Source: Candidatus Ferrigenium altingense
GTDB lineage: Bacteria > Pseudomonadota > Gammaproteobacteria > Burkholderiales > Gallionellaceae
Direction of reading: 5' to 3'
Assembly: GCA_020621985.1 (NCBI GenBank)
Contig: JAHRYS010000001.1
Span: forward strand, 248,001-312,000
Length of the DNA stretch: 64,000 nucleotides
The position numbers and the translations under genes are program-made. Below, in pieces: positions 1 to 64,000 of the stretch; positions within the stretch are counted from its first letter, which is position 1; every line of letters starts with the position of its first letter. The notes below the pieces were generated by a model. The model was not told where the DNA came from. It did no database searches and saw only the letters and a list, made by a program, of their open reading frames with translations.

Positions 1-249
1 GCCGTCTCGGCCGAATATGTAGGCATGGCGCGCATCGCGGGAGTAATTGAGGGAAGCGTGCGACAGGTCGCCCAGACCGGCGATCTGGCCGAGCCTGGTG
101 CGATGTGTGGTTTCCACCACCTGGATGCTGCCGGTGGCGCGTTCGATGACCACGCCCAGATCGCCCGTGCCGCGCTGCGGCGGCGTGGTAGCACATCCCG
201 TCAGTAAATATATTGCAAGGAGCAAGGGTAAAGCTAAATAGCATCGCAT
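1..249 (-). CDS. nirF: NirF, heme d1 biosynthesis lipoprotein (5' part, runs off the window)
   Basis: Only the first 83 codons are present. The translation starts MRCYLALPLLLAIYLLTGCA, a signal peptide with a lipobox (L-T-G-C), so the protein should be a periplasmic lipoprotein. It continues with a GTGDLGVVIERATGS stretch and the GLGDLSHAS and FGRDG segments that I recognise from NirF. NirF is known to act in a late step of heme d1 synthesis for the cd1 nitrite reductase and has an eight-bladed propeller like the NirS d1 domain. The ATG lies 1 nt after the nirC stop, so translation is probably coupled. Everything after residue 83 is outside the window. Confidence 0.9.
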   Translation of the reverse strand, partial: MRCYLALPLLLAIYLLTGCATTPPQRGTGDLGVVIERATGSIQVVETTHRTRLGQIAGLGDLSHASLNYSRDARHAYIFGRDG

Positions 250-250
250 C

Positions 251-607
251 TCAAGGTAATCCTTTCATTAGCATTTTTACAATCCAGTCGGCTTCGGCCC
301 CGGTTAAAAACGGGTTCCACGGCGGCATCGTTGTGTCATTGCGTCCATACAGGATGGTATTCCTGAGCGCATCGGGCGATTTCCCCTTCAGTGCCGCTGG
401 GGTAAGCGGCACACCAAGCCCGCCCTCGAAGCGCAAACCGTGACATGACCCGCAGTCCTGGCGAACAAGATTGAGCAATTCAGCTTGGCGCGCGGGAGCA
501 GGTATGACAACTTCTTTGGCAGCAGAATCGCTCCACGCCAAACCCGAGTGTGCGAGCAATAACGGCAGAATGCCGATCCGGAAAAACTGCAAAGGGTTAT
601 TTGACAT
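251..607 (-). CDS. nirC: NirC, cytochrome c55X of the nir cluster
   Basis: This is a 118-residue small c-type cytochrome. A signal peptide covers about residues 1-26 (MSNNPLQFFRIGILPLLLAH...). The single heme motif C52-G-S-C55-H56 is followed by a late MPPW segment that probably supplies the axial Met. Cytochrome c55X/NirC proteins donate electrons to, or help mature, the cd1 nitrite reductase in the periplasm. The frame is open further upstream to 760, but that extension has no signal-peptide character and overlaps the receptor fragment, so I chose the Met at 607. It is followed after 1 nt by nirF. The nirS gene lies upstream, separated by a terminator and the receptor remnant. Confidence 0.85.
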   Translation of the reverse strand: MSNNPLQFFRIGILPLLLAHSGLAWSDSAAKEVVIPAPARQAELLNLVRQDCGSCHGLRFEGGLGVPLTPAALKGKSPDALRNTILYGRNDTTMPPWNPFLTGAEADWIVKMLMKGLP

Positions 608-662
608 CTTTTTGCTCTGTGCCAAAAACAAGTTAAATGCATCCGGCAAAGCCGGATATTTA

Positions 663-941
663 TTAAATACTCCCATCATGGCCGAGCGTGTCGCCGCGCA
701 AATAGAGGCTGGGCGCCTGATCCAGCATATCGCCGGGGCGCGGCGCATTTTTTGTTTCAATATTTCTGGTATTGATCACCGTTACGGCGGCAGGCGCAGC
801 GGAAAGCGAAGCGCTGGTTCTGGTTGCCGCCGCCACCACCTCCATCTCTTTCACGCTTTCCGCTGCGCCCGCCGCATTGGTCAGGCCAAAAAGGCAGCTC
901 AACGTTAATAGCAACTGCCCTTTGTTTAGCTGGGTTTTCAT
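663..941 (-). pseudogene. Truncated TonB-dependent receptor (signal peptide plus start of plug domain)
   Basis: This is a 92-codon open frame. It has a good signal peptide (about residues 1-26, cut near AAGA-AES), followed by the opening strand of a TonB-dependent receptor plug: EVVAAATRTSASLSAAPAAV, then VINTRNIE and GDMLDQAPSLYLRG. A normal receptor would continue for 600 or more residues with the barrel. Here the frame ends 55 nt before nirC, and no barrel sequence follows. I read it as the 5' remnant of a deleted receptor gene, perhaps one for copper or heme. It could instead be expressed as a small secreted peptide. Confidence 0.7.
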
Positions 942-969
942 TGTGTTTTTCTACAAACTTGTGGATTGA

Positions 970-998
970 AAATAAAAAGGGCGGGTCGCCCCGCCCTT
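970..998 (-). terminator. Rho-independent terminator after nirS
   Basis: Read on the minus strand, a stem AAGGGCGGG / CCCGCCCTT with a 4-nt loop is followed directly by TTTATTTT. It lies about 90 nt beyond the nirS stop and separates nirS from the receptor remnant, nirC and nirF. Confidence 0.8.
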
Positions 999-1089
999 CA
1001 ACTGCACGTTTTTCCAACATGAATCGCTGCGCTCCGTCATTCCAGCCAAGATCGCCGGAACGGCGGAAGCGGAATTTACTAAAAGAATC

Positions 1090-2892
<1,803 letters not shown>

Positions 2893-2931
2893 TTAAGCTT
2901 GTTCGGATATTACAGACAAAAAATTATTTGC

Positions 2932-2971
2932 GGAATGCGACATGATGTCGCGCGGCAAATTGCCGCACCCA
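2932..2971. promoter_or_regulatory. Operator-like double palindrome, copy 1
   Basis: Two perfect 7-1-7 palindromes lie side by side: GCGACAT-G-ATGTCGC at 2937-2951 and GCGGCAA-A-TTGCCGC at 2952-2966. They are 170-200 bp upstream of the nirS start. The half-site reads GYGRCA. The same block recurs at 3394-3433. I do not recognise the regulator. It is not the FNR/NNR consensus TTGAT-N4-ATCAA. Confidence 0.55.
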
Positions 2972-3031
2972 TCATCTTGAACGGTTCGACTGCACCGATA
3001 AGTACAGGGCGCACTCGATGTTTGTGGGGTG

Positions 3032-3208
3032 TTACGGAACCCTATGGATTGCTTTGTCGGCGCCATTTGGGGGAGGGGTTGAAGTCGAGGGGAGGTTGGG
3101 ATAATGGCGGGGCGCGGGGATCCTGTTTTTTGTTTCGACAATCTCAATAGAACAAAGGGCCGCAGACAGCAGCTTGAAAAATTTGTTTTCTTTCAGTTTG
3201 GCAAACAT
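3032..3208 (-). CDS. Small open frame of unknown function
   Basis: This is a 58-codon frame beginning MFAKLKENKFFKLLSAALCS, with a good ribosome binding site (AAGGGG, 6 nt before the ATG). The N-terminal half is basic and amphipathic. The C-terminal half is proline-rich and looks like intergenic sequence, so this may be the remnant of a longer gene. It lies between the two operator-like repeat blocks and is oriented like nirS. I recognise no family. Confidence 0.25.
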   Translation of the reverse strand: MFAKLKENKFFKLLSAALCSIEIVETKNRIPAPRHYPNLPSTSTPPPNGADKAIHRVP

Positions 3209-3393
3209 GTTTCCCCTTACTTTGGTTGTTGTGCAAGTCAATTGCATGAATGAATAATTAGGTGCCAAAAGCCCGTATCGCATTCCCGGCAAATTGAAGT
3301 GTCGATCGGGAGAGGACACATCACACGCTATCGCTGGAAACAATGATGCAGTGCTTTTGGCAAGGTGGATTGTTGATTAAAAAAATCAGTTTG

Positions 3394-3433
3394 GGAATGT
3401 GACATGATGCCGCGCGGCAATTTGTCGCGCCCA
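3394..3433. promoter_or_regulatory. Operator-like double palindrome, copy 2
   Basis: This is a direct repeat of the block at 2932-2971, with the same spacing and orientation and 462 bp away. Its palindromes are imperfect here: GTGACAT-G-ATGCCGC at 3399-3413 and GCGGCAA-T-TTGTCGC at 3414-3428. All four half-site pairs fit GYGRCA...TGYCGC. It lies about 100 bp beyond the tsaD stop codon. Confidence 0.5.
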
Positions 3434-3533
3434 TAGATTTGAATCGGCGGTGGAGTTTTTGAAAGCAGTTGGGCGAAATTTTCCGGGGCTCGGTCTTTCA
3501 GGGATGACATAACTTGAAGCCGCTAAGCTAAAG

Positions 3534-4553
3534 TTAATTGGTGATTTCTGCCAGATTCCAGCGCGGTTTGACGTTGAAGCGATAATCCTTGTCGCCTTGC
3601 TGTTGCGCCAAGCGAAGCGCTCCGGCAAAGGCGATCATCGCGCCGTTGTCAGTGCAAAATTCCAGGTCAGGGTAAAACACGGCGCCGCCACGTTTGCCGA
3701 TGTCTTCATTCAGGCGGTTGCGCAATAGCCGGTTTGCGCCCACACCGCCCGCCACGACTAACCGATTCAACCCAGTCTGCGCCAAAGCGGCGCGCGCCTT
3801 GTGCGTCAGTACATCGATGATGGCTTCTTGTACAGCGCAGGCGATATCGGCGCGTGTCTGTTCATGGTGGTCGCTTTGCTTTGCCAGCGTCCATACCGCC
3901 GTCTTTAATCCGCTGAAACTGAAATCCAGATTGCCGCTGTGCAGCATCGGGCGTGGCAGCTTGTATTGTCCGGAGCGGCCCGAAGCGGCGAGTTTGGCCA
4001 ATGCAGGCCCTCCTGGATAGTCCAAGCCCAGCAGCTTCGCGCTCTTGTCGAAGGCTTCTCCGGCCGCGTCGTCCAATGTCTCGCCGAGCAAAGTGTATTG
4101 TCCCACGCCGTCCACGCGCATCAATTGCGTATGCCCACCGGAAACCAGCAAGGCGACGAAGGGAAATTCCGGTGCGGGATCGGATAATAAAGGGGAAAGC
4201 AGATGGCCTTCCAGATGATGGATGCCGATGACGGGAATGTCGAGCGCGTAGGCCAGTGCGTTGGCAACGCTGGCGCCGACTAATAATGCGCCTCCTAAGC
4301 CCGGCCCCTGGGTATAGGCAATGGCATCGATCCGGGCTAGCGACACATCGGCGGCATGCATGACTTGGCGCAGCAGTGGGATGATGCGCCGGACATGATC
4401 GCGTGAGGCGAGCTCCGGCACGACGCCGCCATATTCGCTGTGCATGGCGACTTGGGTATGCAACGCATGTGCCAATAACCCGCGCCCCATTTGGTAAAGC
4501 GCGATACCGGTTTCATCGCAAGATGATTCAATTCCAAGTGTAATCAGTGACAT
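3534..4553 (-). CDS. tsaD: TsaD, tRNA threonylcarbamoyladenosine (t6A) transferase subunit
   Basis: This 339-residue protein transfers the threonylcarbamoyl group to A37 of ANN-decoding tRNAs, together with TsaB and TsaE in the cytoplasm. Visible family marks are [10 protein letters not shown] at residues 7-16, [13 protein letters not shown] (about 41-53), the metal-binding IHHLEGH, the phosphate-binding SGGHTQL, DYPGGP, and [10 protein letters not shown] near the C-terminus. Length is normal for the family. The start at 4553 has AGAGGTAAC just upstream; the longer frame to 4604 lacks a ribosome binding site. It is transcribed divergently from the rrn promoters. Confidence 0.97.
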
Positions 4554-4643
4554 TGTTACCTCTGTGCAAGAGTGCGCATTGTAGTCAATCCACCGTCTGA
4601 GCATGGGTGCGCGATGTTTTTTTAAAAAATATTACGAAATGTG

Positions 4644-4671
4644 TTGACGGGGATTTTTGACTCCCTATAAT
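4644..4671 (+). promoter_or_regulatory. rrn promoter P1
   Basis: TTGACG (4644-4649), a 16-nt spacer and TATAAT (4666-4671) are followed by the GC-rich discriminator GCGCACC, as expected for a stringently controlled rRNA promoter. The block from CCCTATAATGCGCACC to TTCGCTG recurs exactly at the second promoter. Confidence 0.85.
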
Positions 4672-4797
4672 GCGCACCTCTTCGCTGTGGCGGGGTTGAA
4701 ACGAAGCGATGTGAAGGTAAAAAGTCGCTTAATAATCAGTTATCTGATGACGTTTCCCCAGCCTCGGTGGCAGATGAAACGAAGTGCGAAAATTTAG

Positions 4798-4825
4798 TTG
4801 ACAGTAAAGTTTTAGTCCCTATAAT
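4798..4825 (+). promoter_or_regulatory. rrn promoter P2
   Basis: TTGACA (4798-4803), a 16-nt spacer and TATAAT (4820-4825) are followed by the same GCGCACC discriminator as P1. It lies 154 bp downstream of P1 and about 210 bp before the 16S gene. Confidence 0.88.
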
Positions 4826-4850
4826 GCGCACCTCTTCGCTGCCACGGCAG

Positions 4851-4863
4851 CCGTTCTTTAAAA
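4851..4863 (+). promoter_or_regulatory. boxA antitermination element in the rrn leader
   Basis: CCGTTCTTTAAAA in the rrn leader matches the boxA core that loads NusB/S10 for rRNA antitermination. A second copy (CAGTTCTTTAAAA) lies before the 23S gene at 6960. Confidence 0.65.
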
Positions 4864-5033
4864 AACAAACGAACAATCGACGAGTGTAGGTGCTTGGTTT
4901 TTGGGAAGTTTCTGTATCTTTCGGGATATGGGAACGACTTTAAAATATAGCAACAACCTACGCGAAGTCGAAACAAATCATGCAAGTGATTTACTTTGAG
5001 TAGGACCGTTCCATTTATGGAACAAAACAGGTA

Positions 5034-6576
<1,543 letters not shown>

Positions 6577-6622
6577 GAGAATCCAAAGGCTGAGTGCCTA
6601 CACTCATCGGTTGTTCGAAAGC

Positions 6623-6711
6623 AGGACTGAGGAACGAGGACTAAGTGCTGAGTTAAAGCGGTGGCGCAGCCACGCGGAACACTCAGTCCTGAGTTTCTCG
6701 GTACTCAGTCC
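6623..6711 (+). repeat. Imperfect inverted repeat in the 16S-tRNA-Ile spacer
   Basis: The left arm (6623-6653, starting AGGACTGAGGAACGAG) and right arm (6680-6711, ending GGTACTCAGTCCT) are imperfect reverse complements. The loop contains a smaller hairpin, GTGGCGCAGCCAC. The unit CTCAGTCCTGA occurs twice in the right arm. It may form a stem in the rRNA precursor or be an inserted repeat. Confidence 0.5.
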
Positions 6712-6720
6712 TGAAGTTAT

Positions 6721-6797
6721 GGGTCTGTAGCTCAGCTGGTTAGAGCATTGTGTTGATAACGCAGGGGTCGTTGGTTCGAGTCCAACCAGACCCACCA
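6721..6797 (+). tRNA. ileT: tRNA-Ile (GAT)
   Basis: A 77-nt cloverleaf with acceptor stem GGGTCTG/CAGACCC, anticodon loop TTGATAA and encoded CCA. It is the usual spacer tRNA of rrn operons. The anticodon stem (TTGTG/CGCAG) contains two G-T wobble pairs and is weaker than in most spacer tRNA-Ile genes. Confidence 0.95.
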
Positions 6798-6812
6798 GAG
6801 CAAGGAAAAATG

Positions 6813-6888
6813 GGGGGTTTAGCTCAGCTGGGAGAGCACCTGCTTTGCAAGCAGGGGGTCGTCGGTTCGATCCCGTCAACCTCCACCA
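6813..6888 (+). tRNA. alaT: tRNA-Ala (TGC)
   Basis: A 76-nt cloverleaf with acceptor stem GGGGGTT/AACCTCC, anticodon loop TTTGCAA and encoded CCA. It lies 15 nt after tRNA-Ile in the 16S-23S spacer. Confidence 0.96.
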
Positions 6889-6959
6889 ACACCTTGGAAA
6901 AATAAGCGAGAACCTATATTCAAGCCATTGCGGCTTCGGTATTGGCTTTTGCCGATAAG

Positions 6960-6972
6960 CAGTTCTTTAAAA
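6960..6972 (+). promoter_or_regulatory. boxA element before the 23S gene
   Basis: CAGTTCTTTAAAA repeats the boxA core seen in the rrn leader, about 240 nt before the 23S 5' end. No gene is visible in the rest of the 6889-7211 spacer. Confidence 0.6.
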
Positions 6973-7211
6973 ATATGGAAGAAGTAAAGAAAGTGATTCA
7001 CGCGCAAGCGTTGACGGGGCAACCCATTGGCGTGAGCGTATGAAAAACAATGGGTTTTGATTGTATCAAGCCAATTCATGATTAGTCATTGTGAATTGGT
7101 CACAAACCTTTGCGAAAGCCGGATCCTTAAATCAATCCGGTGGAAGTAAAAGTTAAAAATGCGAAACACTTATAACGCCTTGACAGCGATGTCGAGGGCT
7201 TAACGTTATAG

Positions 7212-10097
<2,886 letters not shown>

Positions 10098-10247
10098 ATA
10101 ACATTAAGTTGTTTATAGCGTGTGACGCAGTACAATCAAAACACAGCTTTACTTCTTCCAGATACGGTTCGTTGATCGAGCGTCAAAACTCGGGCAAGGA
10201 ACCACAAACAGGGTTGGCTGCAGAACAGCGCAGCTGACCGAACAGTT

Positions 10248-10364
10248 TGTCTGACGACCATAGCGAGTTGGTCCCACTCCTTCCCATCCCGAACAGGACA
10301 GTGAAACGACTCCGCGCCGATGATAGTGTGGATTACCCATGTGAAAGTAGGTCATCGTCAGACT
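10248..10364 (+). rRNA. rrf: 5S ribosomal RNA
   Basis: A gene of about 117 nt. The ends TGTCTGACGA and TCGTCAGACTC pair as helix I. Internal segments TCCCATCCCGAACAGG and CGCCGATGATAGTGTGG are typical of 5S RNA. Confidence 0.95.
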
Positions 10365-10371
10365 CCTTACA

Positions 10372-10410
10372 AACAACAACGCCCTCGTCACTGAGGGCGT
10401 TGTTGTTTTT
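10372..10410 (+). terminator. rrn operon terminator
   Basis: A 15-bp perfect stem (AACAACAACGCCCTC / GAGGGCGTTGTTGTT) with a 6-nt loop is followed by a short T run. It lies 8 nt after the 5S gene. Confidence 0.9.
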
Positions 10411-10576
10411 GGGGTTTGTTGAAGCTTATTGCCTCACAAGTCGGCAAGGCGCCACCTGAGTGGTATACCTTCCAACAGGCTCATGGCTGGCATCAATTGC
10501 CTGTGAGCAACAACGCCCCTGTTGGTAAAAATGTTACCGCTTTAATGTGTTAGTAAGTAAACAAACCGCCTTTGGT

Positions 10577-10605
10577 TTGACATCCAATGCGATTATTGAC
10601 ATAAT
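10577..10605 (+). promoter_or_regulatory. Promoter of the tRNA-tuf operon
   Basis: TTGACA (10577-10582), a 17-nt spacer and CATAAT (10600-10605) lie 14 nt before the tRNA-Tyr gene. The 160 bp between the rrn terminator and this promoter show no gene. Confidence 0.75.
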
Positions 10606-10619
10606 CGCAAGTTCTGTTT

Positions 10620-10705
10620 GGAGGGGTGGCCGAGTGGTTAAAGGCAGCAGACTGTAAATCTGCCCTCTTATGAGTACGAAGGTTCGAACCCTTCCCCCTC
10701 CACCA
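10620..10705 (+). tRNA. tyrT: tRNA-Tyr (GTA)
   Basis: An 86-nt class II tRNA with acceptor stem GGAGGGG/CCCCTCC, anticodon GTA in the loop CTGTAAA, a long variable arm (CCCTCTTATGAGTACGAAGG region) and encoded CCA. First gene of the tRNA-tuf operon. Confidence 0.95.
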
Positions 10706-10780
10706 AATGTTTTGGCTTTTGGTTAGCTTGGCTGGCGTTGCGACAACCGCTGTTTGGGCCGTTGTTTAGTTGGAAAGCAC

Positions 10781-10854
10781 GCGGGTGTAGCTCAATGGTA
10801 GAGCAGAAGTTTTCCAAACTTACGACGAGGGTTCGATTCCCTTCACCCGCTCCA
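10781..10854 (+). tRNA. glyT: tRNA-Gly (TCC)
   Basis: A 74-nt cloverleaf with acceptor stem GCGGGTG/CACCCGC, anticodon loop TTTCCAA and terminal TCCA. It lies between tRNA-Tyr and tRNA-Thr, the order seen upstream of tufB in many proteobacteria. Confidence 0.95.
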
Positions 10855-10866
10855 GTTTGGATTTTT

Positions 10867-10941
<75 letters not shown>

Positions 10942-10984
10942 TTTAGTTTTTATTGTTAACGTTTGACATTGATAAGGAAAAATC

Positions 10985-12175
<1,191 letters not shown>

Positions 12176-12234
12176 GGAAGATAGGAAAGGGATGGAGTTG
12201 AGGGTGTTTTTTCTTTGTCCTCTTTCCGAAAATT

Positions 12235-12310
12235 AGGCCAGTAGCTCAATTGGTAGAGTATCGGTCTCCAAAACCGAGGGTTGGGGGTTCGAAACCCTCC
12301 TGGCCTGCCA
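12235..12310 (+). tRNA. trpT: tRNA-Trp (CCA)
   Basis: A 76-nt cloverleaf with acceptor stem AGGCCAG/CTGGCCT, anticodon CCA in the loop TCTCCAAAA region and encoded terminal GCCA. It lies between tuf and secE, its usual place. Confidence 0.95.
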
Positions 12311-12343
12311 AAAGTAAGTAAAAGTTGATTGGAATAATTGCGC

Positions 12344-12691
12344 ATGGCAGACAAAATTAAGTTGCTGGTGGCCTTTCTGCTGGTTGTGGCGGGCATCGCA
12401 GGCTTCTACTACCTGCACGATAGTGCGGCAGTATTGAAGCTGGCTTCGGTTCTGGCAGGTCTGTTGTTGGCTACAGGAGTGGCGTGGACCAGCGAGCCGG
12501 GCAAACGTTTTTTTGCTTTTGCCAAGGATTCCGTTGCGGAGGCGAAGCGTGTGGTTTGGCCGACGCGCAAGGAAACACTGCAAACCACTGGTGTGGTGAT
12601 CCTGTTTACCATCATCATGGCTTTGTTTCTGTGGGCGGTGGATGCCAGTTTGATGTTGGTAGTGAATAAACTGATGGGGCGGGGTGAGTGA
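12344..12691 (+). CDS. secE: SecE, preprotein translocase subunit
   Basis: A 115-residue inner-membrane protein that clamps SecY in the SecYEG channel. Three hydrophobic segments are visible (about residues 7-25, 33-48 and 84-106), as in the long proteobacterial form. The conserved amphipathic stretch [13 protein letters not shown] lies between the second and third. I chose the ATG at 12344 (MADKIK) over a TTG two codons upstream. Its stop overlaps the nusG start (TGATG), so the two are co-translated. Confidence 0.95.
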
Positions 12692-13224
12692 TGGCCAAGA
12701 ATTGGTATGTTGTTCATACGTACTCGCAGTTTGAGAAAAGCGTACAGCGCGCATTAATCGAGCGTATTCAGCGCGAGGGGATGCAGGATAAGTTTGGCCA
12801 GATTCTGGTTCCCGTTGAAGAGGTGGTGGAACTGAAGTCAGGGCAAAAGAGCATTACCGAGCGCAAGTTTTTTCCCGGCTATGTGCTGGTCGAAATGGAA
12901 ATGACTGACGAAAGCTGGCATTTGGTGAAGAGTACTCCCAAAGTAACCGGTTTTCTGGGGGGGTCGGCGATGAAACCTACGCCGATCAGCGAAAAGGAAG
13001 TGCAGCATATCATGCAGCAAATGCAGGCCGGGGTTGAGAAACCAAGACCAAAAGTGCTGTTTGAGGTGGGTGAGGCGGTGCGTGTCAAGGAAGGTCCGTT
13101 TACGGACTTCAATGGCACGGTTGAGGATGTCAATTACGACAAGAATAAAATACGCGTGGCGGTGACTATCTTCGGTCGCTCGACCCCCGTGGAACTGAAT
13201 TTCGGCCAAGTAGAGAAGGGCTGA
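12691..13224 (+). CDS. nusG: NusG, transcription elongation/antitermination factor
   Basis: A 177-residue factor that binds RNA polymerase and couples it to Rho or to ribosomal S10. The N-terminal NGN domain starts [16 protein letters not shown] and includes [10 protein letters not shown]. After a linker, the C-terminal KOW domain contains [14 protein letters not shown]. Length is normal for the family. It overlaps secE by 1 nt and is followed by a 124-nt gap before rplK. That gap contains a hairpin around CTGCAAAAAATGCAG but no terminator T run. Confidence 0.97.
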
Positions 13225-13348
13225 AGAGCGAGAAATGCGGATGGGGAACGCAGTCTGCAAAAAATGCAGATGCAGTTTCCCTTATGCTATTTCTCATGTT
13301 GGGGAGAGACGAAACGTTTCGCTGGTACCCGTTTGACAGGAGTGCATC

Positions 13349-13780
13349 ATGGCAAAGAAAGTTATTGGCTATATCAAGCTGCAAGTGCCTGCAGGCAAGG
13401 CAAATCCAAGCCCGCCAATTGGCCCGGCATTGGGTCAGCGCGGTTTGAATATCATGGAATTTTGCAAGGCGTTTAATGCGCAGACACAAGGCATGGAACC
13501 CGGTTTGCCGATTCCGGTGGTGATCACCGCTTTTGCGGACAAGAGTTTCACCTTCATTATGAAGACCCCGCCCGCGACCATTCTGATCAAGAAGGCCGCC
13601 GGTGTGCAAAAAGGCAGCAAAACGTCGCACACCGACAAGGTGGGCAAGCTGACCCGCAAGCAAGCGGAAGAAATCGCAACAACCAAGATGCCTGACCTGA
13701 CGGCTGCCGATATGGACGCCGCAGTGCGCACCATTGCGGGAAGCGCGCGCAGTATGGGTATCACCGTGGAGGGCGTATAA
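13349..13780 (+). CDS. rplK: 50S ribosomal protein L11
   Basis: A 143-residue protein of the GTPase-associated centre that binds 23S domain II. The N-terminal domain has [20 protein letters not shown], and the C-terminal RNA-binding domain ends [11 protein letters not shown]. An AGGAG ribosome binding site precedes the ATG. Only 1 nt separates it from rplA. In other bacteria L1 represses this gene pair at the level of translation. Confidence 0.98.
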
Positions 13781-13781
13781 C

Positions 13782-14468
13782 ATGTCCAAACGCTATAAAG
13801 CAATTGCAGCCAAGGTCGACCGCAACAAGCTGTACCCCCTGAATGATGCGTTGAACCTGGTTAAAGAAACTGCCGTGGCAAAATTCGATGAGTCCATTGA
13901 TGTCGCGGTAAACCTCGGCATCGATGCGCGCAAGTCGGATCAATTGGTGCGCGGTTCAGTGGTGTTGCCTAAAGGAACCGGTAAGACGGTGCGCGTGGCA
14001 GTATTCGCGCAGGGCGCGAAGGCCGAAGAAGCCAAGGCTGCCGGTGCGGACATCGTGGGTTTCGATGATCTGGCCGAATCAATCAAAGGCGGCAATTTGA
14101 ACTTTGACGTGCTGATTGCCAGCCCGGATGCAATGCGTCTGGTCGGCCAGCTGGGTCAGATTCTCGGTCCGCGCGGCTTGATGCCTAACCCGAAAGTGGG
14201 CACGGTGTCTGCCGATGTGGCGGGTGCAGTGAAGAACGCCAAAGCCGGCCAGGTGCAATATCGCACCGACAAGAACGGCATCGTGCAATGCACTATTGGC
14301 CGTGCTTCGTTTACGCCGGAAGCATTGCGCGAAAACCTGCTGGCGTTGGTCGATGCGCTGAACAAGGCTAAGCCTGCTGCTTCCAAAGGGGTGTACCTGA
14401 AGAAGGTATCCATCTCCAGTACCATGGGTGCCGGTATTCGCGTCGAACAGGCCAGCCTGGCTGCATAA
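13782..14468 (+). CDS. rplA: 50S ribosomal protein L1
   Basis: A 228-residue protein that forms the L1 stalk of the large subunit and, in E. coli, represses its own operon. The start [14 protein letters not shown] and the motif [15 protein letters not shown] are typical. The frame is open 16 codons further up, inside rplK, but the ATG at 13782 lies 1 nt after the rplK stop and fits the family N-terminus. Confidence 0.98.
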
Positions 14469-14474
14469 TATTTA

Positions 14475-14700
14475 AAATTTGGCGACAGGATGCAGATCCT
14501 GTTGCCTCTAATCTTTGGACTGCTGGCGTGCTGGCAGCATCAAAGACCGTAGGTGTCAAAGGAGTTGTTGGCCCGAGACTTAATTGGCGGAGCGATCCGT
14601 CTACCCACGTAGATGGTGTGCCCGCGAGCAGGAGTTGTTTTCCTGATTCAAGGTCGCTGTTGTAACCGATGGAATGCGTGCAAGCGCATTCTGGAAAAAT
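14475..14700 (+). ncRNA. Ribosomal protein L10 leader (rplJ mRNA leader)
   Basis: The 242-nt gap between rplA and rplJ is rich in hairpins, for example CAGGAT-GCAG-ATCCTG near 14490. It sits where the conserved L10 leader is found in proteobacteria, and L10-(L7/L12)4 binds there to repress rplJL translation. I assign it by position and hairpin content, not by a covariance model. Confidence 0.55.
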
Positions 14701-14710
14701 GGAGGAAGAC

Positions 14711-15208
14711 TTGAGTCTCAATCTGCAAGAAAAACAGGCAGTGGTTGCGGAAGTCAGTGCACAGGTTACGCAGGCCCAGACTATCGTCTTGGCAGAGTAT
14801 CGTGGCATTACGGTCAGCGACATCACCAAGTTGCGCGCTAATGCACGCAAATCGGGTGTGTATTTCCACGTGTTGAAGAACACGCTGGTGCGCCGTGCTG
14901 TGCAAGGCACTCAGTTCGAATCCTTGGCTGAAAAAATGGTTGGCCCGCTGGTGTATAGCATCAGTGCGGACGCCGTCGCTGCCGCCAAGGTGGTGTATGA
15001 CTTCGCCAAGACGAACGACAAGCTGGTAGTTAAGGCAGGATCCTACAACGGCAAGGTGCTGGATACCGCGAGCGTGAATGCGCTGGCTTCCGTGCCGTCG
15101 AAGGAAGTGCTGCTGGCACAACTGTGCGGTCTGTTGCAGTCGCCGGTCTCTGGCTTGGCTCGCGTGCTCAGCGCGATTGCCGAGCAAAAAGCACCTGCTA
15201 CTGCTTGA
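14711..15208 (+). CDS. rplJ: 50S ribosomal protein L10 (TTG start)
   Basis: This 165-residue protein anchors the L7/L12 stalk. The family N-terminus [19 protein letters not shown] fits a TTG start at 14711, 5 nt after GGAGGAAG. No ATG gives a sensible N-terminus: the in-frame ATGs at 14669 and 14699 lie in the leader. A weak start codon under a strong ribosome binding site fits a gene whose translation is feedback controlled by its leader. rplL follows after 32 nt. Confidence 0.95.
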
Positions 15209-15240
15209 TCCGATTAATTTTTTAAAGTTAGGAAAACAAA

Positions 15241-15618
15241 ATGGCATTCGATAAAGACGCATTTTTGGCTGCTCTGGACAACATGTCCGTGCTGGAACTC
15301 AATGAGTTGGTAAAGGCGATTGAAGAGAAGTTCGGTGTTTCTGCTGCTGCGATGGCTGCTCCAGCCGCTGCTGGCGGTGCTGCTGCTGGCGCTGCTGCCG
15401 CTGAACAAACCGAATTCAGCGTGATCCTGAAGGCCGCTGGCGACAACAAGGTGAACACGATCAAGGTGGTTCGCACCATTACTGGCCTGGGCTTGAAAGA
15501 AGCCAAGGACTTGGTCGACGGTGCACCGAAGGCAGTTAAGGAAGGCGTGTCCAAGGCCGATGCCGAGGCTGCATTGAAACAACTGATCGAAGCTGGCGCA
15601 TCTGCTGAACTCAAGTAA
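15241..15618 (+). CDS. rplL: 50S ribosomal protein L7/L12
   Basis: A 125-residue multicopy stalk protein that recruits translation GTPases. It has an N-terminal dimerisation domain ([20 protein letters not shown]), an Ala/Gly-rich hinge (about residues 37-55) and a C-terminal domain with the conserved [20 protein letters not shown] helix. A likely attenuator hairpin follows before rpoB. Confidence 0.98.
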
Positions 15619-15633
15619 GGTTGTACGTTGTTG

Positions 15634-15662
15634 AAAGGCTGACGGTATTCCGTCAGCCTTTT
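15634..15662 (+). terminator. rplL-rpoB intergenic hairpin (attenuator)
   Basis: The stem AAAGGCTGACGG / CCGTCAGCCTTT has a 4-nt loop and is followed by TTTG. The T run is short, so it probably acts as the partial terminator that sets the ratio of ribosomal proteins to polymerase, as between rplL and rpoB elsewhere. Confidence 0.7.
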
Positions 15663-15740
15663 GCCGCTTTAAGAAGTCAGCGGCCAGAAAGTATGTGATG
15701 CTTTCTAGCCCCTGTCTTTTTCCTCAATCGTGGAGATTAT

Positions 15741-18700
15741 ATGAGCTACTCTTTTACCGAAAAAAAACGCATCCGTAAAAGTTTTGCCAAACGAGTCGGT
15801 GCGTTGCCGGTTCCTTTCTTGCTGTCCACTCAATTGGAATCCTTTGCCGCATTCTTGCAGGCCTATACTCCACCGGAACAACGGAAAAATGACGGCTTGC
15901 AGGCCGCCTTCAACGGGATTTTCCCGATTGAGAGCCATTCCAAAAATGCGCGTCTCGACTTCGTCAGTTACCAGCTCGGCATGCCGCCGTTTGATGTAAA
16001 GGAATGCCAGCAGCGCGGTCTGACCTATGCTTCTCCGCTGCGCGCGCGCGTTCGCCTGACCATCATGGACAAGGAAGCATCCAAGCCCACGGTCAAGGAA
16101 GTGAAAGAGCAGGAAGTGTATATGGGCGAAATGCCCCTGATGACGCCAACCGGTTCGTTTGTGATTAACGGCACCGAGCGCGTCATCGTGTCGCAGTTGC
16201 ATCGTTCGCCCGGCGTATTTTTCGAGCATGACCGCGGCAAGACGCATTCGTCCGGAAAGCTGTTGTTCTCTGCGCGCATCATCCCGTATCGCGGCTCCTG
16301 GCTGGATTTCGAATTCGACGCGAAGGACTACGTGTACTTCCGTATCGACCGCCGCCGCAAGATGCCGGTCACCATCCTGTTGCGTTCGCTCGGCTACAGC
16401 AACGAAGACATGCTCAAGATGTTCTTCGAGTTTGATGCATTCCACCTGGGCAAGAAGGGCATCCAGTTCGAGGTGGTGGCCGAGCGTTTGCGCGGCGATG
16501 TGGCGCGTTTCGATATCGTCGGCAAATCAGGCAAGATCATCGTAGCCAAGGACAAGCGTATTACCGTGCGCCATATCCGCGAAATGCAGGAGGCCGGCAT
16601 CGACAAACTGGCTGTTGCCGAAGAGTTCCTGATCGGCCGCGTAATTGCGACCAATATCGTGGACAAGGACAGCGGCGAAATCATCGCCAATGCCAACGAT
16701 GAAATCACCGAGGCGTTGCTGCAAAACCTGCAAGCCGCCGGCATCAGCAAAATTTACACGCTATACACCAATGATTTGGATCACGGCGCATTCATTTCGC
16801 AAACCCTGCGCACCGATGAAACCACCGATCAATGGACGGCGCGTGTGGCGATATACCGCATGATGCGCCCTGGCGAGCCACCTACCGAAGACGCCGTCGA
16901 AGGCTTGTTTAACGGGCTGTTTTTCAGCGAGGAACGCTATGACCTGTCTTCGGTTGGGCGCATGAAATTCAATCGCCGTGTTGGGCGTGAAGAGTTGACC
17001 GGCGCATCGATCCTGTCCAACGAAGATATCGTCAATGTCGTAAAAATTCTGGTCGAGTTGCGCAATGGACGTGGTGAAATCGACGACATCGATCACCTCG
17101 GTAACCGTCGTGTCCGTGCCGTCGGCGAGTTGGCGGAAAACACATTCCGCGCCGGTTTGGCGCGCGTGGAGCGCGCCGTCAAGGAGCGCCTCGGCCAAGC
17201 CGAAACCGACAACCTGATGCCGCATGACCTGATCAATGCCAAGCCGATCTCGGCTGCGGTCAAGGAATTTTTCGGCTCCAGCCAGTTGTCGCAGTTCATG
17301 GATCAAACCAATCCGTTGTCCGAAATTACCCACAAGCGCCGTATTTCAGCGCTGGGCCCGGGCGGCCTGACGCGCGAACGCGCCGGCTTCGAGGTGCGCG
17401 ACGTGCATCCGACCCACTATGGTCGCGTGTGCCCGATCGAAACGCCGGAAGGCCCGAACATCGGTCTGATCAACTCGCTGGCGTTGTATGCACGCACCAA
17501 CGAGTATGGCTTCATCGAAACGCCGTACCGTAAGGTGACCAAAGGCAAGGTGGCTGACGAAGTCGATTATTTGTCCGCGATCGAAGAAGGCAAGTTCACC
17601 ATCGCCCAGGCGAACGCCGAACTGGACAAAAAAGGCCACTTCACCAACGACATCGTGTCGGCGCGCCATCACAACGAATTCGTCCTGGCCGAACCGGACA
17701 AGCTGGAATATATGGACGTGTCGCCCTCTCAGGTGGTGTCGGTTGCGGCTTCGCTGATCCCGTTCCTGGAGCATGACGACGCCAACCGCGCCCTGATGGG
17801 TGCCAACATGCAACGCCAGGCGGTACCCTGCCTGCGCGCGGAAAAACCGCTGGTGGGCACCGGCATCGAGCGCACCGTGGCAGTCGACTCCGGCACGACG
17901 GTGCAGGCATGGCGGGGCGGACGCATCGACTATATCGACGCGGGCCGTATCGTGGTGCGCGCCAACGACAACGAAACCACTGCCGGCGAAGTCGGTGTGG
18001 ATATTTACAATCTGATCAAATACACCCGTTCCAACCAGAACACCAACATCAACCAGCGTCCGCTGGTCAAGGTGGGCGACGTGATTGCGCGCGGCGATGT
18101 GATTGCCGACGGCGCTTCCACTGACATGGGCGAGCTGGCTCTTGGCCAGAACATGCTGGTCGCGTTCATGCCGTGGAACGGCTACAACTATGAGGATTCG
18201 ATCCTGATTTCCGAGCGCGTCCTGGCGCAGGATCGTTTTACTTCCATCCACATCGAAGAGTTGACCGTTGCGGCGCGCGACACCAAGCTCGGCGCGGAAG
18301 AAATTACCCGCGATATCCCGAATCTGGCCGAAGCGCAACTGGCGCGTCTGGACGAATGCGGCATCGTGCATATCGGCGCGGAAGTCGCGGTGGGCGACGT
18401 GCTGGTCGGCAAAGTGACGCCCAAAGGCGAAACGCAACTGACCCCGGAAGAAAAGCTGCTGCGCGCGATTTTCGGCGAGAAGGCATCGGACGTGAAAGAT
18501 ACCAGCTTGCGCGTGCCGACCGGCAGCTCGGGAACGGTGATCGACGTGCAGGTGTTCACGCGCGAAGGGCTGCAACGCGACAAGCGTGCGCAACAGATCA
18601 TCGATGACGAACTGAACCGCTACAAGAAGGATTTGGCGGATCAGATGCGCATCGTGGAGGCCGACGTTTTCGCGCGGCTGGAAAAATTGCTGCATAACAA

Positions 18701-19817
18701 GGCCGCCAACGGCGGGCCGAAGAAGCTGGTCAAGGGCAGCAAGCTCAGCAAGGAATATCTGCATAGCATCGAACATCATCAATGGTTCGATATCCGCGTG
18801 GCCGACGACGAGGTGGCTGCCCAGATGGAGCAGGTCAAGGAAGGCTTGGCGCAGAATCGCATCGAGTTTGATGCCGCCTTTGAGTTGAAGAAGAAGAAAC
18901 TGACCCAGGGCGACGAGCTGCAAGCCGGCGTACAAAAGATGGTCAAGGTGTATGTCGCGGTGAAACGCCGCCTGCAACCCGGCGACAAGATGGCCGGCCG
19001 CCACGGTAACAAGGGTGTGGTTTCGCGTATCGTGCCGGTGGAAGACATGCCGTACATGGCGGACGGCACACCGGTTGACGTGGTGCTGAACCCGCTCGGC
19101 GTACCGTCGCGGATGAACATCGGTCAGATCCTTGAAACCCACTTGGGCTGGGCCGCCAAGGGGTTGGGCAAGAAGATCGACGAGATGTTGCAAACCAATG
19201 CCAAGATTGCGGATGTGCGCAAGTTCCTCAACAAGATATATAACCATCACAACGGCCAGACCGCGGATCTGGAAGCGCTCAACGACGATGAAATCATCGA
19301 ATTGTGCCGCAACCTGAAACATGGCGTGCCATTTGCAACACCGGTATTCGACGGCGCCAGCGAAGAGGAAATCAAGTACATGCTGGAACTGGCCGATTTG
19401 CCGCTGTCCGGCCAGACCACGCTGCACGACGGCCGCACCGGCGAGGCTTTCGATCGCCCGGTGACGGTCGGTTACAAGCATGTGCTGAAGCTGCATCACT
19501 TGGTGGACGACAAGATGCACGCCCGTTCCACCGGCCCGTACAGCCTGGTGACGCAACAACCGCTGGGCGGCAAGGCGCAGTTTGGTGGCCAGCGTTTCGG
19601 TGAAATGGAAGTGTGGGCATTGGAAGCCTATGGCGCGGCCTACACCTTGCAAGAAATGCTGACCGTCAAGTCGGACGATGTGGCGGGGCGCACCAAGGTT
19701 TATGAAAACATCGTCAAGGGTGAGCACAAGATCGATGCCGGCATGCCGGAATCCTTCAATGTGGTCATGAAGGAAATTCGTTCCTTGGGTATTGATATGG
19801 ATTTGGTACGCCACTAA
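15741..19817 (+). CDS. rpoB: RNA polymerase beta subunit
   Basis: A 1358-residue catalytic subunit. Recognisable regions include the N-terminal EKKRIRKSF start, the rifampicin-pocket segment [20 protein letters not shown] (wild-type residues, so no resistance change is seen), [20 protein letters not shown], the bridge to switch regions [13 protein letters not shown], and the C-terminal clamp contact ending [14 protein letters not shown]. Length is normal for betaproteobacteria. It is followed by rpoC after an 88-nt gap containing a repeat hairpin. Confidence 0.99.
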
Positions 19818-19830
19818 ACACAGAGAGTTA

Positions 19831-19887
19831 GTGAGTAGAGAGTGGGGAGCAGGCTTCCCCACTTCTTACTTCCCACTTCCCACTCAC
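19831..19887. repeat. Imperfect palindrome between rpoB and rpoC
   Basis: GTGAGTAGAGAGTGGGGAG is followed by CTTCCCCAC and then CTTCCCACTTCCCACTCAC. The arms form a long imperfect hairpin around GTGGGGA/TCCCCAC. The right arm closely resembles the sequence at 58225-58261 between glyA and nrdR, which points to a dispersed repeat family. Confidence 0.6.
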
Positions 19888-19905
19888 CAGATTTAGGAGT
19901 TACAC

Positions 19906-22900
19906 ATGAAATCATTGCTGGATTTGTTCAAACAGGTCACACAAAAAGAAGAATTTGATGCGATCAAGATTGGCCTTGCATCGCCGGAAAAGATCCGTTC
20001 GTGGTCTTACGGTGAAGTCAAGAAACCGGAAACCATCAATTACCGCACCTTCAAGCCGGAGCGCGATGGATTGTTCTGCGCCAAGATTTTCGGGCCGGTT
20101 AAGGATTATGAATGCCTGTGCGGCAAGTACAAGCGTTTGAAACACCGCGGCGTGATCTGTGAGAAGTGCGGCGTGGAAGTGACCTTGTCCAAAGTGCGTC
20201 GTGAACGCATGGGGCATATCGAACTGGCCAGCCCGGTCGCGCATATCTGGTTCCTGAAGTCGCTGCCCTCGCGTCTCGGCATGGTGCTGGACATGACTCT
20301 GCGCGATATCGAACGCGTGCTGTATTTCGAAGCCTATGTGGTTACGGAGCCCGGCATGACCCCGCTGAATCGCGGCCAATTGCTGTCGGAAGACGACTAT
20401 CTCGCCAAGACCGAAGAATACGGCGACGAGTTCACCGCGATGATGGGCGCGGAAGGCGTGCGTTCGCTGTTGAGCGGTCTGGATGTGACCAGTGAAATCG
20501 AAATCATACGCGCCGATCTGGCGGCAACCGGTTCGGAAACCAAGATCAAAAAATACGCCAAGCGCCTGAAAGTGCTGGAAGCATTCAATGCGTCCGGCAT
20601 CAAGCCGCAATGGATGGTGCTGGAAGTGCTGCCGGTGCTGCCGCCGGAACTGCGCCCACTGGTACCGCTGGACGGCGGACGTTTCGCGACTTCCGACCTG
20701 AACGATTTGTACCGTCGCGTGATCAACCGCAACAACCGTCTGCGCCGCCTGCTCGAATTGAAGGCACCGGACATCATCGTGCGCAACGAAAAGCGCATGT
20801 TGCAGGAAGCGGTGGACTCGCTGCTGGACAATGGTCGCCGCGGCAAGGCGATGACCGGCGCGAACAAGCGCCAACTGAAATCCCTGGCCGACATGATCAA
20901 GGGCAAGAGCGGTCGTTTCCGCCAGAATCTGCTGGGTAAGCGCGTCGATTACTCCGGCCGTTCCGTGATCGTGGTGGGGCCGCAACTGAAATTGCACCAA
21001 TGCGGCCTGCCCAAGAAAATGGCGCTGGAATTGTTCAAACCGTTCATTTTCAGCAGGCTCGAGGCGATGGGCCTGGCGACTACCATCAAGGCCAGCAAGC
21101 GCATGGTGGAAGCCGAAGAACCGATCGTATGGGATATTCTCGAAGAAGTGATCCGCGAACATCCGGTACTGCTCAACCGCGCGCCGACCTTGCACCGCCT
21201 GGGTATCCAGGCATTCGAGCCGATGCTGATCGAAGGCAAGGCGATCCAGCTGCATCCGCTGGTCTGTTCGGCATTCAATGCCGACTTCGACGGCGACCAA
21301 ATGGCGGTACACGTGCCGTTGTCGCTGGAAGCGCAGATGGAGTGCCGCACTTTGATGCTGGCATCCAACAACGTGCTGTCACCTGCGAACGGTGAACCGA
21401 TCATCGTTCCGTCGCAGGACATCGTGCTGGGGTTGTACTACATGACCCGCGAAAAGATCGGTGCGCTGGGCGAGGGTTCGCTGTTTGCCAATATCGCCGA
21501 AGTGTCGCGTGCTTACGAGACACGCGAAGTCGAGTTGCAAGCCAAGGTGGTGGTGCGCCTCAAGGAGTTCCACAAGGACGAAGAAGGCCAGCCAGTAGAA
21601 AAGCTGATCCGCTACGAAACGACGGTGGGCCGTGCCTTGTTGTCCGAGGTGCTGCCTGCCGGTCTGCCGTTTGCGCTGATCAACAAGACGCTCAAGAAAA
21701 AAGAAATTTCGCGCCTGATCAACGCCAGCTTCCGCCAATGCGGTCTGCGCGATACGGTGATCATGGCGGATCGGCTGATGTATACCGGCTTCACCTACGC
21801 GACGCGCGCGGGCATCTCGATTTCCGTGGACGATATGCTGATGCCGCCGAAAAAGAATGAGCTGATCAGCGCGGCGGAAAAGGAAGTGCATGAAATTCAC
21901 ACCCAGTACACTTCCGGCCTGGTGACTGACGGCGAACGCTACAACAAGGTGGTGGACATCTGGGGCCGTACCGGCGACCAGGTTGCCAAGGCGATGATGG
22001 AGCAGCTGGGCAGCGAAGCGGTGATCGATCGTGTTACCGGCCAGCCGCGCATGGAAAAGGGCAAGGCGATAATGCAGGAGTCGTTCAACTCCATCTACAT
22101 GATGGCCGACTCCGGTGCGCGCGGTTCGGCGGCACAAATCCGTCAGCTGGCCGGGATGCGCGGCCTGATGGCCAAGCCGGATGGTTCGATCATCGAGACC
22201 CCGATCACCGCGAATTTCCGCGAGGGGCTGAACATGCTGCAGTACTTCATCTCCACGCACGGCGCGCGTAAGGGCTTGGCGGATACCGCGTTGAAGACCG
22301 CGAACTCCGGTTATCTGACCCGCCGTCTGGTGGATGTCACGCAAGACTTGGTGGTGATTGAGGACGATTGCGGCACCGATAACGGCACCGCGATGAAGGC
22401 GATTGTTGAAGGCGGTGAAGTCATCGAGGCATTGCGTGAGCGTATTCTCGGCCGTGTGGTCAGCGCAGACGTGGTCAATCCAGAGACCGCCGAAACGCTT
22501 TATGAAGCGGGCGTCCTGCTCGACGAAGCGGCAGTGGAACGTATCGAGGTATTGGGTATCGACGAGGTGCGCGTGCGCACCCCGCTGAATTGCGAAACAC
22601 GCTTTGGCTTGTGCGCCAAGTGTTATGGCCGCGATCTGGGCCGTGGCGGCATGATCAATGTGGGCGAAGCGGTGGGTGTGATTGCCGCTCAGTCTATCGG
22701 CGAACCGGGTACTCAGTTGACCATGCGCACCTTCCATATCGGCGGCGCAGCCTCGCGTACTGTTGTGGCCAGCCAGGTGGAAAGCAAATCCAACGGTGTA
22801 TTGAAGTACAGCCCGAATATGCGTGTGGTAGCCACCGTGCGCGGCGAATTGATCGTTGTGGCACGCAGCGCCGAGGTGATTATCGCCGACGATCATGGCC

Positions 22901-24147
22901 GTGAACGTGAACGCCACAAAGTGCCTTACGGTGCGGCCTTGACTGTCAAGCAGGGCGATACCGTACGCGCCGGGGTGGTTCTGGCAACCTGGGATCCGCA
23001 TACTCGTCCGATCGTCACCGAATACGCCGGCAAGGTAAGCTTCCAGAATGTTGAAGAAGGCGTGACTGTCGCCAAACAGATCGATGATGTGACGGGCCTG
23101 TCTACGTTGGTCGTGATTGATCCCAAGCAGCGCGCGGGTACGCAAAGCAAGACCGTGGTGCGTCCGATGGTGCGCCTGATTGACGATGCGGGTCAGGAAG
23201 TCAAGTTGGCAGGCACTGAAACATCGGTTAGTGTGACCCTGCAAACCGGCTCCATTATTACCGTTGAAGACGGCCAGCATGTCGGAGTGGGTGACGTGTT
23301 GGCGCGCATTCCGCAGGAAAGCAGCAAGACGCGCGACATTACCGGCGGTCTGCCACGTGTGGCCGAGTTGTTTGAAGCGCGCGTACCCAAGGATGCGGGT
23401 ATGTTGGCCGAATGCACCGGTACAGTTTCGTTCGGCAAGGACACCAAGGGCAAGCAGCGCCTGGTGATCACCGACGTGGACGGCATTGCCAACGAATTCC
23501 TGATCTCCAAGGAAAAACACGTGCTGGCACATGACGGCCAAGTGGTGAACCGCGGCGAAATGATCGTAGATGGCCCGGCTGACCCGCACGATATCCTGCG
23601 TCTGCTCGGTGTGGCGGCACTGGCACGCTACATCACTGACGAAGTGCAGGAAGTGTACCGCTTGCAAGGCGTGAAGATCAGCGACAAGCACATCGAAGTG
23701 ATCGTACGCCAGATGCTGCGCCGCGTGCAAATCAGTGATGTGGGCGATACCCGCTTCATCACCGGCGAACAAGTCGAACGTGCCGACTTGCTGGTGGAAA
23801 ACGAAAAAATGTTTGCCGCAGGTAAAACTCCAGCGAATTTTGTCGATGTGCTGCTGGGCATTACCAAGGCCTCGCTGTCCACCGATTCGTTCATTTCTGC
23901 GGCATCCTTCCAGGAAACTACGCGTGTATTGACCGAAGCGGCGATCATGGGCAAGCGGGATGATTTGCGTGGCCTGAAGGAAAACGTCATCGTGGGTCGT
24001 TTGATCCCAGCAGGTACGGGATTGGCCTACCACACCACGCGACGTAAACAGCGCTTGGGCATTGATGTGGCGGAAGGGCATGAATTGCAAGGGGTGGATG
24101 TACTCGCTCCGGGTGAATTGCTTGACACTCCTAGTGTTTCTCAATAG
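19906..24147 (+). CDS. rpoC: RNA polymerase beta' subunit
   Basis: A 1413-residue subunit. It has the N-terminal zinc site ([20 protein letters not shown]), the catalytic [12 protein letters not shown] loop that binds the active-site magnesium, the trigger-loop and bridge-helix region ([20 protein letters not shown]), a second cysteine cluster ([16 protein letters not shown]), and a long C-terminal part with SBHM insertions. A TAGGAG ribosome binding site precedes the ATG. It forms the core enzyme with rpoB and rpoA. Confidence 0.99.
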
Positions 24148-24262
24148 AATTCGCAACCTTTTTTCCGTCGCAGTGGATTGCTGTTCAAGTCACGCTGCGG
24201 CGGTTGTATTTTACAGATTTGATTTTTAATGAAATTCCAGACATTTTTAAGGTGTATAGATA

Positions 24263-24640
24263 ATGCCAACCATTAATCAGTTGATCCGCAAGCCGCGTGT
24301 TGCAATTGTAGAAAAGAGTAAGGTGCCTGCTCTTGCAGGTTCTCCGCAAAAGCGTGGGGTATGTACCCGCGTGTACACCACGACCCCAAAGAAGCCTAAC
24401 TCCGCGCTGCGTAAAGTGGCCAAGGTGCGGCTGACTAACGGTTTTGAGGTGATCAGCTACATCGGTGGTGAAGGGCACAACTTGCAGGAACACTCGGTAG
24501 TGTTGCTGCGCGGAGGCCGCGTGAAGGATCTGCCGGGTGTGCGTTATCACATGGTGCGCGGTAGTTTGGATACGGCTGGCGTTAAAGATCGCAAGCAATC
24601 CCGCTCCAAGTACGGCGCGAAGCGTGCCAAAAAAGCATAA
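24263..24640 (+). CDS. rpsL: 30S ribosomal protein S12
   Basis: A 125-residue decoding-centre protein. It starts [12 protein letters not shown] and contains [17 protein letters not shown] and [13 protein letters not shown]. The lysines at the usual streptomycin-resistance positions (K43 in PKKPNS, K88 in GRVKDLPG) are wild type. First gene of the str operon. The 115-nt gap after rpoC shows no clear terminator. Confidence 0.98.
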
Positions 24641-24670
24641 TTTTAAGCATTAATAATTTTCGAGGTTGAT

Positions 24671-25141
24671 ATGCCAAGACGCAGAGAAGTACCCAAACGC
24701 GAAGTCCTGCCTGATCCAAAATTCGGCAATCAGGATTTGTCCAAGTTCGTAAACGTATTGATGACGGCGGGCAAGAAGTCGGTTGCCGAGCGCATCCTGT
24801 ACGGCGCGCTGGAGCAAATTGGCAAGAAGACCGGAAAAGATGCGATCGAAGTGTTCAATCTGGCCTTGACTAATGCCAAGCCTCAGGTGGAAGTGAAAAG
24901 CCGTCGTGTCGGCGGTGCCAACTATCAGGTGCCGGTTGAAGTGCGCCCTTCCCGCCGCATGGCTTTGTCGATGCGCTGGTTGCGCGAAGCCGCGCGCAAG
25001 CGCGGTGAAAAATCCATGGGCATGCGTTTGGCCGGCGAGTTGATCGACGCGTCCGAAGGTCGCGGCGGTGCGGTGAAAAAGCGTGAAGAGGTGCACCGTA
25101 TGGCCGAGGCAAACAAGGCTTTCTCACATTTCCGTTTCTAA
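24671..25141 (+). CDS. rpsG: 30S ribosomal protein S7
   Basis: A 156-residue primary 16S-binding protein of the small-subunit head. It starts [19 protein letters not shown] and contains [16 protein letters not shown] and [23 protein letters not shown] precedes the ATG. It regulates the str operon translationally in E. coli. fusA follows after 46 nt. Confidence 0.98.
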
Positions 25142-25187
25142 TCGGAACACTGCAGTTTTAATCAGAATATATAGTTAGGTATCCACC

Positions 25188-27281
25188 GTGGCACGCAAAA
25201 CTCCAATCCAACGCTATCGCAATATCGGCATCAGTGCGCACATTGACGCAGGCAAGACCACGACCACCGAGCGCATCCTGTTTTATACGGGTGTGAGTCA
25301 CAAGATCGGCGAGGTGCACGATGGTGCGGCTACGATGGACTGGATGGAGCAAGAGCAGGAGCGCGGTATTACCATTACCTCTGCGGCGACCACTTGTTTT
25401 TGGAAGGGTATGGACAACTCCTACCCTGAACATCGTTTCAATATCATCGATACGCCAGGGCACGTGGACTTCACTATTGAGGTTGAGCGTTCCATGCGTG
25501 TGCTGGATGGTGCGTGCATGGTGTATTGCGCTGTGGGTGGTGTGCAGCCGCAGTCCGAGACTGTATGGCGTCAGGCTAATAAGTACAAAGTGCCGCGCCT
25601 GGCATTTGTCAATAAGATGGATCGTACTGGGGCCAATTTCTTCAAGGTGGTTGATCAGATGGAGACCCGCCTGAGGGCCCGCCCGATTCCTCTTGTGATT
25701 CCTATCGGTGCGGAAGAGGGGTTTACTGGCGTTGTGGATCTGATCAAGATGAGAGCCATCATCTGGGACGAAGCTTCGCAAGGTATGAAGTTCGAGTACA
25801 AAGAGATTCCGGCTGAGTTGGTGGCGAGCGCCAATGAGTGGCGCGCAAAGATGGTCGAGACGGCCGCCGAAGCGTCCGAGGAGCTGATGAATCAGTATCT
25901 CGAAAATGGCGAACTGACCGAAGAACAAATCATTCTTGGTATTCGCACTCGTACCATCGCCTGTGAAATTCAGCCGATGTTGTGCGGCTCTGCTTTCAAG
26001 AACAAGGGTGTGCAGCGTATGCTGGATGCGGTGATCATGTTCTTGCCGTCGCCGGTGGATATCCCGGATGTGACAGGTGAAACGGAAGAGGGCGAGCATA
26101 TTACTCGCAAGGCTGACGACGCAGAGAGCTTCTCTGCGCTGGCGTTCAAGCTGATGACCGATCCGTTCGTTGGGCAATTGACCTTTGTGCGCGTGTATTC
26201 CGGTGTGCTGAAGAAGGGCGATACGGTATACAACCCGGTCAGGGGCAAAAAAGAGCGTATCGGGCGTATCGTGCAGATGCATGCGAACAACCGCGTAGAG
26301 GTTGATGAGATTCTGGCGGGCGATATCGCTGCCTGTATCGGTTTGAAAGATGTAACTACCGGCGAATCGCTGTGCGACCCGAGCAAGCCAATCATCCTTG
26401 AGCGTATGATATTCCCGGAGCCGGTGATTCACGTTGCTGTCGAGCCGAAGACCAAGGTTGACCAGGAAAAAATGGGTATTGCGCTGAGCCGTTTGGCGGC
26501 AGAAGATCCGTCGTTTCGTGTTCGTACCGATGAAGAGTCTGGTCAGACGATCATGTCCGGCATGGGCGAGTTGCACCTGGAAATCCTGGTCGACCGCATG
26601 AAGCGCGAATTCGGCGTGGAAGCTAACGTGGGCGCGCCGCAGGTGGCTTACCGCGAAGCGATCAGGAAACCGGTCGAAATCGAAGGCAAGTTCGTCAAGC
26701 AGTCCGGCGGCCGCGGTCAGTATGGCCACGTGTGGATCAAGCTGGAACCGAGCGAAGCGGGTAAAGGTTTCGAATTCGTCGATGCAATCAAGGGCGGCAC
26801 GGTTCCCCGCGAATATATTCCTGCGGTCGAAAAAGGTTTGCGCGAAACGCTGCCGAATGGCGTGTTGGCTGGCTTCCCGGTAGTTGACGTCAAGGTGACC
26901 TTGTTCGACGGTTCCTATCACGATGTGGACTCCAATGAAAACGCCTTCAAGATGGCGGCTTCGATAGCATTCAAGGACGGTATGCGCAAGGCTAGCCCGG
27001 TGCTGCTCGAGCCGATGATGTCGGTCGAAGTGGAAACCCCGGAAGACTATGCCGGCACGGTGATGGGCGATTTGTCCTCGCGCCGCGGCATGGTGCAGGG
27101 TATGGATGACATGATGGGTGGTGGAAAATCAATCAAGGCTGAAGTGCCATTGTCCGAAATGTTTGGCTATTCCACTTCGCTGCGTTCCGCAACGCAAGGT
27201 CGTGCGACTTACACAATGGAATTCAAGCATTATTCAGAGGCGCCGAAGAATGTTGCCGAAGCAATCATGAACAAGAAATAA
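25188..27281 (+). CDS. fusA: Elongation factor G (GTG start)
   Basis: A 697-residue translocase GTPase. The GTG start gives [20 protein letters not shown]. Motifs are A17-H-I-D-A-G-K-T (G1), DTPGHVDF (G3) and NKMDR (G4). Domain IV has [11 protein letters not shown] and [17 protein letters not shown]. There is a single fusA in the str operon, directly before the second tuf gene. Confidence 0.98.
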
Positions 27282-27331
27282 TTTCATAAATTCAAGAACA
27301 TTAATAACTATCAGATTAAGGGGCGATTATC

Positions 27332-28522
<1,191 letters not shown>

Positions 28523-28621
28523 GGCTACAATGCGCGCCCTCGCGTGACCCGAGGTCATTTGTGGGATCGCGCGATTCGTTCTTTAATTAGCGGCATTGCC
28601 GCGTAAAAGTAAGAGAAAATT

Positions 28622-28933
28622 ATGCAAAGTCAAAAAATTCGCATTCGCCTCAAGGCGTTCGATTATCGCTTGATCGACCAGTCGGCAGCGCAGATTGTTG
28701 AGACTGCCAAGCGTACCGGCGCGGTGGTAAACGGCCCGGTGCCATTGCCAACCAAGATCGAGCGTTTCGACGTGTTGCGCTCCCCGCACGTCAACAAGAC
28801 TTCGCGTGATCAGTTTGAAATTCGCACCCATTTGCGTTTGATGGACATTGTTGACCCTACCGATAAGACGGTAGATGCGTTGATGAAGCTGGATTTGCCG
28901 GCCGGTGTGGATGTCGAGATCAAGTTACAGTAG
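28622..28933 (+). CDS. rpsJ: 30S ribosomal protein S10 / NusE
   Basis: A 103-residue head protein that also pairs with NusB at boxA and with the NusG KOW domain. It starts [19 protein letters not shown] and contains [20 protein letters not shown]. First gene of the S10 operon. Its partners nusG and nusB are both in this window. Confidence 0.98.
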
Positions 28934-29001
28934 TTATTGCACCAAGCAGCAAAAAATCGGTTGACCAATTGTAGTCACCCCCTTAACAAGAGGAAATTAA
29001 A

Positions 29002-29646
29002 ATGAGCTTAGGACTTGTCGGTCGCAAGATTGGCATGACCCGCGTATTCACCGAAGACGGTTCGTCGTTGCCGGTGACAGTGCTGGAAGTGTCAAATAAT
29101 CGTGTCACTCAGGTTAAATCCGTTGATACCGATGGCTATACCGCTGTGCAATTGGCACACGGTGCACGTCGTCCCAGCCGCGTCAGCAAGGCTGCTGCCG
29201 GGCATTACGCCAAGGCGGGCGTTGAAGCCGGGAATGCACTTAAGGAATTCACCGTATCTCCTGAGCAGCTGGAAGGCCTGAAGGCTGGCTCCACGGTCAG
29301 TGTGGAGATCTTTCAGGTGGGTCAACTCGTCGATGTGACGGGCACCTCCAAAGGTAAGGGTTACGCCGGCACCATCAAGCGCCACCACTTCAAGTCTGGT
29401 CGCGCATCGCACGGTAACTCGAAGTCGCATAACGTACCGGGTTCTATCGGTATGGCGCAAGATCCGGGTCGCGTGTTCCCAGGTAAGCGCATGACCGGCC
29501 ACCTCGGTGATGTGCAGCGCACCGTTCAAAATCTACAAATCGTTCGTGTTGATGTCGCGCGCCAATTGTTGCTGGTTAAAGGCGCCGTTCCAGGCTGCAC
29601 AAACAGCAGCATTGTCGTGCGTCCCGCAGTGAAGGCAGGTGCATGA
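29002..29646 (+). CDS. rplC: 50S ribosomal protein L3
   Basis: A 214-residue assembly-initiating protein near the peptidyl transferase centre. It starts [20 protein letters not shown] and contains the extended loop [30 protein letters not shown], including the Gln that PrmB methylates in E. coli. GAGG precedes the ATG. Its stop overlaps the rplD start by 1 nt. Confidence 0.98.
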
Positions 29647-30272
29647 TGGAACTTAAAGTCATTAATGATAAGGGGCAGGCGACTGCCAATCTGAGCGCAT
29701 CCGATGAATTGTTCGGCCGCGAATACAACGAAGACTTGGTCCATCAGTTGGTCACCGCTTATATGGCCAATTCGCGTGGCGGCAACAGCAAGCAAAAGGG
29801 CCGCAGTGAAATCGCCAAGAGTACGCGTAAGCCATTTGCGCAAAAAGGTACCGGCCGCGCGCGCGCCGGTATGGCGTCCAGCCCGTTATGGCGTGGCGGC
29901 GGCAAGATTTTCCCGAATACCGGCGAAGAAAATTACACTCAAAAGATCAACCGTAAGATGTATCGCGCCGGGCTGGCAGCTATTTTATCCAGGCTGGTCA
30001 GCGAAAACCGTTTGGTGGTGGTGGACAGCTTGACTGTCGACGCGCCAAAAACCAAGCTGTTGGCGCAAAAGATCAAGGGGATGGGGTTGAATTCCGGGCG
30101 CGTGTTGATTATTACGGATAGCGTTGACGAAAACCTGTACCTGTCTGCGCGCAATTTGCCAAACGTGCTGGTGCTGGAAGCCAATCAGGCCGACCCGGTC
30201 AGCTTGGTGCGTTTCCCGAACGTGGTCGTCACGCGCAATGCCGTGGCTAAAATTGAGGAGATGTTCGCATGA
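29646..30272 (+). CDS. rplD: 50S ribosomal protein L4
   Basis: A 208-residue protein that lines the exit tunnel and, in E. coli, represses the S10 operon. It starts [20 protein letters not shown] and contains the tunnel loop [20 protein letters not shown]. Two adjacent ATG codons exist (29643 and 29646); the second gives the usual MELK start. It overlaps rplW by 4 nt. Confidence 0.98.
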
Positions 30273-30586
30273 GTACGCAACAATTCAGCCAGGAGCGTTT
30301 GATGAAGGTGTTGCTCGCTCCGCAAATCTCCGAAAAGGCGACTTACGTCGCCGACAAGAATGAACAGGTGATTTTCCGTGTTGTAACGGATGCGACCAAG
30401 CCAGAAATCAAGGCTGCCGTAGAAATGATGTTCAAGGTGAGCGTGGATAGTGTGCAAGTGGCCAACGTCAAGGGCAAGGTAAAACGCGCTGGTCGTTTTT
30501 CCGGTCGCCGCAACAACTGGAAAAAGGCTTATGTCTGCTTGGCTTCCGGTCAGGAAATCAATTTTGCTCCAAGTGAGCAAGGGTAA
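30269..30586 (+). CDS. rplW: 50S ribosomal protein L23
   Basis: A 105-residue protein at the tunnel exit that docks trigger factor and SRP. It contains [20 protein letters not shown] and the loop [20 protein letters not shown]. Its ATG overlaps the rplD stop (ATGA), and rplB follows after 5 nt. Confidence 0.97.
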
Positions 30587-30591
30587 TTATC

Positions 30592-31419
30592 ATGGCATTG
30601 ATTAAATTAAAACCGACAACTCCGGGGCAGCGTGCGGTAGTGCGCGTTGTCAATCCAGACCTGCATAAAGGCAAGCCGGTCGCCGCGCTGCTGGAAAAGC
30701 AGACTAGGACTGCAGGCCGAAACAATAATGGGCATATCACGACCCGCCATATGGGCGGCGGCCATAAGCAGCATTACCGCTTGGTGGACTTCAAACGTGA
30801 TAAAGATGGCATTCCTGCGACTGTCGAACGCCTGGAATATGATCCAAACCGTAGCGCTAACTTGGCTTTGTTGTGTTACGCCGATGGTGAGCGTCGTTAT
30901 ATTATTGCGCCTAAGGGTGTCGCAGCCGGGGCGATCCTGGTGAGCGGCTCGGAAGCGCCAATCAAGCCGGGTAATGCCTTGCCTTTGCGCAATGTCCCAG
31001 TCGGCTCGACTATTCATTGCATCGAAATGTTGCCGGGCAAGGGTGCGCAGTTGGCGCGTTCCGCAGGCACTTCCGTGCAACTGTTGGCGCGCGAAGGCAG
31101 CTACGCGCAATTGCGGTTGCGCTCTGGCGAAATCCGCAAAGTACATATCGATTGCAAAGCGACCTTGGGCGAGGTGGGCAATTCTGAACACAGTCTGCGA
31201 TCCATCGGCAAGGCCGGTGCGATGCGTTGGCGCGGTGTTCGCCCAACCGTGCGCGGTGTGGTAATGAATCCGGTCGATCACCCGCATGGCGGCGGCGAAG
31301 GTAAGACTGCAGCTGGCCGTCATCCGGTCAGCCCATGGGGTGTGCCAGCCAAGGGCTTCCGCACACGTCGCAACAAGCGCACTAGCGGCATGATCGTGCG
31401 TCGTCGCTTTCAGGTTTAA
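30592..31419 (+). CDS. rplB: 50S ribosomal protein L2
   Basis: A 275-residue protein needed for subunit joining and peptidyl transfer. It starts [17 protein letters not shown]. The conserved C-terminal segment [12 protein letters not shown], with the critical histidine, is present, as is [19 protein letters not shown] near the N-terminus. Part of the S10 operon, 5 nt after rplW. Confidence 0.98.
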
Positions 31420-31432
31420 GGGGTAAGTAAAC

Positions 31433-31714
31433 ATGGCACGTTCTATTAAAAAAGGTCCATTTGTTGACGCTCACTTGCTCAAGAAAATTGAGACAGTGCG
31501 CGCAACCAACGATAAACGTCCGGTGAAAACCTGGTCACGCCGTTCAACGGTGCTGCCTGAATTCGTCGGTCTGACAATTGCGGTACACAACGGTAAGCAG
31601 CATATCCCGGTGTATGTATCCGAAAACATGGTGGGCCACAAATTGGGTGAGTTTTCCCTGACGCGCACCTTCAAGGGACATGCTGCTGATAAAAAAGCCG
31701 CAGTCAAGAAATAG
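31433..31714 (+). CDS. rpsS: 30S ribosomal protein S19
   Basis: A 93-residue head protein that contacts S13 and tRNA. It starts [20 protein letters not shown] and contains [19 protein letters not shown]. It is 13 nt after rplB and 9 nt before rplV. Confidence 0.98.
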
Positions 31715-31723
31715 GGAGGCATG

Positions 31724-32056
31724 ATGACAACGACTATTGCAGTTGCAAGAAATATTCATCTTTCCGCGCAGAAAGGCCGTTTGGTTGCCGATCAGATTCG
31801 CGGCTTGCCGGTTGCGCAAGCGCTTAATATCCTGGCCTTCAGCCCGAAAAAGGGTGCAGGAATCATCAAAAAGGCCCTGGAATCCGCAATTGCGAATGCC
31901 GAGCATAACGATGGCGCGGATATCGATGAGTTAAAGGTGAAAACCATTTACATCGATAAGGCGGCATCGCTAAAGCGTTTCATGGCGCGCGCTAAGGGTC
32001 GTGGCAACAAAATTGAAAAGCAGACCTGCCACATTACGGTCAGCGTCGGGAGCTAG
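31724..32056 (+). CDS. rplV: 50S ribosomal protein L22
   Basis: A 110-residue protein whose beta-hairpin lines the exit tunnel. It contains [20 protein letters not shown] and [18 protein letters not shown]. Two ATG codons are adjacent. The second (31724) is at better spacing from GGGAGG, so I use it. Confidence 0.97.
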
Positions 32057-32065
32057 GGGTAAATT

Positions 32066-32773
32066 ATGGGACAAAAAATTCATCCAACCGGCTTCCGGTT
32101 GTGCGTTCGCAAAAACTGGGATTCCAAATGGTTCGCAAACAGCAAGAATTTTGCTGACTTGTTGCTCAAGGATATTGAAGTTCGTGCTTTCCTGAAAAAG
32201 AAGCTGGCTTCTGCCGGTGTTTCCAAGGTAATTATCGAGCGCCCGGCCAAGAACGCCAAAGTGACTATTTACACTGCGCGTCCCGGCATGGTGATAGGTA
32301 AAAAAGGCGAGGATATCGAAGCGTTGCGTGCTGAATTACGCAAGCGCATGGGTTTGCAATCTGTCGATGTTGCTATTGAAGAAGTGCGCAAACCGGAAAT
32401 CGATGCGCAATTGATCGCCGACAGCATCACCGCTCAACTGGAAAAGCGCATCATGTTCCGCCGCGCCATGAAGCGTGCGATGCAAAATGCGATGCGTCTG
32501 GGTGCACAAGGTATCAAGATCATGAGTGCGGGCCGTTTGAACGGTATTGAAATCGCACGCACCGAGTGGTATCGCGAAGGGCGTGTGCCATTGCATACCC
32601 TGCGTGCCGATATTGACTACGGTACTTCCGAAGCGAAGACTACCTATGGCATCATCGGCGTGAAGGTTTGGGTGTTCAAAGGCGAAATTGGTCAGGAAGT
32701 TGCTGCACCAGTCGCCGCTGAGCCGGAAAAGAAAGTAAGAAAGTCGGGAGCTAAGCATGTTACAGCCAGCTAG
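32066..32773 (+). CDS. rpsC: 30S ribosomal protein S3
   Basis: A 235-residue protein at the mRNA entry site with helicase function. It starts [20 protein letters not shown]. The KH domain has [12 protein letters not shown]. Its last 17 nt overlap the start of rplP, an unusually long overlap for this operon. Confidence 0.98.
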
Positions 32774-33173
32774 AAGAAAATACCGCAAGGAACAAAAGGG
32801 CCGTAATACCGGCATTGCCACCCGTGGCAACAAGGTCAGTTTCGGTGAGTTTGGTTTGAAGGCGGTTGCACGCGGTCGCTTGACGGCACGTCAAATTGAG
32901 GCCGCACGCCGTGCGATGACCCGCCACATCAAACGGGGCGGTCGTATCTGGATTCGTATTTTCCCGGACAAGCCAATTTCCAAAAAACCGGCTGAAGTGC
33001 GCATGGGTAATGGTAAGGGAAATCCAGAGTTTTACGTTGCCGAGATTCAACCAGGCAAGATGTTGTACGAAATGGACGGCGTGAATGAAACATTGGCGCG
33101 CGAAGCATTCCGTTTGGCATCTGCAAAGTTGCCGATTGCGACCACATTCGTAATTAGACAGGTAGGGGCATAA
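32757..33173 (+). CDS. rplP: 50S ribosomal protein L16
   Basis: A 138-residue protein near the A-site tRNA elbow and 5S RNA. It starts [19 protein letters not shown] and contains [20 protein letters not shown] and [20 protein letters not shown]. It begins inside the rpsC 3' end, so it is probably translated by re-initiation. Confidence 0.98.
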
Positions 33174-33174
33174 C

Positions 33175-33366
33175 ATGAAGGCGAGTGAATTGAGAGCCAA
33201 ATCTGCGGCAGATTTGCAACAAGAAACGCTGTCGCTGACCAAGGCGCAATTTGGCCTGCGTATGCAAGTTGCGACGCAGCAAATGACCAATACCAGCGAG
33301 TTGCGCAAAGTGCGCCGTGATATCGCCCGCGTAAAGACAGTATTGAAAGAGAAGGGTGCCCAGTGA
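33175..33366 (+). CDS. rpmC: 50S ribosomal protein L29
   Basis: A 63-residue two-helix protein next to L23 at the tunnel exit. It starts [18 protein letters not shown] and contains [18 protein letters not shown]. It is 1 nt after rplP and overlaps the rpsQ start by 1 nt. Confidence 0.97.
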
Positions 33367-33647
33367 TGAGCGATTCCAAAGTAATAAGCGATTCCAAGCT
33401 GAAACGTACCCTGACCGGTACTGTGGTAAGCGACAAGATGGACAAGACTGTAACGGTTTTGGTAGAACGCAAAGTGAAGCACCCTCTGTTGGGTAAAATC
33501 ATTCGCGTCTCCAAAAAATATCACGCGCACGATGAGGCCAATGAGTTTCATACCGGCGATGCGGTCATGATTGAAGAGTGCCGCCCGCTTGCCAAAACCA
33601 AGAGCTGGCGTGTTGCAAAGTTGCTTGTAAGGGCTGCCGCAAACTAA
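33366..33647 (+). CDS. rpsQ: 30S ribosomal protein S17
   Basis: A 93-residue 16S-binding protein. An extra N-terminal segment ([13 protein letters not shown]) precedes the family core [37 protein letters not shown] lies near the end. I use the ATG at 33366, which overlaps the rpmC stop, and not the GTG one codon earlier. Last gene of the S10 operon. Confidence 0.97.
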
Positions 33648-33660
33648 TTACAGTTTTTGC

Positions 33661-33688
33661 TTGCGCCTTTCCAAAATTCGAATATAAT
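33661..33688 (+). promoter_or_regulatory. Probable promoter of the spc operon
   Basis: TTGCGC (33661-33666), a 16-nt spacer and TATAAT (33683-33688) lie 92 nt before rplN in the only sizeable gap of this region. The leader after it contains the hairpin CGCCGTTAGCGGCG. Confidence 0.6.
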
Positions 33689-33780
33689 AAGCGGCTTCGT
33701 TTCATCGCCGTTAGCGGCGACCTAACCCAAACGGGTTCCAAAACTGGCCGCCGCGAGCGGAAAAAGTTGGAGATTAAATA

Positions 33781-34149
33781 ATGATACAAATGCAGTCTGT
33801 TTTAGATGTAGCTGACAACACTGGTGCGCGCTCTGTAATGTGCATCAAGGTGCTGGGCGGTTCCAAACGCCGTTACGCTTCTGTTGGTGATGTCATCAAG
33901 GTTAGCATCAGAGATGCAGCTCCCCGTGGTCGCGTAAAAAAAGGTGAGGTGTATAACGCCGTAGTGGTGCGCACTGCCAAGGGTGTGCGTCGCCCGGATG
34001 GCTCGCTGATTAAATTTGATGGTAACGCTGCGGTTTTGCTTAACGCCAAACTGGAGCCTATCGGCACGCGCATCTTTGGGCCGGTAACACGCGAGTTGCG
34101 TACCGAAAAGTTCATGAAGATCGTTTCGCTGGCACCTGAAGTGCTGTAA
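33781..34149 (+). CDS. rplN: 50S ribosomal protein L14
   Basis: A 122-residue intersubunit-bridge protein. It starts [20 protein letters not shown] and contains [18 protein letters not shown] and [13 protein letters not shown]. First gene of the spc operon; GGAGAT precedes the ATG. Confidence 0.98.
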
Positions 34150-34177
34150 GCGGAAACAGATCGAGTCGAGGAAAATC

Positions 34178-34492
34178 ATGCGCAAGATCAAGAAAAACGA
34201 TGACGTTATCGTAATCGCAGGTAAAGACAAAGGTAACCGCGGCAATGTGCTGCAGGTTCTTGGTGATCACCTGTTGGTTGGCGGCATCAATAGAGTCAAG
34301 AAGCACCAGAAGCCTAACCCGACAAAGGGGTTGACTGGCGGGATCGTGGAGAAGGAAACGCCGATTCATATTTCGAATGTGGCGATCTACAACACGGCCG
34401 CCAAGAAGGGTGATCGAGTCGGTATTAAAACGCTGGAAGATGGACGCAAGGTTCGTGTGTTCAAGTCCAGTGGCGAAATGATTGACGCTTAA
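34178..34492 (+). CDS. rplX: 50S ribosomal protein L24
   Basis: A 104-residue assembly-initiating protein with a KOW fold. It contains [20 protein letters not shown] and [18 protein letters not shown]. It is 28 nt after rplN and 12 nt before rplE. Confidence 0.97.
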
Positions 34493-34504
34493 GGGGTATA
34501 GAGC

Positions 34505-35044
34505 ATGGCTCGTTTGTATGAGTTTTACAAAGATAAGGTCGCAAATGACCTGATGAAGCAGTTTGGCTACAAATCCATCATGGAAGTGCCGCGTATCGAG
34601 AAAATCACCCTGAATATGGGGGTTGGCGAGGCGGTTGCAGACAAGAAGGTGATGGAGTTTGCGGTTGGTGATATGCAAAAGATTGCCGGCCAAAAACCGG
34701 TAGTCACATTGTCCAAGAAGTCCATTGCCGGCTTCAAGATTCGTGAAGGTTATCCAGTTGGTTGTAAGGTGACGCTGCGCAAGCTGCGCATGTATGAATT
34801 CCTGGATCGCCTGATTTCGGTTGCGATTCCGCGTATTCGCGATTTCCGTGGTATTTCCGGAAAATCTTTTGATGGTCGCGGTAACTACAACATGGGCGTT
34901 AAAGAGCAGATTATTTTTCCGGAAATCGAGTACGAAAAAATTGATGCGTTGCGTGGCATGAATATTACCATCACCACCTCCGCGAAGACTGATGAAGAAG
35001 CCAAGGCTCTGCTGTTGGCATTCAAACTCCCATTAAAGAAATGA
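34505..35044 (+). CDS. rplE: 50S ribosomal protein L5
   Basis: A 179-residue protein that binds 5S RNA and contacts P-site tRNA. It starts [20 protein letters not shown] and contains [33 protein letters not shown] and [14 protein letters not shown]. Length is normal for the family. Confidence 0.98.
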
Positions 35045-35054
35045 GGGAATACTA

Positions 35055-35360
35055 ATGGCTAAGATGGCAGTAATTAACCGCGAGCAAAAACGTCGTGACA
35101 CCGTAAAGAAGTTTGCGGCCAAACGTGCGGAATTGCAGGCGGCGATCTCCAACATGAAGCTCAGCGATGAAGAGCGTGCTGCTGCGCGTCTGAAGCTGCA
35201 AGCCTTGCCGCGCGATTCAAGCCCGGTACGCTTGCGCAACCGATGTGCATTGACGGGTCGCCCGCGCGGTACTTTCAGGAAGTTTGGTTTGGGGCGTATC
35301 AAAGTGCGTGAATTCGCGATGCGCGGTGAAATTCCCGGTATCGTTAAGGCCAGCTGGTAG
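35055..35360 (+). CDS. rpsN: 30S ribosomal protein S14 (zinc-free long form)
   Basis: A 101-residue head protein. It contains [22 protein letters not shown] and [18 protein letters not shown], and ends VKASW. It lacks the CxxC pairs of the zinc-binding short paralogue, so this is the ordinary zinc-independent form. rpmJ in the same region is the zinc form. Confidence 0.98.
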
Positions 35361-35369
35361 GAGAAATAT

Positions 35370-35768
35370 ATGAGTATGAGTGATCCGATCTCCGACATGT
35401 TGACGCGTATTCGTAATGCGCAGATGGCGGAAAAAACCAAAGTAGCAATGCCTTCTTCAAAGTTGAAGGTGGCGATTGCAGAAGTCTTGAAAGACGAAGG
35501 TTATGTGGATGGCTTTAATGTCGTCAAGGGTGATGGTGGCAAAGCCACGCTGGAAATCGGCCTAAAATATTACAGCGGACGCCCGGTGATCGAAAAGATC
35601 CAGCGTATCAGCCGTCCGGGACTGCGTATATACAAGGGTTCCGAAGATATTCCCAAGGTGATGAATGGTCTGGGTATCGCCATTGTGTCTACATCTAAAG
35701 GTTTGATGACCGACCGCAAAGCGCGCGCCAATGGTATTGGTGGTGAAGTGCTGTGCGTAGTCGCGTAG
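35370..35768 (+). CDS. rpsH: 30S ribosomal protein S8
   Basis: A 132-residue primary 16S-binding protein that represses the spc operon in E. coli. It starts [18 protein letters not shown] and ends [16 protein letters not shown] second ATG two codons in is possible, but the MSMSDPI start is usual in betaproteobacteria. Confidence 0.98.
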
Positions 35769-35778
35769 TGAGGTAATC

Positions 35779-36312
35779 ATGTCTAGAGTTGCCAAGAATC
35801 CTGTCGTTCTGCCTGCCGGTGTTGAAGTCGTGCAAGTCGCAGGTGAAATTTCGATAAAGGGGCCGATGGGCACCCTTAAGCAAGCCTTGTCGGGTGATGT
35901 GAGCGTGGAGCGCGAGGGCGACAGCCTGTTGTGCAAGGCGCAGAACGACTCCACACAGGCCAATGCGATGTCCGGTACGATCCGCGCTTTGCTGGCTAAC
36001 ATGGTGCAGGGTGTGAGCAAAGGTTTTGAGCGCAAGCTGAGCCTGGTAGGCGTGGGTTATCGTGCGCAGGCTGCGGGCGATACGCTGAACCTGACATTGG
36101 GTTTTTCTCATCCCGTTGCCTACAAGATGCCTGCCGGTATCAAGGTCGAAACGCCGACGCAAACTGAAATCCTGTTAAAGGGCGCCGACAAGCAGCGTGT
36201 CGGACAAGTTGCTGCTGAAATTCGCGCCTTCCGCGAACCTGAGCCATACAAGGGCAAGGGTGTGCGCTACAGCGATGAAGTGGTGATTCTGAAAGAAACC
36301 AAAAAGAAATAA
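35779..36312 (+). CDS. rplF: 50S ribosomal protein L6
   Basis: A 177-residue protein near the factor-binding site, with two similar domains. It starts [17 protein letters not shown]. The second domain contains [20 protein letters not shown] and [15 protein letters not shown]. It is 10 nt after rpsH. Confidence 0.98.
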
Positions 36313-36323
36313 TTGAGGCGGAT

Positions 36324-36680
36324 ATGTTGATCAAAAAAGAAGCACGTCAGCGCAGAGCACGCAAAACCCGTGCCCGCATTGCTGAGAAAAAGACAGTACG
36401 TCTTGCTATTCACCGTACCAATTTGCACATCTATGCCCAGGTGATTTCTGCTTGTGGCAGCAAAGTGTTGGCAAGTGCGTCCAGTAACGAAGCGGAAGTT
36501 CGCAAGGATTTGGCGAACGGCGGGAACAAGGCCGCTGCGGCTGTGGTGGGCAAGCGCATCGCCGAGAAGGCGAAGAGCGCGGGCATTACCCAGGTGGCGT
36601 TTGACCGTTCTGGTAACCGGTATCATGGCCGTGTCAAGGCGTTGGCTGAAGCCGCGCGCGAACATGGTCTGCAGTTCTAA
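36324..36680 (+). CDS. rplR: 50S ribosomal protein L18
   Basis: A 118-residue 5S RNA-binding protein. The basic N-terminus is [20 protein letters not shown], and the end is [15 protein letters not shown]. It starts MLIKKEAR, close to the betaproteobacterial form. It sits between rplF and rpsE as usual. Confidence 0.97.
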
Positions 36681-36693
36681 TTGGAGTTGAGCG

Positions 36694-37215
36694 ATGGCTA
36701 AGCCGCAAGGAAAAATGCATCAGCAAGAAGAGCGCGATGACGGTCTGATCGAAAAAATGATCTCCGTAAACCGTGTCACCAAGGTGGTCAAGGGTGGCCG
36801 CATCATGGGGTTCGCAGCACTGACCGTGGTCGGTGATGGCGATGGCCGCGTAGCGATGGGCAAAGGTAAATCCAAGGAAGTTCCGGTTGCTGTGCAAAAG
36901 GCGATGGATGAAGCGCGCCGCAATCTGGTCAAGATAAGCCTGAGAAATGGCACGTTGCACCATACCGTGATCGGTAAACATGGCGCAGCCAAGGTGTTGA
37001 TGCAGCCGGCATCCGAAGGTACCGGCATTATCGCCGGTGGCGCGATGCGCGCAGTGTTCGAGGCGGTCGGTGTGCGCGATGTGTTGGCCAAGTGTATCGG
37101 CTCCAGCAATCCGTACAACGTGGTGCGCGCCACACTGAACGGCTTGAAAGCATTGAATTCTCCATCGGAAATTGCTGCCAAGCGCGGTAAGAATGTTGAC
37201 GAGATTCTGGGGTAA
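36694..37215 (+). CDS. rpsE: 30S ribosomal protein S5
   Basis: A 173-residue decoding-fidelity protein. It contains [20 protein letters not shown], the RNA-binding loop [20 protein letters not shown], and [19 protein letters not shown]. It is followed after 3 nt by rpmD. Confidence 0.98.
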
Positions 37216-37218
37216 GCC

Positions 37219-37410
37219 ATGACGCAAGCAAAAAACAAGACTTTAAAAGTGACGCAGATCAAAAGCCTGATCGGCACCAAGCAATCGCATCGCGACACGA
37301 TTCGCGGCTTGGGTCTGCGTCGTATCAATCATACCGTGCAACTGGAAGACACTCCTTGTGTGCGCGGCATGATCAACAAAGTGTTTTATATGGTTAAGTG
37401 CGAGGCATAA
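37219..37410 (+). CDS. rpmD: 50S ribosomal protein L30
   Basis: A 63-residue protein. It contains [20 protein letters not shown] and [20 protein letters not shown]. It lies 3 nt after rpsE and 3 nt before rplO. Confidence 0.97.
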
Positions 37411-37413
37411 CAA

Positions 37414-37848
37414 ATGCAACTCAATAATATTCAGCCTGCGCAAGGTGCCAAGCATTCCAAGCGCCGCGTTGGTCGCGGCATCGGTTCTGGTTTGGGCAAG
37501 ACCTGTGGTCGCGGTCACAAGGGGCAGAAATCCCGCGCTGGCGGTTTTCATAAGGTCGGTTTTGAGGGCGGTCAAATGCCGCTGCAACGCCGCTTGCCGA
37601 AGCGCGGTTTTGTCTCGCTGACACGCGATGACACGGCACAAGTTCGATTGTCAGATCTGCAAAAACTGCCGGTAGACAGCATTGACCTGCTGGCACTCAA
37701 GCAGGCTGGCGTTATTCATGCTGGTGCATTGACTGCAAAAGTCATTCTGTGCGGTGAAATTTCCCGTGCAGTGAAGTTGCAGGGGCTGCTGGTAACCAAA
37801 GGTGCACGCACAGCGATTGAAGCTGCTGGCGGCAGCATCGCCGAGTAA
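37414..37848 (+). CDS. rplO: 50S ribosomal protein L15
   Basis: A 144-residue late-assembly protein. It starts [20 protein letters not shown] and contains the glycine/arginine-rich [20 protein letters not shown] and [18 protein letters not shown]. secY follows after 9 nt. Confidence 0.98.
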
Positions 37849-37857
37849 GGCTGGTAC

Positions 37858-39174
37858 GTGAGCGCAGTGGCTAAGGGTGCAGGCAAGAGCAAGTATGGTG
37901 ATTTAGGTCAGCGTCTTTGGTTTCTGCTGGGCGCGCTGGTGGTATTTCGCATTGGTGCGCACATCCCGGTGCCGGGTATTGATCCGACGGTGCTGGCTGA
38001 TTTGTTCAAGTCGCAGAAAGACGGCATCCTGGGCATGTTCAACATGTTCTCGGGTGGCGCGCTGGAACGTTTCACGATTTTCGCGCTGGGGATCATGCCG
38101 TACATCTCCGCGTCGATCATCATGCAGTTGGCTGCGATAGCGGTTCCGCATATCGAGCAGTTGAAGAAAGAAGGCGAAGCAGGACGCCGCAAGATAACGC
38201 AGTACACCCGCTACGGCACATTGGCTTTGGCGTTGTTCCAGGCGTTTGGCATCTCGGTGGCGTTGCAATCGCAGCCGGGCTTGGTGCCGAATCCGGGCAC
38301 AATGTTCCAGTTAACCTCGGTAGTTACCCTGGTGACCGGCACGATGTTCCTGATGTGGCTGGGCGAGCAGATTACTGAACGCGGTCTTGGAAATGGTATT
38401 TCGCTGATTATTTTTGCCGGTATCGCGGCGGGTTTGCCCAGCGCGATTGGCAGCACGCTTGAGTTGGCGCGCACCGGTGCATTCTCCATCCCGCTGGTGT
38501 TGTTGCTGTTCTTCGGGGCGATAGCGGTCACGGCTTTGGTGGTGTATGTCGAACGTGGCCAGCGCAAGATTTTGGTGAACTACGCCAAACGGCAAGTGGG
38601 TAACAAAGTTTATGGTGGGCAAAGTTCCCATCTGCCGCTGAAGCTGAATATGGCCGGCGTAATCCCGCCTATTTTTGCCTCCAGCATCATCCTGTTTCCG
38701 GCGACGATTGCGGGCTGGTTCGGTAGCGGAGAGGGCATGGGCTGGCTGAAAGATATCAGCGGAATGTTGTCTCCCGGGCAGCCAATTTATGTGCTGACGT
38801 ATGCGGTAGCGATTATATTTTTCTGTTTCTTCTACACGGCGCTGGTGTTCAGCCCGAAAGAAACGGCGGACAATTTGAAAAAGAGTGGCGCTTTTTTGCC
38901 CGGTATTCGCCCCGGCGAACAAACTGCGCGCTACGTTGAAAAGATCATGCTGCGTCTGACCATGATTGGCGCGGTGTATATCACTCTGGTTTGTTTGCTG
39001 CCGGAATTTCTGGTGGTAAAGTGGAACGTGCCGTTTTACTTTGGTGGCACATCGCTGTTGATCCTGGTGGTGGTAACGATGGACTTCATGGCGCAAGTAC
39101 AGTCTTATCTGATGACTCATCAGTATGAAAACCTGCTGAAGAAAGCCAATTTCAAGGGTGGGTCTGCGCGCTAA
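37858..39174 (+). CDS. secY: SecY, translocase channel subunit (GTG start)
   Basis: A 438-residue inner-membrane protein with about ten hydrophobic segments that forms the protein-conducting channel with SecE and SecG. It starts with GTG ([20 protein letters not shown]). Family stretches are [40 protein letters not shown] and [20 protein letters not shown]. It ends 1 nt inside the infA start codon. A second in-frame GTG three codons later is a possible alternative. Confidence 0.97.
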
Positions 39175-39392
39175 TGGCTAAAGAAGATGTGATTCAGATG
39201 CAGGGCGAGATAGAGGAATCGTTGCCGAACGCGACATTCCGAATCAAGCTGGAAAATGGTCATGTGGTGTTGGGTCATATCTCGGGGAAAATGCGTATGC
39301 ACTACATTCGCATCCTGCCAGGAGACAAGGTGACCGTGGAATTGACACCATATGATTTGAGTAAGGCGCGCATTGTGTTCCGCGCCAAATAG
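39174..39392 (+). CDS. infA: Translation initiation factor IF-1
   Basis: A 72-residue S1-like OB-fold protein that binds the ribosomal A site during initiation. It contains [39 protein letters not shown] and [12 protein letters not shown]. The ATG overlaps the secY stop (TAATG). Confidence 0.97.
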
Positions 39393-39415
39393 TTGAGCGA
39401 GTAAGGAGAAGAAAA

Positions 39416-39529
39416 ATGAGAGTGCAAGCATCAGTAAAAAAGATATGCCGTAACTGCAAGATCGTCATTCGCAAGCGTGTGGTGCGCGTTATTTGCGCAG
39501 AACCGCGGCACAAGCAACGCCAAGGCTAA
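39416..39529 (+). CDS. rpmJ: 50S ribosomal protein L36 (zinc form)
   Basis: A 37-residue protein starting [16 protein letters not shown] and ending [10 protein letters not shown]. The zinc ligands C11, C14, C27 and H32 are all present. AAGGAG lies 7 nt before the ATG. Its position between infA and rpsM is the normal one. Confidence 0.95.
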
Positions 39530-39559
39530 TTGAATCAAATCGGCTCTTAGTGATATAAT
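39530..39559 (+). promoter_or_regulatory. Possible promoter of the alpha operon
   Basis: TTGAAT (39530-39535), an 18-nt spacer and TATAAT (39554-39559) lie 29 nt before rpsM. The -10 is perfect; the -35 and spacing are weaker. Confidence 0.5.
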
Positions 39560-39588
39560 TTTCGTCTTTTCAAAGATAGGGTAGCTGC

Positions 39589-39954
39589 ATGGCACGTATT
39601 GCAGGGGTCAATATCCCCAACCATCAACACGCTGTGATTGCCTTGACTGCAATCTACGGTATCGGGCGCGCCCGTTCGCAAGATGTTTGCGTAGCGGCTG
39701 GCGTGAATTCCAGCACCAAGATGAAAGATTTGACTGACGCAGAGGTTGAAAAGCTGCGCGAGCAAGTCGCCAAGTTCACGGTGGAAGGTGATCTGCGTCG
39801 TGAAACGACGATGAACATCAAGCGCCTGATGGACTTGGGTTGCTATCGCGGCCTGCGCCATCGCCGTGGTTTGCCATGCCGTGGCCAGCGCACTCGCACC
39901 AACGCACGTACCCGTAAGGGCCCGCGCAAGGCGATTGCCGGCGCCAAGAAGTAA
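39589..39954 (+). CDS. rpsM: 30S ribosomal protein S13
   Basis: A 121-residue head protein bridging to the 50S subunit. It starts [20 protein letters not shown] and contains YGIGRARSQ and the C-terminal [20 protein letters not shown]. First gene of the alpha operon. Confidence 0.98.
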
Positions 39955-39984
39955 GTTTGCTATAACGCATTAGAGGATTAGATT

Positions 39985-40374
39985 ATGGCCAAGCCAAGCA
40001 CGAAGGTGCGCAAGAAAGTCAAAAAGAACGTAGCCGAAGGTATTGCGCACGTTCACGCTTCCTTTAACAACACTATCGTCACCATTACCGACCGCCAAGG
40101 CAATACCTTGGCATGGTCGACCAGCGGTGCGCAGGGTTTTAAGGGTTCGCGCAAGAGCACGCCGTTTGCAGCGCAGGTGGCGGCCGAAACAGTGGGCAAG
40201 GCTGCAGTTGAATGCGGCGTTAAAAATCTTGAAGTGCGCATCAAGGGACCAGGCCCAGGCCGCGAGTCCGCAGTGCGCGCATTGAATGCGGCTGGTTTTA
40301 AGATTACCAGCATTTCCGACATTACACCGGTGCCGCACAACGGCTGCCGTCCGCCTAAAAAGCGCCGTATCTAA
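39985..40374 (+). CDS. rpsK: 30S ribosomal protein S11
   Basis: A 129-residue platform protein. It contains [29 protein letters not shown]-type sequence ([20 protein letters not shown]) and the end [13 protein letters not shown]. It is 30 nt after rpsM. Confidence 0.98.
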
Positions 40375-40391
40375 TTTTTTGGGAGTCGATC

Positions 40392-41021
40392 TTGGCTAGA
40401 AATCTTGATGCAAAATGCCGTCAGTGCCGCCGCGAAGGCGAGAAGCTGTTCCTGAAGGGCGAAAAATGTTTTACCGATAAATGTGGTGTTGAGCGCAGGG
40501 CTTATCCGCCCGGCCAGCACGGACAGAAAAAGAATACCCGTCTGTCCGAGTACGGCGGCCAGTTGCGTGAAAAGCAGAAAGTTCGCCGCATTTACGGCGT
40601 GCTGGAAAAGCAATTCCGCCTGACTTACAAGCAAGCGGAAAGCCAACGCGGCATCACCGGCGAAAGCTTGTTGCAGATTCTGGAATCGCGTTTGGATAAT
40701 GTTTCCTATCGTATGGGTTTCGGCGCGTCGCGTGCCGAAGCGCGTCAGGTGGTTCGCCATAATGGCGTTCTGGTAAATGGCAAGCGCGTCAATATTCCTT
40801 CCTATCAAGTACGCCCCGGCGACGTGGTTGAAGTGGCCGAAAAATCCAGGACGCATCTGCGCATCAAGGCTGCACTGGCTGCGGCCGAACAGCGCGGTTT
40901 TCCGGAATGGATTGAAATGGACACCAAAGCGCTTAAGGGAACATATAAAGCCAAGCCACAACGTGCCGAACTGCCTGCAACCATCAACGAGCATCTCGTG
41001 GTTGAGTTGTATTCCAAGTAA
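40392..41021 (+). CDS. rpsD: 30S ribosomal protein S4 (TTG start)
   Basis: A 209-residue 16S assembly protein and translational repressor of the alpha operon in E. coli. The TTG start gives [20 protein letters not shown], which is the normal N-terminus, and GGGAG lies 7 nt upstream. The C-C-C cluster near the N-terminus is partly present (CRQC, CFTDKC). It contains the S4 domain ([20 protein letters not shown]). The rare start codon is notable because this protein controls its own operon. Confidence 0.96.
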
Positions 41022-41038
41022 TCCACGTGGAGTAGCGT

Positions 41039-42007
41039 ATGCCTAAGAATGAATTTTTAAAGCCCCGCATCATTGATGTGCAAAAGATTTCCGCCACCCA
41101 GGCCAAGGTGGTGATGGAGCCTTTTGAGCGTGGCTACGGCCACACATTGGGTAATGCATTGCGCCGTATCCTGTTGTCATCCATGCCTGGCGCCGCGCCG
41201 ACCGAAGTGAAGATGGCCGGCGTGTTGCACGAGTATGCAACCATTGACGGCGTGCAGGAAGATGTCGTAGATATCCTGCTGAACCTGAAGGGCGTGGTAC
41301 TGCGTCTGCATAATACTCATGAAGTCGTGCTGACCCTCAAGAAAGAAGGCCATGGCGTAGTGACTGCTGCCGATATCAGCGGCAACGCCGATGTCGAAGT
41401 GGTCAATCCGGATCACGTGATTGCGCATCTGACTGCCGGCGGCAAGCTGGATATGCAGATCAAGGTTGAGCAGGGACATGGCTATGTTTCGGCAAATGCC
41501 CGCCAGGTATCGAGCGAAACGCGTGCCGTCGGGCATATCGCGCTGGACGCATCGTTCAGCCCGGTCAGCCGCGTCAGCTACGCAGTTGAAAGCGCGCGTG
41601 TCGAGCAGCGCACCGACCTTGACAAGCTGGTGATGAATATCGAAACCAATGGTGCCATTGACCCTGAGCAGGCGATCCGCAATGCGGCGCGTATCCTGGT
41701 CGATCAATTCTCCGTGTTCGCCGCTTTGGAAGGTACCGAGCCGGTCGTCGAGAAGGTGCAAGCGCCCAAGGTTGACCCGATCCTGTTGCGTCCGGTGGAT
41801 GATCTGGAACTGACCCCGCGTTCTTCCAACTGCCTCAAGGCACAAAGCATCCACTATATCGGCGACCTGATTCAATACACCGAAAACGACCTGTTGCGTA
41901 CCCCGAATCTGGGCCGCAAGTCGCTGAACGAGATCAAGCAGGTTCTCGCCGAGCACAACTTGTCGCTGGGCATGAAGCTGGAAAACTGGCCTGTAGCCGC
42001 CGCTTAA
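41039..42007 (+). CDS. rpoA: RNA polymerase alpha subunit
   Basis: A 322-residue subunit. The N-terminal assembly domain has [20 protein letters not shown], a linker lies at about 235-250, and the C-terminal domain has [20 protein letters not shown] and [20 protein letters not shown], which contacts UP elements and activators. It sits between rpsD and rplQ as usual. Confidence 0.98.
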
Positions 42008-42060
42008 AGCAGCGAAACAAAATAGAAGTCCAAGAAAATCTGAAGTAAGAGAGGCAAATC

Positions 42061-42447
42061 ATGCGTCACCGTTTAGGCTTAAGAAAACTCAACCGCACCA
42101 GCAGCCACCGTCTGGCGATGTTCCGCAACATGACCGTGTCGCTGTTGCGTCACGAACTCATCAAGACCACGCTGCCCAAGGCCAAGGAACTGCGCCGCGT
42201 CGCAGAACCCATCCTGACGCTGGGCAAGACCCCGAGTCTGGCGAACCGCCGTCTGGCATTTGCCCGTCTGCGCGATCGTGAAATGGTTACCAAGCTGTTC
42301 GATGAACTCGGCCCGCGCTACGCGGCACGCAACGGCGGCTACCTGCGCATTCTCAAGTTCGGTTTCCGCCAGGGCGACAATGCCCCGATGGCGCTGATCG
42401 AACTGATGGATCGCCCGGCAGAAGCCACAGCTGTTGATGTCGAGTAA
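42061..42447 (+). CDS. rplQ: 50S ribosomal protein L17
   Basis: A 128-residue tunnel-exit protein. It starts [20 protein letters not shown] and contains [20 protein letters not shown] and [20 protein letters not shown]. Last gene of the long ribosomal block, followed by a terminator. Confidence 0.98.
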
Positions 42448-42499
42448 TTAGCGCATCCGCTCATGCTGGGCACGTCGAAAGATGTTTCAGCATTAAACG

Positions 42500-42526
42500 A
42501 AAAGCCGGACTTGTCCGGCTTTTTGT
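42500..42526 (+). terminator. Terminator of the alpha operon
   Basis: AAAAGCCGGAC, a TT loop and GTCCGGCTTTTTG form a GC-rich hairpin with a T run 53 nt after rplQ. Confidence 0.9.
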
Positions 42527-42555
42527 ATTTTCAACACGATTAACAGGAGAGACTC

Positions 42556-43533
42556 ATGGCAAACTGGTTCGCAGACAACTCCCTATCCATAGGCCACACG
42601 CCGCTGGTGCGCCTCAACCGCATCACCGATGGCGCGCCCGCCACCATCCTCGCCAAGATCGAGGGGCGCAATCCCGCCTACTCCGTCAAATGCCGCATCG
42701 GCGCGGCGATGGTCGCGGATGCCGAAAAGCGCGGCCTGCTTGGCCCGGGCAAGAAACTCGTCGAGCCGACCAGCGGCAACACCGGCATCGCGCTGGCCTT
42801 TGTCGCCGCCGCGCGCGGCATCCCGCTAACCCTGACCATGCCGGAAACCATGAGCATCGAACGGCGCAAGCTGCTGGTTGCGTTCGGCGCCACCTTGGTG
42901 CTGACCGAAGGGGCCAAAGGCATGAACGGCGCGATCGCCAAGGCCGAAGAAATCGCCGCCTCCGACCCGGAGCACTACGTTCTGCTGCAACAGTTCAAGA
43001 ATCCGGCCAACCCTGCCATCCACGAACAAACCACCGGCCCGGAAATCTGGGACGACACCGACGGCAAGGTCGATATTTTCGTCTCCGGGGTCGGCACCGG
43101 CGGCACGATTACCGGCGTATCGCGCTACATCAAGAATACCAGAGGCAAAGCCATCACCTCGGTTGCGGTCGAGCCAACCGCCAGCCCTGTCCTCACCCAG
43201 CAGCGCGCCGGCGAGCCGCTGAAACCCGGCCCGCACAAAATCCAGGGCCTCGGCGCAGGCTTCGTGCCGGACACCCTCGACATGTCGCTGGTGGACGAGA
43301 TCGAGCAAGTGACCAACGAAGACGCGGTGCTGTATGCCCGCCGTCTGGCGCATGAAGAAGGCATCCTGTCCGGCATCTCCAGCGGTGCAGCGGTCGCTGC
43401 CGCAGTGCGCCAGGCCAACCGCCCCGAGAATGCGGGCAAGACCATCGTCGTCATCCTGCCCGACTCCGGCGAACGCTATCTCAGCTCGATCCTGTTCGAG
43501 GGGATGTTTGACGAGAAGGGAATGGCTGCATAA
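42556..43533 (+). CDS. cysK: Cysteine synthase A (O-acetylserine sulfhydrylase)
   Basis: A 325-residue PLP enzyme that makes cysteine from O-acetylserine and sulfide in the cytoplasm. The PLP lysine is K45 in [11 protein letters not shown], the substrate loop is P71-TSGNTG, and the phosphate cup is [16 protein letters not shown]. The match is to CysK rather than Cys[33 protein letters not shown] and [11 protein letters not shown] are shared. AACAGGAG lies before the ATG. Confidence 0.95.
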
Positions 43534-43540
43534 TTCTGTA

Positions 43541-43561
43541 GGGGCGCGATTCATCGCGCCC
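43541..43561 (+). terminator. Palindrome / probable terminator after cysK
   Basis: GGGCGCGAT-TC-ATCGCGCCC is followed by TTCTTCT, 8 nt after the cysK stop. Such GTAGGGGCGCGAT palindromes are also common as dispersed repeats, so it may serve both as repeat and terminator. Confidence 0.6.
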
Positions 43562-43589
43562 TTCTTCTGGTGCATGAATAGCGCAGTTT

Positions 43590-43673
43590 GTAGGGCGCAA
43601 TAACCAAAGCGCATTGCGCCGTATGCATTTATCGATCATTCGGCGCAATGCGCTTCGCTTATTGACGCCCTAC
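43590..43673. repeat. 84-bp palindromic repeat, copy 1 (GTAGGGCGCAATAA family)
   Basis: The ends GTAGGGCG-CAATAA and TTATTG-ACGCCCTAC are inverted repeats. An inner pair, GCGCATTGCGCC and GGCGCAATGCGC, lies inside them. A second copy in the same orientation is at 44147-44229, and together they flank arfB. Confidence 0.85.
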
Positions 43674-43705
43674 ATGGTTATTGCTGTTTCGAAAGAGTAA
43701 TGAAA

Positions 43706-44119
43706 TTACTCGCTGACCTTGCCCCGCAACGCCTTCAGTTGGCCGCGTTGCGTTTTACCTTCGATGCGCCTTTTAACCGAACTTCTGGTCGGCTTGGTTG
43801 CGGTGCGCTTCTTGGGTGTGATGCCTGCGCTTCTGATCAAAGCCTGAAGCCGCGCAAGCGCATCCTCCCGGTTCTTCTCCTGGCTGCGATAGCGCTGCGC
43901 CTTGATGACGATGATCCCGTCGCCGGAGATGCGCCGGTCGGTTAGCTGCCGGAGTTTTTCCTTGTAGTCATCCGGCAGTGACGACGCATTGATGTCAAAG
44001 CGCAGATGAATCGCGGTCGAGACCTTGTTGACGTTCTGGCCGCCCGCACCCTGCGCCCGGATCGCATGCAATTCGATCTCGGCATCGGGGATGGCAATGA
44101 GCCTGGATATTCTCAACAT
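43706..44119 (-). CDS. arfB: ArfB, alternative ribosome-rescue peptidyl-tRNA hydrolase
   Basis: A 137-residue protein homologous to the catalytic domain of release factors. The G26-G27-Q28 motif ([13 protein letters not shown]) hydrolyses peptidyl-tRNA on ribosomes stalled at mRNA ends. The basic C-terminal tail ([20 protein letters not shown]) is the part that enters the empty mRNA channel. It lacks the codon-reading domain of RF1/RF2. I start at MLRISR (44119); the longer frame to 44164 reads out of the flanking repeat. The gene is an isolated cassette between two copies of an 84-bp repeat. Confidence 0.93.
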
Positions 44120-44146
44120 CGGTTGCGCTATGCCTTTATTGGGTTT

Positions 44147-44229
44147 GTAGGGCGCAATAACCAATGGGCATTGCGCCGTATGTGCTGATGTTCATCCGGC
44201 GCAATGCGCTTTGCTTATTGACGCCCTAC
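44147..44229. repeat. 83-bp palindromic repeat, copy 2 (GTAGGGCGCAATAA family)
   Basis: Same ends (GTAGGGCGCAATAACCAA... and TTATTGACGCCCTAC) and inner palindrome as the copy at 43590-43673. The central loops differ (TATGTGCTGATGTTCATC here). It fills the gap between the uvrA and arfB genes. Confidence 0.85.
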
Positions 44230-44249
44230 GATTTATGCGATGACGGGCT

Positions 44250-47072
44250 CTATCGCTTTTTCATCGCCTGCTTCAAATATTTCCCCGTCACGCTGTTCTT
44301 GTCTTTGGCGATGTCTTTCGGCGCGCCTTCCGCGATGATGCGGCCGCCGCCGTCGCCGCCTTCCGGGCCGAGGTCGATCACCCAGTCGGCGGTCTTGATC
44401 ACGTCGAGGTTGTGCTCGATCACCACCACGGTGTTGCCCTGGTCGCGCAGCTTGTGGATCACCTTGAGCAGCAGCGCGATGTCGTGGAAATGCAGGCCGG
44501 TGGTCGGCTCGTCGAGGATGTACAGGGTGCGCCCGGTGTCGCGCTTGGATAATTCGAGCGACAGTTTGACGCGCTGCGCCTCGCCGCCGGACAGCGTGGT
44601 GGCGGATTGCCCGAGCGTGATATAGCCGAGGCCGACGTCGAGCAGGGTTTGCAGCTTGCGCGCGATGACCGGCACGGGCTTGAAGAATTCATACGCCTGC
44701 TCGACGGTCATCTGCAAAATCTGGTGGATGTTTTTGCCCTTGTACTGGATCTCCAGCGTCTCGCGGTTGTAGCGCTGGCTGTGGCACACGTCGCACGGCA
44801 CATACACGTCCGGCAGGAAGTGCATCTCCACCTTGATCATGCCGTCGCCCTGGCAGGATTCGCAGCGCCCGCCCTTGACGTTGAACGAAAAGCGCCCCGG
44901 CCCGTAGCCGCGTTCGCGCGCCGACGGCACCCCGGCGAACAGCTCGCGGATCGGCGTGAACAGGCCGGTATAGGTCGCGGGGTTGGAGCGCGGCGTGCGC
45001 CCGATTGGGCTTTGATCGACGTTGATCGCCTTGTCGAAAAATTCCAGCCCGCTGATTTCGGCATGAGGCGCGGGTTCGGTGTTGCTGCCATACAGATGCT
45101 GCGCGACGGCGGGATACAGCGTGTCGTTGATCAGCGTGGATTTGCCGGAACCCGACACGCCGGTGACGCACACCAGCAGGCCGACCGGCAGATTTAGCGT
45201 GATGTCCTTCAGGTTGTTGCCGGAAGCGCCGACGATGTGCAGCATGCGTTCCGGGTCGGGCTTGAGAGATTTTTCCGGCATCGGGATGCTGCGGCGGCCG
45301 GTCAGATAATCGCCGGTGAGCGACTGCTCGCTCTGGCAGATTTCTTCCGGCGTACCCTGCGCGACGACCAGCCCGCCGTGCTCGCCCGCACCTGGCCCCA
45401 TGTCCACCACGTAGTCGGCATGGCGGATCGCCTCCTCGTCGTGCTCGACCACGATCACGCTGTTGCCCATGTCGCGCAGCTTCTTCAGCGTTTGCAGCAG
45501 GCGGTTGTTGTCGCGCTGGTGCAGGCCGATGGACGGCTCGTCGAGCACGTACATCACGCCGGTCAGGCCGGAGCCGATCTGCGACGCGAGGCGGATGCGC
45601 TGCGCCTCGCCGCCGGACAGCGTCTCGGCGGAGCGCTCCAGCGACAGGTAATCCAGCCCGACGTTGTTCAGGAAGGTCAGGCGGCTGGCGATTTCCAGCA
45701 CGATCTTTTCCGCGATCGCCCGCTTGTGGCCTTGCAGCTTCAAGCCCTGGAAGAAAGTCAGCGCATGCTTCAGCGGCAGCGCGCTGATCTCGTACAGGTT
45801 CATTTCCGCGACGCGCACATGGCGCGCTTCCAGGCGCAGGCGCGTACCCTTGCATTCCGGGCAGGGGCAACTGTTCAGGTATTTCGCCAGCTCCTCGCGC
45901 ACGGCGGGCGAGTCGGTCTCCTTGTAGCGGCGTTCCAGATTATTGACGATGCCCTCGAAGGCATGTTCGCGCAGCATCGGCTTGCCGCGCTCGTTGATGT
46001 ACTGGAACGCGATCTCGGTCCTGCCGCTGCCGTACAGGATCACCTGCTGAATCTTCTCCGGCAGGCTCTCGAACGACTGCTCGATGTCGAAGCCGTAATG
46101 CTTCGCCAGGCCGGCGAGCAACTGGTGATAGAACTGGTTGCGCCGATCCCAGCCCTTGATCGCGCCGGAGCTTAACGACATCTGCGGGAAGGCGACGATG
46201 CGTTTCGGGTCGAAGAAGCTGATGTTGCCGAGGCCGTCGCACTTCGGGCATGCGCCCATCGGATTGTTGAACGAGAACAGGCGCGGTTCCAGTTCCGGCA
46301 GCGAGTAGCTGCAAATCGGGCAGGCGAATTTCGCCGAGAACAGATGCTCTTTGTCCGTATCCATTTCCACCGCCAGCGCGCGGCCTTCGGCGTGGCGCAG
46401 TGCGGTCTCGAACGATTCGGCCAAACGCTGCTTGGCTTCCGCACTGACCTTCAGCCGATCCACCACGATCTCTATCGTGTGTTTCCTGTTCTTCTCCAGC
46501 TTCGGCAAGGCGTCGATCTCGTAAACTTTGCCGTTGATGCGCAGCCGTGTAAAACCCTGCGCGCGCAGCTCGTCGAACAAATCCAGTTGCTCGCCCTTGC
46601 GCTCCACCACCAAAGGAGAAAGAATCATCACCTTCGTGCCTTCCGGCAGCTCCAGCACATGATCCACCATCTGGCCTACCGACTGTGCCGCCAGCACCAG
46701 GTCGTGCTGCGGGCAATACGGGTCGCCCGCGCGCGCGAACAGCAGCCGCAGGTAATCGTGTATCTCGGTGACCGTGCCGACCGTCGAGCGCGGGTTGTGC
46801 GACGTGGCCTTCTGCTCGATCGCGATCGCGGGCGACAGGCCCTCGATCAGATCCACGTCGGGCTTTTCCATCAGCTGCAAAAACTGCCGCGCGTACGCCG
46901 ACAGCGATTCGACATAACGGCGCTGCCCCTCGGCATACAAGGTGTCGAAAGCGAGTGAGGACTTGCCCGAACCGGACAGCCCGGTGATCACCACCAGCTT
47001 ATGCCGCGGCAGATCGAGGCTGATGTTCTTCAGGTTATGCGTGCGTGCGCCGCGAATCTTGATTTGTTCCAT
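44250..47072 (-). CDS. uvrA: UvrA, excinuclease ABC damage-recognition subunit
   Basis: A 940-residue ATPase dimer that finds bulky DNA lesions and loads UvrB. It has two ABC modules. The first Walker A is G31-LSGSGKSS, the second [10 protein letters not shown]. Signature LSGGEAQR occurs twice, with LDEPSIGLH and LDEPTTGLH. Zinc-binding cysteines are seen in [14 protein letters not shown]...CPKCDG and in CESCQGDG...CDVCHSQRY. The start [14 protein letters not shown] at 47072 is typical; the upstream extension is not. Length is normal. Confidence 0.98.
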
Positions 47073-47171
47073 GCCAGGCTGCGAATGAGTAAAACGACCG
47101 GACAATATACGCGAATTCTGATGCTTTCCCAACCTGCGAAAGCACTAAGGAATTGGCTAACAGAAGGCATA

Positions 47172-47200
47172 TTGACGTGCGTAGTCGATGCGCGTAGATT
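47172..47200 (+). promoter_or_regulatory. Promoter of ccdAB
   Basis: TTGACG (47172-47177), a 17-nt spacer and TAGATT (47195-47200) lie 30 nt before the ccdA start. ATGCGC-type half-sites (GATGCGCGTAGATTATGCGC) overlap the -10 and may be the CcdA/CcdB operator. Confidence 0.55.
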
Positions 47201-47229
47201 ATGCGCATTACCAATGTTAAGGAAAAGCT

Positions 47230-47478
47230 GTGAGCAACCTTGTTTTCAACCCGACCGCCCCCAAAAAATCGGCTAACCTCAGCATTAACGCCGACCTCTT
47301 GCAGCAGGCGAAACAACTCAATATCAATCTTTCGCAAACGCTTGAGCAACATCTTGCCGAAATCGTCCGGCAAGCGCAGCGCGGCCAATGGCTGGCAGAG
47401 AACAAAAGCGCGCTGGATGAATATAACCGCCGCGTCGAATCGCGCGGCACGTTCAGCGACGGCCTGCGGCGGTTTTGA
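47230..47478 (+). CDS. ccdA: CcdA-type antitoxin (GTG start)
   Basis: An 82-residue antitoxin. The N-terminal ribbon-helix-helix part (KKSANLSINADLLQQAKQLN) binds DNA, and the C-terminal part (QWLAENKSALDEYNRRVESR, then GTFSDGLRRF) wraps the toxin. The GTG start has AAGGAAA 5 nt upstream. Its stop overlaps the toxin start (TGATG), as expected for a co-regulated pair. Confidence 0.93.
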   Translation: MSNLVFNPTAPKKSANLSINADLLQQAKQLNINLSQTLEQHLAEIVRQAQRGQWLAENKSALDEYNRRVESRGTFSDGLRRF

Positions 47479-47792
47479 TGGCACAGTTTGATGTTTACCT
47501 CAATCCGAATCTGGACACCTGCAAGGTCATTCCTTACCTGCTGGATGTTCAAGCCGATCTGCTGGATACGTTATCAACTCGTGTAGTGGTACCGCTCATT
47601 CTGGTGGACAAAATGGGGCTGGCAGCCAAATACCTCAATCCGCAGTTTAAGATCAAGGGGGAGGTTGTCGCGATGTCCACCGCAGAACTAGCGGGTATTT
47701 CCAACCGTTCACTGGGCGAAAAAGTAGCGTCGCTAAAAAACAAACGCAATGAAATCATTGCTGCCCTGGATTTGCTGTTTACCGGAATTTGA
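47478..47792 (+). CDS. ccdB: CcdB-type toxin (gyrase poison)
   Basis: A 104-residue toxin that, in its family, traps DNA gyrase. It starts MAQFDVYLNPNLDTCKVIPY and contains LLDVQADLLDTLSTRVVVPL and the C-terminal SLKNKRNEIIAALDLLFTGI, including the terminal residues important for gyrase binding. It looks intact. The pair is chromosomal here, between uvrA and two gene fragments. Confidence 0.93.
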   Translation: MAQFDVYLNPNLDTCKVIPYLLDVQADLLDTLSTRVVVPLILVDKMGLAAKYLNPQFKIKGEVVAMSTAELAGISNRSLGEKVASLKNKRNEIIAALDLLFTGI

Positions 47793-47797
47793 CGCTA

Positions 47798-47908
47798 GCC
47801 TCACAGCTATTGTTTGCGTCGTGGGAAAATGATGCTGACCCTTTGGGTACCCTGATTACGTTGGCAACGCGGGCGGGAAAGAAAGTCGAACTCAAGCTGA
47901 CGGCGTGA
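47798..47908 (+). pseudogene. C-terminal fragment of an antitoxin-like HTH protein
   Basis: The frame ending at 47908 reads ...WENDADPLGTLITLATRAGK followed by KVELKLTA and a stop. This pattern (a short helix, then AGKKVELKL) resembles the C-terminus of HigA/XRE-type antitoxins. There is no start codon or DNA-binding part, so it appears to be a remnant. The family assignment is tentative. Confidence 0.35.
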
Positions 47909-47955
47909 AACTGTGGTCTGTCCCCGATTGTTCGCAAAACCATGAGGAGCAATAA

Positions 47956-48183
47956 ATGAAACGTGACTGGGACTTGCTGAGAAAACAATTAACCGACATT
48001 GAAGAGGAACGCGATCCGCTAGCAGATTTTCCTGACGAACCTAGGTATGAAACCCAAACATGGGAAGAGTACGAGCAACAACTAAAGGAATACAAGGCCA
48101 TCGAAAATAGGCTTGGTGGCCATCTCGAGTTGCTTATTGAAAATGGGTATATAGATCTCAGGGTCAGCATCGAATATATCTGA
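47956..48183 (+). CDS. Short DUF2513-like protein, probably truncated
   Basis: A 75-residue protein beginning MKRDWDLLRKQLTDIEEE, which resembles the N-terminus of DUF2513 proteins (often in phages and islands). It then has a charged stretch (YEQQLKEYKAIENRL) and HLELLIENGYIDLRV. Family members usually continue for another 30-50 residues. GAGGAGC precedes the ATG. No function is known. Confidence 0.5.
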   Translation: MKRDWDLLRKQLTDIEEERDPLADFPDEPRYETQTWEEYEQQLKEYKAIENRLGGHLELLIENGYIDLRVSIEYI

Positions 48184-48310
48184 CGGAAACCTGGCATTGC
48201 TGAGAGTGAAGCCAAAGGTACCAGAGTCGAATTCTTTACTTCGAAACAGCTAAAGCCTCGCATTTAAATTTTCCAAGCCGCCAGTTGCCCCCGCACTATT
48301 CAAATCAAGC

Positions 48311-48365
48311 GTGCGCTGTGCGCACGTTTTCAGGTTGAGTTGTCGTGCGCACAGCGCACACTACC
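48311..48365. repeat. Palindromic repeat, GTGCGCTGTGCGCAC family, copy 1
   Basis: GTGCGCTGTGCGCACG and CGTGCGCACAGCGCAC are perfect inverted repeats with a 17-nt loop, followed by ACTACC. A homologous copy in the opposite orientation is at 56745-56803. Confidence 0.8.
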
Positions 48366-48388
48366 AAGCCGATAGGGCGAATAAGCTC

Positions 48389-48468
48389 GTAGGATGGGTG
48401 GAGCGCAGCGATACCCATCAATTTGTTACCGTGGAACGATGGGTATCGCTGCGCTCCACCCATCCTAC
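48389..48468. repeat. 80-bp palindromic repeat, GTAGGATGGGT family, uninterrupted copy
   Basis: GTAGGATGGGTGGAGCGCAG with CGATACCCATC and its reverse complement form long inverted arms around the loop AATTTGTTACCGTGGAAC. A second copy at 62834-62969 is interrupted by a 56-57 bp structured insert. Confidence 0.88.
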
Positions 48469-48568
48469 AAACTGAGCACCACCTATTCTGCTGCTCTTGC
48501 GCATATCTGTCGGCAAGCGCGGCGACCTGCTAAAATGCGCGACTTTTTGCACCTTTCCAAAATCACCC

Positions 48569-49945
48569 ATGCCTGCGACAAATACCATGACTGCGGTTGA
48601 ACGCCGCGCCAGCTTTGGCTTGGCGAGCATTTATGGCCTGCGCATGCTCGGGCTGTTCATCATCCTGCCGATCTTTGCGGTGTATTCGGAGCAGCTGCCC
48701 GGCGGCGAGAGTCATCTGCTGATGGGCATCGCGCTCGGCGCCTACGGGTTGACCCAGGCGATCCTGCAGCTCCCGGCCGGCTGGCTGTCCGACCGTTACG
48801 GGCGCAAGCCGGTCATTTACGGCGGCTTGCTGGTGTTTGCGCTGGGCAGTTTTATCGCCGCGTCGGCGGACAACATCTATTGGGTGATTGCCGGCCGTGC
48901 CATTCAGGGCGCGGGTGCGATCAATGCCGCGGTGATGGCGCTTACCGCCGACCTCACGCGCGAAGAAGTGCGCACCAGGGCGATGGCGATGATCGGCATG
49001 ACCATCGGCGTCACGTTCTCGCTGTCGCTGATTTTGTCCCCGGTGCTCAACGGCCTGCTCGGCGTGCCCGGCATCTTTGCGCTGACCGGCGTGCTGGCCG
49101 TGCTGGCCTTGCTGGTGGTGCGTTTCATGATTCCCGATCCGGCGATTACGCGCTTCCACAGCGACACCGAGGCGAACCGGAAACGTTTCGGCGAAGTGCT
49201 GCGCAACAAGGAATTGCTGCGCCTCGATTTCGGTATTTTCTCGGTGCATGCGATTCTGATGTCGGTGTTCATGCAGGTGCCGTTCCTGCTGCAGGCCGAT
49301 GATCTGGATGTGTCGCAGCACTGGAAGGTTTATCTGCCGGTGATGCTGGCGGCTTTTGTGCTGATGCTGCCGCTTATCATCATCTCGGAAAAGAAGGGCA
49401 AGGTGAAGCAGGTGTTCGTGCTGGCGATCGCGTTGTCGGTGCTCGCGCAATTCATGCTGCTGTTTGCGCAACATAGCCTGTGGGGCGTGACCGCCGGGCT
49501 GCTGGTATTTTTTACCGCGTTCAACGTGCTGGAAGCCAAGCTGCCCGCGCTGATCAGCGTGATCGCGCCGCTGTCCGCCAGGGGCACGGCGATGGGCGTA
49601 TACAGCAGCGTGCAGTTCCTCGGCGCGTTTTTCGGCGCGACAGTGGGCGGCGCGCTGATGCAGTTTGTCGGCGGCGATGCGGTGTTTGTGTTCGGCATCG
49701 TGCTGCTGCTGGTGTGGTTGGCGGTGGCCTCCGGCATGCAGCCTCCGGCGCCGGTGCGTACCCGGCTGTATCATTTGCCGGAAATGGATGACGCCGCTGC
49801 GGTAGAATTGCGCCAGCGTCTCGCGCAACTTCCCGGGGTGCGCGAAGTGATGGTGGTCGCAGCGGAAAATATGGCCTGCCTCAAGGTGGACAGGCACGGG
49901 TTTGACGAGGCGGCGGTGGAACAACTCATAGCGAAAGGAGCATGA
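48569..49945 (+). CDS. yajR: MFS transporter of the YajR type, with C-terminal YAM domain
   Basis: A 458-residue inner-membrane carrier with 12 predicted membrane segments. Motif A is [20 protein letters not shown] (about 70-90), followed by [38 protein letters not shown] and [20 protein letters not shown] match E. coli YajR. After the last membrane segment, residues about 395-458 form a soluble ferredoxin-like YAM domain ([20 protein letters not shown]). The substrate is unknown. An alternative ATG is at 48587. Neither has a clear ribosome binding site. Confidence 0.88.
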
Positions 49946-49946
49946 C

Positions 49947-50435
49947 ATGTCGGTGAACAAAGTGATTCTGATAGGCCGCCTGGGCAAAGACCCGGAAACG
50001 CGCTATATGACCAATGGCGAGGCGGTGACCAACGCCACGCTGGCGACTTCCGAAAACTGGAAGGACAAGAGCGGCGAGAAACAGGAAAAAACCGAGTGGC
50101 ATAATCTGGTGTTCTACCGCCGCCTCGCCGAGATCGCCGGCGAGTACCTGAAGAAAGGCTCGCAGATTTACGTCGAGGGCAAACTGCAAACCCGCAAGTG
50201 GCAGACCAAGGAAGGCCAGGATCGCTACACCACCGAGATCGTGGTCAACGAAATGACCATGCTCGGCGGGAAGTCATCCGGCGGCGGCAGTTTCGAAGTG
50301 GTGGAAAACGAGCGCAGCGAAGGTTCGAGCTCGCGGCCAAGCAAGCCCGCTTCCTCATCCGGCAGTGCTCCAGCCAAGGCCGCACCGGCGGCCAAGAGTA
50401 GCTTCGATAATTTCGACGACGATATTCCGTTCTAA
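49947..50435 (+). CDS. ssb: Single-stranded DNA-binding protein
   Basis: A 162-residue SSB. The OB-fold covers about residues 1-112 ([40 protein letters not shown]). A Ser/Pro/Ala-rich linker follows, then the acidic tip DNFDDDIPF that recruits repair and replication partners. It starts 1 nt after the MFS gene stop with AAAGGAG upstream, so the two are co-transcribed. uvrA lies nearby in opposite orientation, an association seen in many bacteria. Confidence 0.97.
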
Positions 50436-50460
50436 AATATATTGATGTGGTTTTGATGTA

Positions 50461-50487
50461 ATGACGGCCGCATTTGCGGCCGTTTTA
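50461..50487 (+). terminator. Terminator after ssb
   Basis: ACGGCCGCA-TT-TGCGGCCGT is followed by TTTACG, 30 nt after the ssb stop. As a palindrome it may also serve the convergent gene on the minus strand. Confidence 0.8.
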
Positions 50488-50505
50488 CGTTGCTGAACGA
50501 GCCGG

Positions 50506-51759
50506 TCAAACCCGTTCCAGTACCGCCGCAAAGAATCCGTCCGTGTTGTGCAGGTGCGGGCGCAACTCCAGATAGTCGCCCGTATCCAGCGCGATCTTTT
50601 GCTGTTGCAGCACCTCGCTGGCCGGGCGCAGCACGAAGTCGGGATGCGCGGTGAGGAAGGCTTGCACGATAAGCTGGTTCTCTTCCGGCAGGATGCTGCA
50701 AGTCGCGTACACCAAACGGCCGCCTTTCTTCAGCAGGCGGCTGGCGGAGGCGAGGATGGCGGCCTGCTTGCGCGTAACTTCCTCGATGCTGCCGGGCGAT
50801 TGGCGGAACTTCAGATCCGGGCTGCGGCGCAGCGTGCCCAGGCCGCTGCACGGCGCATCCACCAACACGCGGTCGATCTTGCCGGACAGGCGTTTCACCT
50901 TGAGGTCGTTCTCGTGCGCGATGAGCATCGGCTGGATGTTGCTGGCGCCGGAGCGTTTCAGGCGCGGCTTGAGATTGGCGAGGCGTTTTTCGGATGTATC
51001 CATCGCGTATAAACGGCCCTGCGAATTCATCAGCGCGGACAGCATCAGAGTCTTGCCGCCCGCCCCGGCGCAGAAATCCACCACCATGTCGTTGCGCTTC
51101 GGCGCGAGCAGGAAGCCGAGCAACTGGCTGCCCTCGTCCTGCACTTCTATCTTGCCTTCGGTGAACAGCGCGTCTTTATTCAGCGGGATTTTTTCCTTGA
51201 GGCGGATGCCGACGGGCGAGTAGGGCGTGGCGGCGGCTTCGATATTCTTATCGTGCAGCAGTTGCAGCACATCGTCGCGCTTGGCGAGCAGGGTGTTGAC
51301 GCGAATGTCCAGCGGCGCGCCTTGTTGCATGGACAGGCCGATGGCGAGAATGTCCTCATCGGAATAGGAGGCATGCATTTTTTCCACCAGCCATTCCGGC
51401 AGTTCGGCCTGCACCGGCAACGGCTGGTCGCCGGTCTTCACGCCCTTCACCGTGGCGAGCCATTCCTTCTCGTCGTGCTTCAATACCGGTTCGATCTCGC
51501 GCAGGTTGTAGCCGCCGAACCTGACCAGCCAGGCGAGCGCCATGCGGCGCGGGGTAGCATTGCCGGCGCAGGTGATTTCCAGCAGCAGGCGATGGCGCAA
51601 TACGCCGAACACGGTCTCGGCGACCAGTTCACGTTCATTCGAGCCGATGCGCTCGTCCTTGAAAAAATAGCGCAGCGTGGTGTCGGCCGGGTGCGCCAGC
51701 GGCAGGATGGCGCGCAGTGCCTGGATGGCGAGTTCCAGACGGTATTCGGTAATCAGCAT
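50506..51759 (-). CDS. RsmB-like RNA cytosine-C5 methyltransferase
   Basis: A 417-residue SAM-dependent enzyme of the RsmB/NOL1 family. The N-terminal NusB-like helical domain (RYFFKDERIGSNERELVAET) is followed by a Rossmann domain with DFCAGAGGKTL (SAM loop), DAPCSGLGTLRR (motif IV Cys) and YATCSILPEENQ (motif VI Cys), the two cysteines used in m5C transfer. It ends NTDGFFAAVLERV. It may methylate 16S rRNA, but the exact target cytosine cannot be told from sequence. It is convergent with ssb. Confidence 0.9.
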   Translation of the reverse strand: MLITEYRLELAIQALRAILPLAHPADTTLRYFFKDERIGSNERELVAETVFGVLRHRLLLEITCAGNATPRRMALAWLVRFGGYNLREIEPVLKHDEKEWLATVKGVKTGDQPLPVQAELPEWLVEKMHASYSDEDILAIGLSMQQGAPLDIRVNTLLAKRDDVLQLLHDKNIEAAATPYSPVGIRLKEKIPLNKDALFTEGKIEVQDEGSQLLGFLLAPKRNDMVVDFCAGAGGKTLMLSALMNSQGRLYAMDTSEKRLANLKPRLKRSGASNIQPMLIAHENDLKVKRLSGKIDRVLVDAPCSGLGTLRRSPDLKFRQSPGSIEEVTRKQAAILASASRLLKKGGRLVYATCSILPEENQLIVQAFLTAHPDFVLRPASEVLQQQKIALDTGDYLELRPHLHNTDGFFAAVLERV

Positions 51760-51872
51760 GGATAGTTGGGCTTCTCAAATTCAGGCGCGCAGTTTAACAG
51801 GGTTGCCGATGTAACGCTTCGGGCGCAGGCATCTTCGGGCGGATGAATGAAGGACGGCGGCAGTGCAACTAG

Positions 51873-51896
51873 GCCGAAATATATAGATATTTCGGC
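51873..51896. repeat. Perfect 10-bp hairpin upstream of the hemerythrin gene
   Basis: GCCGAAATAT-ATAG-ATATTTCGGC lies about 110 bp before the first hemerythrin start and about 115 bp from the methyltransferase start. It is AT-rich with no T run, so it could be an operator or an mRNA leader hairpin. Confidence 0.5.
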
Positions 51897-52100
51897 ATAT
51901 AGGCTTTTTCAGACCGAGGTGGTATGTTTTGAGCGGGTTGTTTTTCAGCCGATAAATTTTCGCCAGAGATGGCGATGGTTTTGGGCAGGATATACCGTAG
52001 GAGGCCATGATGAGTCTGATATGGACAAAGAAGTTTGACCTTGCCCCCGAAAAACGTATTTCTTAACTTATGGTAGATTTCAAGTTAAGGAGACGTAAAA

Positions 52101-52400
52101 ATGACGGCAGAAAAAAGCAAGAGAGCGGCATACACACTGGAGTACAAGCTGGAGGCGGTGCGATTGGTTCAGGGCGGCCAGGCATGTTTGATGACAGCCA
52201 AAGTGCTGGGTATTCCGAAGCAGACATTGGAGAATTGGGTCAGGCAGGCGGCAAAAGGGAAGCTGGCCGGTGCAGGTGCCAAGCCGGTGAGCGCAGAGCA
52301 AATGGAGCTGGCGCGCTTGAGAGCAGAACTTGCGCGGGTCAAGATGGAGCGCGACATCCTAAAAAAAGCGACGGCGTACTTTGCGCGGGAGTCAGCGTGA
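52101..52400 (+). CDS. IS3-family OrfA, transposase helix-turn-helix protein
   Basis: A 99-residue protein. Its N-terminal HTH (YTLEYKLEAVRLVQGGQACL, then AKVLGIPKQTLENWVRQAA) recognises the inverted repeats. A leucine-rich coiled coil (ELARLRAELARVKMERDILK) follows. Near its end is an A7G slippery run (52361-52368), where ribosomes can shift to the -1 frame to make the OrfAB transposase. Confidence 0.95.
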   Translation: MTAEKSKRAAYTLEYKLEAVRLVQGGQACLMTAKVLGIPKQTLENWVRQAAKGKLAGAGAKPVSAEQMELARLRAELARVKMERDILKKATAYFARESA

Positions 52401-53293
52401 AGTACGCCTGGATTGAGCGGCATAAAAATCGTTGGCCGATCACCCTGCAATGCGAAGTGCTGAACGTCAGCGCGAGCGGATACTTTGAGTATCAGCGTCG
52501 CAAAGGTTCTGGACACCCCGCGACGCCTGGCAAGCGCATCAATGATGAAGCCCTGCTGGTTCACATCAAGGCAGCGCATGCCGCCAGCAAAGGCGAATAC
52601 GGCTGGCCGCGAATCTGGCAAGAACTCCGTGCCAGTGGTGTGCGTGTCTGGAAAGAACGGGTTCGGCGGCTCATGAAGGAACACGGCATCAAGGCACGAG
52701 GAAAGCGTAAATTTGTTGTTACCACCGACAGCAAGCATAACCTGCCGATCGCGCCGAACTTGCTCAATCGCAACTTCCAGCCTGATACGCCCGACTGTGT
52801 ATGGACTAGCGACATCACCTATATCCAGACCGATGAAGGCTGGTTGTATCTGGCTATCGTCCTTGATCTGTACAGCCGTCAGGTAGTCGGCTGGAGCATG
52901 CAAGCCCACATGCAGACCCGCTTGGTGACGGATGCGCTCAGGATGGCATGGTTCAGGAGACGACCGGAGCCCGGGCTGATCTTCCACTCGGATCGGGGTA
53001 GTCAGTATTGCAGCCACACATTCCAGCAAACGCTGGTTGAATACGGCATGCAAAGCTCAATGAGCCGCAAAGGGAACTGCTGGGACAACGCGCCAACGGA
53101 AAGCTTGTGGGGGTCATTGAAGGTGGGACGGTTGTACGGCATGCGGTTTGAAACACGGCGCCAGGCGATGGACGAGGTGATTGACTGGCTGACGTACTAC
53201 AACCACAGAAGGCTGCACTCGACACTGGGCTATATCAGTCCGATGCAGTTCGAGAAAAACTGGTTGGCGGCACAGTTGAAGGATGCCGCATAA
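52397..53293 (+). CDS. IS3-family OrfB, DDE integrase-type transposase
   Basis: A 298-residue catalytic part. It has an HTH_21-like segment (HAASKGEYGWPRIWQELRAS, then KARGKRKF) and an rve integrase core with the DDE triad in WTSDITYIQT, FHSDRGSQY and NAPTESLWGSLK. The C-terminus NHRRLHSTLGYISPMQFE is typical. It is in the -1 frame relative to orfA and normally made as an OrfAB fusion; the GTG at 52397 overlaps the orfA stop. The frame is open upstream to 52070, but that part is only orfA read in another frame. Confidence 0.95.
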   Translation: MKYAWIERHKNRWPITLQCEVLNVSASGYFEYQRRKGSGHPATPGKRINDEALLVHIKAAHAASKGEYGWPRIWQELRASGVRVWKERVRRLMKEHGIKARGKRKFVVTTDSKHNLPIAPNLLNRNFQPDTPDCVWTSDITYIQTDEGWLYLAIVLDLYSRQVVGWSMQAHMQTRLVTDALRMAWFRRRPEPGLIFHSDRGSQYCSHTFQQTLVEYGMQSSMSRKGNCWDNAPTESLWGSLKVGRLYGMRFETRRQAMDEVIDWLTYYNHRRLHSTLGYISPMQFEKNWLAAQLKDAA

Positions 53294-53774
53294 TGAGCGT
53301 GTTAAGAGATACGGATTACAGGGGCAAGGTCAGTTGAGCATCGGGAATGCGATTATCGATGCCGAACATAGAAATTTGATAAGCATGGTCAATGATGTAA
53401 GTCATGAGATCAAGATCAGGGATGGTTCGGCCCTGTCGCAAGCGTTTAAGCTGCTCGAGAATTGGCTATGTGTTCATTTTGTCAACGAGGAAAAGATTGC
53501 GCAGGCGATCAATTTCCATTTTGCTCAACACAAACTGGCGCAACAACATTCGCTGAAGGAACTTCGGTACATGAAAAATGAGCTGGTGGACAAGGATGGT
53601 GTGTGGTCAGACAGTGCCGTGAATCATTTCACCCGTTCCTTGAAGAATTGGATGATTGATGAGCACATCATCAAACTGGATATGCTGATGAAGCCAGCGC
53701 TGCAAAATTATGATTACAACTTCTGGCCCAATTGTAAGGATGGCGAAGCTGGCCATACTGCGGGGGGGGGCTGA

Positions 53775-53979
53775 AATCCACACTTCAAGCTCCGGAGGGT
53801 GTGGATGCGGCTGTGGATGTGATAGTTAGCCATTCGTTGGCCGCGCGTATTCTTGAGACAGGCATCGTCGCCGACGATTTCGCCGCTACGATCAACAGAC
53901 CATCATCCATTAATGGGGTAATATTCCAAGCGGTTGCACTGGCAGCCAATTTTGGGCGGATATATCACAGGATGGCATG
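53775..53979 (+). other. Open frame of unknown meaning between the two hemerythrin genes
   Basis: Shifted by one base from the end of the first hemerythrin, a frame runs from the G9 tract (53762-53770). It reads LKSTLQAPEGVDAAVDVIVS, later ILETGIVADDFAATINRPS and NFGRIYHRMA, and stops at 53977-53979, overlapping the second hemerythrin ATG (ATGA). It has no start codon of its own. It could be the old C-terminal extension of hemerythrin 1 put out of frame by an indel in the G run, or chance. Confidence 0.3.
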
Positions 53980-54399
53980 ATGGAAAAATGGACGGATGAG
54001 CTGAGTGTCGGGAATGCATCAATCGATGCCGATCACAAAAAATTGATAATAATGGTCAATGGCTTGGAGACTATGATCAAGGCGAGGGATAATTTCGCCT
54101 TGCCGCAAGCACTTGAACAGCTCGAGCACCATTTATATATGCATTTTCTCAACGAGGAAAAAATTGCGCAGGCGGTCAATTTTCCTTTTGGCAAAAACAA
54201 GCTGGAGCACCAATATGTGCTGAAGGAGTTTCAGCACATGAAAGGTGAGTTGATCGCCAAGAATGGCATATGGTCTGATGGTGCGGCAGAGCATTATTCT
54301 CATTTCCTGAGTGATTGGATAACCGATCACGTCGTTAAGGAGGATATGCTGATGAAGCCGGTGCTGCAAACCTATCCGTATGACTTCAAACCCGACTGA
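53977..54399 (+). CDS. Bacteriohemerythrin 2
   Basis: A 140-residue single-domain hemerythrin that would bind O2, or sense O2 or NO, at a di-iron centre in the cytoplasm. Visible ligands are H20 (DADHKK), H56 and E60 (HFLNEE), H78 (LEHQY) and H118/D123 (DHVVKED). The usual HxxxH of the third helix is not complete: the position four before H78 is Asn. It is a tandem paralogue of the disrupted gene at 52007, with a similar upstream segment (GGGCGGATATATCACAGGAT). An alternative ATG is one codon later. Confidence 0.88.
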   Translation: MMEKWTDELSVGNASIDADHKKLIIMVNGLETMIKARDNFALPQALEQLEHHLYMHFLNEEKIAQAVNFPFGKNKLEHQYVLKEFQHMKGELIAKNGIWSDGAAEHYSHFLSDWITDHVVKEDMLMKPVLQTYPYDFKPD

Positions 54400-54514
54400 G
54401 CGGTAGCTTTGATACGGTGAGGGGCAGCCCTATAGCCCAGGAAGAGAGTCGGGCAGGCAATTCGCGCAGCGGATACTCGCAAAGGCCGCAAGCCTCCGGT
54501 CTATGCGATCCGCC

Positions 54515-55228
54515 TCACGCTGGTTCGGGGATGATCTCGCGCAGTACCTGAAAAATTTCGCGGTAATTCTTAGGAGGCTTCCCGGCCTCCATTTCCTTTT
54601 GCGCGTTGCGGATCAGCGTGCGCAAGCGTTGCGCGTCGGCTTGCGGATGAGCGGCGAGCAACTCGGTCAACGCGCTGTCGTTTTCCATCAGGCGGTCGCG
54701 CCAGCGTTCCAGTTGGTGCATATACGCGATGTGATGTTGTGATTTCCCCTTCCATGCGTCCAGCTTGGCGAGGATGGGAGCGGTATCCACTTCGCGCATC
54801 AGCTTGCCGATGTATTGCATCTGGCGGCGCTGCGCGCCGAACTTGTTGATGTTCTTCATCTCGCGGATCGCATCGCGCAAGTTCTCGGGGATGTCGAGTT
54901 GCGCGATCTGGTCCTTGCCCAGCTCGGTTAATTCCTTGCCGAGGTCGCGCAACTCGTGCATCTGCTTTTTGATCTTGGTCTTGCTCGGAGGCAGCTCCTC
55001 CTCATCTTCCGCGACCTTGGGTTGATTGCGCAGGCCGCGCCCCCGGGTAGATGAGCTGTTTGGGGTGCGCGCGTGGGGACGGATGACTTCTACGCCGCCA
55101 TCATCGTGTTCCTCGGCATCGCATACCTCGGCAACGTCGTGCTCATCTTCATCCTCGTCATCTCCCAGATGAATATAGAGCGGCTCGTTTTCGCCGTGGG
55201 CTTTTGGGGTTTTATTGTGCGTGGTCAT
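54515..55228 (-). CDS. darP: DarP/YjgA, ribosome-associated 50S assembly factor
   Basis: A 237-residue protein. Residues about 78-237 match DarP (formerly YjgA, DUF615): PPSKTKIKKQMHELRDLGKE, LDIPENLRDAI, FGAQRRQMQYIGKLMREVD and YREIFQVLREI. DarP helps shape the peptidyl transferase centre in late 50S assembly. Compared with the E. coli protein of about 183 residues, it carries an extra acidic, low-complexity N-terminal region (about residues 16-50, LYIHLGDDEDEDEHDVAEV). It is divergent from pmbA with an 80-bp gap, an arrangement seen in many proteobacteria. Confidence 0.9.
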   Translation of the reverse strand: MTTHNKTPKAHGENEPLYIHLGDDEDEDEHDVAEVCDAEEHDDGGVEVIRPHARTPNSSSTRGRGLRNQPKVAEDEEELPPSKTKIKKQMHELRDLGKELTELGKDQIAQLDIPENLRDAIREMKNINKFGAQRRQMQYIGKLMREVDTAPILAKLDAWKGKSQHHIAYMHQLERWRDRLMENDSALTELLAAHPQADAQRLRTLIRNAQKEMEAGKPPKNYREIFQVLREIIPEPA

Positions 55229-55307
55229 AACAGTTAATGTGGCTGGCCTTAATGTGGAAGGCCGATGCTGCTATGATACCGCTTTTCGCCAATAACCCGC
55301 TTTGCTT

Positions 55308-56678
55308 ATGAATTCCCCGGTATCTTCTAACCCGCGTTTCTCCCATTCCGCCGATGCGTTACGCAACATCGCCCAGGACATGCTGGACTATGCCAAACAG
55401 CGCGGCGCATCAGCCGCCGCCGCCGAAGTTTCGACAGGTTTTGGCCAGGCCGTCACGGTGCGCCAAGGCGAGGTGGAAACCATCGAATATAACCGCGATA
55501 AAGGCTTGGGCATCACTGTCTATATCGGCCAGAAGCGCGGCAATGCCAGCTCTTCGGATTTTTCGCCGCAGGCGGTGCGCGACACGGTGGATGCGGCGTT
55601 GTCGATCGCCAGCTACACCGCAATAGACGACTGTTCTGGCTTGCCGGAGGCGGACATGCTGGCGCGCGATTGCCCCGATCTGGACTTGTACCACCCGTGG
55701 GATTTGCCGGTGGATGATGCGATCGAGTTGGCCAAACGGTGCGAGCAGGCCGCGCTGGATACCGATAAACGCATCAGCAACTCGGAAGGCGCGACGGTGA
55801 ATGTGCACGAGGCGCAGTTCGTGCATGCCAACAGCCTCGGCTTTATCGGCGGCTACCCCACTTCGCGCCACAGTCTTAGCTGCGCGGTGATCGCCGGCAA
55901 GGACGACGCGATGGAGCGCGACTACTGGTACAGCGTGGCGCGCGATGCCAAGGATTTGCTGGATGTGCAACAGCTCGGGCGGATTGCGGCGGAACGCACC
56001 GTGCGCCGCCTGAACGCGCGCCAGATCGACACCATGCAGGTGCCGGTGCTGTTCGAGGCGCCGATCGCATCGAGCCTGCTGGGCAGTTTCGTCGGCGCGG
56101 TGAGCGGCGGCAGTCTGTACCGCAAATCATCGTTCCTGCTCGATCAGCTGGGCAAACCGGTTTTTGCGCCGCATATCAACATCGAAGACATCCCGGACAT
56201 CCGCAAAGGGCTGGCCTCCAGCCCGTTCGATGACGAGGGCGTGCGGGTGCAACGCCGCGCGATTGTCGAGAACGGCGTGCTGAGCGGCTATTTCCTCGGC
56301 AGTTATTCGGCGCGCAAGCTGGGCATGCGTTCTACCGGCAATTCGGGCGGCAACCACAACCTGATCCTGAAAGCGTCGGGGGATCAATCCGGCGAGCTCG
56401 ATTTTGCCGGGCTGCTGAAAACCATGTCGCGCGGACTGCTGGTCACTGAATTGCTGGGTAGCGGCGTCAATGCGGTGACCGGCGATTACTCGCGCGGCGC
56501 GGCAGGATTTTGGGTGGAGCACGGCGAGATCCAGTATCCGGTGCAGGAAATCACCATCGCCGGAAACCTGAAAGACATGTACCGCAACATCGTTGCGGTC
56601 GGCAACGACATTCTGGTGCAAGGCTCGCGGCAGTGCGGGTCGATTCTGGTGGAAGGCATGACCGTGGCGGGGCGATAG
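55308..56678 (+). CDS. pmbA: PmbA/TldE, metalloprotease partner subunit
   Basis: A 456-residue protein of the TldD/TldE heterodimer, which cleaves unfolded peptides such as microcin and CcdA antitoxins. Marks are NRDKGLGITVYIGQKRGNAS, GFIGGYPTSRHSLSCAVIAG, GVLSGYFLGSYSARKLGMRS and the C-terminal NDILVQGSRQCGSILVEGMT. It lacks the HExxxH of TldD, as expected for TldE. The ATG at 55308 is used; the frame opens two codons earlier at a TTG. A CcdA-type antitoxin, the known kind of substrate, is encoded 8 kb away. Confidence 0.93.
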   Translation: MNSPVSSNPRFSHSADALRNIAQDMLDYAKQRGASAAAAEVSTGFGQAVTVRQGEVETIEYNRDKGLGITVYIGQKRGNASSSDFSPQAVRDTVDAALSIASYTAIDDCSGLPEADMLARDCPDLDLYHPWDLPVDDAIELAKRCEQAALDTDKRISNSEGATVNVHEAQFVHANSLGFIGGYPTSRHSLSCAVIAGKDDAMERDYWYSVARDAKDLLDVQQLGRIAAERTVRRLNARQIDTMQVPVLFEAPIASSLLGSFVGAVSGGSLYRKSSFLLDQLGKPVFAPHINIEDIPDIRKGLASSPFDDEGVRVQRRAIVENGVLSGYFLGSYSARKLGMRSTGNSGGNHNLILKASGDQSGELDFAGLLKTMSRGLLVTELLGSGVNAVTGDYSRGAAGFWVEHGEIQYPVQEITIAGNLKDMYRNIVAVGNDILVQGSRQCGSILVEGMTVAGR

Positions 56679-56744
56679 GGTGCAACGCCCCTGATTTATT
56701 GCCGCGCACAAGAGAGGGCGCTATACCCGAAATAAAACCGGCGC

Positions 56745-56803
56745 GTAGCGTGCGCTGTGCGCACGACAACACACCCCAAAACCGTGCGCACAGCGCACGC
56801 TAC
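56745..56803. repeat. Palindromic repeat, GTGCGCTGTGCGCAC family, copy 2
   Basis: GTAGCGTGCGCTGTGCGCAC and its inverse GTGCGCACAGCGCACGCTAC enclose the loop GACAACACACCCCAAAACC. It is in the opposite orientation to the copy at 48311. It occupies the middle of the 243-bp gap between pmbA and glyA, which otherwise shows no gene. Confidence 0.82.
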
Positions 56804-56921
56804 CGATAGCATGACCAACACTTTCAAATGCCCCGGATCAGCCTTGCCCCTGTAGCGTATCCCTGCAACATGGTAAAATCCGCCGCTTTCCCGCTTTCAT
56901 TATTTATTAGGAATATTCGCC

Positions 56922-58169
56922 ATGTTCTCCAGCAAAAATACCATTGCCCAGACCGATCCGGAATTGTGGGTAGCGATCCAGAACGAAAACCGCCGCCAGG
57001 AAGATCACATCGAGTTGATCGCCTCGGAAAATTACGCCAGCCCGGCGGTGATGGAAGCACAGGGCAGCAAGCTGACCAATAAATACGCCGAGGGTTATCC
57101 CGGCAAGCGTTATTACGGCGGCTGCGAGTATGTGGACGTGGCCGAGCAACTGGCCATCGACCGCGTGAAGGCGCTGTTCGGCGCGGAATATGCCAACGTG
57201 CAGCCGAATTCCGGTTCGCAGGCAAACCAGGCGGTGTACATGTCGGTGCTGAAACCCGGCGACACTATCCTCGGCCTGTCGCTGGCGCATGGCGGGCATT
57301 TGACGCACGGCGCGTCGGTCAATGCCAGCGGCAAGCTGTATAACGCCATCCAGTACGGCTTGGATAAAAACGAAGAAATCGATTACGACCAGGTGCAGGC
57401 ATTGGCGACGGCGCATAAGCCGAAGATGATCGTCGCGGGCGCGTCGGCCTATTCGCTGGTGATCGACTGGAAACGCTTCCGTGAAATTGCCGACAGCGTC
57501 GGCGCGTACCTGTTCGTGGACATGGCGCATTACGCCGGCTTGATCGCGGCGGGCGTGTACCCCAGCCCGGTCGGCATCGCGGATTTTGTTACCAGCACCA
57601 CCCACAAGACCCTGCGCGGCCCGCGCGGCGGCATTATTCTCGCCAAGGCGGAATATGAAAAAGTGCTGAACTCGGCGATTTTCCCCGGTATTCAGGGCGG
57701 CCCGCTGATGCACGTGATCGCCGCCAAGGCGGTGGCGTTCAAGGAAGCGGCCAGCAAGGAATTCAAGGAATACCAGAAGCAGGTGGTGGACAATGCGCGC
57801 GTGATGACCAAGGTGCTGCAGGAACGCGGCCTGCGCATCGTGTCCGGGCGCACCGACAGCCATTTGTTCCTGGTGGATTTGCAGGCCAAAAACATTACCG
57901 GCAAGGATGCCGAAACCGCGCTGGGGCGTGCGCATATCACGGTGAACAAGAATTCCATCCCCAATGACCCGCAAAAACCGTTCGTGACCAGCGGCATCCG
58001 CATCGGCAGCCCGGCGATGACCACGCGCGGTTTCAAGGAACTGGAGGCGGAGAAATTGGCGCACCTGATTGCCGATGTGCTGGACGCACCGGAAGACGAC
58101 GCGGTGATCGCGCGCGTGGTAGGCGAAGTGAAGCTGCTGTGCGACAAGTTTCCGGTGTATGGAAACTAA
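56922..58169 (+). CDS. glyA: Serine hydroxymethyltransferase
   Basis: A 415-residue PLP enzyme that converts serine and tetrahydrofolate to glycine and 5,10-methylene-THF. It starts [20 protein letters not shown]. The PLP lysine is K229 in [14 protein letters not shown], and [15 protein letters not shown] and [12 protein letters not shown] are present. TTAGGAAT precedes the ATG. glyA followed by nrdR and the rib genes is a common proteobacterial order. Confidence 0.98.
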
Positions 58170-58170
58170 A

Positions 58171-58262
58171 GCTGGAAAGTGGAAAGTGGGGCGGCACTTC
58201 GTGCCTCAGTGGGGAGTGGAGAAACCACTTCCCACTTTCTACTTCCCACTTCCTACTCACCA
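58171..58262. repeat. Repeat-rich spacer between glyA and nrdR
   Basis: It contains AAAGTGGAAAGTGGGG and later CCACTTCCCACTTTCTACTT and CCCACTTCCTACTCACC, which can pair as an imperfect hairpin. An inner hairpin is GGCACTTCGTGCC. The right arm matches the rpoB-rpoC spacer repeat (19831-19887). Confidence 0.6.
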
Positions 58263-58757
58263 ATGAAGTGCCCATTCTGTAAAGGCGACAACACCCAGGT
58301 GGTGGATACCCGCGAAAGCGAGGAGGGCGACAGCATCCGCCGCCGCCGCCGTTGCCAGTCGTGCGACAAGCGCTTCACCACTTACGAGACCGTGGAACTG
58401 CGCATGCCGCAGGTGGTCAAGCAGAACGGGATGCGCAGCGAATTCGACGCGGCAAAGCTGCGCACCAGTTTCAGCCGCGCGCTGCACAAACGTCCGGTAC
58501 CAACCGAACTGGTGGATGCGGCGATCGATCACGTGACCCAAAAAGTTTTCGCATTGGGCGAACGCGAAGTCGGTTCGCGCCAGATCGGCGAGATGGTGAT
58601 GAAGGAATTGCTGAAGCTCGACAAGGTCGCCTACATCCGCTTCGCCTCGGTGTACAAGAGTTTTCAGGATGTCGGCGATTTCGCCGAAGCGGTTGAGGCG
58701 GTGAGCAAGTCGCCGACGCGCAGGGGCGCGGGGCGCAGCGCGAAGCGAACGGCCTAG
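58263..58757 (+). CDS. nrdR: NrdR, ribonucleotide reductase repressor
   Basis: A 164-residue regulator. The zinc ribbon has C3, C6, C31 and C34 (MKCPFCKG ... [12 protein letters not shown]), and an ATP-cone domain covers about residues 46-136 ([20 protein letters not shown]). In its family it senses ATP/dATP and represses nrd genes at NrdR boxes. The start at 58263 gives the universal MKCPFC start; the longer frame reads into the repeat. ribD follows after 5 nt. Confidence 0.96.
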
Positions 58758-58762
58758 CTAGT

Positions 58763-59857
58763 ATGTTCTCCGCGCAAGACAGCGTTTGGATGGCGCAGGC
58801 ATTGCGGCTGGCGGAGCGCGGTTTGTACGGCACCAGCCCGAATCCTCGGGTCGGCTGCGTACTGGTGCGGGATGGCGATGTCGTCGGTACGGGCTGGCAT
58901 CGGCGCGCCGGCGAGCCGCATGCCGAGGTGCATGCGTTGCGCGAAGCGGGCGAAGCGGCGCGCGGTGCGACGGCTTATGTCACGCTGGAGCCGTGCAGCC
59001 ATCATGGCCGCACGCCGCCCTGCGCCGAGGCATTGGTCGAGGCGGGTGTGGCGCGCGTGGTGGTTGCGGTGCAAGACCCCAATCCTCAGGTGGCCGGGGA
59101 AGGCATCGCGCGGTTGCGCGCAGCCGGCATCGCGGTCGAAAGCGGACTGATGGAAACGGCAGCGCGCGAATTGAATATCGGGTTTTTCGCGCGCATGACG
59201 CGCGGCATGCCTTGGGTAAGAAGCAAGATCGCGATGAGCCTGGATGGGCGTACCGCGCTGGGCAACGGCAAGAGCCAGTGGATCACCGGCGATGCGGCAA
59301 GGCAGGACGTGCAGCGCTGGCGCGCACGCTCCTGCGCAGTGCTGACCGGGATCAATACGGTGCTGGCGGATGATGCGCGGTTGAATGTGCGCGAGATCGA
59401 AATGCCTCGCCAACCGCTGCGAGTGGTGCTGGACAGCCAGTTGCGCATTCCGCTTGAAGCGCGCGTGTTGATCGGGGGCGGCGTGTTGATTTACACCGCC
59501 ATGCACGATGCCGAAAAAAGCGCGGCGCTGGAACAGGCGGGCGCGTCGGTTTGCGTGCTGCCGGACGGCAAGGGACAGGTCGATTTGCCGGCCATGTTGC
59601 GCGACCTCGCGCAACGGGGATGCAACGAGGTGCTGGTGGAAGCAGGCAGCATTCTGAACGGCGCATTGCTGCGCACCGGGTTGGTGGATGAATTGCTGCT
59701 GTACGTTGCGCCGCAATTGCTGGGTGAAGCGGCGCGCGGCATGGCGCAATTGGGCGAGTTGACCAGTCTGGATCAGCGCGTGAATCTCAAGTGGCAGGAT
59801 ATGCGCCAAGTCGGAAATGATTTACGCATTACTGTGAGAATGGAAAGATGCCTCTAG
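58763..59857 (+). CDS. ribD: RibD, bifunctional pyrimidine deaminase/reductase
   Basis: A 364-residue enzyme for the second and third steps of riboflavin synthesis. The deaminase part (1-145) has zinc ligands H53 (HAEVHAL), C78 (PCSHHGRTPPC) and C87. The reductase part follows (SKIAMSLDGRTALGNGKSQW, VLVEAGSILNGALL). The last residues RMERCL and the stop codon TAG fall inside the left terminal repeat of the element at 59851-60052, so the native C-terminus may have been altered. Repeat aside, it forms an operon with ribE. Confidence 0.96.
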   Translation: MFSAQDSVWMAQALRLAERGLYGTSPNPRVGCVLVRDGDVVGTGWHRRAGEPHAEVHALREAGEAARGATAYVTLEPCSHHGRTPPCAEALVEAGVARVVVAVQDPNPQVAGEGIARLRAAGIAVESGLMETAARELNIGFFARMTRGMPWVRSKIAMSLDGRTALGNGKSQWITGDAARQDVQRWRARSCAVLTGINTVLADDARLNVREIEMPRQPLRVVLDSQLRIPLEARVLIGGGVLIYTAMHDAEKSAALEQAGASVCVLPDGKGQVDLPAMLRDLAQRGCNEVLVEAGSILNGALLRTGLVDELLLYVAPQLLGEAARGMAQLGELTSLDQRVNLKWQDMRQVGNDLRITVRMERCL

Positions 59858-60052
59858 AAAGTTGTTTTGCGGGATGAAGCGCAAGGAGCCGCGCAGCGAA
59901 TGACGAGGCATATCAGGTTGGATAGACGAGGAATGAGCGACAACGGAGTTGCGGTGAAGGCTCATATCGGCGCAGCCGATGTGAAACTGCGAAGCAGTGG
60001 CCGGAACCAACACGCGACACCGCGATTCGCCCGCAAAACAACTTTATAGAGG
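59851..60052. repeat. 202-bp element with 23-bp terminal inverted repeats between ribD and ribE
   Basis: The left end is CCTCTAGAAAGTTGTTTTGC followed by GGG (59851-59873). The right end (60030-60052) is its reverse complement with one mismatch. The inside has no convincing ORF but contains further inverted bits (GGCTCATATCGGCGCAGCCG). The left end carries the ribD stop codon and the right end (TATAGAGG) acts as the ribE ribosome binding site. It looks like a MITE or a large intercistronic repeat. Confidence 0.8.
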
Positions 60053-60057
60053 TATCT

Positions 60058-60663
60058 ATGTTCAGTGGAATCATTGCCGATGTTGGCATCATCACCCGCG
60101 CGGAAGACCGAGACGGCGGCTTGCGCCTGAGTGTCGCGACCGAAGTGCTGGGTATGGATGACGTGCAGATCGGCGATAGCATCGCGGTAAACGGCGTGTG
60201 CCTCACCGTGGTAAAAATAGACGGACACACCTTCACCGTGGACGTGTCGCGCGAGACGCTGAACTGCACCGTCGGCCTTGAGCGGCAGGGCGGCCATGTC
60301 AACCTGGAAAAGGCCTTGCGCCTGTCGGACCGGCTGGGCGGGCATCTGGTGAGCGGGCATGTGGACGGCGTGGGCGAGGTCGTCGCGTTTAACGACATCG
60401 GTGAAAGCTGGCGGCTGGTGGTGCGCGCGCCGCAGGCGCTGGCGAAATACATCGCGACCAAGGGCTCCATCACCATCAACGGCGTGAGCCTTACCGTGAA
60501 CCATGTCGCGGGCTCGGAGTTCGATATGAACCTGATCCCGCATACGCTGGACGTGACCACGCTGAACGAATTGAAGACGGGCACGAAAGTGAATCTGGAG
60601 ATAGACCTGATCGCGCGCTATGTCGAGCGCATGATGCAGGGCGAGAAAGAAGAATCGAAATGA
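60058..60663 (+). CDS. ribE: Riboflavin synthase alpha chain
   Basis: A 201-residue trimeric enzyme that dismutates two 6,7-dimethyl-8-ribityllumazine molecules to riboflavin. Two lumazine-binding repeats are visible: MFSGIIADVGIITRAEDRDG with IGDSIAVNGVCLTV, and GHLVSGHVDGVGEVVAFNDI with SITINGVSLTVNHV. It overlaps ribBA by 4 nt (ATGA). AGAGG from the upstream element lies 6 nt before the ATG. Confidence 0.96.
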   Translation: MFSGIIADVGIITRAEDRDGGLRLSVATEVLGMDDVQIGDSIAVNGVCLTVVKIDGHTFTVDVSRETLNCTVGLERQGGHVNLEKALRLSDRLGGHLVSGHVDGVGEVVAFNDIGESWRLVVRAPQALAKYIATKGSITINGVSLTVNHVAGSEFDMNLIPHTLDVTTLNELKTGTKVNLEIDLIARYVERMMQGEKEESK

Positions 60664-61754
60664 CTGACATAGCACCGATACAAGACATCATCGCGGAGAT
60701 ACGCGCCGGACGCATGGTCGTGCTGGTGGACGAGGAAGACCGCGAAAACGAAGGCGATCTGGTGTTCGCCGCCGAATTCGTTACGGCGGAGAAGGTCAAC
60801 TTCATGGCCAAGCATGGCCGCGGCCTGATTTGCCTGACGCTGACCGGAGCACATTGCAAACAGCTCGATTTGCCGCTGATGGTGCGCGAAAACGGTTCGC
60901 CGCTCGGCACCAATTTCACCCTGTCCATCGAGGCGGCATCGGGCGTGACCACCGGCATTTCGGCGGCCGACCGTGCGCGCACCATCCAGGCGGCGGCCAA
61001 CCCGAATGCGCGGCCATCCGACATCGTGCAGCCCGGCCATATCTTCCCGCTGATGGCGCAGAACGGCGGGGTGCTGGTGCGCGCCGGACACACCGAGGCG
61101 GGCTGCGACCTGGCGCAACTGGCCGGGCTGATGCCGGCAGCGGTGATCTGTGAAATCCTCAAGGATGACGGCGAGATGGCGCGGCTGCCTGACCTGATCG
61201 AATTTGCCAAGCAGCACCAGCTCAAGATCGGCACGATCGCCAGCCTGATCGAATACCGCAGCCATAACGAAAAACTGGTCGAGCGCGTGGCGCAACGCAG
61301 CGTGCAGACGGCTTACGGCCAGTTCGATTTGATTACCTATGTGGACAAGACCACGCAACGTGCCCAGCTGGCTCTGCTGAAGGGCGAGATTCGCCCCGAT
61401 GTTGAAACCCTGGTGCGCGTGCATGAACCGCTGTCGGTGATGGATTTTCTGGAGCAAACCGACTATTCGCATTCCACCAGCGTGCATGATGCGCTGAAGA
61501 AAATCAGCCAGTCCCCATGCGGCGTGCTGGTGTTGATGCATCATGGAGAAACTTCGCAGGATTTGCTGACGCGCGCCGCCGCAACAATGGAGACGCATCC
61601 GGTATTGCGCTGGGACCCGCGCAGTTACGGCATCGGCGCACAAATCTTGCGCGATCTCGGCGTGGGCAAGATGCGCCTGCTGGCCACGCCGCGCAAGCTG
61701 CCCAGCATGACCGGCTTTGGCCTGGAAGTAGTGGGGTACGCGAATCACGAATAG
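60660..61754 (+). CDS. ribBA: RibB with degenerate RibA-like C-terminal domain (RibBA)
   Basis: A 364-residue protein. The N-terminal part (about 1-205) is a complete dihydroxybutanone-phosphate synthase: VLVDEEDRENEGDLVFAAEF and GHTEAGCDLAQLAGLMPAAV. The C-terminal part has the GTP cyclohydrolase II outline (GQFDLITYVDKTTQRAQLAL ... LRDLGVGKMRLLATPRK). It lacks the zinc cysteines and the SxCDC segment; in their place it reads EPLSVMDFLEQTDYSHSTSV. It is therefore probably active only as RibB, as in other betaproteobacteria, and a separate RibA should exist elsewhere. Confidence 0.93.
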   Translation: MTDIAPIQDIIAEIRAGRMVVLVDEEDRENEGDLVFAAEFVTAEKVNFMAKHGRGLICLTLTGAHCKQLDLPLMVRENGSPLGTNFTLSIEAASGVTTGISAADRARTIQAAANPNARPSDIVQPGHIFPLMAQNGGVLVRAGHTEAGCDLAQLAGLMPAAVICEILKDDGEMARLPDLIEFAKQHQLKIGTIASLIEYRSHNEKLVERVAQRSVQTAYGQFDLITYVDKTTQRAQLALLKGEIRPDVETLVRVHEPLSVMDFLEQTDYSHSTSVHDALKKISQSPCGVLVLMHHGETSQDLLTRAAATMETHPVLRWDPRSYGIGAQILRDLGVGKMRLLATPRKLPSMTGFGLEVVGYANHE

Positions 61755-61770
61755 CAAAATTACAGCCGTG

Positions 61771-61868
61771 GGGTGGGCTTTGCCCACCATGTCGGGCGAG
61801 CTTTGCATAGCCATTCGGCCAAGTCACCAAAATACGGTGACATAAGCCGCTGGTTAAGCCCGACCTAC
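61771..61868. repeat. Palindromic repeat interrupted by a structured module (copy A)
   Basis: A hairpin GGTGGGC-TTT-GCCCACC (61772-61788) is followed by GTCGGGC (61791-61797). After a 58-nt insert comes AGCCCGACCTAC. Without the insert the second arm would be a simple GTCGGGC...GCCCGAC hairpin. It lies between ribBA and ribH. Confidence 0.75.
61799..61856 (+). other. Structured 58-nt module, copy A
   Basis: It starts AGCTTTGCATAGCCA and ends GCTGGTTA. Predicted pairing from outside in: TAGCCA/TGGTTA, then CGGC/GCCG, then GTCACC/GGTGAC, with apical loop AAAATAC. Copy B (62857-62913, opposite strand) keeps the outer stem and the loop but has TGAC/GTCA and GGCTGTC/GACAGCC as the inner stems. 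This is compensatory change and supports a real structure. Confidence 0.65.
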
Positions 61869-61898
61869 ATTTTGTTTTGACTTGGGAGGATTTAAGGC

Positions 61899-62351
61899 AT
61901 GAAAGAAATCGAAAGAAACCTCAACGGCAGCGGCTTGCGCATCGGCATCGTGCAAAGCCGTTTCAATCCCGAAGTATGCGAGGGCCTGCTCGGCGCGTGC
62001 CGCGCGCAACTGGCGCAACAGGGTGTCGCAGAGGCCGATATTACGCTGGCCACGGTGCCGGGCGCGCTGGAGATTCCGCTGGCGCTGCTGTGCATGGCGG
62101 AAAGCGAAAAGTTTGACGCGCTGATCGCGCTGGGTGCGGTGATCCGCGGCGACACCTATCATTTCGAGGTGGTGTCGAACGAGTCGGCGCGCTGCGTGAA
62201 CGAAGTCCAACTGGCGTGCGGCGTGCCGGTCGCCAATGCGATCCTCACCACCGATAACGACGAACAGGCGATCGCGCGCATGCACACCAAGGGCGGCGAA
62301 GCCGCGCTGGTAGCCATCGAGATGGCCAACCTGCTGCGGGACTTGGCATGA
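61899..62351 (+). CDS. ribH: Lumazine synthase
   Basis: A 150-residue enzyme that condenses the RibB and RibD-pathway products to dimethylribityllumazine and assembles into pentamers or capsids. It contains [52 protein letters not shown] and [23 protein letters not shown] lies before the ATG. It overlaps nusB by 4 nt. Confidence 0.97.
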
Positions 62352-62824
62352 GCAATCCGGCCGCTGACCATGAAGTAAAAAAAGCGCCAAGCAAAAGCCC
62401 GCGCCATCGCGCGCGCGAACTGGCGTTGCAGGGCGTTTATCAATGGCGCGTCACCGCGGGCGAGGAAGCGCAAATCGAAAAGCAAATCCGGGACGAGAAG
62501 AACCTGGGCCGCTACGACAAGGAGCTGTTCTCCAAGCTGCTGCGCGGCGCGTTGAGCCAGCATGCCGACATTGAGGCGCTACTCGCGCCGCATCTCGACC
62601 GGCCGCTTGCCGAACTCAGCCCGGTGGAATTTTCCGTGCTGCTGCTGGGGGCGTTTGAATTATCGCAACACCTCGAGGTGCCCTACAAGGTCGTCATCAA
62701 CGAAGCGGTTGAGCTGGCCAAGACCTTTGGCGGTACCGACGGCCACAAATATGTCAACGGCGTGCTGGACAAGCTGGCGCCGCAGGTCCGTGCACCGGAA
62801 TTTGCGGCGCGCAACAGGGCTTAG
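62348..62824 (+). CDS. nusB: NusB, rRNA antitermination factor
   Basis: A 158-residue helical protein that binds boxA with S10. It contains [40 protein letters not shown] and [20 protein letters not shown], and ends KLAPQVR plus a short tail. The ribH-nusB coupling (ATGA) is common. The boxA sites in the rrn operon and the S10 gene of this window are its partners. Confidence 0.96.
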
Positions 62825-62833
62825 TCGCTAGTC

Positions 62834-62969
62834 GTAGGATGGGTTGAGCGCAGCGATAACCAATGACTTGGCTGTCGTATTTTGACAGCCTAGTCAGATG
62901 GCTATGCAAAGCTACCCATCAATTTGTTAACGTAAAACGATGGGTATTGCTGCGCTCAACCCATCCTAC
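62834..62969. repeat. Palindromic repeat, GTAGGATGGGT family, interrupted copy
   Basis: Arms GTAGGATGGGTTGAGCGCAG and CTGCGCTCAACCCATCCTAC match the copy at 48389-48468, including the loop AATTTGTTAACGTAAAAC. Between CAGCGAT and ACCCATC there are 56 extra bases that are absent from the other copy. It fills the nusB-thiL gap. Confidence 0.88.
62857..62913 (-). other. Structured 57-nt module, copy B
   Basis: Read on the minus strand it begins AGCTTTGCATAGCCATCTGA and ends CATTGGTTA. Stems are TAGCCA/TGGTTA, TGAC/GTCA and GGCTGTC/GACAGCC with loop AAAATAC. Copy A in the ribBA-ribH gap has the same outline with different inner stem bases. Comparison with 48389-48468 shows it was inserted into an existing repeat. 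Confidence 0.65.
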
Positions 62970-62974
62970 AAACC

Positions 62975-63928
62975 ATGTCCGAATTTGATCTGATCCGCCG
63001 CTATTTCACCCGCGCTACGCCTGGCGCGCTGCTCGGTGTGGGCGATGATGCCGCGCTGCTGCAAGTGAGCGCGGGCAATGTGCTGGCGGTGTCCAGCGAC
63101 ATGCTGGTATGCGGTACGCACTTTCTCCCCGATGCCGACCCGTTTTTGCTGGGCCACAAAACCCTCGCGGTGAACCTGTCCGACATGGCGGCGATGGGCG
63201 CCGCGCCGCGCTGGGCGGTGCTGGCCATCGCGTTGCCCGAGGCCGATGAAGCCTGGCTGGCGCAATTCAGCGCGGGCTTCTTCGCGCTGGCGCAGCAGCA
63301 TGGCGTGGAGCTGGTCGGCGGCGACACCACGCGCGGGCCGCTCAATCTGTGCGTGACGATCTTCGGCGAAGTGCCTGCGCAACAGGCGCTGCGCCGCAGC
63401 GGCGCGCAGGTTGGCGATGAAATCTGGGTGTCGGGGCGGCTGGGCGATGCGGCGCTGGCGCTGGCGCATCTGCAGGGTCGCATCGCATTGCCAGCTGCCG
63501 AACTCGCCGCCTGCCTGCCGGCCCTGCATCAGCCGCAGCCGCGCGTGGCGTTGGGGCTGGCGTTGCGCGGCATCGCCAGCAGCGCAATCGATATTTCCGA
63601 CGGCCTGCTCGCCGATCTCGGGCATATCCTGGATGCGTCCCAAGTGGGTGCGCAGCTTGATTTCGCGGCGCTGCCGGTTTCGCCAGTCTTGAATAACTAT
63701 GTATCGCGGCCGCTGGCTAGACAATGCATCTTGTCCGGCGGCGACGACTACGAGTTGTGCTTTACCGTTTCTGCCGCGCGCCATGCTGAATTATCGGCGA
63801 TTGCCGCGCGGCTCAACCTGCCGCTGACCCGTATCGGGAAAATTGTTGCGGGGCGCGGCTGTATCGTGCACGATGCGTCGGGTAATCCACTCAACGTCGA
63901 GGCTTGCGGTTATGACCACTTCCGGTGA
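62975..63928 (+). CDS. thiL: Thiamine-monophosphate kinase
   Basis: A 317-residue enzyme that phosphorylates thiamine monophosphate to the diphosphate cofactor. It starts [20 protein letters not shown] and contains [31 protein letters not shown] and [20 protein letters not shown], then [11 protein letters not shown], and [20 protein letters not shown] and [13 protein letters not shown]. The upstream repeat ends only 5 nt before its ATG, and no good ribosome binding site is visible. It overlaps pgpA by 17 nt. Confidence 0.95.
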
Positions 63929-64000
63929 CTTGCTCGTCAAACCCAGCTTGCAGCTTGTGCTGAGCCATCCGGCGCATCTGTTGTCGTTCGGCTTCGGCAG
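63912..64000 (+). CDS. pgpA: Phosphatidylglycerophosphatase A (5' part, runs off the window)
   Basis: The first 29 codons read [20 protein letters not shown] and continue AHLLSFGFG. This resembles the PgpA N-terminus (P-x-HLLxxGFG before the SGLAP motif, which lies outside the window). PgpA removes phosphate from phosphatidylglycerophosphate in the inner membrane. The thiL-pgpA order with overlapping genes supports the call. Confidence 0.75.

Follow-up and report, generated by a model that had tools for sequence, protein, structure and literature searches.

In the genome of Candidatus Ferrigenium altingense, an iron-oxidising bacterium of the Gallionella group, we identified a REP doublet (REPIN-like) in the gap between nusB and thiL that is interrupted by exactly 56 bp, and the interrupting sequence is a copy of a separate dispersed repeat family, here designated F2. 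We consider it probable that this doublet was entered by F2 as an independent mobile element, moving as a folded single strand in trans. The relevant features of the window, by which we mean the whole 64,000-nucleotide stretch of DNA analysed, are given below (coordinates, strand, description).

62834..62969, +, interrupted REP doublet, 136 bp, nusB/thiL gap (from sequence, arm comparison and orthologues)
62834..62856, +, left REP unit, 5' part: GTAG tag, stem and loop GAGCGCAGCGA
62857..62912, +, inserted F2 element, 56 bp, TGCAAAGC-tail subtype (a shift of 1 or 2 bases rightward scores the same)
62857..62904, +, F2 hairpin core, bulged stem-loop, 58.6 bits against model R1
62905..62912, +, F2 3' tail TGCAAAGC
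62913..62920, +, 3' arm of the interrupted left REP unit (TACCCATC)
62921..62938, +, doublet spacer
62939..62969, -, right REP unit, uninterrupted
48389..48468, +, paralogous plain REP doublet, 80 bp
62348..62824, +, nusB, flanking gene
62975..63928, +, thiL, flanking gene
61791..61868, -, second F2 copy in the window, at the apex of another REP type (GTAGGTCGGGC..CGCCCGAC) in the ribBA/ribH gap (hairpin 61808-61856, 39.7 bits)

The rib-nusB-thiL cluster harbours two nested repeats, at 61791-61868 and 62834-62969, located ~1 kb apart.

Interrupted and plain REP doublets

The doublet pairs a 31-nt REP-like unit (GTAGGATGGGT[G/T]GAGCGCAGCGATACCCATC) with an inverted counterpart across an 18-nt spacer. 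Just as a sequence-only reading of the window had claimed, the copy at 48389-48468 (+) is uninterrupted and the copy at 62834-62969 (+) possesses the same arms together with 56 additional bases. The arms of the former measure 36 nt, are 94% complementary and lie on either side of its 18-nt spacer; those of the latter measure 29 nt and are 93% complementary. Excision of these bases yields an 80-bp form, 74 bases of which are those of the plain copy. The insertion point, which had been placed to within 1-2 bases, is indeed that precise, since cut offsets 23, 24 and 25 tie and the ambiguity is confined to a TA dinucleotide. A TA target duplication, suggested by this two-base ambiguity, was dropped because it is absent from other copies of the insert.

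When folded as single-stranded DNA, the short and long copies lie 14.1 and 11.6 standard deviations below shuffled sequences, respectively, and the genome also possesses one more doublet and three single units of the outer repeat; both observations show that the repeat pair is not a product of chance. It had further been proposed that the window holds the states before and after insertion. Short and long forms are both present, but the two copies are paralogues and not two states of one site, so that the polarity of the event is unproven by this pair alone; the genuine empty state is found in related genomes, in their nusB-thiL gap.

Polarity of the insertion in related genomes

Comparison of the nusB-thiL gap across relatives, through a ThiL search and two further loci (L044 and L258), identified a plain doublet of exactly 80 bp in five genomes (G012, G005, G074, G008 and G018) and a filled doublet of exactly 136 bp in three (the window genome G000, G072 and G020). 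The left flanks of G018 (empty) and G072 (filled) are identical at 91 of 95 positions, and the doublets of these two genomes differ by one spacer base and the insert. In the ThiL tree, from which G018 is absent, the grouping of G000 with G072 was moderately supported (89/69), and the plain doublets include genomes outside the filled clade. Given five related genomes with an uninterrupted doublet, including G018 beside its filled near relative G072, we conclude that the 136-bp form is derived and the 80-bp form older, in agreement with the direction first read from the window. The opposite history, in which precise deletion from an ancestral long form gave rise to the short one, was also checked on these orthologues and appears highly improbable: a precise loss in G018 is possible as a purely formal matter, yet five genomes carry an empty doublet of exactly the same length, some of them beyond the filled clade, and the insert belongs to an independent dispersed family, which deletion fails to explain.

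The three filled doublets share 53-55 of the 56 bases of the insert, and these inserts are closer to one another than to other copies seen in G000. In G000 the insert interrupts the arm next to nusB; in G072 and G020 it interrupts the one next to thiL. All three spacers share one orientation. A plausible explanation, which we nonetheless lean slightly against, is a single insertion followed by recombination or template switching between the arms of one palindrome. The mutual closeness of the inserts is consistent with such a switch, as is the presence of the doublet spacer in both orientations among the nusB-thiL orthologues, which shows that the palindrome rearranges. Conversely, the shared spacer orientation of the three filled genomes makes a single inversion insufficient, and G018 is empty despite its closeness to G072. 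Recombination within the hairpin, originally raised as an alternative to transposition, may apply to this switch between arms. The nusB-thiL gap is itself a hotspot, with different palindromic repeats in different species across ~30 genomes of the Gallionella group (loci L209-L238).

Structure and subtypes of F2

When the window genome was queried with the long copy, over 12 matches covered the insert alone. That the insert is a repeat family with a structure, tail and target preference of its own lay beyond the reach of the sequence-only reading. In the F2 unit a 3' tail follows a bulged hairpin (TAACCA..GACT..apical stem..AGTC..TGGCTA), and from foot to apex the hairpin is composed of a TAACCA/TGGCTA foot, a 1x2 internal loop, a GACT/AGTC box, a T.T mismatch and a variable apical stem. 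Two subtypes were distinguished by their tails: subtype II, representing the majority of copies, carries the tail GTAGTTYCATCA and totals ~60 nt, and subtype I, found mostly within REPs, carries TGCAAAGC and totals 56 nt. Across 18 pairs, 66 cells were changed on both sides compared with 22 in shuffles, a count that bears mainly on the apical stem, since the foot and box are largely fixed by the search pattern; these covarying positions indicate that the apical stem is maintained via compensatory changes. Furthermore, in another bacterial family the foot reads TAAGCA/TGCTTA or CAGCCA/TGGCTG, again with compensatory substitutions and an unchanged tail. Neither F2 nor the doublet element matched Rfam at gathering or permissive thresholds.

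Direct tandems of F2 units also occur, in which the 12-nt tail GTAGTTYCATCA may be present two to three times (L061, L065, L109, L269 and L272); these tandems and repeated tails place a constraint on every insertion mechanism. Outside the window, the window genome contains two tandem F2-like hairpins just upstream of an open frame starting MSLFNIFNVAGS (L025, G000:C3:201800-204873), which we take, by eye only, to be perhaps flgC.

Distribution of F2

Based on a covariance model, F2 was identified in 72 of 76 genomes of the genus, with 36 copies in the window genome and more than 70 in several others, a lower bound set by the 72 candidates scored in each. Genomes in which F2 is nil include G022, G035, G085 and G086. 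Across the order its occurrence is patchy, with F2 in 12 of the 134 genera sampled. Named records with F2 are mostly Gallionella, Sideroxydans, Sideroxyarcus and Ferrigenium, along with a few Thiobacillus, Sulfuricella, Sulfuricaulis and Accumulibacter assemblies. A search of plasmid and phage records found no copies; one viral contig (L179) gave a match. Also identified, in two genomes of another family of the order (G163 and G274), were near-identical F2 variants inside long similar flanks (L403-L408 and L420), which suggests a larger repeat unit carrying F2.

Insertion sites and targets

For subtype II, the joined flanks of 62 of the 93 copies tested match gap-free elsewhere, the best with 98.3% identity over 60 nt, with the caveat that some of these matches (e.g. 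L087 and L159) extend into neighbouring F2 or tail repeats and are less informative. Comparison of empty and filled sites revealed neither duplication nor loss of target sequence other than a one-base ambiguity, with shared bases amounting to at most 1-2, and the claim that the window copy lacks a target duplication is upheld and extended to further members of the family. The base to the left of subtype II copies is A in 87 of 97 cases and the base to the right is G in 85 of 97. Subtype I copies, by comparison, occur in several REP types, where they occupy the apex or immediately precede the 3' arm, in a single orientation relative to the GTAG strand. F2 thus inserts without duplication or loss, mostly at A^G for subtype II and at the hairpin apex or ahead of the 3' arm of REPs for subtype I.

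The targets are themselves frequently repeats, in that 41 of 91 joined sites have at least three other occurrences, compared with 13 of 680 control positions. Their foldability shows only a slight excess (median -9.0 vs -7.7 kcal/mol in controls, p=0.03). A preference of F2 for repeats is therefore better shown than one for hairpins, and hairpin targeting per se is weakly supported for subtype II, given that foldability barely exceeds that of controls. Within one REP type, F2 copies often share the same apical stem across genomes, for example GAGCGTTGTTTGATCGC where the REP is of the GGCGGAT type and GGCAGCTTGCTGCC where it is of the GATGGGT type, and in some types the right flank of F2-bearing REPs reads TACCC as opposed to the AACCC of the plain REP. 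Crude gene calls placed 38 copies within long open frames, and orientation relative to transcription showed no bias (15 vs 19 tandem neighbours).

Search for a mobilising enzyme

No gene was found to recur beside F2 in the stretches examined around 124 copies, and homologues of three seeds for REP-associated tyrosine transposases (RAYTs) were absent from the 118 stretches examined. Among 47 Y1_Tnp loci scanned, F2 occurred nearby, and on one side only, at L206 (~0.3 kb) and L433 (~1.2 kb), with one more at 1.4 kb. Y1_Tnp is present in 35 of 41 genomes of the genus, and its correlation with F2 number is weak (rho 0.34, p=0.03). In the complete genome G063, which possesses 27 F2 copies, Y1_Tnp, IS110 transposase and reverse transcriptase were all undetected; the latter two enzymes were likewise not found in G007 and G072, with 62 and at least 73 copies, respectively.

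A RAYT was consequently rejected as the cognate enzyme of F2, because the Y1 genes inspected are not flanked by F2 and G063 carries F2 without a detected Y1. IS110 transposases and reverse transcriptases were set aside since they are missing from F2-rich genomes such as G007 and G072. A divergent RAYT in G063 is possible, because PF01797 assigns true RAYTs low scores of ~40-50 bits, and the F2 copies of this genome could be relics.

Within the genus we did identify a RAYT flanked by related inverted REPs (L203 in G026; GTAGGGTGGATAAGCG). No RAYT flanked by GATGGGT REPs, the type of the outer repeat, was seen, and none cognate to this exact REP was found in the window genome. Two RAYT-like loci were observed in that genome outside the window. 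One (L030, G000:C3:163345-166680) is a RAYT-like gene between inverted copies of GGGACAGACCACGGTT, an arrangement similar to that of previously described TIR-flanked tyrosine transposases (TIRYT; PMC6006769). The other (L031, G000:C3:657388-660639) is a second RAYT, apparently truncated or frame-broken, with GTAGGAGCGAGC REPs on both sides.

Strand bias relative to replication

In four genomes with a readable GC skew, the complement of the described strand falls on the lagging-strand template in a ratio of 47:21 among F2 copies of at least 70 bits, a threshold chosen after seeing the data. Across all copies the count was 79:56 (p=0.06), which is not significant; the replication-strand bias of the higher-scoring copies is weak.

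Comparison with known repeats and mobile elements

F2 behaves as a non-autonomous element of very small size, and its nearest analogues are the small dispersed repeats (SDRs) of cyanobacteria. The SDRs of Nostoc (Elhai et al. 2008, cited in PMC3116915) are reportedly very small (21-27 nt), non-coding and present or absent in a clean manner. Both are very small non-coding mobile repeats, F2 differing in its length of ~60 nt and in its conserved bulged hairpin and tail.

The outer 80-bp unit resembles GTAG-tagged REPs and REPINs, which are defined by a 5' GTAG, a stem-loop and inverted units with a spacer (PMC3116915; PMC3733652): it has the 5' GTAG, a stem-loop (GTAGGATGGGT..ACCCATC), an inverted pair with spacer and several copies per genome. 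F2, in contrast to GTAG and CGTC REPs, starts with TAACCA and lacks a 5' tag, carries a GTNG motif 3' of the hairpin and ends in a 3' tail; nor did the 47 Y1_Tnp loci include a RAYT with F2 on both flanks. We found no literature on Gallionella REPs. REPs nested within other palindromes have been described in Anabaena, Thermomicrobium and Halothiobacillus, where the inserted units are GTAG or CGTC REPs and, for two of these three species, no target palindrome lacking a REP was found (PMC3733652, section 7). F2 is similarly a small palindromic repeat within another palindrome, but it belongs to a different family and its empty targets are abundant.

Several insertion sequences, including ISPpu9, ISPpu10, ISPa11, ISPsy8, ISRm19 and ISRm22, also use REPs as a fixed target, some of them duplicating 2 or 6 bp of it (PMC1525189); F2 shares such targets but is only ~60 nt, possesses no transposase gene and makes no duplication. 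Members of IS200/IS605 are characterised by bulged hairpins near their ends, no target duplication and a single-strand logic (PMC6006769). A hairpin and the lack of target duplication are common to F2, which differs in having a single hairpin at its 5' end, no cognate transposase found and, in place of a fixed tetra- or pentanucleotide left target, only a fixed last base (A). For insertion biased towards the lagging-strand template, a further feature of this group, the F2 counts were 47:21 at 70 bits and above and 79:56 over all copies. Unlike a DDE-transposon MITE, F2 shows no target-site duplication, and no parent element combining the same ends with a transposase was found near the 124 copies. 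By the features tested, F2 is neither a REP nor a classical MITE, nor an attC site, the boxes of which are absent.

Proposed mechanism and alternatives

Single-strand hairpin transposition in trans represents the most likely mode of F2 movement and is our best guess, with low confidence in the class of enzyme. F2 would move as folded single-stranded DNA through the cutting and joining of one strand, by an enzyme that would be encoded elsewhere in the genome and would recognise the conserved hairpin foot and the tail. Other repeats might serve as targets because their palindromes would be exposed as single strands or hairpins, and some interrupted REPs may later have spread as composite units. 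This explanation draws on the empty and filled states at nusB-thiL, the dispersal of the family, the gap-free counterparts, the A^G bases, the repeat targets, the covariation, the single orientation and the weak strand bias. It is weakened by the lack of an enzyme found, by a strand bias that is non-significant over all copies and by a foldability barely above that of controls.

A model in which entry of F2 into REPs happened on one or a few occasions, after which RAYTs spread the resulting REP with its enlarged apical hairpin and F2 as cargo, would accommodate the apical stems often common to F2 copies of one REP type across genomes, the slightly altered right flank (TACCC) in some types and the RAYT with related inverted REPs on its flanks at L203. 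We think this unlikely, as it leaves unexplained both the A^G sites of the main subtype in unrelated repeats and the empty doublet of G018 next to the filled one of G072. Still less probable, in our view, is that F2 is a folded-strand recombination site, comparable in design to Xer-dependent sites or the attC sites of integrons, with a tyrosine recombinase, possibly the host's own, performing the insertion. Reminiscent of such sites are the two pairs of conserved boxes in the F2 hairpin, its extrahelical bases, its mismatch at the centre and its variable terminal stem, together with the single-strand polarity of F2, and a host recombinase would account for the lack of a linked gene; on the other hand, the consensus of 56 F2 copies contains neither attC box (RYYYAAC or GTTRRRY), and no dif-like sequence was seen in F2. 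Transposition of F2 as a folded single strand in trans is therefore the reading that we retain.

Significance

Small non-coding repeats such as REPs are common, yet it is rare to observe one of their sites both with and without the insertion. With one locus in empty, left-arm and right-arm states and dozens of clean junctions, the movement of a ~60-base hairpin becomes directly testable. We tentatively raise, while thinking it on the whole doubtful, the broader proposal that F2 forms a class of its own among minimal mobile DNAs: a hairpin of ~60 nt without genes and with a fixed 3' tail, parasitic on other repeats and common to several families of one order, that would move as a folded single strand into A^G sites by an enzyme that is neither a Y1/RAYT protein, an IS110 transposase nor a reverse transcriptase. 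Should the enzyme lie outside those already known, a new mode of mobilising very short DNA would follow.
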